From Phycisphaerales bacterium (GTDB lineage Bacteria > Planctomycetota > Phycisphaerae > Phycisphaerales > SM1A02), in the NCBI GenBank assembly GCA_029268515.1, contig JAQWNP010000008.1, positions 1 to 64,000 on the forward strand: 64,000 nucleotides of DNA, read 5' to 3'. The notes under the pieces were generated by a model that was given only the letters and a program-made list of their open reading frames with translations, did not search any database and was not told the DNA's origin. Positions 1 to 64,000 of the stretch are shown here, piece by piece. A program made the translations under genes and the position numbers. The stretch's first letter is position 1, and every line of letters starts with the position of its first letter.

Positions 1-4
1 AGAA

Positions 5-493
5 GTGCCAGGAAAATCTGACTATGAACGTCTGCTTTCCGAAAAGAATCAACATGATGCTGAAGAGCAAGTAAGAATAGAAGCAGTGCGTCGAGAGCGT
101 GAAGAAATACAGGCTCGTGTAAACCAGTATCAAGAAGAACGTAGAAAAGAAAGTGAGCAACAATCTAGCAGTAAAGAAACAAAAGCGCTGAAGTGGCACG
201 AGGAAATAAACAAGTGGATAGTAAGTAATCTATCTTTATTAAATGCTTATGCCTTTTTCATTATCTGGATATTCGGAACGATATTGTTCACGGCAACATA
301 TGCTCAGATGGGGGCGGAACCGTTTGTCGCTTTTCTGATTGGGTTTGGTATTTGTGCCTTGCTTGGGTTCATTTACTGCGGTGTATTTGCAATCATCTTG
401 TCTATTTGTAAAGATTTGTCGCGTATTGCTGATTCTGCAGAAAAGCGATTGTTGTTTGACGCGGAAGGCGAAACGACTTCAGAGCGTCCGTGA
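5..493 (+). CDS. Membrane protein with charged coiled-coil N terminus, possibly 5'-truncated
   Basis: I do not recognise a family. As read from a GTG at the window edge the product is 162 residues. Residues 1-65 are highly charged (Glu, Arg, Lys, Gln rich) and heptad-like, suggesting a cytoplasmic coiled coil. Two hydrophobic segments follow at about 80-100 and 108-132, then a short polar tail. The first possible start lies only five bases into the window, so the true N terminus may be outside it. A good hairpin terminator follows 38 bases after the stop, so the gene ends a transcription unit. The role is unknown; this is probably a small inner-membrane protein with a cytoplasmic helical domain. 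Confidence 0.6.
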   Translation: MPGKSDYERLLSEKNQHDAEEQVRIEAVRREREEIQARVNQYQEERRKESEQQSSSKETKALKWHEEINKWIVSNLSLLNAYAFFIIWIFGTILFTATYAQMGAEPFVAFLIGFGICALLGFIYCGVFAIILSICKDLSRIADSAEKRLLFDAEGETTSERP

Positions 494-530
494 GGTTTGA
501 GCCACCTCGTAAGAAACGAATTCAACGAAT

Positions 531-566
531 AACCCCTCTGCACATCGCAGGGGGGTTGTTCTTTAG
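531..566 (+). terminator. Rho-independent terminator after the first gene
   Basis: An 11-bp stem (531-541 pairing with 547-557, with one G-U pair) closes a 5-base loop and is followed by a T-rich tail. It lies 38 bases after the stop codon of the gene ending at 493, on the same strand. Confidence 0.75.
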
Positions 567-604
567 TTGCATCAACAGCGCACGAACTATCAACCGCCAA
601 AACT

Positions 605-630
605 TCGGGTAGTAAAATCGGGTAGTAAAG
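605..630. repeat. Two-copy 13-bp tandem repeat
   Basis: The 13-mer TCGGGTAGTAAAA at 605-617 is repeated immediately as TCGGGTAGTAAAG at 618-630 (12 of 13 identical). It lies 60-85 bases beyond the 3' end of the tRNA-Gly gene. No function is evident. Confidence 0.5.
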
Positions 631-689
631 TAGGTATGCGTGGTTTCGACGAAGCGCGCATCGTCGTAACTAGTTGACACACAAAGCAA

Positions 690-761
<72 letters not shown>

Positions 762-860
762 TTTCGAATCACACGGTCTAGCTTAGTCTAGCATTTGTCC
801 ATCTGAGAGGTGCCAGAGACGGCCCATGACGCGGCGCGGTCAGCGGTTAGAATATCGAGC

Positions 861-1991
861 ATGAATAATACAAACCTTGCCGTCCTTAAACTGTTCGTCA
901 TTGTCTGCCTGTTTGCTGGTTCAACGCATTTGCTTTTCGCTGAAGCGGTGTCTACCTCAGCGTTCGATTCGGCAGCGCCTCCACCAGCGACTGACCTGAT
1001 GAATGATCTCGTCAATAACTATGATCCCTGCGCTGGTAGTCCGGCGCCGGCAGTCTGCCGTTGCGCACTGGAATTTCCACCAGTGACCTATGACACAAAA
1101 GTTGACTTTGTACTCAATACCAACAGTGAAGGTCAGTATGACCTTGCCACTGGTCGCACACTGATGAACTTGGTTCGAGCAGTTGCTGTCGCATCAGCAC
1201 CAGCGGCGCCAGCAAAGGGTGAGCCAGTGATCAAGCTCTACGCCAACCCACCAGCAACACCAGATGCCATGGGAAAACTTCAGAAAGTGGTGAAGAGCAA
1301 TCCCAACTTCAGAGACGCCAAGCTCGTCAAAACGATGATGCTGCCACGAGACTTTGGTAGCGCGCCTGACCGACTCTTTGGGGGGCTCTGGTGGCTCGAC
1401 AAAGAACAAATGCTGGTGGTGATCTACCGTGGAACCCAGACGCCGTTTGAGTGGTACCTTGATCTTCAAGGCGGTTCGTATCGTAAGATTTCGGATTCCT
1501 TTAATGTGGCCAATGGGTTTGGTGCTGCGTATCAATTCTGCCAAGGTGATTTGCTAGAGGCAATTGAGACTTACAAGCCAAAGAACGTGTTCATCGGAGG
1601 GCACTCACTTGGAGGTGCAGTTGCGGGTATGACGGCGCTCGATCTGCATCAGCGTTCGAAAGCGGCAGGTCATCCATACCAAGTTCATGCGATCACTTTT
1701 GGCCAGCCCCGTACCTTTGAGCCCAAGGCCGCTGATCTCGCTAACGCTGCTATTAAGTCAGGTGAGCTTGAGTTATGGCGGGTGGTGAATATGCCTGATC
1801 CAGTACCTGCTGTGCCGCCTGCAGCAGTCGGTGCAAAAAGCGCTAAATTCAAGCACACCCGTTGGCTTGTGATGTATGACGATGATGTCTCAGCCGAATC
1901 TGGCCGTAGTGTGGCATGGAACCATCACTATTACTACGACGGCTATTTCAAACCAGATGCCATTGGAATGGCTCATTGGCCAGCAGATTGA
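861..1991 (+). CDS. Secreted class 3 (fungal-type) lipase-like alpha/beta hydrolase
   Basis: A predicted extracytoplasmic esterase or lipase of 376 residues. The ATG at 861 is chosen because it places a clean signal peptide (hydrophobic stretch at residues 5-24) at the N terminus; an in-frame codon 17 codons upstream would bury it. The nucleophile elbow GHSLGG has its serine at residue 249, the typical Lipase_3 motif, and it follows a WWLDKEQMLVVIYRGT segment typical of the fold. Asp and His candidates for the triad lie in the C-terminal third (MPDPVPAVPP and NHHYYYDGY). A Cys-rich stretch (CAGSPAPAVCRC) after the signal peptide suggests disulfides and export. The gene stands alone, convergent with the next gene. 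The substrate is not predictable. Confidence 0.85.
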   Translation: MNNTNLAVLKLFVIVCLFAGSTHLLFAEAVSTSAFDSAAPPPATDLMNDLVNNYDPCAGSPAPAVCRCALEFPPVTYDTKVDFVLNTNSEGQYDLATGRTLMNLVRAVAVASAPAAPAKGEPVIKLYANPPATPDAMGKLQKVVKSNPNFRDAKLVKTMMLPRDFGSAPDRLFGGLWWLDKEQMLVVIYRGTQTPFEWYLDLQGGSYRKISDSFNVANGFGAAYQFCQGDLLEAIETYKPKNVFIGGHSLGGAVAGMTALDLHQRSKAAGHPYQVHAITFGQPRTFEPKAADLANAAIKSGELELWRVVNMPDPVPAVPPAAVGAKSAKFKHTRWLVMYDDDVSAESGRSVAWNHHYYYDGYFKPDAIGMAHWPAD

Positions 1992-2030
1992 GTCGAGCAT
2001 TCTCAAACAAATAAGACAGGAACGACTTGA

Positions 2031-3281
2031 TTAATCATCGCTGTGAGGTGTGATGGAAATTGAGCCATGTGATTTCGTTCCGCCATCACTCCGGCAGGTG
2101 ATTTTTAACTCAGGCTGCTGAACGCCTTGTGGCAGATTAATCACATAGACGTTCTTGTCGTTTTTTGTACCAGTGAAACCTGAATGCTGATCACGACCAA
2201 CAAGTTGGCCAGTCTGACCATCAACCAACTGAACATCATTAATGCGCAATCCGTGCTGCCCTTTGGTCCACGAGAAAGTAACGTCCCACAGACCAGCAGG
2301 CATGTGGTCAGGCATGTCTTCGATGGTCCAAGTACTTCCTTGTTTTGTGCAGTGTTTGGGTTGCCAGCCAAAGAGTAAAGAAGGTGGTGCATAAAACTGA
2401 AGGTACCAGCGTTTGCCCGCATTGCCGGCAATGCCATCAGGATCAAGTTGCCAAGCTTGCTTAAATGCGGCAGCTGCTTTGGTGTCCGATCCCTCTGTTT
2501 TTCGGTGGACGGCGCCGATTGCAACTTGGAGCCACGCTCTTTGTGAATCGTTGTAGACGTCATCAGCCAGCATGGTGTGCAGTCGATCTAAGGCTTGTTG
2601 CGAGCGTCCTTCTTTGGCATCTTTCGTTGCCTGCGCAATAAGGTGATGCCATTGAGGCATCTCAAGCCTGCGACGGCGCCCTGAATCATCTTGAGAATCA
2701 ATTTCAGCAAGGCGTTCAATGAACTTATTTTGCCTATCTAAAGGCAAATCAAAAACAGCGTAGATTGCTGTTGCCTCGCTATCTGGATCATTCTCACGTC
2801 GCGCCTCTTCGATGCGCTGTTGTAATACTTGGTACTGCGTTGCAGCTTGGGCAAGCTCCAGCAGCGCTGACTGTGCTTGTTCAGGGCGGCGCGGTAGGGT
2901 TTCGCCCTGACGAGCGCCAAGCACTTCGCCGTTGGGCGAAAAGGCAATGATTGCTGGGTAGGTAACGAGCCCTTGTTTTTTCCAGCCCTTATGTAACGCA
3001 TCGAAGTTCGTTTGCTGCTGCTCTGTCGGTGCTTGCAGGACATCAATGTCAGTAAGCACCAAGTCAGAATGACGGAGCATGTCATCTGTCGCTGGCGTGG
3101 ACCACATGTCGGCATTCAATTTTCGCCCAAGGCCATTCCAGTCGCTCCCATGTACATAGACAATAAAGGGTACCTGGCGTTGGGCTGCAGTGTCTGATGC
3201 TGCTGCATAACCAGCGACTCGTTGAGGACCAATACCATCAGCGATAAAAGCGAGCGCCGTAATGAGAATGGTTGTGATCAA
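2031..3281 (-). CDS. Secreted thioredoxin-fold protein with helical repeat region, lacking the CxxC
   Basis: A 416-residue exported protein. I chose a TTG start whose last two bases overlap the stop (TTGA) of the upstream transglutaminase-like gene, which leaves a compact signal peptide (ITTILITALAFIADG). The same TTGA coupling occurs at the sirtuin gene near 57.47 kb. An ATG 45 bases upstream (3326) is the alternative. Residues about 30-145 resemble a thioredoxin-like fold (VPFIVYVHGSDW, then YPAIIAFSPNGEVLGARQG), but the position of the redox CxxC is SDWN, so disulfide chemistry is unlikely. A helical region with possible TPR character follows, then a beta-rich C-terminal domain. It is probably an envelope scaffold working with its coupled neighbour; no precise function can be assigned. 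Confidence 0.65.
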   Translation of the reverse strand: MITTILITALAFIADGIGPQRVAGYAAASDTAAQRQVPFIVYVHGSDWNGLGRKLNADMWSTPATDDMLRHSDLVLTDIDVLQAPTEQQQTNFDALHKGWKKQGLVTYPAIIAFSPNGEVLGARQGETLPRRPEQAQSALLELAQAATQYQVLQQRIEEARRENDPDSEATAIYAVFDLPLDRQNKFIERLAEIDSQDDSGRRRRLEMPQWHHLIAQATKDAKEGRSQQALDRLHTMLADDVYNDSQRAWLQVAIGAVHRKTEGSDTKAAAAFKQAWQLDPDGIAGNAGKRWYLQFYAPPSLLFGWQPKHCTKQGSTWTIEDMPDHMPAGLWDVTFSWTKGQHGLRINDVQLVDGQTGQLVGRDQHSGFTGTKNDKNVYVINLPQGVQQPELKITCRSDGGTKSHGSISITPHSDD

Positions 3282-5317
3282 CTGGTACGCTTCCCATAGA
3301 TAAGGACCCGTGGAAAGTGCATGCACTTTCCATCTCTTTCGACTCGAATAAAGCGTCCGCGAGGCTTGGTGTCAGATAGATCAACGCGATACCAAAGATG
3401 GGCACCTTCAAGCGTCGCGACTTGTTCCCATTCAATACCGTCACGACTCACGAGAATCCGAGCGTCTTTGGCCCGATGTTGCTGACCTCTCCGCCCCTCA
3501 AGAATAATGCCCTCGATCTCGCCAAAGTGGGGCAGTTCAATTTCGAACCAAGGCTGGTCACCAACTTGAGTATGAAACTGACCGCCACGTTCTTCGAGTA
3601 CACCCCAGTGTTGCTCGGGAGAATCCCAACGGTTGCCAGGTTCCCAAATGCGTAGAGCACCACCTTGGCTCAGCAGTCTTCCTTGGAACGGTTCGATACC
3701 TGACTCAGCAAGGCTTGTTCGAGGTTCGTGAAGCCGAGATGCAGCTCGACCAATGCGCTGAAAGGTCTCTAAGTCGTTAGCTTCAGCAGCAGCTGGAAGC
3801 ATTGTTCGTGCTAACTGACGAAGTGCGGCATCTTGCCCATCACCAGCGCTGTTGGCCTCACCAAGAAGCACACGTTCAAACATGGCGTTGCCATCGGGAT
3901 CGTCTTTGAGCTTGTTCATCGCCCAAGCAATATACGGAGCGCCTAGATCAGGTGAGTCGATGAGGTTTCGCAGCGTCATTATTAGAAACTGCTGTTGCTC
4001 ACGCGGATCTCCAGCGTTTTTCAACATCCAGTCGAGCGCGGGCTCAATGTTCCATCGCACTGGTCCCCAGTCTTGTACGTTGCGGAGGTATCTTCCAAGG
4101 TATGCAATACGCTTGTTCGCTGGCATGCCTTTGAAGAGCTCTGGATAGATATATTGTTTCGATAAAGCCCAGACAGGCTCAGGATGGGCTGGTAGCAGCT
4201 GGTTGTGAAGCTTTGTCATGGTTCGTTCCCACCAGCGTCGATCCATTTGGTGGTCAAGGCCGAATTGTAGATAGTCGCGCCAGAGCCCCTCATCAAGATG
4301 ATTTCGGTCGAGCGCTCGTAGATAAGCTACTTCGGCTTGCTGCGTAGAACCTTGTTGATCATGCCAATGGGCAAGACGTTTTTGATCACTGGCTTGTTGA
4401 TGGTTAGTTGTACGTTCGAATGCACGCTGTACAAGCACATGGCTCGCCCAGTTTGGGCGCTGTAGTGATGAATGGAGGGAACGCTTCCAACTTAGTGAAT
4501 AGGCAGGTGTCCATTGGCCTGGTGCCGTTTGCACGGCATAGGCGCAGTGCCCAGGCTCGCCCATCGTGAATGCTGGTATTCCATTGGCGATTGCCGCGGA
4601 GGCGCCAGTGTTTGAAAGAGCGCCACAGACTCCACCAACCTCGATGGCCATTTCTGGATCACATCGAAAGGATTCACGAAAAGGGTGATAGTAAAGCCAG
4701 CCTTGAACGGTGTCGTCAAAGCAATTGAACCCACGGTATGGCGCTTGCCAGCAGGCGCGCACATATTCAGAACGAGGCCAGCAAATTCGTTCTCTGAGAA
4801 ATTCGAGTGCCTCGACTGCTGTGTAAGAGGGGTATTGGGCGCCACGTGCGAGAAAGCGCCGCTCCCACGTTGCGAGGTCTGGGTAACAGTTATTGAGAAG
4901 CCCGTCCTTAAAGTGATCTCTGAAGTAGTGATATCGATCGCGCATCCAAGAATCATCAAGTCGGTCCTTGCGTAACTCTAAAGCGCAAGCGGTTGCCATA
5001 GAACGATCGACCGACCGATTGGCAAGATCTGGATCTTCATTCCAAAGTTGAGCCAAGAATGTCAGTGTGCGTGGGCCATTCTCAATAGGGCCGCTATCGA
5101 GCAACTCTCGCATCCACGCTTCATGAGCATAAAGCGTCTTTAAAAAATCAGCTAACTCTGGTCGGTTGGCAGCTTGCTCAAAAATTGATGGTCCCGCATG
5201 CTCTTGAATCTGCCAGACAAGCAGTTCATCTGGGTTGGGCGTGATAGCAGAAACAGACGCAGCTATATTCAGATAGAAAACAGTGAACGTTACATTGATG
5301 AGCTGCGTGAGTTTCAT
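3278..5317 (-). CDS. Secreted transglutaminase-like protein with C-terminal discoidin-like domain
   Basis: 679 residues with an N-terminal signal peptide (about 1-24). The central region contains a papain/transglutaminase-like signature: a nucleophile cysteine in GGVCGALSNTGASA, followed about 25 residues later by histidine in GEPGHCAYAV. That Cys-His spacing is typical of bacterial transglutaminase-like peptidases. A helical region with repeat character follows, and the last 130 residues look like an F5/8 (discoidin) beta-sandwich (WFEIELPHFGEIEGIILEGR; DARILVSRDGIEWEQVATL), which normally binds carbohydrate or surface ligands. It is coupled to the thioredoxin-fold gene downstream by overlapping stop and start. 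The likely role is in the cell envelope, binding a surface polymer; the substrate is unknown. Confidence 0.7.
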   Translation of the reverse strand: MKLTQLINVTFTVFYLNIAASVSAITPNPDELLVWQIQEHAGPSIFEQAANRPELADFLKTLYAHEAWMRELLDSGPIENGPRTLTFLAQLWNEDPDLANRSVDRSMATACALELRKDRLDDSWMRDRYHYFRDHFKDGLLNNCYPDLATWERRFLARGAQYPSYTAVEALEFLRERICWPRSEYVRACWQAPYRGFNCFDDTVQGWLYYHPFRESFRCDPEMAIEVGGVCGALSNTGASAAIANGIPAFTMGEPGHCAYAVQTAPGQWTPAYSLSWKRSLHSSLQRPNWASHVLVQRAFERTTNHQQASDQKRLAHWHDQQGSTQQAEVAYLRALDRNHLDEGLWRDYLQFGLDHQMDRRWWERTMTKLHNQLLPAHPEPVWALSKQYIYPELFKGMPANKRIAYLGRYLRNVQDWGPVRWNIEPALDWMLKNAGDPREQQQFLIMTLRNLIDSPDLGAPYIAWAMNKLKDDPDGNAMFERVLLGEANSAGDGQDAALRQLARTMLPAAAEANDLETFQRIGRAASRLHEPRTSLAESGIEPFQGRLLSQGGALRIWEPGNRWDSPEQHWGVLEERGGQFHTQVGDQPWFEIELPHFGEIEGIILEGRRGQQHRAKDARILVSRDGIEWEQVATLEGAHLWYRVDLSDTKPRGRFIRVERDGKCMHFPRVLIYGKRTS

Positions 5318-5384
5318 AGTGACCCTTTGGCATAGTCACTGATTATTGTTTCCGCACCCTAGATGATGCGCACTGAGTCACTCT

Positions 5385-6335
5385 TCATGATTTCTTTTTT
5401 GCCTTGGCTTTTACAATTCGATCAGCAGCGGGTGTTTTGAGATTGCTAGCAAGTCCAATATAAGACATTGACTTGATCAAAAGCCAAGTTGCATCAAACT
5501 GCCACCAAGCAAGACCATGCCGCGCTGACGTAGGAAATGCATGATGGTTATTATGCCAACCTTCACCGAATGAGAAGATACCAACCAGTGGATTGTTTCG
5601 ACTGTGATCATGACTTTCAAAAGGCTGCGTTCCCCAGATGTGGCACACTGAATTGACTGACCAGGTCAGGTGATGCTCTACAAAGACACGAACCAGTCCA
5701 CCCCACAAAAATCCAGTCAAAGCGCCGAGCCAGGTGCCCGTAATCACACCACCTAGCACAGTGGGAATCAGCATGCTTAAGAAAGCCCACACTGGAAACA
5801 GTCTTGAAACCATGCGTAGATCCGGATCTGCCTTGAGATCAGGGATGTAGCGAGGTTGATCAGGTTGCTCAAGTCGGAAAAGCCAACCGAAGTGTGAGTA
5901 GATAAAGCGACCTATCGGTCCACCTTTGCCAACATGTGGTGAGTGAGGATCATGTTCTAGATCACTATATTGGTGGTGTTGTCGATGCACTGCACACCAC
6001 CAGAAAAGATCGCCTTGCACAGCCATCGATCCTGTAATACCAAGCGTGATCTTGAGCCAGCGTGGACAGTCAAAGGACTTATGTGTGAAGTAGCGATGAA
6101 AGCCGATTGTGATTCCTAGGCCAGTCAAGATATACATTCCGACCAAGAGTGAAAGATCGAGTACACCGAAACCATTGCCCCAGGCAAGCCACATCACCGC
6201 AATCAGCGCAAGTGGCGGCAGAATGACAGAGATCAGGACAATCGTTCTCGCGCCGCGCCGTACAGGTGCATGGGGTTGAGGTTCGGGGGCAGTTTTAGTG
6301 GCTGAAATCTGGTCGGTTGAAACAGAACTGGACAT
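5385..6335 (-). CDS. Membrane acyl-CoA/acyl-lipid desaturase (delta-9 type)
   Basis: A 316-residue di-iron membrane fatty acid desaturase that would introduce a cis double bond into acyl chains. All three histidine boxes are present: HRYFTH (residues 80-85), HRQHH (117-121) and HNNHH (261-265), between four hydrophobic segments (about 32-55, 62-80, 180-200, 203-222). The ATG at 6335 was chosen because the preceding sequence holds a GGAG at suitable distance, and the extra upstream residues are Arg/Lys-rich and unlike the family. Length matches bacterial delta-9 desaturases. The electron donor is not encoded nearby. It is divergent from the next gene across a 241-bp promoter region. Confidence 0.9.
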   Translation of the reverse strand: MSSSVSTDQISATKTAPEPQPHAPVRRGARTIVLISVILPPLALIAVMWLAWGNGFGVLDLSLLVGMYILTGLGITIGFHRYFTHKSFDCPRWLKITLGITGSMAVQGDLFWWCAVHRQHHQYSDLEHDPHSPHVGKGGPIGRFIYSHFGWLFRLEQPDQPRYIPDLKADPDLRMVSRLFPVWAFLSMLIPTVLGGVITGTWLGALTGFLWGGLVRVFVEHHLTWSVNSVCHIWGTQPFESHDHSRNNPLVGIFSFGEGWHNNHHAFPTSARHGLAWWQFDATWLLIKSMSYIGLASNLKTPAADRIVKAKAKKKS

Positions 6336-6563
6336 CGAAATCGGGCTCCAAGAAAGCTGGTATGTACCAATCGCAGCCGTGGGTTTGACACGGGTCACTT
6401 TTCGCAGCTGCAAGTAGGTAAATGCTAGCCATATCCGAGCGGTAATGTGGATCTTCTTACAAGATCTGAGGCAGAACCTGCGTCTCAGCGCTATTGGCTT
6501 GGCAGAGAATCCGAGTGGTGCTTTGGTGGCCTTATACTGGGCACCTCTTGAAACCTGTTTCTT

Positions 6564-6569
6564 AGGAGG
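6564..6569 (+). promoter_or_regulatory. Consensus ribosome binding site fixing the start at 6577
   Basis: A perfect AGGAGG sits 7 bases before the ATG at 6577. It excludes the longer in-frame reading that begins at 6445. Confidence 0.85.
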
Positions 6570-6576
6570 CCCCCAA

Positions 6577-7818
6577 ATGCCCATTAAGCTATTTATCGCT
6601 CTGAGCCTTATATTTTCATTGCTAGATCAAGTTCACGCGGCGGCGGACGATGTTTCTGGGCCATCCAAGTCGATCCGATCACTTCTAGGGCAGCCTAAAG
6701 GGGCGAGTGAGCTAGGGATTCTTTCGATTCCTGCGGATGCAAACCGTTTTCAAAAATTTGGCTTCACTAAATACACACAGATCTTTGCGCCCAATGGAAA
6801 ACCCATTCGAATCATCGCTCAAGCTGATGTGCCAGATATTGCAGTGGCTCGGGCCAGAAATTTGCTTCAGTTCTTTCTGACTGATGTGCCAGGATCAAAA
6901 TACGGGGCTGACAAGTCGATGGTTGCAAATGCCATGGCTGAGAATGAAGCCATGTTGATGATGCCAACTGGTGCGCATCAGGAGGGCCAAGAGCCAGACA
7001 TTCCAGCTCAAGGACTTTTTGAAAGTGAAACTCCAATTGATGGCTCTCACTGGTATTTGACCAATGACTGGGCGCATCGTGATGCTGGCTTTGAAGAGAT
7101 ATTCCATCTGGTCCATGACACTGGCATTGGTACATACATGCCCGGTGCACTACCGGACTATCAAAGCGAACTAGATATTGAAGCAAGAAAATCCATTCGT
7201 GATGGTCGCTGGGGTATTCCCATCGATCCGAGCGTAGCTGAATGGCTTCAGGAGTTAGAAGAAGAAGGCTCTTTAGCTCAAGAGTACATCGCCTCAGTTA
7301 TTGACACCTACTATGGCCTATGGGCCGCATGGGATGAATCACCTGGAGGTATGTGGGGTATTTACACCGCAAAGACACGAGAAGAATTGGCTACCAAGGA
7401 TCCGCGAGGACAAGCGCTTGTTGAAGCCTTTCTGCCACCAATGATGAATGGCTACGAGGCCCTTATTGATCCGTCGTTTGAGGGTGAATTTAAGTTGAGC
7501 TTTGATCCAGCTCACACATATACACATAAATCTCGTTATTACGTCGATGCGACGCTAACGGGCGCTCTCAATAGCAATCTCACTGGAAACAAAGAGAATA
7601 ATGTGCTGCGTGGTAATCATGGCAATAACGCGCTACGTGGTGGTCAAGGGACCGACGTTGCAGTATTCCAAGGGGCGCAGAATGAATACACGCTGACGCT
7701 GAGTGGCGAGATCTTGATCGTGATTGATCAGGTCGAAAATCGTGATGGGAAAGACCGACTTCTAGAAATAGAAGTACTTCGATTCTCAGATGGTGATATC
7801 AGTTGCCCTGAACTCTAG
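6577..7818 (+). CDS. Secreted protein with HxxxH segment and an RTX-like calcium repeat at the C terminus
   Basis: 413 residues. The start is fixed by a perfect Shine-Dalgarno, and the first 22 residues form a signal peptide ending near VHA-AAD. The central part has no family I can name, but contains EEIFHLVHDTG, a possible metal-binding His cluster inside a helix, followed by acidic helical segments. Near the C terminus, GNHGNNALRGGQGTD reads as one or two glycine/aspartate nonapeptide (RTX-type) calcium-binding turns, then a beta-rich tail ending in LRFSDGDI. RTX-like tails usually mean export and folding in extracellular calcium. No secretion genes are adjacent. A metal-dependent hydrolase is possible but unproven. 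Confidence 0.65.
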   Translation: MPIKLFIALSLIFSLLDQVHAAADDVSGPSKSIRSLLGQPKGASELGILSIPADANRFQKFGFTKYTQIFAPNGKPIRIIAQADVPDIAVARARNLLQFFLTDVPGSKYGADKSMVANAMAENEAMLMMPTGAHQEGQEPDIPAQGLFESETPIDGSHWYLTNDWAHRDAGFEEIFHLVHDTGIGTYMPGALPDYQSELDIEARKSIRDGRWGIPIDPSVAEWLQELEEEGSLAQEYIASVIDTYYGLWAAWDESPGGMWGIYTAKTREELATKDPRGQALVEAFLPPMMNGYEALIDPSFEGEFKLSFDPAHTYTHKSRYYVDATLTGALNSNLTGNKENNVLRGNHGNNALRGGQGTDVAVFQGAQNEYTLTLSGEILIVIDQVENRDGKDRLLEIEVLRFSDGDISCPEL

Positions 7819-8226
7819 TGGGCTCATTTGGCCCATGCGAGGCTGAGCTGGTAGCGATAAAGCCTGCTTTGTACTGGCGAGGTATCGCACAAACTACCTA
7901 GATTGCCAGGGCTGCATGACCAGTGTAACCAGACTCAGGCGATCGTTTCTTGTCGTATTGCTCGATTGGCACTTGATCAGAAGGCCGAACAACCGACTTG
8001 TTTGAGCAGAGACGTGGTTTGAATTTGATACTTCATAACCCAGCCGCGTTTACGAGGAGTTCAGTGACAGCTTGGGTGACTTTTTGGAACACTGCGCGCA
8101 GGTATTTCGGATCTGGAATGGCTCTGGATAACCGCATGAAGCCGCAGCTGGGAGCATGCTACTCGCACGCAGTGTTGTTCAACAAAGTCAATGGGGGCAT
8201 AAAGACTGCCGCTTGGAGAATTAGGA
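7819..8226. other. 408-bp gap with no supportable gene
   Basis: Both strands were read. The only open frame of note (7998-8255, plus) has an unlikely composition and runs into the better supported ankyrin-like gene. A weak TGGGC/GCCCA hairpin just after the stop at 7818 lacks a T tract. The region probably holds a promoter for the gene at 8227, but I see no clear boxes. Confidence 0.4.
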
Positions 8227-8682
8227 ATGAGATTAGCCAAATGGAATGGAAATAGAGACGCTCATCTTCGAGCACTGCTTGGATCTCTGATTGCAATGCT
8301 TTTGTTGGTTGGCGCTACAAATCGGACATACGCGCAGACCGTAGAGCCACTTGCGTTAAAGCAAGACTCACTACTCATCGAAGCTTGCAGAAATCCGGAA
8401 GTTGATCCACGCATGGTTCTCGGTCTGCTGGCCCAGGGTGCAACAGCTACAATTCCCGATGAGACCGGTAAGACAGCTCTTGATTATGCGCGTTCCAACC
8501 GACGTTTGCGCAGTAGCCCCGCATACAAAAAACTAAGCGCTCAGGCGGTTGATGACTCTGTAGATCGTGTGGTTAGCATTATCGATTTTGAGCCGACCAA
8601 CAACAATTGGGATCTCATTTTTGCAGTCAGCCTGAGTGGTTTTGTGATAGTGGTCGCGCTTCTTTCTTCTTGGAAGCGATAG
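8227..8682 (+). CDS. Small exported ankyrin-repeat-like protein with C-terminal membrane anchor
   Basis: 151 residues. A positively charged N terminus and a hydrophobic stretch (about 16-36) form a signal peptide or anchor. Residues 46-90 match one to one and a half ankyrin repeats: LLIEACRNPEVDPRMVLGLL, then DETGKTALDYARSNRRL, with the characteristic G-TALDYA turn. A hydrophobic helix at about 127-146 followed by WKR gives a C-terminal membrane anchor. The repeat array is too short to be a full ankyrin fold, so it may pair with another protein. The ATG at 8227 is preceded by a purine-rich GGAG stretch. Function unknown. Confidence 0.65.
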   Translation: MRLAKWNGNRDAHLRALLGSLIAMLLLVGATNRTYAQTVEPLALKQDSLLIEACRNPEVDPRMVLGLLAQGATATIPDETGKTALDYARSNRRLRSSPAYKKLSAQAVDDSVDRVVSIIDFEPTNNNWDLIFAVSLSGFVIVVALLSSWKR

Positions 8683-8786
8683 AGACATACAGCACTTAGT
8701 AAACCCGGTTAGACTCTGCTTATGTTCAGAAATCTGAGACTGTCATCTGTCATTTCTTTTTCATGGTTTATGGGGTTTATATTAAT

Positions 8787-9659
8787 ATGACTTCGGCCAT
8801 ACGTATGGCAGTGCTCGGACGTGCGCAAGATGGTGGCGTTCCACATATTGGTTGTCATCGAAGATGTTGTAAACAGGCACGACTCGAAAATCATGTCGAG
8901 CTTCCAGCATGCCTTGGCATATGGAATCGTGTGACCGGTGCTCGCGTCTTGATTGAGGCAACGCCAGCAATCACTACGCAGGTTGCATTGCTCAATGGAA
9001 TTGCCAATGTGCCATCCGATCAGTCAAACATTGTAGACGCCATATGTGTTACTCATGCTCATCTCGGTCATTACACCGGTTTGATGTATTTGGGGCGCGA
9101 AGCAATTGGCAGCAGTCAACTACCGGTTTATGTGACTCAAACAATGGCACAATTTCTTGCAGACAATGAACCGTGGGCTCAACTGATCGCAGGATCATTT
9201 ATAACACCGAGAATCATTGAGCCCGAAAAATCATTTAGTCCGATTGATCAAGTGAATATTGAGGCGATCGTGGTGCCGCATAGAGATGAGTCAAGTGATA
9301 CCGTTGCGTTTAAAATCAGTGGCCCTGATCGAACTTGTCTATTTTGCCCCGACATAGATTCTTGGCCGGTCGATAGCCGACTTATGCATCTTCTGTTTGA
9401 TGATGTTGACATTGCCTATGTTGATGGGACGTTCTTTGATGACAAAGAACTGCCCGGACGTAATCTTGATCTAATTCCTCATCCAAGAATGATTCAAACC
9501 ATGGATCAATTGAAGCATATTGCAATTTCGAAACCCGGGATGATTCGATTTATTCACTTAAATCACACCAACCCAGCGCTCCATGACCCGGTGACTGTGC
9601 GTGAGATTGAAGCTCGTGGTTTTAGCGTTGCTTATCCAGGGGAGAATCAGCTACTTTAG
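8787..9659 (+). CDS. PqqB-like metallo-beta-lactamase-fold hydrolase
   Basis: 290 residues in the MBL fold, closest in layout to PqqB-type proteins. The N terminus has the RAQDGGVPHIGC...CC segment, where PqqB relatives have a Cys cluster that can hold a structural metal. The metal motif reads THAHLGH: the aspartate of the usual HxHxDH is a glycine. Later ligand candidates are VVPHRDE, CPDIDSW, VDGTFFDD and FIHLNHTNP. No other PQQ biosynthesis gene is in the window, so it is not safely called PqqB; an oxidoreductase or hydrolase of the same family is equally likely. The ATG at 8787 is preferred over one 24 bases upstream because it starts right before the first strand; neither has a strong ribosome site. 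Confidence 0.75.
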   Translation: MTSAIRMAVLGRAQDGGVPHIGCHRRCCKQARLENHVELPACLGIWNRVTGARVLIEATPAITTQVALLNGIANVPSDQSNIVDAICVTHAHLGHYTGLMYLGREAIGSSQLPVYVTQTMAQFLADNEPWAQLIAGSFITPRIIEPEKSFSPIDQVNIEAIVVPHRDESSDTVAFKISGPDRTCLFCPDIDSWPVDSRLMHLLFDDVDIAYVDGTFFDDKELPGRNLDLIPHPRMIQTMDQLKHIAISKPGMIRFIHLNHTNPALHDPVTVREIEARGFSVAYPGENQLL

Positions 9660-9704
9660 TATGGTGCTCGCGAACGTTTTCGGTGCTTGGGAATTACCCA
9701 TTCA

Positions 9705-10613
9705 TCAGTGATCGTACGGTTCATTAAAGAGCGAGGGTGAGCGCTCGTGAAGAATAGGCCCGAAGTCGTAGGGGGCGAGCAGATCATCGGGTACGACCTC
9801 GGCAAATCTGGCTGCGTACTGGATCAGTTTGATCTCTGGCTCTAAGCTCGCATCAGTCTTAGGATTGAGAAGGATCACCAGACCACCCTTGAACTCGATC
9901 GAGTGGTCGGTGTTGCCTTGCATAATGTATGAAAGGGTCTTCTGGCTCAGCCGATCGTAGGCTTCCTTAGGATTGTCCGCCCTAACCGTCCATTTATTGT
10001 TGAAGTCACTTGATTCGAAGTTGACTCTTTTCATGGTCCCAGGAATGGACAATCTGTCGGCCATGTGATGGGGGTGAATGACCATATCAGGACAGTCCAC
10101 GCCCGTATCGAAAAAGAGGAACACACCCTGGTGATCTGCGCCCCCTCCATGGGAAGTTCTGTGGATGCATGCGCCGCGCTCGTCGACGCGGCGGGTCATG
10201 AATTCGGACTTTCGTGCCTGGTGCCAGTAAATAAAGGAGTGCTTGAGGTCGTCAGCGCTGTTGAGGTACTTGTGTAGATTGGGTTTTCGATGCTTGTAGG
10301 ACCAGCCTCGCTTTTTCGCCCAGTGCTGCTTCTTCCAGCGCTCTATGTGGCTCATGTAACCAGCTAGGTAGCCCCATAAGCCTCCGATTGGAATGCCTAT
10401 GATGCTCCCAAGCACAGTCAACCATGGCCTGCTCGTGTCGAAGACCCAATTCCCCATGCAAGAGTTTAAGAGGAGAGCTCCAATCACAGCGCCGATCACT
10501 GCCCACGGGATCAACTCAGGGTGAAAACTCGCTCCCTTGTTAAAGGGCCAGTCTGGGACTGCCTCGGCCACCGCTTTGGCAACAGATTTTTTTCGGGTGT
10601 TGTCTTCCGTCAT
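9705..10613 (-). CDS. DUF3137-like membrane protein, partner of LemA
   Basis: 302 residues. Two hydrophobic segments (about 35-52 and 62-87) are followed by a basic cytoplasmic stretch rich in Lys, Trp and His, and then a soluble domain. The C-terminal domain has the pattern FNNKWTVRADNPKEAYDRLS, then a beta strand ending in GGLVILLN, which resembles the core of DUF3137 proteins. Those are often found next to lemA, exactly as here: lemA is the next gene upstream on the same strand, 133 bases away. Function of the family is unknown; an envelope role together with LemA is inferred from pairing alone. Confidence 0.65.
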   Translation of the reverse strand: MTEDNTRKKSVAKAVAEAVPDWPFNKGASFHPELIPWAVIGAVIGALLLNSCMGNWVFDTSRPWLTVLGSIIGIPIGGLWGYLAGYMSHIERWKKQHWAKKRGWSYKHRKPNLHKYLNSADDLKHSFIYWHQARKSEFMTRRVDERGACIHRTSHGGGADHQGVFLFFDTGVDCPDMVIHPHHMADRLSIPGTMKRVNFESSDFNNKWTVRADNPKEAYDRLSQKTLSYIMQGNTDHSIEFKGGLVILLNPKTDASLEPEIKLIQYAARFAEVVPDDLLAPYDFGPILHERSPSLFNEPYDH

Positions 10614-10655
10614 ATCTCATCCAGCGTTACTTCACATATCAGCCTTACGTGAACG

Positions 10656-10673
10656 AGCGAGAGCACTCTCGCT
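10656..10673 (-). repeat. Perfect 8-bp inverted repeat between lemA and its DUF3137-like partner
   Basis: AGCGAGAG and CTCTCGCT are separated by two bases. It lies in the intergenic transcript between the two minus-strand genes. Without a T tract it is more likely an mRNA hairpin or operator than a terminator. Confidence 0.4.
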
Positions 10674-10746
10674 TTAACTGTGCTCACACGGCGAAAACTT
10701 TGAATTGCTGAGACATGCCTTGGTTTCTAGTACGAACATGCTTCAA

Positions 10747-11370
10747 CTAAGCACCCGATGCTCCGAAGTCAACGTTAACGGGCTTAGAGGCGCCTTCTTC
10801 TGCTTTGAAGAACTCAAATTCATTACCCTTGAATGAGCCCATCGATGCAATGATGCTGCTTGGGAACATCTGCACACCGTTTTGGAAGTCACGTGTATTG
10901 GCGTTGTAGAATCGACGCGAGCGTGCAATCCGGGTTTCAGTTTCCGAAAGCTCGCCCTGCAACTGCAAGAAGTTTTGGTTCGCTTTTAGATCAGGATAAG
11001 CTTCCATCTTGGCAATGAGATTAGTAGATGCTTTGCCAAGTGCATCTTCAACCTTGGCGCGTTCAGCAGGGCTCTTGCTTTTGTCAGCAACGGCTTCGTT
11101 GCGAAGTCGCGTCACTTCTTCTAGCGTACTTTTTTCATGTTCCGCATAACCCTTCACTGTTTGGATGAGGTTGGGAATTAAGTCATGCCTTCGCTGTAGT
11201 TCAGTGTCAATATCTGACCATGATTCTTTGCAAGACTGACGGAGGCGGACGAGCTTGTTGTACATAATGATTGCCCAAAGTATGAGCAACAAGATGATCC
11301 CGGCACAAATAATTGCGACGATGACTCCGCCAGAAAGAGCAAGCACTGATGGGATAGATGAAGCAAGCAT
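10747..11370 (-). CDS. lemA: LemA family membrane protein
   Basis: 207 residues with an N-terminal transmembrane helix (about 13-36) and the LemA core: MYNKLVRLRQSCKESWSDID, RRHDLIPNLIQTVKGYAEHE and later RFYNANTRDFQNGVQMFPSS. These are the conserved helices of the family and the length fits. LemA proteins are inner-membrane proteins with an external helical bundle; their biochemical role is not established. An AGGAGAG ribosome site lies upstream of the ATG. The gene leads a two-gene unit with the DUF3137-like protein and is divergent from the DMT exporter gene over 150 bp. Confidence 0.9.
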   Translation of the reverse strand: MLASSIPSVLALSGGVIVAIICAGIILLLILWAIIMYNKLVRLRQSCKESWSDIDTELQRRHDLIPNLIQTVKGYAEHEKSTLEEVTRLRNEAVADKSKSPAERAKVEDALGKASTNLIAKMEAYPDLKANQNFLQLQGELSETETRIARSRRFYNANTRDFQNGVQMFPSSIIASMGSFKGNEFEFFKAEEGASKPVNVDFGASGA

Positions 11371-11520
11371 TGGCGCTCTCTCCTGTAAAAGAATTGACGC
11401 TGTGGAGGAATAAGTCTACTTCTAAAGATAAAGCTCTGTTAAGATTCTGCAAGCCTCACTATGCCATGCGCTAGATAAAAGAAGTTCTTAACTCCCAAGC
11501 CTGAGGCCGCAGAGACGTAA

Positions 11521-12411
11521 ATGACACATTCACGTGCAGTTATATATATGTCGGTCGGAGCTCTGTTTTTTGCCCTTACGGGGGAGTTTGTCCATGGCTT
11601 AAGTGACTCGATTTCATGGCAAACCGCTCTACTTGCTCGAGGTGGATTTGGCTTAATGGTGGCCTTGGTCATAGCGCATCGAGAACTAAGGAATTTCCCG
11701 CTTTGGCATCGTGGATCGTGGCTGCGTAGTATTGGCGGCACTTTTTATCTGGCACTTCTGTATTACACAATACAGCACATGCCACCAGCAGAAGCTCTAG
11801 CTATTACAAATACGCGGCCGCTCTGGATTGCAATCTTGTCATTTGTGTTTCTAAGGCTTGCACTGAAATGGCAATTTTGGCCGGCAGTTCTGTCAGCATT
11901 TATTGGATCACTGCTCTTATCTGGCTTAACACTTAGTTCACAGATGGGCTTAGTCTGGATCGCGTTTGTTGCAGCAGGATGTGGTTCGTTGGGCTACTTT
12001 GCTATTGACTACTGTAGAGATATTTCGGCGCCTGTTGTCGTTGTGCATATGTCTTTGGGCTTGTTTATTGGTGGACTCATTTTAGTTCTTTGGGGTGGTA
12101 TTGGAGTCCAGCTTTCGAAGGTTCATACACTCACTGATATCAGTCTATTGATTGGTCTTGGTGTTGTGGGCACGTTTTATCACTACTTTGTAACCATAGC
12201 GATTCAAGCGTTAGGCTCAGTATCAGGTTCAGTCGTTGGTCTACTGACAGCGATCTTTGCCTATGGTTTAGACTTCTTGCTGTGGAACTATGGCTTTGAT
12301 ATCTATCATATGATTGGGATCATCATGATCCTTATTCCTGCGTTTTATATTGCGACTGGTCACTCACTGGTTCGGCCTCGCAAGTTAAGCGCACGCAAAC
12401 ACGCGGAATAA
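11521..12411 (+). CDS. DMT superfamily (EamA-type) transporter
   Basis: 296 residues forming ten predicted membrane helices arranged as two EamA repeats (about 5-135 and 145-285). The first repeat opens with SVGALFFALTGEFVHGL and contains the family-typical TNTRPLWIAILSFVFLRLAL; the second contains ALGSVSGSVVGLLTAIFAYGLDFLLW. Members export amino acids, purines, or drugs, or move nucleotide sugars; the substrate cannot be told from sequence. It is a single gene, convergent with the fluoride channel pair 26 bases downstream. Confidence 0.85.
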   Translation: MTHSRAVIYMSVGALFFALTGEFVHGLSDSISWQTALLARGGFGLMVALVIAHRELRNFPLWHRGSWLRSIGGTFYLALLYYTIQHMPPAEALAITNTRPLWIAILSFVFLRLALKWQFWPAVLSAFIGSLLLSGLTLSSQMGLVWIAFVAAGCGSLGYFAIDYCRDISAPVVVVHMSLGLFIGGLILVLWGGIGVQLSKVHTLTDISLLIGLGVVGTFYHYFVTIAIQALGSVSGSVVGLLTAIFAYGLDFLLWNYGFDIYHMIGIIMILIPAFYIATGHSLVRPRKLSARKHAE

Positions 12412-12437
12412 ATAGGTCGTTAAGAGTTTTTAGATCT

Positions 12438-13001
12438 CTAAACTTCGCTATCAGTGGCCTGACTGCCAGAACTATGCTGGTTATTGAGGTGTTTCTTCAT
12501 AATAAAGATGCGACCACTGTGAAGGCCTAGATAGACAGCTACAAATCCAAGAACGACAGATCCAAGTGCATTAATGATCATCGCGACCCACTGTCCTTGT
12601 TGTACAAGGAATAGCGAGTGTAGGCTAAACAGAGAGAAGGTCGTAAAGGCGCCCATGAAACCTGTAATGAAGAGCCCAGATAGTAAATCTAGATACAGGC
12701 TGCGGCGGAAGAGATCTACAGCAGGTTGAGTCGAGTCACCATCTGGCCACCATGGCAGTTGATTTAGGTCGCCGGCTAGTCTTGCTTGACATAGACGGCT
12801 TCCGCCATCACGGCATAGATGGGCTTCAAGATAGAAAAAGCAAAGGCCTATGAGATAGCAGCCAGTAATGTTAATAATCATTACTGAAATCCAACTGGGT
12901 AGTCCAATGTAGAGATGCATTAAGTTTACACCGAGATGTCGGGTGACTGCTCCGAAAGCGCCACCGACGGCAATACAGATGACAACAAGAAGTACTTTCA
13001 T
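12438..13001 (-). CDS. crcB: Fluoride channel Fluc/CrcB, second subunit with extended loop
   Basis: 187 residues, four membrane helices. The Fluc signatures are present: GGAFGAVTRH in helix 1, MIINITGCYLIGL with the pore asparagine, and GFMGAFTTFSLFS with the phenylalanine box and Na+ site threonine. A hydrophilic insert of about 45 residues (CRDGG to SLYLDL) between helices 2 and 3 is larger than usual. The start codon overlaps the stop of the upstream crcB copy by ATGA, so the two are translated together. Fluc channels are antiparallel dimers; a co-translated divergent pair suggests a heterodimer. Confidence 0.88.
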   Translation of the reverse strand: MKVLLVVICIAVGGAFGAVTRHLGVNLMHLYIGLPSWISVMIINITGCYLIGLCFFYLEAHLCRDGGSRLCQARLAGDLNQLPWWPDGDSTQPAVDLFRRSLYLDLLSGLFITGFMGAFTTFSLFSLHSLFLVQQGQWVAMIINALGSVVLGFVAVYLGLHSGRIFIMKKHLNNQHSSGSQATDSEV

Positions 13002-13438
13002 ACTGGAAGTACCCCCTGGCCCAAAGCCCAGCCAGCGAACACCGCGAAGTAACAGGCGACGAGTGAGCCAACAATATTAAAAGCCATTTGAGCATACTTG
13101 CCGTGAGTCAAGAAATAATTATCAAGGCTAAAAGTACTAAACGTCGTGAACGCGCCACAATATCCCACGGCAAAGAGTGCTAACCCAGCTTCTGGACGTT
13201 GGTATTTCAGATCCACTGCCAAATGAGTTAGCTCAGCGGCCTTATCAATCTCCATTTGGTTGGTAAGCCATGCGACGGCAAAGCCGATCAAAAAGCTTCC
13301 AACCACATTGATTAGAAAAATGGCAGTCCATCCAGGTAGTTTCGTCCAATGGCTAAAGAACATTTGTATAAGCCACCGCAGGAGCGCACCAATAGCTCCG
13401 CCAGCCATAATACAAAGAAGAGATATAAAAAAGACCAC
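12998..13438 (-). CDS. crcB: Fluoride channel Fluc/CrcB, first subunit
   Basis: 146 residues from a GTG start. It has four membrane helices, GGAIGALLRWLI, INVVGSFLIGF and GYCGAFTTFSTFS, all hallmarks of Fluc fluoride exporters that lower cytoplasmic fluoride. A 25-residue loop (TNQMEIDKAAELTHLAVDL) separates helices 2 and 3. It is followed with a 4-base overlap by a second divergent copy. Only 33 bases separate it from the CehA-like gene upstream, so it is probably in the same transcript. I found no fluoride riboswitch in the short space available. An ATG ten codons in is an alternative start but would cut into helix 1. Confidence 0.88.
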   Translation of the reverse strand: MVFFISLLCIMAGGAIGALLRWLIQMFFSHWTKLPGWTAIFLINVVGSFLIGFAVAWLTNQMEIDKAAELTHLAVDLKYQRPEAGLALFAVGYCGAFTTFSTFSLDNYFLTHGKYAQMAFNIVGSLVACYFAVFAGWALGQGVLPV

Positions 13439-13471
13439 TGATAATCTGCCTGATCTGTTTTAGATGGCCAC

Positions 13472-15898
13472 CTATTGGTGGGGTTCCTTCGCTTGCCATT
13501 GTAATTCATCGCTGACAATGCGCAAATAGAATCCGTAGCTTCCTGAAATATTGGCGACTTTGACGAGTATTCGATTCCAGCCTTCGTTTAAGTTCATCGC
13601 TCCCACATGTGCAACAGGATTAGCACCATGTGTACCGGTGTCGGTAAGGAGAAGTTGGTTGTTTAGAAAGAGTTGTGACGAATCGTCGCTTCCAAATGTG
13701 TAGTAAACGGTCATCGGTCTTGGTGCCTCTACCCATGTTTCGGCATAAGAGATGGCATTTTGGAAAGCTGGGGTTGTTGGGTCAAATTCAAGAAGTGAAA
13801 CATACCCGTTGTCATCAGCAGTCAACTTTGTCCATTTTACTTCACCTTGCTTAACGGTCATGGTTTCTGTTCGATCTACTGAAGTTTCAGGCGCATGCAC
13901 TGTTTCTGCGATGGCACTCGCATCTTGGGATGGAAAGTAACCAGCAACAAGGAATTCATCGATAAAAGTTCCAGGCAGGGCATCAGCCAGCTCATAGCTG
14001 TACAGTTTTAGGGGATCAGCCCCATGCATATTCAGATAGGTGGCCGCGTCTGATGCTTGTTTGTTTGGTTCGATAGCAACTAATGCGCGAAGTGCGGCGA
14101 GCGCAACGTAGGGTGTTGTGGTTTGAGCTTCTAGTAGGGCGCGGATCTGCGGTACAGAAGCTTTGTCTAGGCTCGCTTCCGCTGCGCGAAGTGCTGTCAG
14201 TCGAACCATTCTTGTTGAAGATGAGAGTCCCTCTTCAATTAAGGCAGAAGTAATTCGAGAATCTGTTGATGCTGCATTAAGCATAGCAATCTGTAATGCG
14301 GGTGAGCTTCGATTGAACGCAAGAATTGCATCTTCGATATTCCCGTTGAGTTGTCCGACTGCCATATGGCCTTGCTCACTAATGGGCGTAAATTCGCCAT
14401 CACCATTCGCATCAATACGGATTGGATTCGTGAGCGCAACAGGCATGACTGCTCGATCTTTGAATTCCAGAATTGGCTCGAGCGGTTGATCACCTTCAAC
14501 AGTGATGAGAACCCACGCATCTCTAAGAACAGGCAGTTGTATGGAATGTTGGTAGGAGAGAGGTCCTTTCTGTTTGGGCACTGGAAGCACCCGTATCTGA
14601 TCGCCATTCATGATGACCTTAACTCGATCAACACTGACCCAGCTTGCAGCACGAATGTCAAAAGAAAGATCGACAGTTCCGTCACTGTCTGTGACTTGAC
14701 TACCCATTGGTTGGTCGTTGATCGTAAACGTTGCAAATGGGCCAGTTGTTGTGACAAGTTGCCCAGACTTGACAGCCTTCACAATCTGCGTTGGATCAAT
14801 TGTGCTGGGGTCATCGGTATCAGATGGCATATAGTTGCGTGGATATCCAGCATACGGTGTGCGAACCGTATGACTATCAGAGTTTCCTACTGCAGATGCA
14901 CGATGGCCCCGATTGAGCAAGTTGTACCAATCTTGCACGACCGAATGACGATTAGATTTTACTTCTACATCATCAACATCAATGTCATACAAGCCCCACG
15001 ATACGTTTTCATTGAAAACTTCTATCGAGTCAAAGGCATCACTTGCACCAGCGCCGGAGAATTGCCCAGTGACTGGATCCAGAGCAACTTGGCCGAAGTA
15101 ATCAATACTGCCCCAGCGCGGATGGTTGACTTGAACAACCGGAATCACTCCAAAGTCATTGGGCTGCTCTCTTATGAGTGCAAACAGCGCATCTGCATCG
15201 CGTAATTGATGATCGGGTATTTCTGAGTCAGCTTTAAGAGGAAAAGCGTTCATGTGTCCAATGGGTGTAGAAACCTCATTGCCTATGACTGCAGTCATAT
15301 GTTGTTGGGCGCCCAACTCGTCAATAGTCGGTTGATAATCAGTGTGGTAGTTGTGATCGGTTGCAACGGCAAAGTCAACGCCTTCTCCAACAAAGCTAAT
15401 AATCCGTTCCGGCATGTTCGAGTCGCCATGTCCAGAGTAAGTGAGCGTATGTAAATGAAAATCACCACTGATCCACCCAGTCGTATCAACTTCTTGCTGT
15501 AGTGTTGCGGTCCATGAATGAGTCTGATTCGGATCAAGGCGGAATGTGTCACTGTCGATTGAGAACTCAAGCCCTCGGGATGCATATACGGTGTATTGTC
15601 CTGGCGGCAGTGTGATGGCGCCCTGGCCGCTGAGTGTATAGACAACGTTGTCACGGATCGCCAGTTCTTTTGGTGCGGCCTGCTCGTTTGGCAGTAGTTT
15701 GGTTTCCTGTTTTTCTTCAGGTACAAATGTAAAGCGGCCAGGTATTAAATCGCCATCAGAATTCTCGATGCGATATTCAAAAATACCAAAATGATCAATA
15801 TCACCAGCAGTTGGGTATGGCAGCCTCGTATCCTGAGCGGCAAGCGGGCAAGTTAGCATCAGCGGCATCATTATCGTGAACGTTTTCATCGTACTCAT
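13472..15898 (-). CDS. Secreted CehA/McbA-type PHP-domain metallohydrolase, multidomain
   Basis: 808 residues with a signal peptide (about 1-21). After a beta-sandwich N-terminal domain, a PHP metal site is complete: DFHLHTLTYSG (HxH), VATDHNYH, VIGNEVSTPIGHMN, VVQVNHPRW and VGNSDSHT. CehA/McbA enzymes are metal-dependent hydrolases; CehA itself cleaves carbaryl, but most relatives have unknown substrates, often esters or phosphodiesters. The second half contains helical repeats (ALIEEGLSSSTRMVRLTALR resembles HEAT) and a C-terminal beta domain with NEGWNRILVKVAN. The tandem fluoride channels follow 33 bases downstream. The protein is predicted to act outside the cytoplasmic membrane. Confidence 0.8.
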   Translation of the reverse strand: MSTMKTFTIMMPLMLTCPLAAQDTRLPYPTAGDIDHFGIFEYRIENSDGDLIPGRFTFVPEEKQETKLLPNEQAAPKELAIRDNVVYTLSGQGAITLPPGQYTVYASRGLEFSIDSDTFRLDPNQTHSWTATLQQEVDTTGWISGDFHLHTLTYSGHGDSNMPERIISFVGEGVDFAVATDHNYHTDYQPTIDELGAQQHMTAVIGNEVSTPIGHMNAFPLKADSEIPDHQLRDADALFALIREQPNDFGVIPVVQVNHPRWGSIDYFGQVALDPVTGQFSGAGASDAFDSIEVFNENVSWGLYDIDVDDVEVKSNRHSVVQDWYNLLNRGHRASAVGNSDSHTVRTPYAGYPRNYMPSDTDDPSTIDPTQIVKAVKSGQLVTTTGPFATFTINDQPMGSQVTDSDGTVDLSFDIRAASWVSVDRVKVIMNGDQIRVLPVPKQKGPLSYQHSIQLPVLRDAWVLITVEGDQPLEPILEFKDRAVMPVALTNPIRIDANGDGEFTPISEQGHMAVGQLNGNIEDAILAFNRSSPALQIAMLNAASTDSRITSALIEEGLSSSTRMVRLTALRAAEASLDKASVPQIRALLEAQTTTPYVALAALRALVAIEPNKQASDAATYLNMHGADPLKLYSYELADALPGTFIDEFLVAGYFPSQDASAIAETVHAPETSVDRTETMTVKQGEVKWTKLTADDNGYVSLLEFDPTTPAFQNAISYAETWVEAPRPMTVYYTFGSDDSSQLFLNNQLLLTDTGTHGANPVAHVGAMNLNEGWNRILVKVANISGSYGFYLRIVSDELQWQAKEPHQ

Positions 15899-16040
15899 CC
15901 CATATACAGTAAAAGAAGTAGCCAGACTATCTTACTAGGGACAGGTGTATCTGTGGCTGCGGGTTGTATTCATGGGGTCTGGGTCATAGGCTGAAAGCCA
16001 ATTGAGGTAAAACGACGCGGTCGATCTTCCGGTGGCAAGC

Positions 16041-17156
16041 ATGGTAAGTCTAGAGCTTCGTAGAATCAGTAAGTCGTTTGGTAGCACGCCTGTACTACAA
16101 GATGTTGACTTGGCTCTTGCGCAAGGCGACATTTGTGTCATTGTAGGGCCATCGGGTTGTGGCAAGACAACCATGCTTCGCATTGTGGCTGGCCTTGAGC
16201 GTGCATTTGACGGCGAGATCATTCTTGATGGTCAAGTGGCTAACAAAAGTTGGCCATCGCAGCGAGATCTTTCAATGGTGTTTCAGGGTGACTCGTTGTT
16301 TAGCCATTTGACTGGCTTTCAAAATATGGCCTACCCGTTGCGTGGGTGTGGGATTAAGCGTGAAGAAATTCGAAGACGTATCGAGAAGATAGCGGCACTG
16401 CTCAATGTCACGAACATCTTGCAGAGGCGACCTCAGGAAATGTCTGGTGGAGAACGTCAGCGCATTGCGATCGGGCGATCGTTAGCGAGGGGTCCTGGAT
16501 GCTTATTACTCGATGAGCCGATGGCAAGTCTTGATCCTCACCTGCGCGGTCAACTCCGTGATCTATTGCGCAAGATTCACGAGACAAATGGGGGATCAAT
16601 GTTGTTGGCAAGTCATGATCAGGCAGATGCTATGCAATTGGGTCACAAGGTTGCTGTCATGAACAAAGGTAGGATCGAGCAGTTTGGAACGCCAATGGAT
16701 ATCTTCCGGTTGCCGATCAATAGATTCGTAGCATCGTTCTTCGGCCAGGCAGGAATGAATTTTTTGGGTGGCACCATTAAAACGACTGATCGTGGACCTC
16801 AGTTATTGCTTGAGAATAATCAGCAGTTTGCAATCAAAGGCGAAGTTCAAAAGGAACAGCGTGTAGAGCTTGGGCTCCGCCCAGAGTCACTGTTGCCTGC
16901 CGCGATAGCACCAAAGCAATGGGCACATATACATGCAGCGTTCGAAAGTTGCCGGTTTAATGGCGGGCAACTAGAAGTAACTTTGCGGGTTACTGAAAGC
17001 AACGTCTTGCGTGCGGCACTGCCAATTTCGATGTCAGAATATATGCCCACGATGCATGAGCAGGTGACCTTTGCCTTTGATGCAAAGCAGGCACTCATTT
17101 TCTCTGATAATGAAATTGGGGCTCGCCTTGATATTGGTATCGGGGAAGGAGCCTAG
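16041..17156 (+). CDS. ABC transporter ATP-binding protein (PotA/FbpC-like)
   Basis: 371 residues from an ATG at 16041, preceded by a GGTGG site; a GTG three codons earlier is possible. The nucleotide-binding domain is complete: Walker A GPSGCGKTT (36-44), Q-loop MVFQGDSLFSHLTG, signature MSGGERQR, Walker B CLLLDEPMASLDP and H-loop ASHD. The C-terminal 110 residues form a TOBE-like regulatory domain (ELGLRPESLLP), which marks importers for polyamines, iron, molybdate or sugars. No permease or binding-protein gene lies nearby, so this is an orphan ATPase whose membrane partners must be elsewhere. Confidence 0.85.
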   Translation: MVSLELRRISKSFGSTPVLQDVDLALAQGDICVIVGPSGCGKTTMLRIVAGLERAFDGEIILDGQVANKSWPSQRDLSMVFQGDSLFSHLTGFQNMAYPLRGCGIKREEIRRRIEKIAALLNVTNILQRRPQEMSGGERQRIAIGRSLARGPGCLLLDEPMASLDPHLRGQLRDLLRKIHETNGGSMLLASHDQADAMQLGHKVAVMNKGRIEQFGTPMDIFRLPINRFVASFFGQAGMNFLGGTIKTTDRGPQLLLENNQQFAIKGEVQKEQRVELGLRPESLLPAAIAPKQWAHIHAAFESCRFNGGQLEVTLRVTESNVLRAALPISMSEYMPTMHEQVTFAFDAKQALIFSDNEIGARLDIGIGEGA

Positions 17157-17188
17157 GCGTGACTGAAAGTTGCGTCATCATAGGTGCC

Positions 17189-17229
17189 AAAACGAAAATC
17201 ATCTCCAAGCCGGTGGGCTTGAAGATGAT
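17189..17229 (-). terminator. Rho-independent terminator, minus strand
   Basis: A 14-bp stem (17198-17211 with 17216-17229, one G-U pair on the minus strand) closes a tetraloop. On the minus strand it is followed by TTTTCGTTTT. It lies 189 bases beyond the stop of the M12-type protease gene, which it should terminate. On the plus strand the tail is purine-rich, so it does not serve the ABC gene as an intrinsic terminator. Confidence 0.8.
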
Positions 17230-17417
17230 GGAAGAGAAGAGAAAGAAAGGCTACTCAATGAACCGAAGGCACATTTGCAGCTGCATCACCTTTTTAATCG
17301 TCATACTGGGCTGAGGTTCTTGAGTTTCGATGTCAGTGGGCGTGACATTAAAAGCCCTTGCCAGGCCTATGTTGTTCTCGCATAAGGACTAGTGATTTGT
17401 CTCAATTAAGACGGCAT

Positions 17418-19643
17418 TCACTGTCCGAAGTTAATGAGTAGAAGACTGAAGTCTTCAAGATCGACAGCTCCATTGAGATCGAAGTCAGCAATGCACTCAA
17501 CGTCGCTGGTGCAGTTCCCCCAATGAATCAAAAGGAGAGTGAAGTCATTCGTGTCAACTTGACCATCATTGTTGGCGTCACCTGGTGCTGGCGCGATTGG
17601 GTGGAACCAGTGTGTTTCGTTAATGACTTGATCTGTGAGCCCACCGCCAGAGAATGACACAACTAAGCCAGCATTTCCATAGCGTTCAAAGAACTCTACT
17701 CGAATCGCGTGGCGACCAGCGTTTAGCGCGATTTGACCACTGGCAACCTGCATGGCATGCAACCCATCGTTATCGACAACCAATTGATCGCCAATATAGA
17801 GCGCTGAGCCGTCATCTGATTCAGTGAAGAATGTGTAAGTATCTGAAACAGGTACATCGACATAGCCAGTATACAAAGCGCCGACAACATCAATCATGCC
17901 TGATCCACCGAAGGCATCAGGAGTGCCTGCAAGATTGATTGTGGGAACAACTTCTTGAGCAAAGGAGTTGAGTGTATCGAAGTCAGGTAAGACTTCAATC
18001 TCACCAACTTGGTAGTAAGAAGCAAGAACGCCTTGTTCAATATAAATCGGATTCTCTGGCATTCGAGGAACCAGAATATTCACATTGACAGTTGCTGTAT
18101 CAGTGCTTCCATCATCAGCCATTAACGTGTACTGAAAACTATCGTTAGAGACAGTGGATTCAAATAATGGCCAATAGCGAAGGTGTGTTTCATCATCGAC
18201 CGCGAGAGCGGTGATACTAGCCCCAGATGATGAAGTGTTATCAAAGTCTAGAATACTAACATCTGCGCAGTTCGCCCCATTGTCATTCGCAAGAACGTCA
18301 ATAGTAATAGCGTCTACTTGGTTTGTTTGTACATAGTCATCATTCGCAGCGGTCTCAGAACCACCAATCAAACAAGAGTTTGTATCGAGACCATCAAGAT
18401 AGGCTGTCATAGTGTTTTGTACGGTCGGATGGAACCGAAGCTGCATATTGCTAATGCCACCAGGGCAGATGTGACAGTAGCTCATGATTGTGCCATCACT
18501 GGCAGTATCGCAGTCACCATTCGCACAATTATCGATCTGAGGTGTGTAGTCATGCGTATGAGCTGTGCCGAGGTTATGGCCAGTTTCATGCGCATAAACC
18601 ACAATGTCCCAATTTTCATTGTGGTTGTTTTCTACTGGCAGCGGGAAATACCCTGCAAGGTTGCCTGAGAGGGCAAACCCATACGTGTCATTACAGACTG
18701 TCCCCAGCCATGCGACGCCTCCACCTAAGTTGCGCGGACTTAGGAAATGAGCCAGGTGTGGGTGCTCATCTTCCATCTGAGAGGTCCAATGTGATTGGAA
18801 CTCGGTCAACTGTGAGCCGGCCTCGCTTGCTGTCCAGATATCATCATCTGGCCAAAGTCTGAGGAACTCAATCTGAAACTCAACGTTGACATCGCGAGAG
18901 AAGATAAATGTCTTGGCAGCGGTCATTGTCATGACATAAGCGGTTGCTGCGCTGGGATCATTTGAAAAGAGGTCAGTGAATTCTGCATCGGTTTCAATAG
19001 CAAGGTCAACGGTGCGGCAAGATGCACCAGATGAGCGTGGTGTTGCTTTTGTAGTTGCCCGTTTGTTTGCGATCGTGGGGCGACCCGGAACGTCCAGGAC
19101 AGTGCACGAGAAAGAGGACAAATCCAGAAGTTCTGGATCAGTCTTCGTCAGGTTAAAAATAATGGGGTTTGCATTGGCTTCCTGGTAGGGGCCACTTGAA
19201 ATCACATAGACTTCTTGATCGAGCGCTATCCAACCATGGCAACCATATGGTGAAAGCCCGAGAAAAACGGAACTATCTGCTGCTCCGACTACACTGCCAC
19301 CGAACGTCTGGCAATCTGGTTGTGGTTGTGGTGTTTGGTACCAATGGCCGTTTTCGTCTTGCTGATTGGTCACAATTTGGACAGTGTTTGACAGCGGACG
19401 AATTGCTGTCAGCGCCAAGTCCAGATTTCTTGTGTCAGAGAGCGGAAAGCCACGGATCAATATGTTCTGGTTGCCTCGAAGCTGCTCATAAAAAGCAAGG
19501 TCTAGTTTGAGCTGAGTACCGATTTCAGGTTGATCGGCTTGGGTATCAATCTGTAGTGGTGATAAGGCAGCAGGGCTACGAGAAATTCCTGAGGGCGCAG
19601 GCTGCATCAGTAACAACAAGATGATGGTGTGAATGAGTGTCAT
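17418..19643 (-). CDS. Secreted M12 (reprolysin-like) zinc metalloprotease with PA14 and dockerin-like tail
   Basis: 741 residues with a signal peptide (1-20). A zinc-binding HExxHxxGxxHD is present near residue 350 (YAHETGHNLGTAHTHD), the metzincin signature, preceded by an N-terminal prodomain-like region. A possible Met-turn is GTIMSYC. After the catalytic domain come an Ig/cadherin-like segment (NDDYVQTNQVDAITIDVLAN), a PA14-like domain (GVLASYYQVGEI; YTFFTESDDGSALYIGD), and two paired calcium loops (GDANNDGQVDTNDFTLLL; DFDLNGAVDLEDFSLLL) of dockerin type at the extreme C terminus. It probably digests external protein; the PA14 may bind glycans. It stands alone and has its own terminator. 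Confidence 0.85.
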   Translation of the reverse strand: MTLIHTIILLLLMQPAPSGISRSPAALSPLQIDTQADQPEIGTQLKLDLAFYEQLRGNQNILIRGFPLSDTRNLDLALTAIRPLSNTVQIVTNQQDENGHWYQTPQPQPDCQTFGGSVVGAADSSVFLGLSPYGCHGWIALDQEVYVISSGPYQEANANPIIFNLTKTDPELLDLSSFSCTVLDVPGRPTIANKRATTKATPRSSGASCRTVDLAIETDAEFTDLFSNDPSAATAYVMTMTAAKTFIFSRDVNVEFQIEFLRLWPDDDIWTASEAGSQLTEFQSHWTSQMEDEHPHLAHFLSPRNLGGGVAWLGTVCNDTYGFALSGNLAGYFPLPVENNHNENWDIVVYAHETGHNLGTAHTHDYTPQIDNCANGDCDTASDGTIMSYCHICPGGISNMQLRFHPTVQNTMTAYLDGLDTNSCLIGGSETAANDDYVQTNQVDAITIDVLANDNGANCADVSILDFDNTSSSGASITALAVDDETHLRYWPLFESTVSNDSFQYTLMADDGSTDTATVNVNILVPRMPENPIYIEQGVLASYYQVGEIEVLPDFDTLNSFAQEVVPTINLAGTPDAFGGSGMIDVVGALYTGYVDVPVSDTYTFFTESDDGSALYIGDQLVVDNDGLHAMQVASGQIALNAGRHAIRVEFFERYGNAGLVVSFSGGGLTDQVINETHWFHPIAPAPGDANNDGQVDTNDFTLLLIHWGNCTSDVECIADFDLNGAVDLEDFSLLLINFGQ

Positions 19644-19772
19644 TATTTGGAATGCCCCCCTAAGCTCTCAAGACTTTGTCTTTTGAGGATATCCTGTCAT
19701 ACGATTTGCTCAAGATGACAGTGAGAAAAATCTGGATTCAAGCTATTAAAACCGTTGTTATTGGCCATCGGC

Positions 19773-19812
19773 AACTCAAACGGGCCCCATCCACCGAAGC
19801 AGGGGGGCCCGT
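19773..19812 (-). terminator. Terminator after the small cysteine protein
   Basis: Perfect 9-bp arms ACGGGCCCC (19780-19788) and GGGGCCCGT (19804-19812) enclose a 15-base loop. On the minus strand the stem is followed by TTTGAGTT. It begins 36 bases beyond the stop of the gene at 19848. Confidence 0.6.
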
Positions 19813-19847
19813 CAATAACGTCTCAAATATGTTGGGATTGCCTACGA

Positions 19848-20057
19848 TCAGGCGGCGTTAGCAGCCATAAAGCCATCACAGCCACTTGCGGCACTTACTT
19901 TTAAGTGCAAATTTATATGCTGTGGGTGGCCACAGGAGTCGTGGTACTCCTCCGGTGCTTCCCCATTGATCCTAATCTGGGTCAGGCTACCTTCTGAGGA
20001 GTGCTCTTCGCCGAAGTGGGCACATAACCCGCATTGACCTTGGATGATCTTGACCAT
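19848..20057 (-). CDS. Small cysteine-rich protein, putative metal binder
   Basis: 69 residues, supported by an AGGAG site nine bases before the ATG, by its own 3' hairpin and by an ordered composition. Cysteines occur as QCGLCAHF (CxxC), DSCGHPQH and SGCDGF, with several histidines, so a structural zinc or an iron-sulfur ligand set is plausible. The core ...LTQIRINGEAPEEYHDSC reads like a conserved small domain rather than random sequence. I do not recognise a named family. It is transcribed on its own, divergent from corA over 275 bp. A regulatory or metal-sensing role would be speculative. Confidence 0.6.
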   Translation of the reverse strand: MVKIIQGQCGLCAHFGEEHSSEGSLTQIRINGEAPEEYHDSCGHPQHINLHLKVSAASGCDGFMAANAA

Positions 20058-20332
20058 TTTTACAGTCTCCTAACAAGTCTGTTGGGGCTTAATGCCTTCC
20101 AGACGCCCAGTTCACGGTCCCCGGCAACGAAGCCAGCAAAACCCTATCGATGATTACATCTTCCACTATCATCGGTCCGATTCCAGTGAGAACCGGTCTC
20201 ATGATCCAATTGCGATCCGCTCGCAGGAATGCTCTTGGTCAAAACCCGCTCAATAGCATTTAATGGGTTGAAATCACTCAGTGAGTCTGATTAGGCTGGC
20301 CGATCGAGGAATTGGAAATTAGGAGAATTTAG

Positions 20333-21499
20333 ATGAAACTTAACTTGTTGACCCGCCCTCTGGGAAAAGCCACAAGCTTGCTTCGGCTGACGAGGCACAG
20401 TGCTTGGGATCACCCAGGTCGTGAGGGTGGGGTCGATATCGAACAGCTGGCATCCTTAGAAGTAGAGGATCCATCACCAGCGGTGATCACTTGTGTTGAT
20501 TACGGGCCAACTGTTCTGGAAGAGCATGAAGTAAAAGATCTAGGGTCTTTTCTTGAAACAACCAGTCTTCCAGAGGGAGCAGCGGTTCGCTGGATTAACA
20601 TTGCTGGACTCAAAGACATGAAGGCCATGGAGGCAGTGGCGCGATACTTCGACCTGCATCCACTCATCGTCGAGGATCTTTTGGATGTGACCCATCGACC
20701 AAAGTGTGAAGAAAATCTGGCATTTGGTGAAGATCGAAGTGGGGCTGATCTTCCTCAACTCTTCGTAACGATGCGGCTCATCCATCTGCTTGATAATCAT
20801 GTGGGAGCTGAAACAATTAACCTGCTTATCTCGGAAACGACCGTGATTAGTTTTCAGCAATCCCACGATGATGCTTGGGAGCCAATTCGTAATCGTATAA
20901 GGAAAGCAGATTCACGAATACGTTTAGCTGATGCAAGTTTTTTGTTGTACGCGATGATGGACCTTGTTGTCGATAGTTACTACCCCACGATTGAACAAGT
21001 TGGCAACATGATGGAGAGTCTTGAAGAGGTCCTTATCGAGCAACAAAAGCCTCTCGTTAACGAAGAAGTTTATGCAGTTAAACGAGAACTCATTTTGCTG
21101 CGCCGCGAAGCATGGCCAATGCGAGAAATTGTCAATACGCTGACAAGAGATGGGAATACGTGCATTAGCGAGACAACCCAGCGCTATCTTCGTGATGTTT
21201 ATGATCATGTCGTTCACATCATGGACATCATTGAGACTTACCGAGACTCAGCGGGAACTCTGGTTGACCTGCAAATGAATACAGTTAATGCCCGCATGAA
21301 TGAAGTTATGAAAGTGTTGACGATTATCGCAACAATTTTTATTCCACTTTCATTTTTTACTGGCATCTATGGCATGAACTTCGACTACATTCCAGGGCTT
21401 CACAATCACGCTGGTTTCTGGGTGTTCTGGGGTGTTTGTATGCTTGCTGCCGGCGGCATGCTTGTATGGTTTGCTAGGAAGGGATGGCTATCTAAGTGA
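20333..21499 (+). CDS. corA: CorA family magnesium/cobalt transporter
   Basis: 388 residues. A long soluble N-terminal domain leads into the coiled stalk helix (IMDIIETYRDSAGTLVDLQM, MNTVNARMNEVMKVLTIIAT), then two C-terminal membrane helices with the signature YGMNF between them (GMN at 347-349), the selectivity motif of CorA. Family members are pentameric Mg2+ channels. An AGGAG site lies eight bases before the ATG. The stop overlaps the GTG start of the glycosyltransferase gene by four bases (GTGA), so the two are coupled. Confidence 0.93.
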   Translation: MKLNLLTRPLGKATSLLRLTRHSAWDHPGREGGVDIEQLASLEVEDPSPAVITCVDYGPTVLEEHEVKDLGSFLETTSLPEGAAVRWINIAGLKDMKAMEAVARYFDLHPLIVEDLLDVTHRPKCEENLAFGEDRSGADLPQLFVTMRLIHLLDNHVGAETINLLISETTVISFQQSHDDAWEPIRNRIRKADSRIRLADASFLLYAMMDLVVDSYYPTIEQVGNMMESLEEVLIEQQKPLVNEEVYAVKRELILLRREAWPMREIVNTLTRDGNTCISETTQRYLRDVYDHVVHIMDIIETYRDSAGTLVDLQMNTVNARMNEVMKVLTIIATIFIPLSFFTGIYGMNFDYIPGLHNHAGFWVFWGVCMLAAGGMLVWFARKGWLSK

Positions 21500-22731
21500 G
21501 TACTGGATCTGTATCAGCTACTTCAAAGAGGTTGGCTTATTTAGTCAATCACTATCCAATGGTGAGCCATACTTTTATTCGAAGTGAAATACTGGGACTC
21601 GAACATTTAGGATTCCATGTTCAGCGCCTGTCAATAAGACCATCGCCTTCAGATCTGGTTGATGCTTCCGACATTGAAGAAGAAACAAAAACGTCCACAA
21701 TTCTCGGCAGTGGGGCAATTGGACGTTTGTTAGTTAGTCTTCTTCTGACCATGTTGGCACATCCTATTCAGTTAGCCCGCGGAAAAATGTTGGCTTGGCG
21801 TTTGTCTAGAAAGAGCGAAAAAAGCTTTTGGTATCACCTTATCTATCTATGTGAGGCGTGTTATGTGCGTCGCTGGAGTGCTAAGAAAAAAGTAAGTCAT
21901 ATTCATGTGCACTTTGGCACCAATGGCGCCACTGTTGCTTTGATATGTAAAAAAATTGGTGGCCCGTCTTTTAGTATGACTATCCATGGGCCCCGCGAAT
22001 TTGATGAACCTGGCCAAATTTCTCTTGGTGAAAAAGTGGCAGAGGCTGCCTTTGTTATAGCAATTACATCGTTTTGCGCATCACAGATTATGCGATGGAG
22101 TGATCCTGTTGACTGGGATCGAATTCATATTGTTCACTGCACGGTCGAAGACAAGTTCTTTGAATCTGCTGCGGCGATTAGTGACGCGGCAAAAACACTT
22201 GTTTGTGTTGGTCGACTAAATTCACAAAAAGGCCATCACATTTTATTGGATGCATTCGCGGAGGCACGGGCTCAAGGCGTAGACTTAAATCTGATCTTGA
22301 TTGGAGATGGCGAGTTGCGTGCGAGCGTAGAGTCGCGAATTCAAAATCTGGAAATAGAGGAATTTGTGACAATCACGGGGTGGAAGTCGGGTTCAGAAAT
22401 ACGTGATTACCTAATTGGCTCTCGTGGATTCGTGATGGCTAGCTTCGCCGAAGGATTGCCGGTTGTCATTATGGAAGCAATGGCATTGGGGCGCCCAGTC
22501 ATCACCACAACAATTGCTGGAATTCCAGAGCTTGTTGAGCCAACTCAAAATGGGTGGTTGGTTCCTGCGGGGTCTCAAGAGGCCCTCACCAACGCAATTG
22601 TGGAGCTGTCCAAGATGGATATCGGTGAGCTCAATAAATGGGGTGAAAGAGCTCGAGTCTTAGCGCGTCGGAATCATCACGGAGCCACCGAAGCCAAGAA
22701 ACTAGCAGCACTCTTTGAGGCCTATACCTGA
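21496..22731 (+). CDS. GT4-family glycosyltransferase (WcaL-like)
   Basis: 411 residues, GT-B fold. The N terminus LVNHYPMVSHTFIRSEILGL is typical of glycosyltransferases of the WcaL/exopolysaccharide group, and the C-terminal nucleotide-sugar site reads VGRLNSQKGHHILLDAFAEA, GDGELR, ASFAEGLPVVIMEAMALGRP, ending in the EX7E motif (E466-like spacing: FAEGLPVVIMEAMA). It probably adds a sugar to an extracellular polysaccharide or lipid-linked glycan. It overlaps corA by GTGA and shares one base with the asnB start (TGATG), so the three are one translational unit. The donor and acceptor sugars are not predictable. Confidence 0.85.
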   Translation: MSTGSVSATSKRLAYLVNHYPMVSHTFIRSEILGLEHLGFHVQRLSIRPSPSDLVDASDIEEETKTSTILGSGAIGRLLVSLLLTMLAHPIQLARGKMLAWRLSRKSEKSFWYHLIYLCEACYVRRWSAKKKVSHIHVHFGTNGATVALICKKIGGPSFSMTIHGPREFDEPGQISLGEKVAEAAFVIAITSFCASQIMRWSDPVDWDRIHIVHCTVEDKFFESAAAISDAAKTLVCVGRLNSQKGHHILLDAFAEARAQGVDLNLILIGDGELRASVESRIQNLEIEEFVTITGWKSGSEIRDYLIGSRGFVMASFAEGLPVVIMEAMALGRPVITTTIAGIPELVEPTQNGWLVPAGSQEALTNAIVELSKMDIGELNKWGERARVLARRNHHGATEAKKLAALFEAYT

Positions 22732-24650
22732 TGTGTGGGATTGCTGGTGCAATCGGTCTTTGTGGGCATGAAATTGAGTGCGCAGTCAAACGTATGAAAG
22801 AATCGCTGGTGCATCGCGGCCCAGACGATCAAGGATTATTTAAGAGTGAGATAAACACAGAAGGCCAGGGTGTGATCCTGGCTCACCAGCGATTGTCAAT
22901 TCTTGATGTTTCAAGTGCGGCAGCGCAGCCAATGCATGACTTGCATACAGGTGATGTGCTTTCTTATAACGGCGAAGTCTATAACTTTGCGCAGCTTCGT
23001 GAATCTTTGGGTCGTGAGCCATCACGATGGCAATCAACAGGTGATACTGAAGTTGTTTTTAAAGCAATGCAGCAGTGGGAGGCCTCTGCACCATCTCATT
23101 TTAATGGCATGTTTGCATTCGCTTATTACGAGTCAAGTAAACAACACGTTTATTTAGTTCGTGATCGCCTCGGAATTAAGCCACTGTATTATGCGCACGT
23201 TGATGATGGTAAGACATTATTGTTTGCGTCAGAAGTCCGTGCACTGTTGGCCAGTAATTTGATTGCTCGTACTCTGGATCCAGTTTCACTTTCTACTTAT
23301 CTATGGAATGGGTTCGTGGTTGGACCCAATACAATTGTGAAGGACATCAAGCTTCTTCCAGCAGGAAGCCTTGCCACAGTTCAAATAGATGATCCGAAGA
23401 TTGTGCCGACTTCCTACTGGGAGCTCCCAGATCAAGGAGACCGAACTTCAAAGCCGAGTGATGTGCAAGACGCTCTCAATGAATCAGTCGAAAAAAGGAT
23501 GTGTTCTGACGTTCCTTTGGGCGTCTTTCTGTCAGGCGGCGTTGATTCGAGTGCTGTCACAGCCATGGCAGTGAAAGCCAGCGAGGCACCAGTCAGTACA
23601 TTCAACATTGCTTTCGAAGAAACTAATTGCGACGAATCGGCTTATGCTGAAGCTGTTGCTAAGTCACTAGGAACAGATCACAGTCGTATTGTCCTGACTG
23701 AAACAGTTTTTGCTCAGCAGCTTGAATCAGCAATGGCCAGTCTTGATCAGCCCACGTTTGATGGAATCAATACTTATTTTGTGAGTCGTGCTGTTCGTGA
23801 AGCTGGTCTCACTGTTGCACTGGCAGGGACTGGCGGAGATGAACTGTTTGGTGGATATACCAGTTTTGCTGAAGTGCCACGCGCAGCGGCGGTATCAAAG
23901 CGATTAGGTGTTTTGCCCGGTTCATTGAGTAAGAAGTTGGCTCGTTCATTGATGCGCATCAAGAGTGGTAAGCCAGGGGTTGTGCCACCACAGACACGGT
24001 GGGGTAAGCTCAGCGATGTGTTTGAGGGAGGTGGAGATCTTGTTGCAACATTTCAGATCTCATACGCGCTTTATACAATGGATTTTATTGCTCAACTTAG
24101 TCATCGGCAAACGGTCGTCGAATATGGCCTTAATGATCTAGAGCAGTGGCGAGAAAAGACCCGTAACAGCTCGAATCTTTTTTCCGTAAGTACATTAGAA
24201 CTCGCCCAGTTCATTGGGCAGCGACTACTGAGAGATACTGATTCAACCAGTATGGCTGTGTCACTGGAAGTTCGCGTGCCACTGCTTGATCACAACGTGG
24301 TTGAGATGGTTGCTGGCCTTAATGATGAAACTCGTTTTTCCCCATTAGGCCGTAAGCAGATGCTACGCGATCTTGCACTGAGTGATCTAGACCCCAGTAT
24401 ATTTGAGCGTCCGAAATCTGGCTTTGTAATGCCGATTGATCAGTGGTGCCGTCGAAGCTTGTCCAACATGATGACTGAGGTGTTTGAAGATGAAGATCTT
24501 TGTCGCTCTGTTGGGCTGGAGCCAAGAGCAGTGAGGGCAATTTGGCGAGCTTTCTGTGAAGGATCGCCGGGTATCTATTGGTCACGCGTTTGGGCGATCT
24601 TTTCACTCATGTGGTGGTGTCGTTTACACCACGTTGAGCTGGCAAGCTAG
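22731..24650 (+). CDS. asnB: Asparagine synthetase, glutamine-hydrolysing (AsnB type)
   Basis: 639 residues. The N-terminal glutaminase domain starts with MCGIAGAIG, so Cys2 is the nucleophile, followed by HRGPDDQG and NGEVYNF. The synthetase domain has the PP-loop LSGGVDSSAVTA near residue 260 and GTGGDELFGGY. It transfers glutamine amide nitrogen to an aspartyl-AMP intermediate. In polysaccharide clusters, AsnB-like proteins often amidate sugars or other carboxylates rather than make asparagine, and the coupling to a glycosyltransferase suggests that alternative here. Convergent with the MFS gene, with only four bases between the stops. Confidence 0.9.
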   Translation: MCGIAGAIGLCGHEIECAVKRMKESLVHRGPDDQGLFKSEINTEGQGVILAHQRLSILDVSSAAAQPMHDLHTGDVLSYNGEVYNFAQLRESLGREPSRWQSTGDTEVVFKAMQQWEASAPSHFNGMFAFAYYESSKQHVYLVRDRLGIKPLYYAHVDDGKTLLFASEVRALLASNLIARTLDPVSLSTYLWNGFVVGPNTIVKDIKLLPAGSLATVQIDDPKIVPTSYWELPDQGDRTSKPSDVQDALNESVEKRMCSDVPLGVFLSGGVDSSAVTAMAVKASEAPVSTFNIAFEETNCDESAYAEAVAKSLGTDHSRIVLTETVFAQQLESAMASLDQPTFDGINTYFVSRAVREAGLTVALAGTGGDELFGGYTSFAEVPRAAAVSKRLGVLPGSLSKKLARSLMRIKSGKPGVVPPQTRWGKLSDVFEGGGDLVATFQISYALYTMDFIAQLSHRQTVVEYGLNDLEQWREKTRNSSNLFSVSTLELAQFIGQRLLRDTDSTSMAVSLEVRVPLLDHNVVEMVAGLNDETRFSPLGRKQMLRDLALSDLDPSIFERPKSGFVMPIDQWCRRSLSNMMTEVFEDEDLCRSVGLEPRAVRAIWRAFCEGSPGIYWSRVWAIFSLMWWCRLHHVELAS

Positions 24651-24654
24651 ATCA

Positions 24655-26013
24655 TTAGAACCAACTATATTTATCGCGTTTACAAAGGCGCAATCGCAAC
24701 TGTTGCGGCTGGTGTTGAGCAAGAGCCTCATAGTCATAGCGACGCAGAATCCATATGAGACAAAAGCATATTGCCAGCGCAAAAGCGGCTGCATAGAACC
24801 AGATGGCTGTGGAGTCAACAACATTACTTGAGCGTAGTGCGAATGCAAGAGTCAGTGGACCGAAGAGCCCTGCGAGTCCAAAGGCTGGCAGTGAAGCTCT
24901 TACAGCATGCGTGTAATTAATGGGCCCATACATACTGACGAGCATCACGGTCCACAAGCACTTCCCTGCACCGAACATAACACCAGTAATACACATCAAT
25001 ATGGTGAAGAGTAGTGGGCCTGCAAGAAGCTGTAGAACGATTGCAGCGCCAAGTAATGAAAGGCACTGCACGCTGCAAAAAACCAAATAAATTGGTTTCA
25101 ACCTCAGCTTGTCAGCAATAGCACCAAATACAAATCGGGCGAGCCCATAGCTTGCTAAAAAGGCAACAGCGATGATTGAAGAACTTTCTTGTGTAACATG
25201 AAAGACTTCAACAGTCATGGCTTGCACAATAATCTTGAAGCCAAATCCAGGCATTAAGAAGAGCAAAAAGAACACGAAGAAAATCCAAAACGATGTTGTA
25301 GAGAGAATGCCTTTCATGCCCAAATCAGGGGTGGCTTTTTCTGGTGTGATTACCTTTGTTGATGCATCATCTGATTTCGGCTCTCTCATTAAGAAAATGC
25401 CAATCATTGCTGGTACCACAAATAAGGCAGAAAGCAGAAGTCCATAGATGACACCCGTTGTCTGAAAGACAATTGGTGCAAAGTAGGAATAAATAGCTGC
25501 CCAAATTCCAAACCATAAACCCATCACGCCTGTGATGAGTCCAACGCGATTGACCTGTTGGCCCCAACTCACCAAATAGAAAGCAACAAGACTATAGAAG
25601 TTACTCATACAAAGGCCCATCAGTAGACTAAAGCCCACAATCAGAAGCCAGTACCACTGTAGCCAACAAGCAAGTGCACCTATTGCAATACTCAATCCGA
25701 TGGTGCTGATCAAAATAAACATCAGCAAGCGTACGTTCGGTATGAAGGTTTTTATCTTAGGAAGTAATAACGCGCCGCTGCCCAGGCCAAGAAAAAGTAT
25801 CGCACCTATGATCGACCCCGACCATCCTTTGTTGGCTTCTCCAGGAGAAAAGATCTTGTTTAATGGCTCGATGAGCGCGTTGAAGCCATAGAGTGGAGCA
25901 ATAAATGCGGTAAGAAGCATTGGACTTGTCGGTAAGACAACGTACCAAAATCGTTTCGTATTTTGAGCAGCGTTCTTGTCGTCTCGTATGTCTGGATCGC
26001 GAGTCAATGTCAT
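24655..26013 (-). CDS. MFS transporter, OFA (oxalate/formate antiporter-like) family, copy 2
   Basis: 452 residues with 12 predicted membrane helices. The N terminus carries the OFA-type pattern APLYGFNALIEPLNKIFSPG followed by GWSGSIIGAILFLGLGSGALLLP. A cytoplasmic loop of about 30 residues divides the two halves. It is a clear paralog of the next gene upstream, with parallel helices and near-identical C-terminal tails ending SWF. OFA members exchange small carboxylates; the substrate here is unknown. The 71-base gap between the two and common orientation imply tandem duplication and probable co-transcription. Confidence 0.88.
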   Translation of the reverse strand: MTLTRDPDIRDDKNAAQNTKRFWYVVLPTSPMLLTAFIAPLYGFNALIEPLNKIFSPGEANKGWSGSIIGAILFLGLGSGALLLPKIKTFIPNVRLLMFILISTIGLSIAIGALACWLQWYWLLIVGFSLLMGLCMSNFYSLVAFYLVSWGQQVNRVGLITGVMGLWFGIWAAIYSYFAPIVFQTTGVIYGLLLSALFVVPAMIGIFLMREPKSDDASTKVITPEKATPDLGMKGILSTTSFWIFFVFFLLFLMPGFGFKIIVQAMTVEVFHVTQESSSIIAVAFLASYGLARFVFGAIADKLRLKPIYLVFCSVQCLSLLGAAIVLQLLAGPLLFTILMCITGVMFGAGKCLWTVMLVSMYGPINYTHAVRASLPAFGLAGLFGPLTLAFALRSSNVVDSTAIWFYAAAFALAICFCLIWILRRYDYEALAQHQPQQLRLRLCKRDKYSWF

Positions 26014-26084
26014 GTGGATGCTAAATGTTTAAGAATGAATTCAGTGATAAAGGCAATCGCCTCACTCCATGATAAACAAGATCT

Positions 26085-27410
26085 TTAGAACCAACTGCGC
26101 TCGTCTGTTGTGCTAATCCAGAGCTTAATCTTTTGTCGCCGCTTATTTTTATAGGCCTCATAATCATGAACACGAAGAAGCCAAATGAGGCAGAAGCAAG
26201 CAAACAGGGCAATACCTGCCCCGAAGAACCAGATTGATGTGGAGTCAACGACGTCTTTCGAACGAAGTGCAAAGGCCAATGTAAGAGGCCCGAAGAAACC
26301 AGCGAGGCCATATGCAGGGAGCGCCGCTCGAATTGCATGTGTGTAATTAACGGGGCCATACATGTTGACAAGCAGCACGGTCCATAGACTCTTGCCGGCA
26401 CCAAACATCGCGCCTGTGATACACATTAAAACCGCAATAACAAGTGGTCCATCGAAAATGTGTATCGCAATGCCGGAGCCAAGCAATGCCAAGCATTGTA
26501 CGGCGCAAAATATAAGAAAGATAAGTTTGAGTTTGAGTTTGTCTGCGGTGATTCCAAATATAAGTCGAGAGATTCCATAGCTTCCAAGAAATGCAACAGC
26601 AATAATGGAAGCCACTGATTGTGTTGAATGGTAGACTTCCAAAATCATGGCTTGCACGATGATCTTAAAGCCAAAGCCTGGCGTCAGGAAGAGAAGGAAA
26701 AAAAGGAAAAAGAGCCAAAAGGAAGTCAGGCCGAGTATGCCTTTGATGCCCAGGTTTGGTGTTGAGGGTTGAGACGTAGTTGAACTGTTCGTGGCCTCGG
26801 GATATTTGAGCAGAATGATTCCAATGATGGTTGGCACAATAAATATGATCGTTAAGAGAAAGCTAACTGGTGTAGACGTAGCACTAAAGACAAGTGGTGC
26901 AAAGAAAGAGTAAAGAGCTGCCCAGATTCCAAAGCACAAGCCAACAACACCAGAAATCAGACCCACACGGCCGACATGTTGACCCCAACTTACAAAGTAG
27001 AAAGTAACGATGCTATAAAAGTTGCTAAGGAAGAATCCGACAAGCACTGAGAGTCCAACAATCATGAGCCAGAACCAGTCAAGCCAGCATGCGAGTGCAG
27101 CTAAAGCGAGTCCTACGTTCATGAAAATCGATGACACCAGTAGCAAGAATTTTGGATTGGGAATAATCTTCTTGAGCTGTGGGAGCAGAAGAGCGCCAAG
27201 GCCAATTCCTAAAAAGAGTATGGCACCAACAATAGATCCAGACCAACCTGTCATTTCCTCGCCAGGGGAAAAAATACGATTGATGGGTTGGATTAGTGCG
27301 TTGAAGCCGTACACTGGCGCCACATAAGCCGTAAGCAACAATGTTTGAATGGGCAACACAACTGTCCAAAAGTGAGTGGCATCTTTTGGCCGATCGTGAC
27401 TCGTTGTCAT
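26085..27410 (-). CDS. MFS transporter, OFA family, copy 1
   Basis: 441 residues, 12 predicted helices, paralogous to the gene immediately downstream across its full length (for example VYGFNALIQPINRIFSPG, GWSGSIVGAILFLG, MFGAGKSLWTVLLVNMYGP, AFALRSKDVVDSTSIWFFGA). Divergence between the copies is spread evenly, so the duplication is old. It is divergent from the beta-lactamase/peptidase fusion gene over a 132-bp promoter region that contains an inverted repeat. Proteins of this family carry oxalate, formate, lactate or related acids; nothing in the window fixes the substrate. Confidence 0.88.
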   Translation of the reverse strand: MTTSHDRPKDATHFWTVVLPIQTLLLTAYVAPVYGFNALIQPINRIFSPGEEMTGWSGSIVGAILFLGIGLGALLLPQLKKIIPNPKFLLLVSSIFMNVGLALAALACWLDWFWLMIVGLSVLVGFFLSNFYSIVTFYFVSWGQHVGRVGLISGVVGLCFGIWAALYSFFAPLVFSATSTPVSFLLTIIFIVPTIIGIILLKYPEATNSSTTSQPSTPNLGIKGILGLTSFWLFFLFFLLFLTPGFGFKIIVQAMILEVYHSTQSVASIIAVAFLGSYGISRLIFGITADKLKLKLIFLIFCAVQCLALLGSGIAIHIFDGPLVIAVLMCITGAMFGAGKSLWTVLLVNMYGPVNYTHAIRAALPAYGLAGFFGPLTLAFALRSKDVVDSTSIWFFGAGIALFACFCLIWLLRVHDYEAYKNKRRQKIKLWISTTDERSWF

Positions 27411-27450
27411 TTATGCTCCCCCTTTGTAAGTGAAAAATTTACGACAGGTA

Positions 27451-27475
27451 TCCTTATTGGTGTGTTAGATAAGGA
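27451..27475. repeat. Inverted repeat in a divergent promoter region
   Basis: TCCTTAT (27451-27457) and ATAAGGA (27469-27475) are perfect 7-bp arms around an 11-base spacer, in the gap between the MFS pair and the serine hydrolase fusion. An outer GGTATCC/GGATACC pair flanks it. It is a possible operator for either side. Confidence 0.35.
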
Positions 27476-27542
27476 AAAATGGGATACCGTAATAAAGTTG
27501 GATTGCTCTCGCATGAGGTTGATCAACAAGGAATAGAGAAGC

Positions 27543-29339
27543 ATGTCAAAAATCAAACTCAACACAGTCATGCTTATTGCAAGCATGATATCGTCGTCGC
27601 CTGTAATTGGGAATACGCCATCTCTAGATGAACAATTAGAGTCAATTCGGGTGCAATATGGCTTGCCTGCTTTGGCGGGGGCAATCGTGACAAGCAATGG
27701 TGATTGCCAAGTGAGTGCAGTTGGTTTTCGTAAAAAGGGTTCCCCTATTGAGGTTACAGAAGACGACCAATGGCAACTTGGATCTTGTACGAAAGCAATG
27801 GCTGCCACTTTATGTGCGATACTCGTTGATGAAGGGACGCTTCGTTGGGATCTCACAATGAGTGAGGCATTTCCAGAGTTGCCAATGAATGACGTATATA
27901 GAGACGTAACTTTGTTGGATCTATTAACGCATCGTTCCGGTATGAAACGAGGATATCCAGATCTGTTAAGTGAAAGCGGTACGGTTCAGCAGCAACGGCG
28001 AAGGCTTGTGGCTAAGGCGCTCATGGAAGAGCCTGTTTGTGAGCCCAAAACAAAAAAGTTGTATTCGAATATTGGTTATGTCATTGCTGGCGCTATGACG
28101 GAAGAGGCAGCTGATCAAAGTTGGGAAACATTGATGCAGAAGCGTCTCTTTTGGCCGCTGGCAATGTCCACAACTGGATTCGGTGTGCCTGGTCGACATG
28201 GCGAGGTGAGTCAGCCTTGGGGACATCCCAACGGAAAGCCAGTGGAACCTGGTGCGAGCGCTGATAATCCACTGGCCACTGGGCCAGCAGGACGCGTTTT
28301 TTCTTCAATGCAAGATTGGGCCGCATTTGCAGCTTTACATTTGCGAGGGAGTGTCGGAGATACAGATCTTCTTCCTCAATCCAGCTTCTCGTTTATGCAC
28401 CGCCCACCTGAAGGGCAAAACTACGCCTTAGGTTGGACGGTTGTGCAAAGAATTTGGGCCCAAGGCGCAGCACTGACACACGGAGGAAGTAATGGTCGGT
28501 GGCGCTGTGTTGCTTGGCTGGCGCCCAAAGCTGGATTTGGTGTTCTCGTCGCAACCAACGTCACTGGAGACCAGGTCAAGACCGCATTAGATGATGCTGC
28601 CAGCGCGCTCATCAAAGCACATCAGGAAGCAGCGTCCAAATCGACGGCATCGATCGAGACCTTTCGCGATAAAGAAAATACATGGGACTATGCGGTATTT
28701 AATGTTCGAGGTTGGAAGCTTCTCATTGAAGAAAACCTCATCAGCGACACTAAATTAGTTGCAGATATTCGAAAGACACTCAATGATCGTCTTAAGTATA
28801 TTGAAGAAGTTATTCCTAAAAAACAACTCGCCTTTCTTAAGACCATTCCGATCTGGGTGAGTGATGAACCTGGCTATCCATTGCGACCAGGCGAAAATGG
28901 TGTGATCCCGTTTCATCGCAGTCCAGGGTGGTTACGAAATCACGGACTCAACCCGCATATGGCACCAGGTGTTCACTTTATTAATCCGCACGCAATTATG
29001 TATGAGCACAAAGTCTTTGAGTGGGCGCCAGAGACCATGCTTCATGAACTCGCCCATGCTTATCACAATATCGAACTAGGCCTAGATCAAAGTGATATTA
29101 AAGAAGCTTATAAAGCGGCTATGAATCGCGGACTTTATAAAAAGGTGCCATCGCGTCGCGACCCAAACAAGTTAGTCCAAGCTTATGCTGCGACAAATCA
29201 GGAAGAGTATTTTTCTGAAATGACGGAGGCATACTTTGGCGAAAACGATTGGTTTCCGCGTAATCGAACAGAACTACTTAAATATGATCCCAGGGGATAT
29301 AGAGCAGTTGAGAAAGTCTGGGGCGTGACCAACAACTGA
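27543..29339 (+). CDS. Beta-lactamase-fold serine hydrolase fused to a zinc metallopeptidase-like domain
   Basis: 598 residues with a signal peptide (about 1-24). Residues 25-365 form a class C beta-lactamase/PBP fold with a full active site: S81-C-T-K84, Y175-S-N177 and H314-G-G. Such proteins are esterases, D-amino-acid peptidases or beta-lactamases. After a short linker, residues 380-598 form a second domain with the zinc-binding H502-E-L-A-H506 and, about 50 residues on, EEYFSEMTEAYFG, where E555/E556 or E560 could be the third ligand as in gluzincin-type peptidases. A single exported chain thus carries two hydrolytic sites. It is a single gene with an AAGGA site upstream. The joint substrate is unknown; peptidoglycan or an external peptide is plausible. 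Confidence 0.8.
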   Translation: MSKIKLNTVMLIASMISSSPVIGNTPSLDEQLESIRVQYGLPALAGAIVTSNGDCQVSAVGFRKKGSPIEVTEDDQWQLGSCTKAMAATLCAILVDEGTLRWDLTMSEAFPELPMNDVYRDVTLLDLLTHRSGMKRGYPDLLSESGTVQQQRRRLVAKALMEEPVCEPKTKKLYSNIGYVIAGAMTEEAADQSWETLMQKRLFWPLAMSTTGFGVPGRHGEVSQPWGHPNGKPVEPGASADNPLATGPAGRVFSSMQDWAAFAALHLRGSVGDTDLLPQSSFSFMHRPPEGQNYALGWTVVQRIWAQGAALTHGGSNGRWRCVAWLAPKAGFGVLVATNVTGDQVKTALDDAASALIKAHQEAASKSTASIETFRDKENTWDYAVFNVRGWKLLIEENLISDTKLVADIRKTLNDRLKYIEEVIPKKQLAFLKTIPIWVSDEPGYPLRPGENGVIPFHRSPGWLRNHGLNPHMAPGVHFINPHAIMYEHKVFEWAPETMLHELAHAYHNIELGLDQSDIKEAYKAAMNRGLYKKVPSRRDPNKLVQAYAATNQEEYFSEMTEAYFGENDWFPRNRTELLKYDPRGYRAVEKVWGVTNN

Positions 29340-29376
29340 ATTTTTCATCCGACGGGGCGGCATGCGGATACACCAA

Positions 29377-30861
29377 TTACCGATGATCGATGAGTACGCT
29401 CGGCGCGCTATTGATGAGTATGGTTGGATTCTGAGATAACGATCGAGCAGGTTTTGCGTTAATCATTGTCCAGGCCGTCATGACACCGAGTAAACACGCC
29501 AAAATAAATGGGCCTATAAGACGGCCAATATATCTTCCATGATTATTCTGAATCGTTTCAGAAATTGGTCGTATGTCAGGGCCACCTAAACGGGTGCAAG
29601 CAGCCATGATGGGCAGCAGCATGAGTATAAAAGGTTCGTGATAGCGTTGCCATGCAAATGAGTTGGCGCTTTGAGCGACAATAAATGCAATCAACGTAAC
29701 CAAGATGATCCATCGCTGTCGATGGGGCAGAGCTGCCCACCATAGGAACAGGCAGACGCTACCTGCTGCGGAGCCCAGTACCAATACAATACTGCGATCG
29801 TTTATTGTTGGGGTGCTGCGTACGGCGGACCAGAACCCGGAAGATCGCCCCGCTTCCGCGCTGAAGCTTGTTTCAGGAATAATGGCAAGCAAGGCGCCAA
29901 GAATAGCGGCTGCAATCAGAAACACAGGTGCGCGCTGTGCAACATGGCGTAATGCAGGTACGAGATAGGCAATGAAGAACAGCGAGAAGAAGCCGAGCTG
30001 GGCCAGAATAAAAGCTGGCGTGGCTGGATTGCCGGCTTGTTGATTCCCAACGCCTTCTTGAAAACTCGGTGGAACGAGGCCGCCCCATAAGAGGATGAGC
30101 CAGCCAAGCAATAGAAATGCAGGTAGAGTGACGACCCCGGAGATGATCAGTCGTATCAGTGCTGATCTCGGTTCAGCGAGATATAACTGTTCCGGTGATC
30201 GCCTGTGCATTGCAGCGGGGCCAAGCCAAGCGGCGGCCCATATGGGCGCCGCAACCCAGATATGAACTTGTCTTGTAAAAACCAGCGCGAGCAGAATCAA
30301 ACCGCTGATCAGTAAGAGACGATAGTTCCAGCGCTGTGAGAGACTCAGCAAAATAATTGCTAAGACACCCCACCAGCCTGCATTGTCTGGCAAGAGATAG
30401 GCACCTGACACAAAGACATACATGGACACGACGAGTGGTAAACAGCAAAGAGTGGCCTGCAAGGTGCCAAGTCTTCTGCCAGCCCAGAAGGCAATGGTGA
30501 TCAGAAGTCCAATCGTAAAAAGAGCACCAGTCAATCTTAAGAAAATACGATTCTCACTAATTGACATAGAAGCAAGGGATAGTCCTAGGTGATATCCCGG
30601 TGCGGTTGATGAAGCATAGTCTGTGAGATCAGGGGCAGGCCACTGTGTCTGAAAAGTACGAATGGTTGGCTCGTGATAGTTGTTGGCATCATGAGCCGCT
30701 CGGCCTCGAGTATCGTCAGACAAAATAAGCGGTAAAGCCGCAGCTAAGAAGACAAGTACCACAATTGCTGCAGCCCATCGGCCAGTCAACTGGGCGAGGT
30801 GAGAGCCAGTGGCGGTTTGACTCGCATCTTTGGCTTTGTTGTGCTTGGATAGGCCGTTCAT
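29377..30861 (-). CDS. GT-C-type membrane glycosyltransferase resembling DIE2/ALG10
   Basis: 494 residues, about 11 membrane helices. The first external loop after helix 1 reads ANNYHEPTIRTFQTQWP and then DYASSTAPGYHLGL, which resembles the H..Q / TTPPG pattern of ALG10 glucosyltransferases, and later LVFTRQVHIWVAAPIW resembles the RQT-IVW motif of the same family. GT-C enzymes use lipid-linked sugar donors and act on the outer face of the membrane. ALG10 is a eukaryotic N-glycosylation enzyme, so a bacterial relative would glucosylate another lipid-linked glycan. The ATG at 30861 is preferred to a TTG six bases upstream. Assignment rests on motifs only. Confidence 0.55.
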   Translation of the reverse strand: MNGLSKHNKAKDASQTATGSHLAQLTGRWAAAIVVLVFLAAALPLILSDDTRGRAAHDANNYHEPTIRTFQTQWPAPDLTDYASSTAPGYHLGLSLASMSISENRIFLRLTGALFTIGLLITIAFWAGRRLGTLQATLCCLPLVVSMYVFVSGAYLLPDNAGWWGVLAIILLSLSQRWNYRLLLISGLILLALVFTRQVHIWVAAPIWAAAWLGPAAMHRRSPEQLYLAEPRSALIRLIISGVVTLPAFLLLGWLILLWGGLVPPSFQEGVGNQQAGNPATPAFILAQLGFFSLFFIAYLVPALRHVAQRAPVFLIAAAILGALLAIIPETSFSAEAGRSSGFWSAVRSTPTINDRSIVLVLGSAAGSVCLFLWWAALPHRQRWIILVTLIAFIVAQSANSFAWQRYHEPFILMLLPIMAACTRLGGPDIRPISETIQNNHGRYIGRLIGPFILACLLGVMTAWTMINAKPARSLSQNPTILINSAPSVLIDHR

Positions 30862-31193
30862 ACTCAATCTCTTTTTGATCCATCCTGCTTCTAAATATGG
30901 AGTCTCGTCGGGAATGCCATGCAGGAAGGCGGGGCTTTATAACATTACTCTCGTCGACCAGAAGATGGTCTCAAGATGATGATTCTCCGCGTCTGGACAG
31001 AAAAAGTAGAGCATGCTGCCAATTCGGATCAAACCCACACGGAAGTGTCAGCGATTTTGCTAAAAAAGCGATGGTTGATGATCCTGCTATGACTATATGC
31101 GCTCCGAAGATGTAGAGGCTGCAATAGCGAAGGCATAGAGCATTCCCAGTGGCTTTCTCACGCTAAACTATCTTCAGAAACAGAAGTACTCAT
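30862..31193. other. 332-bp gap with fragmented coding-like sequence
   Basis: No intact gene is supportable. The plus strand shows short protein-like stretches in different frames: HYSRRPEDGLKMMILRVW from about 30947, SVSDFAKKAMVDDPA from about 31046, and DYMRSEDVEAAIAKA to a stop at 31138. They would join if one or two frameshifts were removed, so the segment may be a decayed gene. The tRNA-Arg promoter should lie near its right edge. Confidence 0.35.
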
Positions 31194-31267
31194 GCACCCG
31201 TAGCTCAGCTGGATAGAGCACCGGTTTCCTAAACCGAAGGTCACAGGTTCGAATCCTGTCGGGTGCG
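31194..31267 (+). tRNA. tRNA-Arg (anticodon CCT)
   Basis: A 74-nt cloverleaf: acceptor GCACCCG with CGGGTGC, D-arm GCTC/GAGC, anticodon stem CCGGT/ACCGA (outermost pair is a C-A mismatch) around TTCCTAA giving anticodon CCT, variable AGGTC, T-arm ACAGG-TTCGAAT-CCTGT, and discriminator G. The 3' CCA is not encoded. Confidence 0.92.
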
Positions 31268-31496
31268 TTGCCCCCCCTGTAGAAAAATAAGCAAATAATT
31301 GCCCCCATGCGTGCACAATAACGCGTTGTTCGATGTGAATGTGTTGTAGCAAAGGGCGTATAGCTGTACATGAGATATTGCTGCGCTTTTACTTAGTCAG
31401 TATGTCTAACAAGATTTCGCTTACTGCAATGATGCATTGAGTAGGCGACATAACTTGTAAGGAAAGGTAATTCGATAGTACAAGGGTTGATCTTTT

Positions 31497-31502
31497 TATA
31501 AT
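31497..31502 (+). promoter_or_regulatory. Perfect -10 box (TATAAT) for the beta-helix gene
   Basis: TATAAT lies 82 bases before the start at 31585. The -35 side is poor (TTCGAT at 31471 has too long a spacer), consistent with an activated promoter. A flanking TTGAT/ATCAA repeat surrounds the box, and a 15-bp palindrome covers the expected transcription start. Confidence 0.5.
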
Positions 31503-31507
31503 CAAGT

Positions 31508-31522
31508 CATTCAGTCTGAATG
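31508..31522. promoter_or_regulatory. 15-bp palindrome over the expected transcription start
   Basis: CATTCAG-T-CTGAATG is a perfect 7+1+7 dyad starting five bases after the -10 box, the classic place for a repressor operator. Confidence 0.5.
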
Positions 31523-31538
31523 GAAATGGAGCAAGCTC

Positions 31539-31560
31539 TGTATTGATAGTCATCAATACA
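31539..31560 (+). promoter_or_regulatory. Perfect 9-bp hairpin in the 5' leader of the beta-helix gene
   Basis: TGTATTGAT (31539-31547) pairs with ATCAATACA (31552-31560) across a 4-base loop AGTC. It ends 12 bases before the AGGAG ribosome site (31573-31577). It could be an operator half of a tandem pair with the upstream palindrome, or an mRNA structure controlling translation. Confidence 0.5.
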
Positions 31561-31584
31561 AGCTATTTCACAAGGAGACTGGAC

Positions 31585-33003
31585 ATGCTCAATCGACTTA
31601 TTTATCTGCTGCCACTCTGTATTCTTACGGCGCTCCAAGGAGACACATTGGAAGTATGCCACGAAGGCTGTGCCTACAAGAATATTCAGTTGGCGATTAA
31701 TGCAGCCAACGATGGTGATCAGATCAATGTTGGTCCTGGCTATTTTAAGGGTGGTATCAATACACTCGGAAAAGCAATTACCATCTCTGGGACATCCTAT
31801 TCAGATGGGGGCGCAACGTATATCGACGCAAACTATGAAGGCCCTGGTATCACCTGCAACAGTGGTGAAACATGGGACACACAGATGTACCGTCTTCGTG
31901 TGATCAATGGGGTTGGTTACAAAGGTGGGGGCGCTTTCATCAGCAATAGCAGTCCTTATATAGCGGCCTGCACATTTTCTCACTGTAAAGCTATGTATGG
32001 TGGCGGTATGTACATTGAAGGAGGCCATCCACTGATTGCGTCTTTTTTCAAATACAACAAAGCTGAACAGGCTGGTGGTGGCATTTATGCGCACGGTGGA
32101 GCTGAAATTGAGATGTTGTATACGAGCATACGCAATTGCAGTGCTGAGGTTGGCGGCGGTATGTTTTTGAGTGATACAAAGGTGAATCTCGAATATGCAG
32201 AAATCAAATTGAATAATGCATTGTATTCCGGCGGAGGCATTTACGCCTTTGAGAGTGACATCAATCTGAAAGAGAGTGATTTCTACAAAAACTTCGGATA
32301 TCGAGGCGGCGGTATTTATGGATCTGAATGCACGCTGATCGAGACAGGTTCAAAGTTTTCTGATAATGGAGCGGAATATCTCGGCGGTGGGTTTTACTTT
32401 GAATATTCGACAATGACAATGGATGGAACCAGCTTTGTTCATAACAAAGCAACTCAAGGTGGTGGTCTGTTCGTATCACATGGCACGCTTCAAATGACGC
32501 ATTGTGGAATGGTCTTGAACGGAGCGTACATTGGAGGAGGCGCGGTTATCAACGCTGATTTGGCAGAGTTGTCTGCTTGCGCATTTAGCCAGAACAAGTC
32601 ACATGCAAATGGCGCGGGCCTCCTAAGCGCAGGTGAACAGGTCTTGATAGATGGTTGCATGTTCACCCAGAACAATGCACAAACCACCGCAGGCGCGATC
32701 TTTTATGGTGGCCCTTCATCTACTGAAGTAACAAATTCTATCTTTTGTGCGAACACGCCAAACAACTTCGATGGTCAAGAAGTTGCAACATTGTCATACG
32801 ATGATGGAACGACATTTATGGAAAGCTGCCCGGAATGCCCAGGCGATGTAGATGGTGATGGTGACATTGATATGGATGATCTCATCGCATTATTGGAATC
32901 CATCGGGGCTACAGGTGCGCACCCAGCAGATGTGGATGGAAACGGTATTGTTGATTACGACGATCTGGTTGAGCTCGCAAAAAGTCTGGGGGGCAGCTGC
33001 TAA
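31585..33003 (+). CDS. Secreted right-handed beta-helix protein with dockerin-like C terminus
   Basis: 472 residues. The ATG at 31585 is fixed by AGGAG seven bases upstream and opens a signal peptide (LNRLIYLLPLCILTAL). The body contains about a dozen parallel beta-helix turns with repeated GGG(I/M/F)Y/F signatures (for example GGGMYIEGGHPLI, GGGIYAHGGAEIE, GGGIYGSECTLIE), typical of pectate-lyase-like and Pmp-type surface proteins. It ends with two calcium-loop units (GDVDGDGDIDMDDLIALL; DVDGNGIVDYDDLVELA) and a final Cys. Such proteins bind or degrade polysaccharides or serve as adhesins; no catalytic motif is clear. The leader holds strong regulatory dyads. Confidence 0.85.
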   Translation: MLNRLIYLLPLCILTALQGDTLEVCHEGCAYKNIQLAINAANDGDQINVGPGYFKGGINTLGKAITISGTSYSDGGATYIDANYEGPGITCNSGETWDTQMYRLRVINGVGYKGGGAFISNSSPYIAACTFSHCKAMYGGGMYIEGGHPLIASFFKYNKAEQAGGGIYAHGGAEIEMLYTSIRNCSAEVGGGMFLSDTKVNLEYAEIKLNNALYSGGGIYAFESDINLKESDFYKNFGYRGGGIYGSECTLIETGSKFSDNGAEYLGGGFYFEYSTMTMDGTSFVHNKATQGGGLFVSHGTLQMTHCGMVLNGAYIGGGAVINADLAELSACAFSQNKSHANGAGLLSAGEQVLIDGCMFTQNNAQTTAGAIFYGGPSSTEVTNSIFCANTPNNFDGQEVATLSYDDGTTFMESCPECPGDVDGDGDIDMDDLIALLESIGATGAHPADVDGNGIVDYDDLVELAKSLGGSC

Positions 33004-33021
33004 GTCTCAACGTTGAGAGTG

Positions 33022-33213
33022 CTAACTACCACAATCAAGGCAGCGCATTTCTGCAAAGATTGCGTCAGCCAGGTCAGTGCGATCACGAGCGAAGTTGATC
33101 AGACACCGAATGGCTTTGCCTTGATCTGGCAGTCCATACTTACTGATGACTTCTTCGAGGAACGCGATTTGATCGGCCGTCATTTCGAGTTCGCTGGATT
33201 GCTTCTCTGGCAT
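33022..33213 (-). CDS. Small 63-aa helical protein, possible ribbon-helix-helix-like
   Basis: 63 residues beginning at an ATG preceded by GAGG with a nine-base spacer. The body, ADQIAFLEEVISKYGLPDQG then KAIRCLINFARDR, is amphipathic and helix-rich with a basic patch, similar in length to ribbon-helix-helix regulators, and ends in a FAEMRCLDCGS segment with a CxxC. I do not recognise a specific family. A longer reading into the DUF885 gene was rejected because it would overlap that gene. It sits tail to tail with the beta-helix gene and 25 bases downstream of the DUF885 stop, so co-transcription with DUF885 is likely. A regulator is one possibility. Confidence 0.6.
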   Translation of the reverse strand: MPEKQSSELEMTADQIAFLEEVISKYGLPDQGKAIRCLINFARDRTDLADAIFAEMRCLDCGS

Positions 33214-33238
33214 TTCGGGAATCCTCGTTGATGTTGTC

Positions 33239-34951
33239 TTATGTAGATGAGGCGAGCAGACCATTGTGTTCAAAGACACGTCTTAGGAATGCCACGGGCA
33301 TATTACCTGATTCCAAAAAGACCTTGTGGAAACATCGGTCTAAATCAGTGCCCTCAAGTGCACCTTTTTGGGCTGCTGCCACATCTCTTTTGAGCTCCCA
33401 AACCAGGTGGTTCCCTGTCAGGTAGCCAAGTGGTACGCCACGTTCGAGACTGTACCAGTTGAGCTCTGTCTGAACACGGTCCGGCGTAAAGCCAGTGACA
33501 GCCTGAAGTAAATTGCCTGCTGCTTCGAATGGATCGTCAGGTGAAATATCACAGGGAATACCGACATCGAGGTAGGTTCGATCGCCAGTCATAAAGAACA
33601 GATCAATTCCAACCCGTGCACCGATACGATTAATCTCACGTTTGGCAATAAATCGTGCTTCATCTGTTAAATCACCCATAAGCCCGATGTCGAGTAAATA
33701 GTCCTCAAGCATGGTGGTCCAGCCTTCACACTGGTCAGTTGCCTCCATGTGACGGCGGATCGTTGAGCGATGTGCAGCGGCAGTTGCAAGATGCAGATGG
33801 TGACCCGGTATGCCTTCATGGAGCATCATGCCAGGAATACTCAACTCAGTATGTTCATCAAGAAGTGATTCGGCCAATGTGAGATACACCAGGCTCGTGC
33901 GCGTGCCATCCCGGAAGGGTGCCGGCGGTTCCATTGCTCCAGCAGGTATTGTGGGCTCCATAAAGGATGGTGTTCGTAAGATACGCATTTCTTGGTCTGC
34001 GGGAATTGGGAACAAAGACTGTTCATCAATGAAACTAAGGATGCGCTCTTGCTCTGTGCGGTATCGACCAAGAATTGAATCCAGACCATCTTGCTCGATT
34101 TGAACACGAAAATGTCTGTTGAGTTGGTTTTGTAGCCCTGCAACGTCGGTCCCTAAAGCGAGGTCATAGCGTTCGACGAGGCGCTCATGGAGACCATCGA
34201 TGATCATGGCATTTTGAGCTAGAAAGTGTGTTGCGAGCTCGTGAAGTTGTTCAAGACTTAGTTCAATTCCAGACAATGACACAAGCTCACGGGTTGGCTG
34301 GTCACCTAAATGAAAGTCTCTCTCTGTCGGCATTTCCTGAAGGCGCTGGCCGTATGCTTTCATTGCATCGGTTGCAAGTTCGGCGGTACTTTTGAGCGAG
34401 TCTCGATCAGCCCATTGAATATGCTCTGCCCAGTTGTTTACGGAATCAAACAGCAGCGGTAGACCATCTAATGTCTCGAGCTCGATGGTGCGCCATCGGT
34501 CGATTGGATGATCAAGTCGGTCAATCATCGCGTTCAGATAGTCAGGCACTTGCTTGAGTCGATCGGTGATGTCTTGGAGGCGATCACCATCTGGTCGTGG
34601 GTCATTGGCGAACATAAAGAAAATCGGATCACCGATTTCTTCACCAGCTTCGGGGAGTTGCTGATGTCTGGTTCGGTCATTAAAGACCCATGTGAGTTCG
34701 TGCACTTCACTTGCAAGCATTAATTGGGCGAGTTCAAGGTCGATGTTTTGGTCAAAGTCCAAGCCTGTTTGATCAATGTCCTTTATGTCTCTGAGTAGTT
34801 TGTTTGCTTCAGCAGCGCAAGCATGGGCCTCAGAGAGCGATGGATCTGGCAATTGTCCCAGATCTTGATCAAGACCAAGAAACACACGCCGATTGGGGTT
34901 ACGTGTGAAGTGCTTATGAAATGAAGATTCGAACTGTTCAAAGGGAGACAT
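33239..34951 (-). CDS. DUF885 family peptidase-like protein
   Basis: 570 residues. The family signature HEGIPGHHLHLA is present in the C-terminal half, a zinc-type HExxxHH motif, together with the downstream ISPDDPFEAAGNLLQAVTG and RVQTELNWY elements seen in DUF885 proteins. These are predicted metallopeptidases of the gluzincin sort, often with cytoplasmic or peripheral location; no signal peptide is visible here. The ATG at 34951 has a GGAAG site and is preferred over a GTG ten codons upstream. It forms a probable unit with the small gene at 33022. Substrate unknown, probably oligopeptides. Confidence 0.85.
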   Translation of the reverse strand: MSPFEQFESSFHKHFTRNPNRRVFLGLDQDLGQLPDPSLSEAHACAAEANKLLRDIKDIDQTGLDFDQNIDLELAQLMLASEVHELTWVFNDRTRHQQLPEAGEEIGDPIFFMFANDPRPDGDRLQDITDRLKQVPDYLNAMIDRLDHPIDRWRTIELETLDGLPLLFDSVNNWAEHIQWADRDSLKSTAELATDAMKAYGQRLQEMPTERDFHLGDQPTRELVSLSGIELSLEQLHELATHFLAQNAMIIDGLHERLVERYDLALGTDVAGLQNQLNRHFRVQIEQDGLDSILGRYRTEQERILSFIDEQSLFPIPADQEMRILRTPSFMEPTIPAGAMEPPAPFRDGTRTSLVYLTLAESLLDEHTELSIPGMMLHEGIPGHHLHLATAAAHRSTIRRHMEATDQCEGWTTMLEDYLLDIGLMGDLTDEARFIAKREINRIGARVGIDLFFMTGDRTYLDVGIPCDISPDDPFEAAGNLLQAVTGFTPDRVQTELNWYSLERGVPLGYLTGNHLVWELKRDVAAAQKGALEGTDLDRCFHKVFLESGNMPVAFLRRVFEHNGLLASST

Positions 34952-35111
34952 AAAAAAGGCTTCCAGAAGGTTGGGCCGCACAGATCGTCAATAGGTACAT
35001 GAAGTCAGGGGAATGAGATAGATTAGCCTCATCACGTTCATAGCGGCGTATTGGGCTGACGTATCTCAGTTTTTAGGCATTGAGGCGGGCTTACAAGCAG
35101 AAGTTTCTTGA

Positions 35112-35678
35112 TTATCCCGGACGGCGGAGCAGCATTCCTGCCCAGCAAAAGATCAAACCGCGTAGAAACACGCCAATCCCAAACAAGATGGCAATGAGAA
35201 GGGTGGCATCTGCAGGAAAGCAGAGTATGAGCACGCCGATGATGGCTGCTAATAAGCCAGAGAGCACGGCAAACGGGGCATGTTCCTGGTCCATACTAAA
35301 ACCAGAGATAGACTCCAAAACGCCAAGTACCAACAAGATGAGGCCAAAGATCCACATGAGGTTGATCACTCCAACCTCACCCATGATGACCAAGATAAGG
35401 CCGAGCGCAAAGATCGCGATTGGCGCGAGCCAAATGATGGGTGGATCACCAGCCTGTGTTGCGTAGTAGACACGCACGGCGCCGACAACGCCCCATATGA
35501 TCAACATCCAACCGAATATCAAATCAAAGATTCTGATGCCGGCTTCGGGACTAAAGATTGAGATAAAGAAGATAGCCAGACCGAGTAGGGCCATCACGAT
35601 GCCATCGATGACGAAGAGCCACCAATAGTCATGCATACGTGCTCGTAGTTCAGCAGCTGTGGGTACTTCTGTGTTCAT
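35112..35678 (-). CDS. HdeD family membrane protein (DUF308)
   Basis: 188 residues with six predicted membrane helices, in DUF308 pairs: VIDGIVMALLGLAIFFISIF, GIRIFDLIFGWMLIIWGVVG, IAIFALGLILVIMGEVG, LMWIFGLILLVLGVLES, AVLSGLLAAIIGVLILCFP and AILFGIGVFLRGLIFCW. HdeD is linked to acid resistance in E. coli, but in other bacteria the role is unclear. The ATG at 35678 was chosen because the preceding residues are polar and unlike the family. It is a single gene. Confidence 0.85.
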   Translation of the reverse strand: MNTEVPTAAELRARMHDYWWLFVIDGIVMALLGLAIFFISIFSPEAGIRIFDLIFGWMLIIWGVVGAVRVYYATQAGDPPIIWLAPIAIFALGLILVIMGEVGVINLMWIFGLILLVLGVLESISGFSMDQEHAPFAVLSGLLAAIIGVLILCFPADATLLIAILFGIGVFLRGLIFCWAGMLLRRPG

Positions 35679-36088
35679 TGCCTTGTCTCTCAAGCTAATT
35701 GTTGGCCCTGCGTCTCTTTTTAATATTCCACCATTCAAAAGGACCAATCGGTCTGTCACTGACTCAGGGAAGCCAATGCTTCTGGACCATGGAATATCAT
35801 CAGCATAAAGAGAATACAGCCAGACTGCACTGTGTCTTTATTGATCAGATCTGACCTCATTGGACTGGGGCTGGATTTTTCCACGATGAAGTTGAGATGG
35901 GAGGTCGCATTGATCTCTTGAAAACGCGCTTTAGGAGCCTTTTGGCACATCTGTGATCAGCAAAGCTGTGAGGCCACCAAGATGCTTCGATTGAAAGCAA
36001 CTTATGGAACCTAATTCAAATCTTTGTAGAGGCTTACGCGTGATAGCTGCGGTGATTTACGGCCCTACATATCTCAATAGTCTCTTCG
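35679..36088. other. 410-bp gap with no clear gene
   Basis: Two short frames here have no ribosome site or recognisable motif and no codon pattern of note. The region probably includes promoter sequence for hdeD and decayed DNA next to the lipoprotein remnant. Confidence 0.4.
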
Positions 36089-36229
36089 CTATTCCATTTC
36101 CTGGTTGGCTTCGCTGGGAACCAAGCGTCCAGCTTCATCATTCTGTGCAGCGAGGCTTTTATTACATTCAAACCATGACAAAATGGAAAAGAACACGATG
36201 GTCGCGGCGAGTAATTTAATCCTGTTCAA
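36089..36229 (-). pseudogene. Decayed 5' fragment of a duplicate of the adjacent lipoprotein gene
   Basis: Read on the minus strand from a TTG, 46 codons parallel the first 40 or so residues of the lipoprotein gene at 36397-37983. NRIKLLAA matches TRIKSLCAA, a cysteine stands at the lipidation position, and NDEAGRLVPS matches NEAGRLVPS. After this shared motif similarity vanishes and a TAG follows. The matching block also covers the untranslated leader with its ribosome site and palindrome (to about 36302). The full gene is about 530 residues, so this is a truncated copy. It may still make a short lipopeptide, but decay is simplest. Confidence 0.75.
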
Positions 36230-36269
36230 TTGTCTAGCCGCCTTCTTCTGGAAATGACTATTTGGCTAC

Positions 36270-36286
36270 ATCTGAAACTTTCAGAT
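36270..36286. promoter_or_regulatory. 17-bp palindrome in the leader of the lipoprotein remnant
   Basis: ATCTGAAA-C-TTTCAGAT is a perfect 8+1+8 dyad. It aligns base for base with the palindrome at 38022-38038, where one pair differs but is compensated (G-C there, A-T here). Conservation of the symmetry in a dead copy suggests it is recent or still under selection as an operator. Confidence 0.55.
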
Positions 36287-36300
36287 CTCTACTGAACAGG

Positions 36301-36327
36301 CATTGACGAGCGTCAGCTTCGTCAATG
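36301..36327 (-). repeat. Perfect 9-bp inverted repeat after the lipoprotein gene
   Basis: CATTGACGA and TCGTCAATG are separated by nine bases, 69 bases beyond the lipoprotein stop and just before the remnant's leader. No T tract follows, so a terminator is uncertain. Confidence 0.5.
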
Positions 36328-36396
36328 CCTGTGATGCCATTATGCCCCTGAAGCACCGTGCGGCAACGAGGTGCAATGATCTTGCTTCAACGCTGC

Positions 36397-37983
36397 TCAA
36401 GGAGTCGCTTGCGCTCGTTTGGAAGCAACTTCTTTATAAAGGGCTAGGTCTGCCTCTAGATTGGTAGAGATTGTCAAGCGGTATTGATTGGCCTTTGAAG
36501 TGATGCGGGTTGTCACAGGCGCAGGCGCTCCATTGCCAACGTTGAATGGTGATGCCCCGATGCGGTGTAACTGTTGTGCAAGCACACGTAGGTCCATGGT
36601 CATCGCCATGCGGGTGTGGCCCCAATCAGCTTTCATGGCTTTAGAAAATTCTACGGGAACTGGTCCAGCCTTCCCAGACTTAATCGTCTTAAGAGCGCTG
36701 CTTGATTTTGAATCACCACCCATCACAGCGGCCATGCCTATATACCCATGGCCAGATACACCAGTGATATTAAAAGTACCTGGGAAAAAGCTCGTGAGCT
36801 GCTGATAAAACGCTGCAAATGGGTTGTTATCTTCTTGAGCAGATGCATCAACTTCGAAGCTGGCATTGAGCGTTATGTCACTGTTCTCAGTCGTCATTTC
36901 ATGTGAAGACATTTTGATGCCATAAAGCACTTCTTCAGACTTCCATTCTTTCATAGAGGCATCAAAGTACGCTTTGGGATCATCACTTGCGGTGACCATG
37001 AACATGCTCATCTGTTTATTTTTGCTGTTATCACCTTGGATATTGACAGATAAAGCGGAGCCATCCTTCATCGTTGCCATCACAGCCTTCGCATCCTCAA
37101 GGCTCTGAGTGGCTGCCTTAAGCTGCTTGTCGTTAATGCCAGCCATCGAGTCGAGTAGCCACGTCTGATCGAGATTAATGAGGCATTGCATAAGATCCAG
37201 ATCCATGGCGGCATACATCATTTCACCGGCTGGAAGGTAGCTTGCCAGAGATGAAAGGGCATCTGAATTCGATGTCTTGGTTTTATCATCACTATCGAAG
37301 GTAACTTGCCAGATCATCTTGGTGTCTTTGAAATCAAGCTCAGTGGCGAAGTCAACCTGATTTATATCTTTTGTAATCTTGAGAAAATCAGCGGCGTCAT
37401 TATCCGGAGTCTTTGCTATTGCCGCATCGAGCATTTTCATATTCAAACGGAAGGTGATGTCACCTGGCAGCATGTCTTTTACAATCGCAGGCGCTTTGGC
37501 TGACGCCTTCAACTCAGGCTGAGTTGTTAATGCGACGTATTCAGAGTTAGGGAGAAAAACCAACTGGGCTTTTTGACTGCTTGCTTCAGATCCAATTTTG
37601 ACGTTGTCTTTTGTCGCGCCCTTGATGGCGAGGATCAATGTCATGTAAGGATCATTGGCGTTGGGATCTGCAGGTGCACCTATCGCCAGCATTATGGGTC
37701 GTGACATATCAATTGGTTGCTTCGTTTCAATCAATGGGGCAAGCTGGCCGTTGAGGTCGCCCTTGAGAATTGAGTTGGTCATGTCAGGCTCGATGGCATC
37801 GCCAATCTTAAGAAGCTGTTGGCGTAGTTGCTCAGGCGAATCGATAGCCAAAACAGCGAGAGCGTTACTTGGTACCAGCCGCCCAGCTTCATTAACCTGT
37901 GCATTAGAGCCCTTGTCACATCCGACAACGGTAAAAATAGCGATAAAAGAAACCGCAGCGCAAAGCGATTTGATCCTAGTCAT
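36397..37983 (-). CDS. Large predicted lipoprotein of unknown function
   Basis: 528 residues from an ATG with GAGG eight bases upstream. A short signal peptide ends in TVVGC, a workable lipobox with the lipidated cysteine at residue 22. The mature part has NEAGRLVPSNALAVLAID followed by repeated alternating strands and helices, several with motifs that look like internally repeated halves (about 45-250 and 260-510). It is rich in Lys, Asp and Ser, typical of a periplasmic or surface protein. I cannot place the family. The leader contains a 17-bp palindrome, and a truncated duplicate of the 5' end and leader lies downstream. This suggests a locus where this lipoprotein was once tandemly duplicated. 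Confidence 0.65.
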   Translation of the reverse strand: MTRIKSLCAAVSFIAIFTVVGCDKGSNAQVNEAGRLVPSNALAVLAIDSPEQLRQQLLKIGDAIEPDMTNSILKGDLNGQLAPLIETKQPIDMSRPIMLAIGAPADPNANDPYMTLILAIKGATKDNVKIGSEASSQKAQLVFLPNSEYVALTTQPELKASAKAPAIVKDMLPGDITFRLNMKMLDAAIAKTPDNDAADFLKITKDINQVDFATELDFKDTKMIWQVTFDSDDKTKTSNSDALSSLASYLPAGEMMYAAMDLDLMQCLINLDQTWLLDSMAGINDKQLKAATQSLEDAKAVMATMKDGSALSVNIQGDNSKNKQMSMFMVTASDDPKAYFDASMKEWKSEEVLYGIKMSSHEMTTENSDITLNASFEVDASAQEDNNPFAAFYQQLTSFFPGTFNITGVSGHGYIGMAAVMGGDSKSSSALKTIKSGKAGPVPVEFSKAMKADWGHTRMAMTMDLRVLAQQLHRIGASPFNVGNGAPAPVTTRITSKANQYRLTISTNLEADLALYKEVASKRAQATP

Positions 37984-38021
37984 TTGTATTGCCTCTTCTT
38001 CCGGAATTCCTGACTGGCTGC

Positions 38022-38038
38022 ATCTGGAAGCTCCAGAT
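38022..38038. promoter_or_regulatory. 17-bp palindrome in the leader of the lipoprotein gene
   Basis: ATCTGGA-AGC-TCCAGAT (7-bp arms) lies 39 bases before the start codon and is matched by the palindrome at 36270-36286. The position is compatible with a repressor operator overlapping the transcribed leader. Confidence 0.5.
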
Positions 38039-38185
38039 CCCCACAGAACAGTCAAGACCAAAGTGTAAGGGGTGACGCTACGATCAGGTGCTGGGCCTGA
38101 ACCTATTCTGAATATAATCCAAGTGATACTTGACCAGTCTTTAGGTCTTCGGGCTGCAAGATCTTGTGATCCAAATGGTTAGCGG

Positions 38186-40351
38186 TCACTGATCAGATGC
38201 CGAGTCCTCGCCTGTAACAAGCTCTTTTCGCAGCAAGCGAATGGCATCCGGCTCACCGATGGTTGTGATTCGGTCGTCTTCTTTCAGGACCGTACGGCCA
38301 CGGGGCACAATCATTTCACCTTGGCGCTGGATCAGGGCCACCAAGCAGCCTTCGGGGAAGCCGATATCTCGAATCGCCTGCCCGATGATTTGGTGTGCAG
38401 CGGATCCTCGCTGCAGCTCAATGGTGAGGTACCGGTCATTTCGTAGTAAGACTTCCTTGATGGTGTGGCCGTTGGAAGCTTTGAGCCAACTCTCTTTGAA
38501 ATCACTTTGTTCGACGCGTCCAGCGAGCTGGGCAAGTAAACGCAGATGTTGGCCTGGGTCATCATCTGGACTGACTAAGAAGAAGAGGGCTGTTACGCGG
38601 CGCGTTGTACTGTTTTCAGTTGCCACTGCACCCATTTCGATGTCAACACCGTCTCGCACCCGGACAATAAACATATGAGGGATATCAATATCCGCAAGTC
38701 TGATGTGAGGTAATGCGACCTCACCGGTGACAGGTGTTGCACCAATGCGTGTTCCTTCTAGAAAGCTCTGATTAAGTTGATTGGCATCTCTTTCTAAAAG
38801 AGTGGCAAACTTCTCTGAAACGAAACCCGTGATTTCTTCAAAGGAGGTTCCCTTTTTCGCATCCATTACTGAAGCCATCGCGACGACCTCATCAAAGGGG
38901 TCTTCGTCACGCAGTCCCTTCTCTTTTAGGATCTCACGAAGTTCAATATCAAGACCTTCGAATCGACGCCTTCCAAGTCGTTCGAAGACATGATAGATGG
39001 CACCATGTCGTCTTACACGTGGGGCTGCATACCAGCGATACCACAAGATGCCAATGACTACTAAACCTGCTGCAAACAAGGCGGGCATCCAACCCATCAA
39101 GATAATCAGCCAACATAAGGTAATGATGCCAACGATCTGCAACCACGGATAAAATGGTGCTTTCCAACCTGGGTCATAAGACTCGATTTGACTTTCGCGC
39201 ATGATAATCACTGCTAAGCAGAGCATGGCAAACATGACCAACTGAAAGGCGCTGGCAAGTTTGGCGATCTTGAGCGGATCAAGGAAAAGCACGAAAATGA
39301 CAATGGTTACCACACTCACTATGACAGCGAGTACGGGTGTGCCTCGGCGATCAAGCCGACCAAACGCTTTTGGTAGTAAGTGGTCACGACCCATCGCCAT
39401 GGGGTAGCGTGACGAGCTCAGAATGCCAGCATTCGCCACGGACGCGAAAGCCATGATTGCGGCAATTGAAATCACAACAAGACCGGCAATGCCGGCAAAG
39501 TTGAGAGCAGCATTGGCAACAGGTGTTTTGAGTGGAAGGCCTTCATCGCCAGTGGCCATCTCATCAGTACCCAGTACGCCAACCATTACCACTAAACTCA
39601 ATACATAGATCACCACGACTGTGCCAAGTGAAAGTAACAAACCTTTTGGGAGAGTTCGTTCTGGGTCTTTAACCTCTTCTGCAACACTGATGACTTTCGT
39701 CGCCCCAATAAAGCTAATAAAGACAATTCCAGTTGTTGCCAAGACGGTCTGCATCGCACCACCAAAGGTGTCATCTTGTGGATCTATCTTTAGAAACGGC
39801 TCAAAATTTTGGCTCTCTAAAGAGAAGAGCCCCCTGATAATGAAAAGAGTCATTATCAAAAGTACGCCAACAACCAGATAGACCTGCGCTTTTCCACTTG
39901 ACTTTGCACCCACAAGATTGATCAAACCAAACAAGAGTGCAATGACGACCGCAATGAGTTTGTAAATCCAGCTGTGCGTGTCTGATCCAAAGACCAGGGC
40001 AATGTAGGCACCCATGCCAACCAGTGCAAAGGACGCTTTAAGCGTTAACGCTAACCATGTTCCTAAGCCGCCGATGGTGCCAGCAACGGGTCCGAGACTG
40101 CGATCTAGAAAGTAGTATGTTCCGCCTGACCGGGGCATCGCGGTTGCCAGCTCAATCTTGCAGAGCATGGGCGGGATAAACAACAAAGCGGCCACAATAT
40201 AGGCCACAATAAGGGCCGGGCCCGCCATAGCGGCGGCGAAGCTGGGCAGCAAAAACAAGCCAGCACTCAGAGTGGTTCCTGTTGCTAATGCGTAGACCTG
40301 AAAGAGCGAAATTTCTTTCTTAAGTCGCTTTTGTCGTTGGGGAACAGCCAT
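38186..40351 (-). CDS. APC-type amino acid permease fused to EIIA-like and TrkA-C domains
   Basis: 721 residues. Residues 1-455 form an amino acid-polyamine-cation permease with about 12 helices (VYALATGTTLSAGLFLLPSF opens helix 1; MPRSGGTYYFLDRSLGP is typical). Residues about 470-625 resemble a PTS EIIA domain of the fructose/mannitol type, with the potential phosphohistidine in VALPHIRLA (His549). The last 85 residues look like a TrkA-C domain (IELQRGSAAHQIIG, GCLVALIQRQGEMIVPRG, DDRITTIGEPDAI), a fold that binds small ligands. The soluble part probably gates transport in response to phosphorylation or ligand. Transport direction and substrate are not predictable. It is divergent from paaN. 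Confidence 0.82.
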   Translation of the reverse strand: MAVPQRQKRLKKEISLFQVYALATGTTLSAGLFLLPSFAAAMAGPALIVAYIVAALLFIPPMLCKIELATAMPRSGGTYYFLDRSLGPVAGTIGGLGTWLALTLKASFALVGMGAYIALVFGSDTHSWIYKLIAVVIALLFGLINLVGAKSSGKAQVYLVVGVLLIMTLFIIRGLFSLESQNFEPFLKIDPQDDTFGGAMQTVLATTGIVFISFIGATKVISVAEEVKDPERTLPKGLLLSLGTVVVIYVLSLVVMVGVLGTDEMATGDEGLPLKTPVANAALNFAGIAGLVVISIAAIMAFASVANAGILSSSRYPMAMGRDHLLPKAFGRLDRRGTPVLAVIVSVVTIVIFVLFLDPLKIAKLASAFQLVMFAMLCLAVIIMRESQIESYDPGWKAPFYPWLQIVGIITLCWLIILMGWMPALFAAGLVVIGILWYRWYAAPRVRRHGAIYHVFERLGRRRFEGLDIELREILKEKGLRDEDPFDEVVAMASVMDAKKGTSFEEITGFVSEKFATLLERDANQLNQSFLEGTRIGATPVTGEVALPHIRLADIDIPHMFIVRVRDGVDIEMGAVATENSTTRRVTALFFLVSPDDDPGQHLRLLAQLAGRVEQSDFKESWLKASNGHTIKEVLLRNDRYLTIELQRGSAAHQIIGQAIRDIGFPEGCLVALIQRQGEMIVPRGRTVLKEDDRITTIGEPDAIRLLRKELVTGEDSASDQ

Positions 40352-40439
40352 GGTTACTAAGAATTGTTCAATATCAATACGTGGGTGTCAATGTCGTACG
40401 TTACTGCTGCAGAGCAGTGTATCTTTATAAACCTGATTT

Positions 40440-40592
40440 ATGCTTCATGATCATGACTTTCACCTCAAGATCGATAGCTATGCATGCCAGCAGTGCATAG
40501 CGTATTATGACCGCTCTGCGGTTGAAGAAACTCAGTGGGGCGGCCAGGAAAAGATGCCCCCTAGACCCAATATTCAAGGACTACCAAAGTGA
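40440..40592 (+). CDS. Small CxxC protein translationally coupled to paaN
   Basis: A 50-residue open frame runs from an ATG at 40440 to a TGA that overlaps the GTG start of paaN (GTGA), a spacing seen repeatedly between genuine genes in this window. The protein starts MLHDHDFHLK and has SYACQQCIAYYDRS, a CxxC between aromatic residues, then a polar, proline-containing tail. I know no family. The codon pattern resembles neighbouring genes, but there is no obvious Shine-Dalgarno before the ATG. A GCTATGCA/TGCATAGC inverted repeat falls inside the coding region. If real, it could bind a metal or disulfide partner of the phenylacetate pathway; it could also be a leader frame used for coupling only. 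Confidence 0.5.
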   Translation: MLHDHDFHLKIDSYACQQCIAYYDRSAVEETQWGGQEKMPPRPNIQGLPK

Positions 40593-42304
40593 GCAGGCCG
40601 TTTTTTGATAAACATGAACAGACATTGGCGGCAGCCCTTGAGGCTATCGCGAAGCGAGGGTTTTTTAGCGCCTATGCCGAAGTACCGAGTCGGAAGGTCT
40701 ATGGCGAAACTGCCATGGAGGATGGGCAGTCGTCTTTTAAGGCCAGGCTAGGGAAGCCCTTTGCACTGTCCAGCCCTGCCGGCCACCCTGGATCAAACTG
40801 GATTGGACATGAAGTGTCTCCATATGGCATTGAGTTGGGAATCACCTATCCCAGCGCATCGCCGATAGAGGTTATTAACGCTGCGGAAGAGGCCAGTAAG
40901 CAATGGCGCCAAACAGAGATTGAAGAGCGTGTCGGTATTTGTATGGAGATCTTGGCCAGGCTGAACCAGCAGAGTTTTGAAATGGCCTTTGCTGCAATGC
41001 ACACCACAGGGCAGGGCTTCATGATGGCATTTCAAGCGGCAGGCCCCCACGCACAGGATCGTGGGTTGGAAGCAGTCGCTCAAGCTTATATTGCCATGAC
41101 CCAGGTTCCACCAGTAGCAGTATGGCGCAAGCAAGTAAGCAAAACTGATGTTGTTTCAATGGACAAACGTTATCGCGTTGTGCCCAAAGGAATTGGTTTG
41201 GTGATTGCTTGCAGCACCTTCCCCACATGGAATACCTATCCAGGACTCATGGCAAATCTGGCGACAGGCAACGTTTGCATTCTGAAGCCTCACCCAGATG
41301 TCATATTGCCAGTAGCGATGACTGTTCAAACATGTCGTGAGGTACTTAGTGAGGCGGGGTTTGATCCCAACGTTGTGATGCTTGCTGTTGATACAGCTGA
41401 AGAGCCAGTTACCAAATCATTGTCCTCTTCGCCCGAAGTAGACATTGTTGATTACACAGGCAATAGCGAATTCGGCCATTGGATCGAGACGCATGCAACT
41501 GGTGAGATCTTCACCGAGAAGGCTGGTGTAAACTCAATTATCATTGACTCGATTGATGATTTCAGAGGTATGACAAGCAACATTGCCTTTTCTCTTTGTC
41601 TTTACTCTGGTCAGATGTGTACAGCACCGCAGAATATCTTCATTCCCCAGAAGGGAATCGAGACCAATGATGGCCACAAGACCTATGAAGAGGTCGTGCA
41701 AGGTATTGTGAAGGCTATCAATGGCTTACTAAAAGATCCTGACCGAGCAGCAGAAGTGCTTGGTTGTGTGCAAAGCTGCGCGACTGCGGATCGCATTAAA
41801 ATGCATGCATCGTCGGGGGAAACGGTGGTGCGGGCATCTGAGGATCTCATTAACCCCAAGTTCAAAGATGCCCGCGTACGTTCGCCGCTTATTCTTTCAG
41901 TCGATGTGAGTGATGATAAGCACTATAGCCACGAGTCTTTCGGACCAATCTGCTGGATGATTGGCACTCAATCGACACAAAATAGTGTTGAAGTTGCCTC
42001 GCATCTGGCACGAGTGGTTGGTTCTATTACCTGTAGCATTTATTCTCAAAGCGATGAAGTGCTGGCACAAGCAAGTGACACAATGGTTGAAGCTGGTGCA
42101 TTGGTGTCTTGTAACCTGACTGGCCCCCTCTATGTCAATCAAACGGCTGCCTTCAGTGATCTGCATGTCTCTGGACTTAATCCATCTGGAAATGCCACAC
42201 TCTGTGATGCTGGATTTGTGACACGACGTTTCCGCATCGGACAAAGTCGTATGCCAATGACTGAATTGGCTGATCAGAAAGAGCCGGCTCATGCCAGCGT
42301 TTGA
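40589..42304 (+). CDS. paaN: Phenylacetate degradation aldehyde dehydrogenase PaaN
   Basis: 571 residues of the aldehyde dehydrogenase superfamily, PaaN type. The catalytic cysteine is C344 in GQMCTAPQ, and the general base is E310 in TEKAGVNS. The cofactor site reads [20 protein letters not shown]. PaaN oxidises the ring-opened semialdehyde (3-oxo-5,6-dehydrosuberyl-CoA semialdehyde) in the phenylacetyl-CoA pathway. In E. coli this activity is joined to an oxepin-CoA hydrolase (MaoC fold) in PaaZ; here only the dehydrogenase half is present, so the hydrolase must be separate. The GTG start has an AAGGA site nine bases upstream. It overlaps the start of paaY by 14 bases. Confidence 0.9.
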
Positions 42305-42899
42305 GTTTGAGGGTATTCGCCCAGTTGTTGATCCCACGGCTTTCGTACACCCGAGCGCTGTTCTGATTGGTGATGTCATTATTGGTCCTGGTTGCTTGGT
42401 TGGACCATGTGCGGTACTGCGTGGTGATATTGGCCGACTGATTATGAAAGAGGGCAGTAATCTGCAAGACACATGTGTCGTGCACTGTTTTCCTGGCCGT
42501 GACACGGTTATTGAAGAAGAGGGACATGTTGGCCATGGGGCGGTGCTCCACGGATGTCAGATTGGTCGCAATGCGCTGGTGGGGATGAACGCGGTCATCA
42601 TGGACGAAGCAACCATTGGCGAAAATAGCTTTGTGGCAGCCATGTCTTTTGTGAAAGCAGGGACAGTGGTCCCCCCGAACTCGGTTGTGGCAGGTATTCC
42701 CGCCAAAGTCATCAAGACATTGAGTGAAAAAGAAGTCGCTTGGAAGCGAGAGGGTACAGGGCATTATCAATATCTTGCTCAGCGGCATCTCGCGACAACC
42801 AAAGAGGTCGAACCATTGGCAGCGATGGAGGCAGATCGCAAACGTGTGCCTCCGCTAGGGTACGAGCCCAAGCACGAGCGTGATAGCAACGAAAAGTAG
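42291..42899 (+). CDS. paaY: Left-handed beta-helix protein PaaY (thioesterase-like)
   Basis: 202 residues of the gamma-carbonic-anhydrase/hexapeptide family. Hexapeptide turns run from [21 protein letters not shown] to [10 protein letters not shown]. Metal-site histidines occur in [20 protein letters not shown]. PaaY in E. coli is a thioesterase that clears dead-end CoA esters and relieves inhibition of the phenylacetate pathway. The start overlaps paaN and the stop is three bases from the stop of the opposite-strand dihydrolipoamide dehydrogenase gene. Confidence 0.88.
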
Positions 42900-42902
42900 T
42901 TG

Positions 42903-44306
42903 TTATTGTGACGTTTGGCTATTGATCGCACCGACAGCATCTTGAGCGCAACTTGCAATCAGCTCACTTCGGGTTGGATGTGCATGTATGGTCGAAGCAA
43001 GATCTTCCATGGTAGCGCCTAGCTCTAGAGCCAGTGCAACTTGTTGAATCATTTCGGCAGCACCAACGCCGCTTATAAATCCACCTAATAACAATCCAGA
43101 GTCAGTGTCGTAAACAAGTTTGGTCACACCATCTGTCCGTCCTTGCGCAGCAGCTAAGCCACTAGCGCCCCAGATTTTTTTGGTGCTCGCGTTGGGAATG
43201 CCAGCATCATCTGCATCTGATTCAGACATTCCACATCCTGCCATTGGAGGGTTGGTATAGATTGTCCATGGGATGGCTGCTGGATCAAAGGCAACAGGCT
43301 GTTCGGCCATCGCATCGACAGCAATCCGTCCTTGGTGGGCAGCTTTTGATGCAAGCAGAGGCGTACCAGTCACGTCACCGGCAGCAAAGATACGAGGGTT
43401 CGAGGTGCGCTGCTGAGAATCGACGGTGATAAAGCCATCAGCATCTGTTGAGATACCTGCCGTATCCAGACCTAAGCTGCTGCTGCTGGGTCGTGGGGTT
43501 GTGCAATCCACAACGAGATCAAAAGTTTCTGTCTTCTCAGTACTATTTTCATTGAGTTGTACGGTTATCTTCCCCTCGCCTGCGTTGGATCGCAGCAGCT
43601 TTGCATGAGGCATAAAGCTTGCGCCAAGTGCGCGAAGTCTGCGTTGGGCTGGTCGCTGTAGATCACGATCAATGTCATGTTTGTCAGGCGATAAATCAGC
43701 GATTGTGACCAAGCCGCCTAGTTCAGCCAGAATGCTGCCAACTTCCAGGGCAACCATTTCTTGGCCGACAATAAGAACTCTTTGATCCTTTACGTTCGCT
43801 GTCCATGAAGCTGCTGGTGTTTGTACTTCATCGACGTTGTGATCTAAGGCGGGATGTTCTCCAGGTGTAGTGCCGGTTGCGATAATCGCTCGGCGGAACT
43901 TAAAACGCTGCGGGGGATCGCTGTTGACACCGAGGCTTCTTCCATCCTGGAATGTTGCAGTGCCTTGCACAACGGTGATGTTGAGAGAACTCGCTTGTTT
44001 ATTAAGCGCGGTGCCCAGTGACGCAACAGTTTGGTCTAGCATTTCAAGAAGTTGCGTCTGAGGTATTGCTGGAACGCTTATTTCTTGCTCGTTGATGACG
44101 CCATCTCGAACCATTCGTAGTCGTGTTGCGATGAGTTTGGATGGAATGCACGCTTCATGGAGGCACCGACCTCCCAGATTCTCTCGTGGGTCAACCAGTG
44201 TCACCTTTTGGCCGGAAGCCGCTGCATGGAACGCAGCTTCGTATCCAGCTGGGCCAGCGCCAATGATGACTAGTTCAGCTTCTTGGGCGAACTCACCAAC
44301 AACCAT
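42903..44306 (-). CDS. lpdA: Dihydrolipoamide dehydrogenase (E3)
   Basis: 467 residues of the class I disulfide oxidoreductase family. FAD motif IIGAGPAGYEAAF, redox cysteines C48 and C53 in GGRCLHEACIPSK (usually GGTCLNxGCIPSK), NAD site VGQEMVALEVGSILAELGG, second FAD site IFAAGDVTGTPLLA and the C-terminal catalytic HAHPTRSE. It reoxidises the lipoyl domain of the E2 subunit with NAD+. It is the last gene of the minus-strand operon, 15 bases after the E2 gene. The pair of Arg and His-Glu substitutions around the disulfide is a small departure from the norm. Confidence 0.93.
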   Translation of the reverse strand: MVVGEFAQEAELVIIGAGPAGYEAAFHAAASGQKVTLVDPRENLGGRCLHEACIPSKLIATRLRMVRDGVINEQEISVPAIPQTQLLEMLDQTVASLGTALNKQASSLNITVVQGTATFQDGRSLGVNSDPPQRFKFRRAIIATGTTPGEHPALDHNVDEVQTPAASWTANVKDQRVLIVGQEMVALEVGSILAELGGLVTIADLSPDKHDIDRDLQRPAQRRLRALGASFMPHAKLLRSNAGEGKITVQLNENSTEKTETFDLVVDCTTPRPSSSSLGLDTAGISTDADGFITVDSQQRTSNPRIFAAGDVTGTPLLASKAAHQGRIAVDAMAEQPVAFDPAAIPWTIYTNPPMAGCGMSESDADDAGIPNASTKKIWGASGLAAAQGRTDGVTKLVYDTDSGLLLGGFISGVGAAEMIQQVALALELGATMEDLASTIHAHPTRSELIASCAQDAVGAINSQTSQ

Positions 44307-44321
44307 TAAAGGTGGCTCCAG

Positions 44322-45668
44322 TTATGAAGAGAGAACAAATTCAAGAGGGTTCTGCAATTGTGCTATGACAAATTGAAGGAAGGGAATTTCTTTCCCCCCG
44401 TCAATAATTCTGTGATCAATAGAGTGACTCAAAGGCATAATCAGTCGTGGTTTAATCTCACCATCAACAACCCATGGCATTAGTCGCATTCGCCCGGCAG
44501 CAAGCACTGCAACCTGTGGTGGAGTAATGATTGGTGTTGAGTAACGACTGCCACCAATAGCACCCGCATTAGAGATCGTGTAGGTGCCTCCTCGCGTATC
44601 ATTGACAGCAAAGGAAGCACTTCTCGCGTTTGCCGAAATGACATCTAAGGCATCGGCAATGTGCAGAATTGATAGTTGATTCGTATTGTGAATCACTGGT
44701 GCCACAAGGCCTCGCTCGGTTTCAACACCAATGGCAACATTAATGTACTGCCGATAAACAATTTCACTTGTGTTCTCATCGACACTGGCATTAAAGATAG
44801 GGAAGCGTTCAAGTGCTCGAGTGACTGCCCGCACTAAGAAGCAGAGCATGGTGATCTTTCGCTCTGGATGGCTTGTATTTTTGTGAGCCTTTCGTAGCGA
44901 TTCTAGATCAGTCACATCAGCGTCATCGGTGTCCGTGACATGTGGAATCGTTGCCCACGACTGACTCATAATTCGGGCAATGGTGTGTCTGGCCTGACTT
45001 AAAGGCTGACGGATGACCATTCCATATTGATCTTGATCCGGGCGACCACCGGGAATTTCTGACAGTGAGAGTGCTGGCGATGTCGGGAGATTTGCGGCAT
45101 TGATCACTTGTGGAGGTGGTGATGGCGATCCAGCCACTGAAGAAGGTGGCACAGGTAGTGGCGATACACGTACTGGCGAGGATATCTCAGCTGCAGCAGG
45201 CGGCACCACGTCATTGGAGTCAAGATCGCAGAGGTGAATGCGTCCGCCAGGGCCAGATCCTTGTACGTTCGTGAGATCGATGCCTCTTTGACGTGCCATT
45301 CGGCGCACGGAGGGTGCGGCTACGATACGGCGTTGTTGCGACGTTTGCGGTGATGGTGTTATTGGCGTTTTGATTGGCGCTGCCGGTGCTGGCGCGGTCG
45401 TGCTTTGTGGAGCGACATCTGTTGCCTCAGAGCCATCTGAAAAGGAAAACATGACATCGCCGACATGTACGAGCTGTTGTTCACTCACATGAACACGCGC
45501 CACGGTTCCGGTATAAGGCGACGGTATCTCAACCCGCGCCTTGTCTGTTTCTACCTCTATGAGTGGTTCATCTTCGCGCACCGACTGACCTTCAGCAACC
45601 ATGATGGACATAATCTGTCCTTCATGAACACCCTCACCAAGGTCAGGTAGTATAAAGTCGCGGGTCAT
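44322..45668 (-). CDS. 2-oxo acid dehydrogenase E2, lipoyl acyltransferase
   Basis: 448 residues. One lipoyl domain with the modified lysine K43 in EVETDKARVEIPS, an Ala/Pro-rich linker, a peripheral subunit-binding domain (RRMARQRGIDLTNVQGSG), a second linker, and the catalytic domain with histidine H419 and aspartate D423 in SHSIDHRIIDGG. It passes the acyl group from lipoate to CoA. The single lipoyl domain and layout fit branched-chain or pyruvate-type complexes. The acyl substrate is unknown, but the operon of phenylacetyl-CoA genes makes phenylacetyl a candidate. Confidence 0.92.
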   Translation of the reverse strand: MTRDFILPDLGEGVHEGQIMSIMVAEGQSVREDEPLIEVETDKARVEIPSPYTGTVARVHVSEQQLVHVGDVMFSFSDGSEATDVAPQSTTAPAPAAPIKTPITPSPQTSQQRRIVAAPSVRRMARQRGIDLTNVQGSGPGGRIHLCDLDSNDVVPPAAAEISSPVRVSPLPVPPSSVAGSPSPPPQVINAANLPTSPALSLSEIPGGRPDQDQYGMVIRQPLSQARHTIARIMSQSWATIPHVTDTDDADVTDLESLRKAHKNTSHPERKITMLCFLVRAVTRALERFPIFNASVDENTSEIVYRQYINVAIGVETERGLVAPVIHNTNQLSILHIADALDVISANARSASFAVNDTRGGTYTISNAGAIGGSRYSTPIITPPQVAVLAAGRMRLMPWVVDGEIKPRLIMPLSHSIDHRIIDGGKEIPFLQFVIAQLQNPLEFVLSS

Positions 45669-45700
45669 GTTAGCGGCGTCCGTAAAAAGCAGTTCGCAGT

Positions 45701-46693
45701 CTATTGCCAGGTCATTGACTCCTGAACCTTCTCAATAATGGTGTCAGGATCAGGTAAGAAATGTTGCTCACATTGAAAATAAGGGAATGGGATATCGTAG
45801 CCAGAGATGCGTCCAATTGGCGCAAGTAGGTGACCGAAGGCATACTCGTTGATTCGAGCAATAATCTCAGCTCCGATTCCACAGGTCTTATGGCCCTCAT
45901 GCACAACCACGCAACGACCAGTCTTCGTCACGGATTCGATGATGGTCTCGGTATCCATAGGCTTGATGGTCAGTAGATCAATCACTTCTACATTGATGCC
46001 GTGCAAGCTGGAAAGATCATCAGCAGCTTCAAGTACTGGGCGCATCATGGCGCCGTATCCGATGAGTGTGAGATCGCAGCCTTCGCGAATGATCTGGGCC
46101 TTGCCGATCTGCGCTACCTCTGGCTGATCCGGGACATCTTCACGGAAGGCGCGGTAGACGGCTTTGGGTTCATAGAAAATAACTGGATCAGGATCCTGAA
46201 TTGCAGCGGCTAATAAGGCTCGGGCATTGCGTGGTCCAGAGGGAATAACGACTTTGAGCCCTGGGGTGTGAGCCCAATACGCTTCGCGTGATTCCGAGTG
46301 GTGCTCAACGGCTCGAATGCCACCACCATAAGGCGTGCGCATTACCATTCCGAGTGGCTGGCCATGACGGGTCCGATTTCTGTAGCGAGCCATGTTCTGT
46401 TCGATTTGATCAAACGCCTGCATCGTGAATCCAGAAAACTGAATCTCTGCCACTGGTTTTAGACCATAGATTGCCATGCCAACCGCAGTGCCAATAATGC
46501 CGCATTCAGCGAGTGGAGAATCCATCACGCGTTGCTGGCCATACTTCAACTGGAGACCCTTCGTCACACGGAAGACGCCACCATTGACGCCAATGTCCTG
46601 GCCCATCAGACAGACATCTGGATCACTTGAAAGAGCTTCGTCGAGCGCAAGATTGAGCGATTCGACCATTGTTCGTTGGGTCATCGCGCTCAT
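45701..46693 (-). CDS. 2-oxo acid dehydrogenase E1 beta subunit
   Basis: 330 residues, transketolase-type beta subunit. Typical features include TMVESLNLALDEALSSDP, GVNGGVFRVTKGLQLKYG, the PLAECGIIGTAVGMAIYGL segment that contacts thiamine diphosphate, and the C-terminal EIIARINEYAF domain. It forms the alpha2-beta2 E1 heterotetramer with the coupled upstream gene, whose stop overlaps its ATG (ATGA). It has the size of branched-chain or pyruvate E1 beta chains. Confidence 0.92.
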   Translation of the reverse strand: MSAMTQRTMVESLNLALDEALSSDPDVCLMGQDIGVNGGVFRVTKGLQLKYGQQRVMDSPLAECGIIGTAVGMAIYGLKPVAEIQFSGFTMQAFDQIEQNMARYRNRTRHGQPLGMVMRTPYGGGIRAVEHHSESREAYWAHTPGLKVVIPSGPRNARALLAAAIQDPDPVIFYEPKAVYRAFREDVPDQPEVAQIGKAQIIREGCDLTLIGYGAMMRPVLEAADDLSSLHGINVEVIDLLTIKPMDTETIIESVTKTGRCVVVHEGHKTCGIGAEIIARINEYAFGHLLAPIGRISGYDIPFPYFQCEQHFLPDPDTIIEKVQESMTWQ

Positions 46694-47892
46694 AAGTTCA
46701 ATCCCTTTCGGGCGAGCCGTGAGAGATAGTCTTTCTTCTGCTCAATCAGCTCAGGCGGCATGGTGTGATAGACAAAGTCAAAGATCTCTTCAGGGCGTGC
46801 CTTAGCGACTTCACGGAATCGCGCCCGGGCGTCGAGTACGCGTTGTTCGCATTCTTCATGAATACGTTTGCATTCATCCTCAGTAAGAATGGATTCACGG
46901 TTTAGAAATCGTTCAAAGCGAAGCAGGGGGCAGCGCTGATGCCATGGATCGACGTGTTTATCTTCTCGATACACCTTGGGGTCATCAGCAGTGGTGTGTA
47001 GGCTCATACGGTAGGTGACCGCTTCAATCAGAGATGGCCCCTGGCCGGCTCTTGCTCGTTGGGTTGCGGTTGTTGTCGCTGCAACCATGGCAAGGATGTC
47101 GTTGCCATCTACGCGAATACTCGGGATGCCAAAGCCAACCCCACGCACCGCGAGTGATTCTGTGGCAGCTTGTCGCTGAATTGGGGTTGAGATTGCCCAG
47201 CCATTGTTTTCACAAATGAAAACACAGGGTGCTTTGTATACGGCGGCAAAGTTAAAGGCTTCATTAACAGCCCCCTGCGAAATTGCTCCATCCCCAAAAT
47301 TGACGGTGACGCAATTGGGTTGTTTTTTATGGGCCATGCCCATGGCAACGCCCACGGCGGGTAGGACGTGAGACCCAATCACGATTGAGAATGGAAGATC
47401 ATTAACACCGTCTGGCGGCGGGAAGCCTTCATGATATCCGGCCCAGAGCAATAACAATTGTTCCATGGACCAACCGCGCCAGATTTGGGCGCCGAAGGAT
47501 CGGTAGGATGGAGCAAACCAGTCATCGGCTGTAAGTGGGAAGACTTGACCAATCTGTGTTGCTTCTTGGCCAAGATTAGGCGCAAATGTACCCATCTCGC
47601 CCTGGCGTTGCATTGCGAGCATGCGCGCATCAAACTTACGAGTCAAGACCATGCCGACATAAAGTCGCCGGAGTTGATCACTGCTCAGCTTCGGTGCTTT
47701 GGTCATATCGGCTACACCCTCCTCGTTGAGGATCTGTAGCACATTGATGTCATCTAGTTGGACTGATTTTGTGTCCATCGTGGTCCCAATAGTGGGCTGG
47801 CAAGATCTCTGATTACCCATTTGGGCAGGTGGGATGACTGTCTCAATCACCACCGGATCGGCAGCCTGGATATTCGGTGTCTGACTGTTCAT
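46690..47892 (-). CDS. 2-oxo acid dehydrogenase E1 alpha subunit
   Basis: 400 residues, or 362 if translation begins at the internal ATG at 47778, which has a better ribosome site (GGGA). The thiamine diphosphate motif spans residues about 200-231 (GDGAISQGAVNEAFNFAAV to ICENNGWAIS), and the substrate-side HxTADD element (SLHTTADDPKVYR) is typical of branched-chain E1 alpha. It decarboxylates a 2-oxo acid onto thiamine diphosphate. A 100-base gap separates it from paaD, more than elsewhere in the operon, so an internal promoter is possible. The subunit set is complete within the window. Confidence 0.9.
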   Translation of the reverse strand: MNSQTPNIQAADPVVIETVIPPAQMGNQRSCQPTIGTTMDTKSVQLDDINVLQILNEEGVADMTKAPKLSSDQLRRLYVGMVLTRKFDARMLAMQRQGEMGTFAPNLGQEATQIGQVFPLTADDWFAPSYRSFGAQIWRGWSMEQLLLLWAGYHEGFPPPDGVNDLPFSIVIGSHVLPAVGVAMGMAHKKQPNCVTVNFGDGAISQGAVNEAFNFAAVYKAPCVFICENNGWAISTPIQRQAATESLAVRGVGFGIPSIRVDGNDILAMVAATTTATQRARAGQGPSLIEAVTYRMSLHTTADDPKVYREDKHVDPWHQRCPLLRFERFLNRESILTEDECKRIHEECEQRVLDARARFREVAKARPEEIFDFVYHTMPPELIEQKKDYLSRLARKGLNL

Positions 47893-47992
47893 GGCAGGTT
47901 CTCAAAACGCGATAGCGATCTGGGAAAGCACCTATCTTACGATCATGTACGCACTCTTGCCACTGATTTATAGTCAGTCCCGTAACAGGGAC

Positions 47993-48499
47993 CTAGAGGT
48001 CAATGCGCTTCATATGTTCGAAGGAATTCTGGCAGGCTTGACAGTAGTAGATCATTCGGCACCGAGTTGGGCCAAAGGGGCTATCGAGGCTGGTCTTGTT
48101 TGACTGGCAGAAGGGGCATTTAATCACAGATGTCGTCAACGGTACACGGTCTTTTTGAGGTGGACCGTGCTCTGGAACGGTCACGCCGTGATCTTTGAGT
48201 GAAACCCGCCCCGCTTTGGAGATTCGATCAGTTGTCCAGGCCGGCTCGAACACCCATTGCACTTGACACGATTTAACTTCAGGGATGTCAGCGATGCGCG
48301 TGGTGACATCTTTCGTGATCATATCCAACGCTGGACAACCCGAAAATGTTGGTAGTAATGTAATTGTTGCGCTGCAGTCATCGTCTAACTCTACAGTTTC
48401 AACCAATCCGAGATCAACAATACTACAAGGCAATTCAGGATCAAGGATCTCAGAAAGTGCAGCGTGGATTGAGCCCAGGATGTCTGTTGGAGTCACCAT
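47993..48499 (-). CDS. paaD: PaaD-like accessory protein of the phenylacetyl-CoA epoxidase
   Basis: 168 residues. The N-terminal DUF59/MIP18 domain contains TFSGCPALDMI with the conserved Cys-Pro (C55). The C terminus has a zinc-ribbon-like set: C128, C131, C147, C153 and C156 (KCPFC and YYCQAC). PaaD family members are needed for a functional epoxidase and are thought to help assemble metal or iron-sulfur centres. The start overlaps the paaC stop by seven bases (ATGGTGA). Clear family fit. Confidence 0.9.
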   Translation of the reverse strand: MVTPTDILGSIHAALSEILDPELPCSIVDLGLVETVELDDDCSATITLLPTFSGCPALDMITKDVTTRIADIPEVKSCQVQWVFEPAWTTDRISKAGRVSLKDHGVTVPEHGPPQKDRVPLTTSVIKCPFCQSNKTSLDSPFGPTRCRMIYYCQACQNSFEHMKRIDL

Positions 48500-49269
48500 G
48501 CGGCGCCAGGATCTGTACTGCGGACTTCATTCATTTCCGTCCACTGTGCAAGGAAGTGGTCAGCGTGTCTTCCATTTCGGCCGCCGCGTGTTTCGTTTTC
48601 GGGCAACTTGATAGTTGCGGTAAGCTCTGTAGAACTTAGCACGGTGTTAATAGCAGCAGACCATTCATTGAACAGTTCTTCGCGTCCATCACCAATTGAA
48701 GTATTGATGTCTGAATTCATTTCTCGTTGTTCAAAGAGCATCCCGGCATGGGGCGTTAACAGATCCAATGCTGTTTGTATTCGATCCCTTGACTCTAAAG
48801 GACCCGATCCGAGTCGTTGCATCCAGTCGTTGAGATACACAATGTGGAGCGTCTCTTCCGCTCTTAGTCGCCGCGTTCGCTCGACAAGATCGCCATTCTC
48901 AAACTGGCCGAGTCGATCAAGTGCTGGCGCTGCATAGTGTGCAAAAAACCAACGTCTCACAAAGGCGGTGGCCCAATCAAATTCATCTGGCACAGTGACA
49001 AGATCACAACAGCGGTATCCGGCAGGCTCTCTTTCGTAGGCAATGACATCAGGATCGAGGTTGAAACGGGCGCCAAGATACTCATAAAGCACTAAAGCGT
49101 GGCTGAGGTCATCTTGCGCCATCGATGACGACGCAATATCTTCTTCAAGTATCGGGCCCAAGCCGGTCCAGTCACTCTGTATGTGTCCTAGCAATAACTT
49201 ATCATCGGCCAGCTCTAGCACGAGTAGGGCCTCGAGGTCATTGTGCATCATGTCCATCGGATTCGTCAC
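48493..49269 (-). CDS. paaC: Phenylacetyl-CoA epoxidase structural subunit PaaC
   Basis: 258 residues, the ferritin-like partner of PaaA in the ring-epoxidising complex. Helices with SSSMAQDDLSHALVLYEYLG and RRLRAEETLHIVYLNDWMQRL are the family core; PaaC keeps the fold but usually lacks a functional metal site. Located between paaB and paaD in the usual A-B-C-D order, with coupling by overlap to paaD. It stabilises PaaA and helps bind phenylacetyl-CoA. Confidence 0.92.
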   Translation of the reverse strand: MTNPMDMMHNDLEALLVLELADDKLLLGHIQSDWTGLGPILEEDIASSSMAQDDLSHALVLYEYLGARFNLDPDVIAYEREPAGYRCCDLVTVPDEFDWATAFVRRWFFAHYAAPALDRLGQFENGDLVERTRRLRAEETLHIVYLNDWMQRLGSGPLESRDRIQTALDLLTPHAGMLFEQREMNSDINTSIGDGREELFNEWSAAINTVLSSTELTATIKLPENETRGGRNGRHADHFLAQWTEMNEVRSTDPGAAW

Positions 49270-49282
49270 GTTTCATTGATTC

Positions 49283-49900
49283 CTAGAAATGACTCTGGAT
49301 GTCATCTTTGACATACTCATTGATATCTTCTGTTTTACGTATGGCAGCCCATTTCATCCGCACTGACTTACTGTAGCCGCGGGCGAGTCGATAGGTCTGA
49401 TCATGAGTTCGCCAAATCAATTGATTTGGAGCCGTAGACTTAATTTGATCGAATGGGACCACTCGCACTTGTACTACGTTTTTTCCGTGTCGTGCGATTG
49501 CTCTTTGCAGAGCGGTGTCGGCATCAGGTGCATTTAATAAACCCACTTCAACGTGAATATCACCTCGTTTGCGTTGAGTGAAGATGGCCCAAGCCGGATC
49601 TGTCGCGGTGTCGGGACCGTCGCAACCGAGTGCGTTATCGATTGCCTCTTCGGCACAATGTGTCTCCCGCAATGCATCGGCAGGGTGCACCCAAATATTG
49701 ACGCAAACCTCATCTTGTCCATAGTGCTCACATGCATACTCGAGTGCAAGTTGAATGTCTGGTGCGTTGAGATAGCCAGCATATCTGTGTGCCACGCCTT
49801 CTTTTTTGCACGTGTAAACAATGTATGAGTTAAGGGCGCCGTCGATAGACGGGGCTAGCTCACTATCAAATGAAAAATCGCGTTGTCGGAGTTTTGACAT
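49283..49900 (-). CDS. paaB: PaaB-like subunit with two tandem PaaB domains
   Basis: 205 residues from an ATG with a GAGGAG site at 49907-49912, which overlaps the paaA stop. PaaB is normally about 95 residues; here the domain occurs twice. Repeat 1 (about 26-77) has SYIVYTCKKEGVAHRYAGYL-NAPDIQLALEYA and IWVHPADAL; repeat 2 (about 104-154) has WAIFTQRKRGDIHVEVGLL-NAPDADTALQRA and RVVPFDQI. The closer match to canonical PaaB is repeat 1 (HRYAGYL). A polar tail of 50 residues follows. PaaB bridges PaaAC units in the epoxidase. A fused double domain may replace a PaaB dimer. A longer in-frame reading into paaA was rejected. Confidence 0.85.
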   Translation of the reverse strand: MSKLRQRDFSFDSELAPSIDGALNSYIVYTCKKEGVAHRYAGYLNAPDIQLALEYACEHYGQDEVCVNIWVHPADALRETHCAEEAIDNALGCDGPDTATDPAWAIFTQRKRGDIHVEVGLLNAPDADTALQRAIARHGKNVVQVRVVPFDQIKSTAPNQLIWRTHDQTYRLARGYSKSVRMKWAAIRKTEDINEYVKDDIQSHF

Positions 49901-49906
49901 CGTTTG

Positions 49907-49912
49907 CTCCTC
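49907..49912 (-). promoter_or_regulatory. Ribosome binding site fixing the paaB start
   Basis: GAGGAG with a six-base spacer to the ATG at 49900, overlapping the stop codon of paaA. It argues for start at 49900 rather than any upstream in-frame codon. Confidence 0.8.
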
Positions 49913-50930
49913 AGGCCGCGGGGGGCAACGATGTAGAGCCTGCAGCAATAGCGCGGCGGACCCATGCACCCTGTTCATATGAGAATCGACGCAGTGCAAG
50001 CCTCTTCGCGTTACACGGCCCGTTGCCTCTAATGACACGGAAGAATTCATCCCAGTCAGGATCTGTAATACCCCAGTGTCCTGTTGCTTCGTCTTGAACA
50101 CACTTTTCATCGATGCGCTTTGAGGTCACCATGCCTTGGGCGTCTTTCTCACATATGTGTATGACGAGACCGAGGTCCATGGCAGCGGGCGCGAATCGAT
50201 CAACAAAGCGCTGGCGAAGTGAGTCATTTGTTTCGGTTTTCATTCGCCATTTCATTGGCGGCATATGTTCACATCCAGGCTTATCGTGGGGGCCAAAAAA
50301 CATAATCGAAGGACCCCACCAGCGATCAAATGCTTGTTGTGTCATGGCTTTCTGTGATTTCGTGCCACTCATTAATGTGAGCACCATGTCTTCGCCACTT
50401 TTGAAGTGGAAAGCTTCCTCCATATTGATCCGGTGCATCGTACGTATGTAAGGACCGAAGGCACCATCTGCCAGAGTCTTCTGGTTCATAATGGCAGCGC
50501 CATCGATAAGCCACTGAATCATGGCAATATCTGCCCAAGTAGGAGCAGGGTAGTTAAAACAATTGTGATATTTTGTCTTGCCGGTACACAAATCACGCAG
50601 CATTTCATCTCGTGGTTTACCCAGGTCTTGGGAAACGCGATAGAGCATTTGTCCATGACCCACTTCATCTTGAACCTTCGCAGTTAAGGCAAGCTTGCGT
50701 CGTAGACTTGGAGCACGTGTGATCCACTCACCTTCTGGAAGAGCGCCAATGATCTCGCTATTGGCATGATGCTCGGCCATTCGAAGCATGCCGAATCGGT
50801 ACGCCTCAGGCATCCAGTCACCTGGTTCAATAAGCAGCCCGTCGGCAATTTTCTTCTCAAACTCAGCGAGCTTGGCTTGGTCCTCCTGAGAGGGGTCAAT
50901 GCTCATTACGGGATTTGATGCTCCAGACAT
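49911..50930 (-). CDS. paaA: Phenylacetyl-CoA epoxidase catalytic subunit PaaA
   Basis: 339 residues; the ATG at 50930 has an AGGA site and starts at the family's usual position. The di-iron site is visible as two ExxH motifs, E89-V-G-H92 (KVQDEVGHGQ) and E172-A-F-H175 (NMEEAFHFKSGED), in the ferritin-like four-helix bundle. PaaA inserts oxygen into the ring of phenylacetyl-CoA to give the 1,2-epoxide, using electrons from a PaaE-type reductase that is absent from this window. It is the first gene of A-B-C-D and follows the thiolase gene by 58 bases. Confidence 0.95.
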   Translation of the reverse strand: MSGASNPVMSIDPSQEDQAKLAEFEKKIADGLLIEPGDWMPEAYRFGMLRMAEHHANSEIIGALPEGEWITRAPSLRRKLALTAKVQDEVGHGQMLYRVSQDLGKPRDEMLRDLCTGKTKYHNCFNYPAPTWADIAMIQWLIDGAAIMNQKTLADGAFGPYIRTMHRINMEEAFHFKSGEDMVLTLMSGTKSQKAMTQQAFDRWWGPSIMFFGPHDKPGCEHMPPMKWRMKTETNDSLRQRFVDRFAPAAMDLGLVIHICEKDAQGMVTSKRIDEKCVQDEATGHWGITDPDWDEFFRVIRGNGPCNAKRLALRRFSYEQGAWVRRAIAAGSTSLPPAA

Positions 50931-50988
50931 TTGTGTCCTATCTAACGGGTGAGGCAAGTTGCAGTAACAAAAGCAGTCTTGAGATCGC

Positions 50989-52191
50989 CTAGGTGCGCTC
51001 AATAAGTGTCGCCAACCCCTGGCCAACACCTATACATAGTGTAGCCAACCCACAGGTTCCGCCGCTGCGACGGAGTTCGTGTACCAATGTGGTCACCAAT
51101 CGAGCTCCAGTACAACCCAGGGGATGGCCGATGGCAATGCCGCCACCTTTGGGATTGATATTGGCTTCTTCGATACCTAATTCCCGAATGCAGGCGACTG
51201 ACTGGGCAGCAAAGGCTTCATTGAGCTCGACGATATCGATATCAGAAAATGATCGGCCAGCACGTTTTAGGCATTTTTTTGTCGCAGCGACCGGGCCAAT
51301 GCCCATGTATTTTGGTTCCACGCCGGCAGCAGCAGCAGCGCCCACAACGGCCAGAGATTCAAGGCCCAGTGACTTTGCGACGTCGGTACTTGCTAAGACT
51401 AATGCTGCAGCGCCGTCATTAATGCCTGAGCTATTCCCGGCAGTGACGGTTCCTTTGTCGTCACTGGAAAATACAGGGCGAAGCTTGGCAAGTTTTTCAA
51501 GTGTTGTGTCAGGCCGTGGATGCTCATCGCGACTGACCACTATGGCATCACCTTTGCGTTGTGGAATCTCAACAGAAATGATTTCTTCGTCAAAGAGCCC
51601 AAGTTCATCGGCAGCCGCCCACTTTTGTTGGCTCCATAGAGCGAAGCGATCTTGGGCTTCACGGTCGATGCCGTATTTTCGAGCCACATGCTCCGCAGTT
51701 TGTCCCATACTGTCTGAACCCCACAACTCATGCAGTTGTGGATTTGTAAAACGCCAGCCTATCGTGGTGTCTTGGAGTGTCTGTTGACGAGTGAACGCGT
51801 GCTCTGATTTACTGAGCACAAACGGAGCACGGCTCATACTTTCAACACCACCGACCACAACAATATCTGCCATACCCGCTTCAATGGTCCGCGCGCCAAG
51901 GTTCACCGCCTCCAGTCCCGAAGCGCAGAGTCGATTAACAGTGCATCCGGGTACAGAAACAGGAAGTCCAGCGAGTAACCCAGCCATGCGAGCGACATTT
52001 CGATTGTCTTCTCCGGCTTGGTTTGCTGCGCCGAAGTAAATGTCGTCAATCTTTGCAGGATCGATACCTGCACGGTCAACGGCAGCTTTAATGACCAGTG
52101 CGGCCATGTCATCGGGACGAATAGAACTGAGTGCACCGCCATATCTTCCAATCGGTGTACGTACTGCTGAGAGAATTGCAGCCTTTGGCAT
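50989..52191 (-). CDS. paaJ: Acyl-CoA thiolase, probably 3-oxoadipyl/3-oxo-dehydrosuberyl-CoA thiolase (PaaJ)
   Basis: 400 residues. Nucleophile cysteine in NRLCASGLEAVNLG, histidine in GHPLGCTGARL and the second cysteine in CIGVGQGLATL (valine replaces the usual glycine). Members split 3-oxoacyl-CoA with CoA; in this operon the substrates would be 3-oxo-dehydrosuberyl-CoA and 3-oxoadipyl-CoA. The ATG at 52191 is two codons after a TTG that has a closer ribosome site, so two starts are possible. It is followed 58 bases later by paaA and preceded by the small membrane protein gene. Confidence 0.88.
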   Translation of the reverse strand: MPKAAILSAVRTPIGRYGGALSSIRPDDMAALVIKAAVDRAGIDPAKIDDIYFGAANQAGEDNRNVARMAGLLAGLPVSVPGCTVNRLCASGLEAVNLGARTIEAGMADIVVVGGVESMSRAPFVLSKSEHAFTRQQTLQDTTIGWRFTNPQLHELWGSDSMGQTAEHVARKYGIDREAQDRFALWSQQKWAAADELGLFDEEIISVEIPQRKGDAIVVSRDEHPRPDTTLEKLAKLRPVFSSDDKGTVTAGNSSGINDGAAALVLASTDVAKSLGLESLAVVGAAAAAGVEPKYMGIGPVAATKKCLKRAGRSFSDIDIVELNEAFAAQSVACIRELGIEEANINPKGGGIAIGHPLGCTGARLVTTLVHELRRSGGTCGLATLCIGVGQGLATLIERT

Positions 52192-52223
52192 AGTCAATAG
52201 AGTCCTTTTCTGAGATGAGCGCG

Positions 52224-52415
52224 TTACTCGGGAGTTTTAGGTCCGCGGGCAAAGGCAATTGAAAAGAGTACTGCAGCAATAATCAGTAGTACCAATCCAA
52301 TAATCAGAGTCACGCGTGGACTTTGTAGGAAGAAGCTTGTGAAAAAGAGGCTGAGCCCGAAAATACACACAAGCAGTCCTGGCATGAAATACTTGCCTTC
52401 AAGTTGCCGTGCCAT
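52224..52415 (-). CDS. 63-aa membrane protein coupled to paaH
   Basis: 63 residues with two hydrophobic helices (about 12-31 and 34-54) and polar ends (MARQLEGKYF; ARGPKTPE). Its ATG shares bases with the stop of the 3-hydroxyacyl-CoA dehydrogenase gene (TAATG), and the next gene, the thiolase, follows with 32 bases between, so it is a true member of the operon. The family is unknown to me. A membrane anchor or transport helper for the phenylacetate enzymes is one idea; a general lipid-related small protein is another. Confidence 0.7.
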   Translation of the reverse strand: MARQLEGKYFMPGLLVCIFGLSLFFTSFFLQSPRVTLIIGLVLLIIAAVLFSIAFARGPKTPE

Positions 52416-53674
52416 TATTGAATACCTCCCGAGTGAGTGTTGATCATTGAGGCCAGGTTCGCTGGTGCTTGAAAACGACCGTCTTGAGTCTGCGCATTGA
52501 GCGTCTCAAGGAGATCAATGATACGGTCCGCGCCAACTTCAGCAGCCCACTCAAATGGGCCCTTGGGATAGTTTGTTCCCAGTCGAAGTGCGGTGTCAAT
52601 ATCATCAGTGGTCGCAACGTCCTGACTTGCCGCCCATGCAGCTTCGTTAATGATAGCCGCCACAATACGAGCAGCGATGTAGCAATGTTGTTGTGGCTCT
52701 ATCGGACTAAAAGTAGATACTGCGGCTTGTAGTCGATCGGTCATCTCTAATTGTATGCCCGTTCGTTCGATGGCAGTTGTTGGGGGGTTGACTGTGTAGT
52801 CATAGCACCCCAGCTTCGTTTTGCGTCCAAGATTGCCTTTGGCGACAAGTCCTTCTTGAGCCTCGCTTGGCGCAAGTCGTGCAGGGCATTCAAGGCGCTC
52901 CCAGACAGATCTTGTCGTTGCAGTATTAACATCCTGTCCAATGAGATCAGTTAATTCAAAGGGGCCCATTTTGAAGTCGCAAATGTCGCGCATCACATGA
53001 TCAATTGTGTCTATACCCGCATAACCATCTTCATAAATCCGCCATGCTTCCAAATAATAGGGGCGTGCGACTCGGTTGACGATAAACCCTGGTGTATCAC
53101 TGGCACGAACAACGGTTTTTCCCCAGCTGTTGGCAATGGCCGCGGCTTGGTCAGCCACAGCGGCAGTGGTTTTTTGTCCACGAATAATTTCAACCAGCGG
53201 CATTAATGCGGCAGGATTGAAAAAATGCATTCCAACCACCCGTTCTGGACCTTTAATGGCATCGGCGATCTCCGAGACGGAGAGTGATGATGTATTGGTT
53301 GCAATAACTGCATCTGGTGCTAGTAATTCAGCAATTGGGCCAAGCGTGTCAGCTTTAACACTGAGATCTTCAACAATGGCTTCGATGACTAAATCACAAT
53401 TGCCTAGATCCTTCACCTCAGCGGAGGCATTAAGTCGTGCCATTCCATCATCACAAGCAACCTGATTGATGCGGCCTTTCTCTACCAGTCGCTCAAGTCG
53501 TTTGGCAACAAGGGATTTTCCGGCAGTGGAAAGATCAAGTTCCCGGTCAATAAGACGGACATGCCAGCCAGCAAGTGTGGCAACTTGTGCGATACCTGTT
53601 CCCATTGTGCCAGCACCAAGGATGCCCACTGTTCCACAGGTTGTTGATGCAGCTGGCGTTGTTGCTGCGCACAT
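52415..53674 (-). CDS. paaH: 3-hydroxyacyl-CoA dehydrogenase (PaaH-like)
   Basis: 419 residues. NAD-binding GAGTMGTGIAQVA (20-32), the family signature ERVVGMHFFNPAALMPLVEII, and two consecutive C-terminal 3HCDH domains (the second includes FEWAAEVGADRIIDLL), as in PaaH enzymes that have two such domains. It oxidises 3-hydroxyadipyl-CoA and relatives to the 3-oxo form. The overlap with the small membrane protein gene and 27-base spacing from paaG show shared transcription. Confidence 0.9.
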   Translation of the reverse strand: MCAATTPAASTTCGTVGILGAGTMGTGIAQVATLAGWHVRLIDRELDLSTAGKSLVAKRLERLVEKGRINQVACDDGMARLNASAEVKDLGNCDLVIEAIVEDLSVKADTLGPIAELLAPDAVIATNTSSLSVSEIADAIKGPERVVGMHFFNPAALMPLVEIIRGQKTTAAVADQAAAIANSWGKTVVRASDTPGFIVNRVARPYYLEAWRIYEDGYAGIDTIDHVMRDICDFKMGPFELTDLIGQDVNTATTRSVWERLECPARLAPSEAQEGLVAKGNLGRKTKLGCYDYTVNPPTTAIERTGIQLEMTDRLQAAVSTFSPIEPQQHCYIAARIVAAIINEAAWAASQDVATTDDIDTALRLGTNYPKGPFEWAAEVGADRIIDLLETLNAQTQDGRFQAPANLASMINTHSGGIQ

Positions 53675-53701
53675 CTTTAATATCCCTTACTGAATATGTG
53701 G

Positions 53702-54511
53702 CTATGAGCCATTAAATTTAGGAGTTCGTTTCTCTAGGAATGCTGTCACACCCTCAAAGTGATCACTGGTTTTTCCCGCAGTTTCTTGCGCAAAAGCTTC
53801 TGCCTCAAGCTGTGTGGGTAGGTCATTATCAAGAGCCTCATTGAGCAGTCGTTTGGTCAAGGCAATAGCCTGGGAAGGCATTGCCGCGAGGCGGGCGGCC
53901 ATGGTTTGAGCCTCGGTTGCTAATGCGTCGCTTGGTACAAGCTTATTAATCAAGCCAATAGCCATCGCCTCTTCAGCAGTCACTTTACGGCCGGTGCAAC
54001 AGAGTTCCATGGCACGACCGAGACCAATAAGCCGGGGCAATATAAATGTACTTGCTGAGTCTGGAATCAGCCCGACATTCACAAACACTTCAATGAAACT
54101 CGCCTTTTCGGAGGCAATTCGTAAATCACAAGCAAGGGCAAGGCTGCAGCCAGCGCCGGCGGCAACGCCATTAACCGCTGCGATGACCAGTTTTTTCATG
54201 GTCCGGATGCGCATCACGATGGGGTTGTAGCGTCGTCTTAGATCGTCACCCAACTCCGGTATATGTCCAGGGACGTACTTCTCTTTGAGCTCTGACAAAT
54301 CTTGTCCGGAACTAAAGGCACGACCATCGCCAGTCAGAATGATGACCTGAACACTTTTGTCACGTTCAAGTGTCTTGAGCGCATCAATGAGCTCAGTTGT
54401 AAGTTCATCGCTAATTGCGTTAAGAGAATCAGGTCTATTAAGAGTAAGGGTTGCTACCCCGTCTTGGTGGGTGACCATAATCGTTTTGTATTCAGTTGCA
54501 GTCGCCGTCAT
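53702..54511 (-). CDS. paaG: Enoyl-CoA hydratase/isomerase PaaG (epoxide isomerase)
   Basis: 269 residues of the crotonase family. The oxyanion hole is formed by FSSGQDL and VNGVAAGAGCSLALACDL; the PaaG-type GLIPDSASTFILPRLIGLGR contains the catalytic aspartate typical of ring 1,2-epoxide isomerases that yield oxepin-CoA. It lies directly upstream of paaH in the pathway operon. The second crotonase upstream (PaaF-like) has the Glu-type active site, so the two divide hydratase and isomerase roles. Confidence 0.88.
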   Translation of the reverse strand: MTATATEYKTIMVTHQDGVATLTLNRPDSLNAISDELTTELIDALKTLERDKSVQVIILTGDGRAFSSGQDLSELKEKYVPGHIPELGDDLRRRYNPIVMRIRTMKKLVIAAVNGVAAGAGCSLALACDLRIASEKASFIEVFVNVGLIPDSASTFILPRLIGLGRAMELCCTGRKVTAEEAMAIGLINKLVPSDALATEAQTMAARLAAMPSQAIALTKRLLNEALDNDLPTQLEAEAFAQETAGKTSDHFEGVTAFLEKRTPKFNGS

Positions 54512-54566
54512 AGGTGCATTCCAGAGATAGTAAAACTATTGATTTTAGTGTCATTATTTTTGATGT

Positions 54567-55343
54567 CTATTGGCCTTGGAAATGTGGCCGGCGTTTTTCC
54601 ATAAAGGCCTTCATGCCTTCTTTTTGGTCAGCCGTTGAGAACAACATATAGAAAAGCTTGCGTTCATACTCAAGGCCTTCGCTTAATGAAGACTCAAATG
54701 ACTTGAGTACAGATTCTTTGGCTAGTTGTAGCGCAAGCGGCGGTTTGGTTGCCATTGCGTGTGCGACCTTCATGGCTTCAGAGAAGAAGTGCTCTGGTGG
54801 GACCAAGCGACTGATTAATCCGTGAGTCAACGCCTCTTTGCCGGTGAGGAATCGACCGCTAAGAACGACATCCATTGACATCGCTTTTCCAACCGCACGC
54901 GTGAGCCTCTGTGTTCCACCGGCGCCTGGCATGACGCCAATATTAATTTCTGGTTGTCCGATGCGACTGCTTTCAGAAGCAACAATGACATCACACAGCA
55001 TCATGAGCTCGCAGCCACCACCAAGAGCAAAGCCACTCACCGCCGCAACAATTGGTTTCTTGATGCGGCGGATTCGTTCCCAACGTGCAAATTGATCACG
55101 GCGGAACATCTCAAAGGTAGAGGCTTCTGCCATATCACCGATATCAGCACCAGCGGCAAAAGCCCGCTCATTTCCGGACAGCACGATGACATGAATTTCT
55201 GGATCTGCATCGAAAGCCTCAAGGGCCTCGATCAGTTGTTCCATAAGTTCTAAGTTAAGAGCATTCAAAACCTTGGGGCGGTTCAGGCGTGCAATGCCCA
55301 CATGATCCTCTCGATCAGTCAGGATAAAAGATTCATCACTCAT
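54567..55343 (-). CDS. paaF: Enoyl-CoA hydratase PaaF-like
   Basis: 258 residues, crotonase family. FAAGADIGDMAEAS and VSGFALGGGCELMMLCD form the oxyanion hole, and GQPEINIGVMPGAGGTQRL carries the catalytic glutamate pair typical of enoyl-CoA hydratases. It would hydrate 2,3-dehydroadipyl-CoA. The ATG overlaps the stop of the thioesterase gene by ATGA. Fatty acid degradation is an alternative, but position in the operon favours PaaF. Confidence 0.87.
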   Translation of the reverse strand: MSDESFILTDREDHVGIARLNRPKVLNALNLELMEQLIEALEAFDADPEIHVIVLSGNERAFAAGADIGDMAEASTFEMFRRDQFARWERIRRIKKPIVAAVSGFALGGGCELMMLCDVIVASESSRIGQPEINIGVMPGAGGTQRLTRAVGKAMSMDVVLSGRFLTGKEALTHGLISRLVPPEHFFSEAMKVAHAMATKPPLALQLAKESVLKSFESSLSEGLEYERKLFYMLFSTADQKEGMKAFMEKRRPHFQGQ

Positions 55344-55774
55344 TCGTTCAAAGCCTCTGGGTTGTTGCTGCTCGAGCTGACTGCTCGATGTCTTTGGATC
55401 ATTTTTTGAAGTGTCTCTTTCGGAAGGACACGTTGTTCTTGGAGGCCTCGCCCAACAAGGCGATCGCCATCAAACACTTCTACTTTGCAGATGACTCCTT
55501 TGGCAGTCACCTCGGTGGCTGTGGCAACGGCCCGAATGTTTTTTCCAACTGGTGTTGGTGCCACATGTTCGATCTCAAGTCTGCGGCCGATTCCCTCTTC
55601 ATGAGGTTCAAGATGATCCACGAGGACCTTTCTAGCGGCGAGCTCCATGTGATGTGCCATAGACCAGGTGGAATAGACGTCATGGACGACGACCTCGTCA
55701 AAGGCCGGGCACATATCCCGTGTGACAGTGGCCTCAACGGCCGCGACGTTACCGACCTTTAGGCTGGGTTTCAT
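55340..55774 (-). CDS. FlK-like hotdog acyl-CoA thioesterase
   Basis: 144 residues, hotdog fold, with the triad of fluoroacetyl-CoA thioesterase FlK at matching spacing: T36 in VYSTWSM, E44 in HHMELAARK and H70 in IEHVAPTPVG (T42, E50 and H76 in the Streptomyces enzyme). It is the first gene of the minus-strand operon and overlaps paaF by ATGA. In this position it may perform the clearing role of PaaI, releasing CoA from stalled or toxic ring intermediates; true fluoroacetate detoxification is unlikely. The fluoride channels of the window are far away at 12-13 kb. Confidence 0.8.
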   Translation of the reverse strand: MKPSLKVGNVAAVEATVTRDMCPAFDEVVVHDVYSTWSMAHHMELAARKVLVDHLEPHEEGIGRRLEIEHVAPTPVGKNIRAVATATEVTAKGVICKVEVFDGDRLVGRGLQEQRVLPKETLQKMIQRHRAVSSSSNNPEALNE

Positions 55775-55830
55775 GGACCATTTAGTCTACCCGCTGGCAC
55801 GAGAGGGTGTCCTTCGGATATAGATAGGGC

Positions 55831-56724
55831 ATGGTCTCAGGTCTAATTATCCTATTTCTCACAGCATTAGCGCTTATTTGGAGCTTTCTAGTAGTCATTC
55901 TGCTCTATGAGATGCAGCGTCCACCTCGGCATACTGCCGGCTGGGCCTTGGCAACCGCTCGACCGATGACGCCTGATCAGGTCGGCTGTGATTTCTCTAG
56001 CCCAGCCATTGTCGATGCGCAGGGGCAATCAGTACCGATCTGGATGATCGAAGGGCGTCCTCCAGCAGCTCGTGAGCCACTGACAGTTGTGTTTATTCAC
56101 GGTTGGGGGCAATCCCGGCTCGACATGTTGCCACTGGTGCATACGTACTTGAATCAAGCTGATCGTCTGGTGCTTTTTGACCTTCCTGGTCATGGTGAGG
56201 CTTGTGGCACCTCAGCATTGGGCGCCAAAGAAGTCGACGGTTTATTGGATCTATTGGCGCAGTTAGACAATCATTCGTACTTGCTAGTTGGAAATTCGAT
56301 GGGTTCAGTTATTGCCTTCGCTGCAGCTTCTCGTCCAGAACCAATTGCAAAGAGGGTCCGCGGTGTGATCGCTTATGGGGCCTACATTAAGTTCCATCAA
56401 TCACTGGTTGGTCGACTTCGTTTAGCCGGTTATCCAAGTCGACCAATTTCAGACGTGGCGCTTTGGGTCATGAGTTTGCTACAAAAGAAGCCACTGTCTC
56501 TATCCGACCAGCAAATCAGTTTGCAGTGTCCCGTCATGTTAATCACTGGTGAGAGGGATCAGATTGCCTCTCCCGAAACCGCAAAGCGCATTGCAGATCA
56601 ACTTCCCAGTGGCTCTCTTTGGATCGTGCCTGATGGATTACATTGCGATGCATGGGAATGCCAGCCAGAGCAGCACCAAGTTCAGATCGAGAATTTCCTC
56701 AAACAATTTGATCGACCATCTTGA
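55831..56724 (+). CDS. Membrane-anchored alpha/beta hydrolase
   Basis: 297 residues. An N-terminal hydrophobic segment (about 3-26) is followed by an alpha/beta hydrolase domain: oxyanion HGWGQSRLDM, nucleophile S156 in LVGNSMGSVIAF, aspartate in ITGERDQIASP and histidine in DGLHCDAW. The role is probably esterase or lipase at the membrane. It is divergent from the phenylacetate operon with 56 bases between the starts, so the promoters are probably shared or overlapping. Its own stop is 1 base from the opposite-strand sirtuin stop. Confidence 0.83.
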   Translation: MVSGLIILFLTALALIWSFLVVILLYEMQRPPRHTAGWALATARPMTPDQVGCDFSSPAIVDAQGQSVPIWMIEGRPPAAREPLTVVFIHGWGQSRLDMLPLVHTYLNQADRLVLFDLPGHGEACGTSALGAKEVDGLLDLLAQLDNHSYLLVGNSMGSVIAFAAASRPEPIAKRVRGVIAYGAYIKFHQSLVGRLRLAGYPSRPISDVALWVMSLLQKKPLSLSDQQISLQCPVMLITGERDQIASPETAKRIADQLPSGSLWIVPDGLHCDAWECQPEQHQVQIENFLKQFDRPS

Positions 56725-56725
56725 T

Positions 56726-57472
56726 TTATTGCACGTCGGAGCAATCTGTACTTGACAGCAGTTTCGGCACTAAATCACCGGCCGTTCCGATCAAGCCAAT
56801 GTCATTTTTTGCTAAGCCATCGATTTTTTCCGTATTAATACAAATGATCTGGGCACCAGCACTCCGAGCGACTTCAATAAGGCCGGCGGCGGGGTAGACA
56901 CATGCACTTGTTCCGATGACCAAGAGTAGTTCTGTGGTAAGGCAGGATTGCTCGGCACGCGCCCAGGCATCGCTCGGTAGCGACTCTCCAAACCAAACGA
57001 CATCTGGACGTAGTGGTGCGTTACAGTTGGGGCACGGCTGTGGTTTTGGTGGTTTGGCCAAGTCAATATTCTCACGGTATCCACACCGCGCATGACAACG
57101 ATCAGCAATGAGTGTTCCGTGTAGATGAATCGTATTGCGAGCGCCCGCACGTTCCAGAAGATCATCAACGTTTTGTGTGATATGAGCCATTGATTTTTGG
57201 GCTGCTAAAGAGGTATGGGCTGCATTAGGCTTTGCAGCGGCAAGATTTCGACGGCGCGATGAATACCAATCGAGTACGAGTTTTGGGTCTTCAGAAAAAC
57301 CCTCTGGTGAGGCAAGCCGCATTGGATCATGTTTTGCCCAAATGCCACCCGTATGTTTATCGCGAAATGTAGAGAGGCCAGATTCGGCGCTCAATCCAGC
57401 TCCAGAAAATGAAACCGTTGAGTTGACAGATTGAACGATTGCAATTGCATCGTCCAGGACATTTCGTGTCAA
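56726..57472 (-). CDS. cobB: NAD-dependent sirtuin deacylase (CobB-like)
   Basis: 248 residues from a TTG start that overlaps the stop of the HEAT protein gene (TTGA). GAGLSAESGLSTFRD (NAD site), QNVDDLLERAG, and catalytic histidine H118 in IHLHG. A zinc site is formed by C126, C130, C147 and C150 with a C-x3-C first pair rather than the usual C-x2-C. It resembles bacterial CobB with PLRPDVVWFGE. It removes acyl groups from lysines on enzymes such as acetyl-CoA synthetase; partner unknown. Coupling to a HEAT-repeat secreted protein is unusual. Confidence 0.88.
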   Translation of the reverse strand: MTRNVLDDAIAIVQSVNSTVSFSGAGLSAESGLSTFRDKHTGGIWAKHDPMRLASPEGFSEDPKLVLDWYSSRRRNLAAAKPNAAHTSLAAQKSMAHITQNVDDLLERAGARNTIHLHGTLIADRCHARCGYRENIDLAKPPKPQPCPNCNAPLRPDVVWFGESLPSDAWARAEQSCLTTELLLVIGTSACVYPAAGLIEVARSAGAQIICINTEKIDGLAKNDIGLIGTAGDLVPKLLSSTDCSDVQ

Positions 57473-59679
57473 TGTGTTCCGCCTGACGTAGGCACGCCCT
57501 CGGCCATGCTCGATTCTGGACCCACGCCTGATGGTGTGGTGGGTGGTAGGTCACTGGTTATTCCAGATTGATTGTTGCTCATCGGTAACTCATTGGAGCC
57601 ATCTTCCAGTAACTCCAACAACTGATCTGAGCCTCTGCTGATGCGATAAAGTTGTTGGTTGTCAAGCTGACTCTTGAATTGCTCAAGCATGTAGGCTTGC
57701 AATCGTTGTGCTGCTGGAGGATTAATATTGACAAGCATTTCAAACTCCAAGAGCCAGTCCTCCATCGACTCGGTGAATGTTCGTGCTCGATCAAAGTCGC
57801 CAACGATCAAAGCAGCCTGGAATGCAATCTTGGAGAGAGCAGGCGAAAACAAGACATCGTCAGCGCTATTGAGTAGTGTTGCTGCCTTTGCGTTATCGCC
57901 GTTAGCCAAAAGTAGGGGGAGAAGACGTAAAAGAACTTCTTCTTTTTGCTCAGCAGAAATCAAGTTGGTATTTGCATCGAGTGAATCAGCGAGTACATCA
58001 GCCCTGAGTTCATTGTCGGCATTTTCACTTCTTTGAAGTATGACATCAACATCAATGATTGAATCGACAGGCATTTGAGCAGCCATTCTTCGTATTGAGC
58101 TCGTGAAAAGACTTTGCTGGGATTCTGGTGGAGCAACACTAGACAAGGTAAGCACTGAATTGAGATCACCTTTTTTTGTCATCAGCGATTCAACAGCCAG
58201 CGGGTAGATGGCGCTGTCTTGCATTCGGTCGATGAGCGGTTGGTATTGCCCCCGAGCGAAGAGGCCTTGCCCGATGGCATATTTTTCGTCGATCGGAGCA
58301 GTATCAAGTCGAGCCTCATACTCATCAAGTTGTTCATCTTCAGCGACCAGCGCCTGTAACCGTTCGAGTGATGGCAGTGTGCTTTCTCTTGTTGCATGGG
58401 ACAGCACATCCCGCAAAGACTCTGGGTCAAAATTACTAGGCGGATTTTTTGTCAGTATGGACCAAATTGCCTGGGCGGCAGGTTCGCGCAGTGGCTCATT
58501 TGCGAGCCATGGCAATGATGGAGCCAGCCCATTCGGTGATGGTTTGGCAGCAAAAAACATAAGGTATTGGCGAACGACGTTCTGTTCCGTCTCTGCGGCC
58601 AGCGCCACTGCAACACTCTCTTGCAATTCTGGAAATTCCAGCTCATCTGCGAGTTCGGCTGCGCGGGCACGCACCATTGAATCACCATCATTGAGTAAAA
58701 AGATCGTTGCCTGTTGCAGATCCATCGTGTCATCATCATCACGTAACAAGATTGCCATACGTTCAATGGCAAAGAGGCGCACGGCGGTGAGTGGATCCTT
58801 CATCAGAGATTCAAGTCGCAGCTGTCTCTCTTCAAGGGGGAGGCCAGGCCACAATTTTCGATAGGAGTCCATCATTCTTTCAGCCAGTTGGCTATTGACT
58901 TGCCGTTCTTGCTGAAGTTGTTGGTCCAGATCAGAGAGTTGGCGTGTCAGTGTTCGTACCATGTCGCGTAGCCATGATTCGGCAGGCTTGTCTTTGTTGA
59001 GCTGCCACCAACGCTGCCATGCACTTGGATCATCTGAGGGCGGTAGGCCGGTCAAGTCTGCAAGGCTGTTGCAAGTGGCTTCAACAATGATCTTTGGCTC
59101 ATCTCCACTATTCTCGATGATAGACATCAGCTCTAAAGCGCCTTCACGACTTCGGAATGCGGCAAGTGCTCGTATTGCACCGAGTCGCGATTCTGGTGAA
59201 CCGCTGTTGTTGCTTGCTTCTTTCGCAACCGCCGCGAGAGATGTCTCTGGATCAAACCTCAGTAAGGTTCGCGATAGTGCATCTTGTGTTGATTCCGGTG
59301 CATCACGAAGTGCACGAATAGTTGGTTCTAAGAGAGCTTGGGGTGGTGATAATGGTCTTTGGCTGATTGCTTCAGTTACCGCTAGGATGACTGATGCCTC
59401 ACGGCTTTGGATCGCTTCTTCTAAGACTTGAGTTGCCTGTCCGACATTCATTGCAAGTAACTCGGTAGCTGCCGCCGTTCGAGTAGCTTGGTCAATATCC
59501 GCCGATGGGTTCAGTAGAATTGGCTCAAAAATCCGTAGCTGGTTCGCCTGTCTGGGTGACAAGGCTGGTAGGGGTACGGTTTCACGAATCACAGCTGGGT
59601 CATCGCCAACCAAATGCGCAGCGGTGGCTGAGGCAGACGATGTGGCTAATGAGAGAGCGATAACAAGGCTCATTATCAT
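57469..59679 (-). CDS. Exported HEAT-repeat protein
   Basis: 736 residues from an ATG at 59679 that opens a signal peptide (MIMSLVIALSLATSSASA); a longer reading from 59757 is possible. The body contains HEAT-like helical pairs with the pattern of short charged loops and hydrophobic helices (SRLGAIRALAAFRSREGALELM; PLTAVRLFAIERMAILLRDD; DSMVRARAAELADELEFPEL), and a coiled coil near LTRQLSDLDQQLQQERQVNSQL. The C terminus is a low-complexity Gly/Ser/Pro tail. HEAT scaffolds bind other proteins; the partner is unknown. Its stop overlaps the start of the sirtuin gene. Confidence 0.75.
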   Translation of the reverse strand: MIMSLVIALSLATSSASATAAHLVGDDPAVIRETVPLPALSPRQANQLRIFEPILLNPSADIDQATRTAAATELLAMNVGQATQVLEEAIQSREASVILAVTEAISQRPLSPPQALLEPTIRALRDAPESTQDALSRTLLRFDPETSLAAVAKEASNNSGSPESRLGAIRALAAFRSREGALELMSIIENSGDEPKIIVEATCNSLADLTGLPPSDDPSAWQRWWQLNKDKPAESWLRDMVRTLTRQLSDLDQQLQQERQVNSQLAERMMDSYRKLWPGLPLEERQLRLESLMKDPLTAVRLFAIERMAILLRDDDDTMDLQQATIFLLNDGDSMVRARAAELADELEFPELQESVAVALAAETEQNVVRQYLMFFAAKPSPNGLAPSLPWLANEPLREPAAQAIWSILTKNPPSNFDPESLRDVLSHATRESTLPSLERLQALVAEDEQLDEYEARLDTAPIDEKYAIGQGLFARGQYQPLIDRMQDSAIYPLAVESLMTKKGDLNSVLTLSSVAPPESQQSLFTSSIRRMAAQMPVDSIIDVDVILQRSENADNELRADVLADSLDANTNLISAEQKEEVLLRLLPLLLANGDNAKAATLLNSADDVLFSPALSKIAFQAALIVGDFDRARTFTESMEDWLLEFEMLVNINPPAAQRLQAYMLEQFKSQLDNQQLYRISRGSDQLLELLEDGSNELPMSNNQSGITSDLPPTTPSGVGPESSMAEGVPTSGGTH

Positions 59680-59860
59680 GTTCAGAGCACCCGATGACGC
59701 CTGGGGAGAAAAGATGCCAGTGAAGGCTATCCAGCGTGCAGTAGAAATTAGAATCATCCCTATCCCCGATCTGCCTCTATCGGCATTAGCGCCTACACTA
59801 TAGGCACTTATTGAGAGACTCTCAGCTGCTAGGACCTATAAGTCATAGGATGTTTGATCA

Positions 59861-61306
59861 ATGAGCGAGTGGTTAGATGCTGAAGGGCACGCGGATCGAG
59901 CATTTGAGATGTTCGATTGTGGTCGTTGGAGTGAGGCTGAAGCTGAACTCCGCAAGGCCTTGGCGCTGAATCCAGATCAGCCCGAATGGCACTTTAATCT
60001 GGGAATGACGCTTGAAGCCGCGGGACGCGAGAGGGATGCGTTGGCGAGTTATCAGCGCGCATCGGAGTTGATGCCTAATCAGCCCGAACCCCGTGTTGCC
60101 GCTGGAATCATCTTGTCTCAACTAAGTGACGACCGGGCTGCCATCACGTACTTCGATGAAGCACTCGCTTTGGATTCTTCGTGTGAGCCAGCTTACGCTC
60201 ATAAGATCCATGCTCATGTTGCTTTGGGGGATCACGCCGAAGCCGAAACAACGTATTTCATTTCTCAACAGGCGTTGGCTGAAACAAGTGCTCGTTGTTG
60301 TGCCGCGATGGCTGAGAGCCTTCTTGAGCGTGGGGAATTTGGTCGTGCTGAGTGGTGCTTGAGAGAGGCGATTCGAGTCGATGCGTCACTGCCTCGTATT
60401 CGAACGATGCTGGCAACTGTATTTGCGATGACGGATCGGCGCCATCAGGCAATTCAGCTATTTCTTCGAGAGCTAAGAGAAGATCCAGGGAGCATTGACA
60501 CACTACTTGACTACGCAAGTCTGCTTATTGAACTTGGTAGATTGCCAGAGGCCGGTGAGAAATTGCGCCGCGTTCTTGAGCTAGAACCAGCAAATATAGA
60601 AGCCCACTATCAACATGGTTTGATCTCAATGCAATTAGCTCGACTCGAGCAGGCACAGATTTCTTTTGAGCTCGTGAGTCGTCTTGACCCAGACTTCCCA
60701 GGCATTCGCCGAAATTTGGCTGAAGCACTTGTTGGTCGCGGGCGTCTTGCCGAAGCAAGGCGGTGTTTAAAGACCGAATACGACTTTCTTGCGCACACCA
60801 CTGGAGATGATGGCAGGTTACTCATTGATGTAGCTTCAACCAAGTTGCTCACAGATTTTGGCCAATTGCTTCTAGATGCCGGGTTGTCACACCGTGCGTC
60901 GACCGTACTTCGGCATGCACTGATGAGCGACGATCGTGATGTTGAGATTCTACGCCGACTCTCTTTGGCAAGATTCCAAAGTGGGGATCGCGATGGAGGA
61001 TGTGCGATGAGTCGCCGGCTTCTCCGATTTGACCCAGAGTTCATTCCTGCAATTCATAATCTGGCGCTTGCAGCATTACAGCAGGGGCGTGTACGTGAGG
61101 CCTATGGATGGATTGTGAGGGGACTCAAGATTGACCGCCAGGACGAAGGACTACGTCGTTTGCGCATCCGCGTCTGGGCAATGGCATTTCCAGAACTGAT
61201 GCACCGTGTTTGGGTAAGCGGTGTTTGGAAGTTTGCTTGCCACCTCGCCAGAGAGCTTCGTGGTCAATTGAGTCGTCTGAAATCGTATAACGGCCGACCA
61301 CGATAG
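59861..61306 (+). CDS. TPR-repeat protein
   Basis: 481 residues composed of about 11 tetratricopeptide repeats, for example AEAELRKALALNPDQPEWHF, RDALASYQRASELMPNQPEP, RLPEAGEKLRRVLELEPANI and RLEQAQISFELVSRLDPDFP, each with the A-x8-G/A...P pattern. There is no signal peptide or membrane segment except possibly a C-terminal helix. It is likely a cytoplasmic scaffold for protein complexes. An AGGATG site lies nine bases upstream of the ATG. It is divergent from the HEAT-repeat gene across 181 bases. Confidence 0.85.
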   Translation: MSEWLDAEGHADRAFEMFDCGRWSEAEAELRKALALNPDQPEWHFNLGMTLEAAGRERDALASYQRASELMPNQPEPRVAAGIILSQLSDDRAAITYFDEALALDSSCEPAYAHKIHAHVALGDHAEAETTYFISQQALAETSARCCAAMAESLLERGEFGRAEWCLREAIRVDASLPRIRTMLATVFAMTDRRHQAIQLFLRELREDPGSIDTLLDYASLLIELGRLPEAGEKLRRVLELEPANIEAHYQHGLISMQLARLEQAQISFELVSRLDPDFPGIRRNLAEALVGRGRLAEARRCLKTEYDFLAHTTGDDGRLLIDVASTKLLTDFGQLLLDAGLSHRASTVLRHALMSDDRDVEILRRLSLARFQSGDRDGGCAMSRRLLRFDPEFIPAIHNLALAALQQGRVREAYGWIVRGLKIDRQDEGLRRLRIRVWAMAFPELMHRVWVSGVWKFACHLARELRGQLSRLKSYNGRPR

Positions 61307-61361
61307 GAAACGCAATGAAAGCGTCTTCTATCAAAGGCCATGTTTAAAAAATGATCTCTTG

Positions 61362-61604
61362 TTAGAGCGTGGCACTGGTATATGGAAGCAATGCCATGTA
61401 GCGAGCTCGGCGAATCGCACGAGCAATCATTCGCTGCTCCTTGGCGGTGACACCAAGTCGCTTACGAGAATAGATTTTTCCGTTGGGCGTCATCAGACGA
61501 CGTAGATCATCTGTTGATTTATATTCGACATAGTACTTGCCACTACTGCCGGTTCGGAGATATCCGCCGCGACGAGAGCCTCGATGTCCTTCGTTGTATG
61601 TCAT
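61362..61604 (-). CDS. rpsR: 30S ribosomal protein S18 (bS18)
   Basis: 80 residues. The core GKIYSRKRLGVTAKEQRMIARAIRRARYMALLPY matches S18, which binds 16S rRNA next to S6. The ATG at 61604 has a GGAG site seven bases upstream; an in-frame ATG nine codons earlier was not used. S18 is usually in an operon with S6, SSB and L9; here it stands alone between a TPR gene and a hydrolase gene. The N-terminal extension (TYNEGHRGSRRGGYLRTG) is basic and Gly-rich. Confidence 0.93.
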   Translation of the reverse strand: MTYNEGHRGSRRGGYLRTGSSGKYYVEYKSTDDLRRLMTPNGKIYSRKRLGVTAKEQRMIARAIRRARYMALLPYTSATL

Positions 61605-61751
61605 GTCTGGCTCCCTATATATTCTGCCCAATGTGGCCAGGGCAAGAGCGGCAGGATAACGGTTTTAGGCTGAGAATCAAGCCCAGCCGCAGATCTGATT
61701 GGAACGTGTAGTTGCCCAATTGAGGGTGACTAAGCCGATAGAGTAGGTGCT

Positions 61752-62426
61752 ATGAACCCAATTGAACGGCCAATAATAGGTATTACACCTGATGTTTGTG
61801 ACCAACGCTGGCGTGTGGCCCCAGCTTACGCGGCTCAGGTCGTGGCAGCAGGGGGGCTTCCATTGGTTCTACCGCCGTTGCCAGAAGTCGCTGAAATGTA
61901 TCTGGATTTGGTTCAGGGGCTCATTCTGACCGGCGGTGATGATCCTAAGATGGAGCTTTTTGGGGCGGTGACTCACCCCAAGGCGACACCGATTGATCAG
62001 CAGCGACAAGCATTTGAGCTGGCATTACTTGATGGCTTGGAACGCCGACAAGAAGTACCACTACTGGGCATTTGTCTGGGGATGCAGCTCATGGCACTCC
62101 ACGCTGGAGGCGATTTGGACCAGTTCCTACCCGAGAGTCTGCCAACAGCCCATGATCATATGAATGGCGCGATACATGAAGTGGATGGATCATTGGGACA
62201 TGGGCCGGTTCATAGCCACCACAAACAGGCCGTTAGAGCAGCCGGTTCATTGGCCGTGATCGCTCAAGCGCCTGATGGCGTGATTGAGGCAGTTGCTTGC
62301 AATGAGAGGCCGTTTTACGTCGGCGTCCAATGGCATCCCGAGCGAACCGAAAATAGGGCATTAGGACCGGCGTTATTCGAATCTCTGATCCAGGCAGCCC
62401 ACAGTAAACCGTCTATTGCAGGTTGA
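61752..62426 (+). CDS. Gamma-glutamyl-gamma-aminobutyrate hydrolase-like (class I glutamine amidotransferase fold)
   Basis: 224 residues. The catalytic cysteine is C108 in LGICLGMQLMALHAGG and the His-Glu pair is in VQWHPERTE (H near 196, E near 198). The N-terminal ITPDVCDQRWRVAPAYAAQVVAAGG is typical of PuuD-type enzymes, which cleave gamma-glutamyl-GABA in putrescine use. No other Puu genes are nearby, so the substrate may differ. An AGGTG site precedes the ATG. Confidence 0.85.
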   Translation: MNPIERPIIGITPDVCDQRWRVAPAYAAQVVAAGGLPLVLPPLPEVAEMYLDLVQGLILTGGDDPKMELFGAVTHPKATPIDQQRQAFELALLDGLERRQEVPLLGICLGMQLMALHAGGDLDQFLPESLPTAHDHMNGAIHEVDGSLGHGPVHSHHKQAVRAAGSLAVIAQAPDGVIEAVACNERPFYVGVQWHPERTENRALGPALFESLIQAAHSKPSIAG

Positions 62427-62513
62427 CTTCTTTCTTTGAAGATCTTGCTGCCGTGTATATTGCTCCATAAGAGTGATTTATCTTTCTTGATCACTCAATG
62501 AGAGGAGCCTCTT

Positions 62514-63704
62514 GTGGATAGATCGACACCGCTTGCTGCAACACATCTTTCTTGGGTATCGGCTCAGATAGATCGTAGAGCCAAAGCAGACCTAGAACCG
62601 ATTGAGCTGGAGTACCTTTCATGGGGGCCTCCACTCGAGTCAACAGGCACAGCATGTGACATGGTGGCCTCTTTTGGTGAGGGACCACTGGAATATGCAG
62701 CGATCCGAAGAGGATGTGCAGTGATTGATGCTTCAAGGCGCGGCACCTTAGAGCTGCGTGGTGATGATCGCTTGGACTTTCTTGATCGAATGGTGACCAA
62801 CCTTGTCAAGGATCTTGTCCCGGGACAATCGCGTGATGCTTTCTTTTTGAATCGTAAGGGTCGAATCGAAGCTGATCTCGGTGTACTTGCACTCGAAGAC
62901 CGCATATTGATCGATCTTGATATTCACATGGCGTCCACAGTCGCTGCAGCGCTTGATGCATTCATCATTGTAGATGACGTGACTTTGACGAATGTAAGCG
63001 AACAGTTTCACCACCTTCATCTTATTGGTCCCAAGTCAGCTGCTACGTTAGAAGCAGCTGGTGGGGATGGCGCCTCGGCATTAGAGCCAAATGGAATCTG
63101 CCAACTAAAAATTGCGGATTGCAATGTCATTGTCAGACGTCAAGATCTGACCGGCGAGGTTGGTTTCGAGCTGATCGTTGATCACGAGAATATCGTTGCT
63201 GTGTATGAGTCAATTTTTGCTACTGACCAAGACCCCCAGCCAGGCAAGCGGACAGTGCGGCCGGTTGGTTGGTATGCATTCAATACAGCCCGAGTTGAAT
63301 CGGGCTTGCCGATTTTTAACATCGACTTTGGTGTCACGAATCTGCCGCACGAAACCGGATTACTAGAGAGCCGTGTGAGTTTTCAAAAGGGCTGTTACCC
63401 AGGCCAGGAAATTGTGGCTCGTATGCATAACCTAGGGAAGCCGAAGCAACAGATTGTTGCAATGCAGATCAACACTGACGAACTTCCATTGGCTGGGGCT
63501 GCTGTTCTCAAAGGTTGTGACCGTGACGATGAACAGATCGGAGTTGTGACATCCAGTGTCTTAAGCCCGCTGAATTCACTGGTTCCAATCGCATTGGCAA
63601 TGGTACGCACCGCTACAATTGAAGCGGGGCCAGAAGTTGGCGTGGTTGCTGAGGGGGAGGTTGTCTCAGCGAGCCTTCAGCAGCAATTGACCTTTTTAGT
63701 GTGA
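62514..63704 (+). CDS. YgfZ/GcvT-type folate-binding protein
   Basis: 396 residues from a GTG with AGGAG six bases upstream. The YgfZ motif K292-G-C294-YPGQE is present, along with the aminomethyltransferase-like fold (FLNRKGRIEADLGVLALEDRIL). YgfZ proteins bind tetrahydrofolate and help maintain iron-sulfur enzymes such as MiaB. Length is greater than bacterial YgfZ (about 325), so an extra N-terminal region of about 50 residues exists here. A true glycine cleavage T protein is less likely because of the KGCYxGQE motif. Confidence 0.85.
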   Translation: MDRSTPLAATHLSWVSAQIDRRAKADLEPIELEYLSWGPPLESTGTACDMVASFGEGPLEYAAIRRGCAVIDASRRGTLELRGDDRLDFLDRMVTNLVKDLVPGQSRDAFFLNRKGRIEADLGVLALEDRILIDLDIHMASTVAAALDAFIIVDDVTLTNVSEQFHHLHLIGPKSAATLEAAGGDGASALEPNGICQLKIADCNVIVRRQDLTGEVGFELIVDHENIVAVYESIFATDQDPQPGKRTVRPVGWYAFNTARVESGLPIFNIDFGVTNLPHETGLLESRVSFQKGCYPGQEIVARMHNLGKPKQQIVAMQINTDELPLAGAAVLKGCDRDDEQIGVVTSSVLSPLNSLVPIALAMVRTATIEAGPEVGVVAEGEVVSASLQQQLTFLV

Positions 63705-63782
63705 TCGTGATTATTGTGGCGTAGCGTCGTATTACTTTTATTTGGAACGCAATAGCACAATCTTGTTGGTGAATAGCACACT

Positions 63783-64000
63783 ATGGCACTTCCTCAATCT
63801 ATTCGAATAACAGAAGTTGGGCCACGTGATGGGCTGCAAAATGAGAAGGCCATTGTTGATGTCGATCAGAAGATAGCATTCATCGACATGTTGTCAGTGA
63901 GCGGCGTGCCCGAAATTGAAGTGACAAGCTTCGTGAATCCATCCTGGGTTCCGCAAATGGCAGATGCTTCAGAGGTTTGTAGCCGGATCAACCGTGCGCC
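63783..64000 (+). CDS. HMG-CoA lyase family enzyme, 5' end only (cut by window)
   Basis: The first 72 codons of an open frame run off the right edge. The start MALPQSIRITEVGPRDGLQN contains the catalytic site of hydroxymethylglutaryl-CoA lyases (EVGPRDGLQNE), and IEVTSFVNPSWVPQMADA is the next conserved block. HMG-CoA lyase ends leucine degradation with acetyl-CoA and acetoacetate. Family relatives include citramalate or other lyases of the DRE-TIM barrel group, but the motif order fits HMGL best. The 3' end is not visible. Confidence 0.88.
   Translation, partial: MALPQSIRITEVGPRDGLQNEKAIVDVDQKIAFIDMLSVSGVPEIEVTSFVNPSWVPQMADASEVCSRINRA

Follow-up and report, generated by a model that had tools for sequence, protein, structure and literature searches.

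In the window, the whole stretch of 64,000 nucleotides that we analysed (contig C8 of the 3.2 Mb genome G000), the short block that we call copy B is the deletion remnant of a tandem duplicate of the neighbouring intact gene, copy A, as its homology, its junction and its synteny with a related genome directly show. Our best explanation of the whole locus, to which we give a probability of about 0.62, is that an old tandem pair lost most of copy B in this lineage and collapsed the other way in the relative, and that a palindrome in the leaders serves the gene's own control; within it, the order of events and the function of the hairpin are what we infer.

On the minus strand, the genes for an amino-acid permease (38186-40351), copy A, remnant B (36089-36305), and a DUF308 membrane protein (35112-35678) follow one another (Table 1). 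The only genome of the same genus that we compared, G001 (an uncultured Phycisphaerae bacterium, CALCOW010000427.1), has a single homologous gene at the same position, between the same two neighbours. The search for an intact second copy in close relatives, suggested in the sequence-only reading, thus ended with one gene in this genome.

Table 1. Features of the locus, with positions in the window
Feature	Position	Strand	Description
Copy A, intact gene	36397..37983	-	ORF of 528 aa; signal peptide, lipobox-like VVGC; no Pfam family
Copy A leader	37984..38060	-	shares homology with the B and G001 leaders
Copy A palindrome ATCTGGAGCTTCCAGAT	38022..38038	-	arms 7, loop 3
Perfect stem, about 13 bp, 9-nt loop	36297..36331	-	between copy A and the B leader; without a T run
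Copy B leader (remnant)	36230..36305	-	by alignment to the A and G001 leaders
Copy B palindrome ATCTGAAAGTTTCAGAT	36270..36286	-	arms 8, loop 1; A-T instead of G-C at arm position 6
Copy B remnant ORF	36089..36229	-	TTG start, 46 codons and stop; signal peptide, AGRLVPS, then a few spacer-derived codons
Deletion junction	36107..36111	-	B aligned to the G001 gene (left) and the G001 spacer (right)
Spacer after the junction, up to the DUF308 gene	35679..36106	-	corresponds to the 3' flank of the G001 gene, about 80% identity

The leader, the start region, the signal peptide, and the AGRLVPS motif are common to A and B. Their local alignment, about 190 nt long, scores 49, compared with a mean of 8.9 (sd 1.3, maximum 13) for 300 shuffles; at the gene start the B/G001 alignment is likewise far above shuffles, and a profile match gives an E value of 1.2e-10. 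The coordinates given earlier for this similarity were correct within a few bases, and its abrupt loss, also noticed earlier, falls at codon 41 and could be resolved as a deletion junction. On the left side, B aligns to codons 1-41 of the G001 gene, and on the right side to the G001 spacer from 4617, which is 265 bp beyond the stop codon. Because B jumps from codon 41 to G001-like spacer, it has neither the gene body, nor the stop codon, nor the terminator (a strong intrinsic one lies at 4406-4434 in G001); the loss amounts to 1839 bp (about 1.84 kb) on the scale of G001. The view of B as a truncated duplicate is therefore supported: a single deletion placed the 3' spacer next to codon 41, probably with a 4-5 bp microhomology (AAGCC/AAGGC) at the junction. 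The ORF of B, signal peptide included, is still open. The upstream flank of B has no homology above chance to the upstream flank of A; the stem that lies between copy A and the B leader (fold of the stretch, z = -5.15) occurs once in G000 and not at all in G001.

The gene of G001 is nearer to B (88 of 123 nt and 26 of 41 aa identical) than to A (77 of 123 nt, 20 of 41 aa), and A and B agree in 71 of 123 nt and 20 of 41 aa. At third codon positions, the difference between B and G001 is 0.46, with 0.47 for the permease and 0.44 for the DUF308 protein among the flanking orthologues, and it is 0.55 between A and G001 (over 526 codons) and 0.61 between A and B. Since of the two copies B stands closer to the gene of G001, the pair is probably older than the species split, each species having kept a different copy; the support is moderate, as rooting three sequences requires a clock, and the site counts would come out alike if A had evolved faster following a later duplication. 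Sites in the leader side with A and G001 (14 vs 6) and sites in the coding region with B and G001 (27 vs 16), a pattern expected of a recombinant G001 gene (Fisher test, p = 0.029, chosen post hoc with the data already seen). The 5' flank of copy A matches that of G001; no such match is seen for its 3' flank or its last residues.

These comparisons suggest the following course of events. A tandem pair of genes for a secreted protein or lipoprotein would have been placed ancestrally between the permease and DUF308 genes. In this lineage, B would have lost its body, stop, and terminator in a single short-homology deletion of about 1.8 kb, which would have brought the old 3' spacer directly behind the 41 remaining codons of B, with leader and start still in place, and A would have been retained. 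In G001, recombination of one copy with the other would have reduced the pair to a single gene, since the coding start and the 3' flank of the G001 gene are B-like and its 5' flank is A-like. A duplication confined to this lineage, followed by fast change of A (with a new lipobox) and early truncation of B, would fit the single copy in G001, and also the leader stretches (AGCCA..TTCC.GAAGAAG) and the TGT (Cys) codon that A and B share and G001 lacks. We consider such a recent origin rather improbable, because A and B differ at 42% of sites and at 61% of third positions, more than the 44-47% of third positions in the orthologous flanks, and because the 3' flank of a fresh copy would match that of G001, which the 3' flank of copy A does not.

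Both leaders carry a palindrome, with the exchange of a G-C for an A-T pair that the sequence-only reading had described (Table 1). Just beyond the core, at alignment columns 21/41, another pair differs on both sides: A has G-C, B has A-T, and G001 has G-T. In the 5.3 kb around the locus, three inverted repeats have arms of at least 7 and a loop of at most 5, two of them being the palindromes of A and B. With arms of at least 6 and the same loop limit, only one of the 11 inverted repeats in the syntenic 5.3 kb is kept in G001, namely the leader palindrome, which has 6-bp arms there and the same place as in the A and B leaders. The distance from the palindrome to the start codon is 38, 40, and 48 nt across the three leaders. 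In a simulation of neutral drift, all three sequences keep arms of 6 with a probability of 0.0006-0.004 (at 66-73% identity). This low probability, together with the retention of only this palindrome in G001, makes local constraint likely.

The sequence-only reading had gone further and taken the paired change to imply selection on symmetry. Constraint stands in the weaker form just given; the paired change alone proves no selection, because the covariation among the three sequences (two-sided change in 2 of 8 pairs, none in slid controls) was reached in 107 of 500 shuffles and because template switching can make such pairs. Paired stem changes that arise from template-switch mutation, without selection, are documented in PMC8794818; PMC7202029 also documents this mechanism. 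A quasipalindrome correction of this kind during replication, with no selection on symmetry, may possibly account for the change in B, whose palindrome is the most perfect (arms of 8, compared with 7 in A and 6 in G001), as a correction would leave it; it gives no account, however, of the arms that are unchanged in G001 and A while the other 10 of the 11 inverted repeats were not kept. That short palindromes stand in related leaders by chance and common descent only appears quite unlikely to us. The palindrome was picked out from many features, and the shuffles equally suit such a view, but neutral retention in all three leaders would be rare at the observed divergence, arms of 8 arose in only 0.1-0.3% of simulations after 3-4 random changes from A or G001, and G001 had played no part in picking the palindrome. 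B would still carry the palindrome because the deletion spared it and happened fairly recently. Instead, the B leader with its palindrome might have been re-used by the downstream DUF308 gene: leader, hairpin, and mini-ORF would together serve that gene as a new 5' control region, or as a short leader peptide. Such re-use would follow from the removal of the terminator by the deletion, and, if true, would explain why the symmetry outlasted the gene body; we regard it as very improbable.

As for function, the extended motif with up to two mismatches has three matches in G000 and G001 together, which are the A, B, and G001 leaders, and two looser matches in G000 are both inside coding sequence. 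The genome search for the palindrome upstream of other genes thus did not bear out an operator of the regulon type, and no ATCTG..CAGAT palindrome was found in the 200 bp before the first ATG of distant homologues (16-20% identity to A; 11 loci). Being confined to the three leaders and absent in the distant homologues, the palindrome appears to be a gene- and lineage-specific element rather than a regulon site. It is most likely a 5'-UTR mRNA hairpin for the gene's own control, with the operator of a local regulator as the alternative. A DNA operator for a dimeric regulator dedicated to this gene would suit the 17-bp near-perfect dyad in all three leaders and its variable distance from the start codon. 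We hold this only tentatively, as neither genome has a further upstream site, the neighbour genes scanned by Pfam, a part of the genes in the window, include no DNA-binding regulator, which may however be encoded farther away, and the flanking G-T pair of G001 suits RNA but not a DNA dyad, although this pair may not matter. The absence of a regulator among the scanned neighbours and the G-T outer pair thus put the mRNA hairpin slightly ahead. A scan for sigma-70 promoters gave no more sites than in shuffles.

Several other elements were seen nearby. Shortly after the permease stop codon, TGGATCACAAGATCTTG at 38157-38173 of the window is unchanged in G001 (C427:2461-2477); it contains a perfect palindrome of at least 10 bp and has no other exact match in G000 or G001. 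The spacer 35679-36106 (minus strand) is about 80% identical to C427:4618-5143 of G001, and the third codon positions of its neighbours are 53-56% identical. We therefore dropped this spacer as a neutral yardstick, since it is more conserved than those positions and so not neutral. It showed no codon periodicity and no Pfam match, and was not found in other genomes of the family; it may be an RNA or regulatory element, or what is left of a gene that decayed long ago. At positions 35680-35825 of the window, the fold is more stable than in shuffles (z = -2.68); no such excess is seen in the corresponding stretch of G001. At about 4892-4995 of C427, G001 has an additional stretch of about 94 bases with a near-perfect 12-bp direct repeat, GACACA(C/G)TGCAG, on either side; the window has one copy of this repeat (at about 35825-35840). 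One copy here and two in G001 point to a repeat-mediated deletion in this lineage or a gain in G001.

The description of these genes as lipoprotein genes fits copy A but not clearly B or the G001 gene. When the pattern [LVI][ASTVI][GAS]C was applied by eye to the ends of the signal peptides, A had VVGC, B had WFEC, and G001 had no cysteine but an SLA/AQ site like that of signal peptidase I. The G001 gene (L007 2661-4352) has a histidine/glutamine-rich tail, NQHQHQNQHQHQHQH, which copy A does not have. With a lipobox-like motif in A but not G001 and a tail in G001 but not A, the surviving proteins may be in different places of the cell envelope. Copy A had no Pfam match above the cut-off; secreted homologues with 16-20% identity are present in some other genomes of the family. 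The structure model of copy A (mean pLDDT 82) gave weak Foldseek matches to TP0453, DcrB, PsbP, the PknH sensor domain, and EagT6. This is a weak likeness in fold to DcrB/PsbP-like and TP0453-like secreted proteins, in which we claim no membership for copy A (query-length TM-scores of about 0.1-0.23, 6-11% identity, no Pfam family).

The surviving 'orthologues' in the two sister species are probably paralogues, at least in part. The locus is a clean, readable example of a tandem pair resolved differently in sister species; it alters no general view, and as gene decay it is tidy but ordinary, with a probable local control element. Regulation through leaders has been little studied in this group of bacteria, and the palindrome would be a small element of this type, specific to the lineage.

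In bacteria, 5'-UTR stem-loops such as the leader hairpins of the ompA type stabilise or tune mRNAs. The present palindrome resembles these as a short, conserved, putative leader hairpin some tens of bases 5' of the ribosome site; it differs from them in that the A, B, and G001 leaders gave no Rfam match and have whole-leader folds no better than those of shuffled sequences (z = -1.25, 0.01, and 0.06). It is also like the dyad operators of local transcription factors in its symmetry and its place just upstream of a gene, but here neither a second target nor a neighbouring regulator was found. As to the gene pair, the locus is of the same kind as deletion-remnant pseudogenes and the divergent resolution of tandem duplicates: the homologues are neighbours, only the 5' end of one is left, bounded by a junction with short homology, and related species apparently kept different copies. 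Compared with such cases, the junction here is unusually easy to read, because the relative keeps both of its parental sides.
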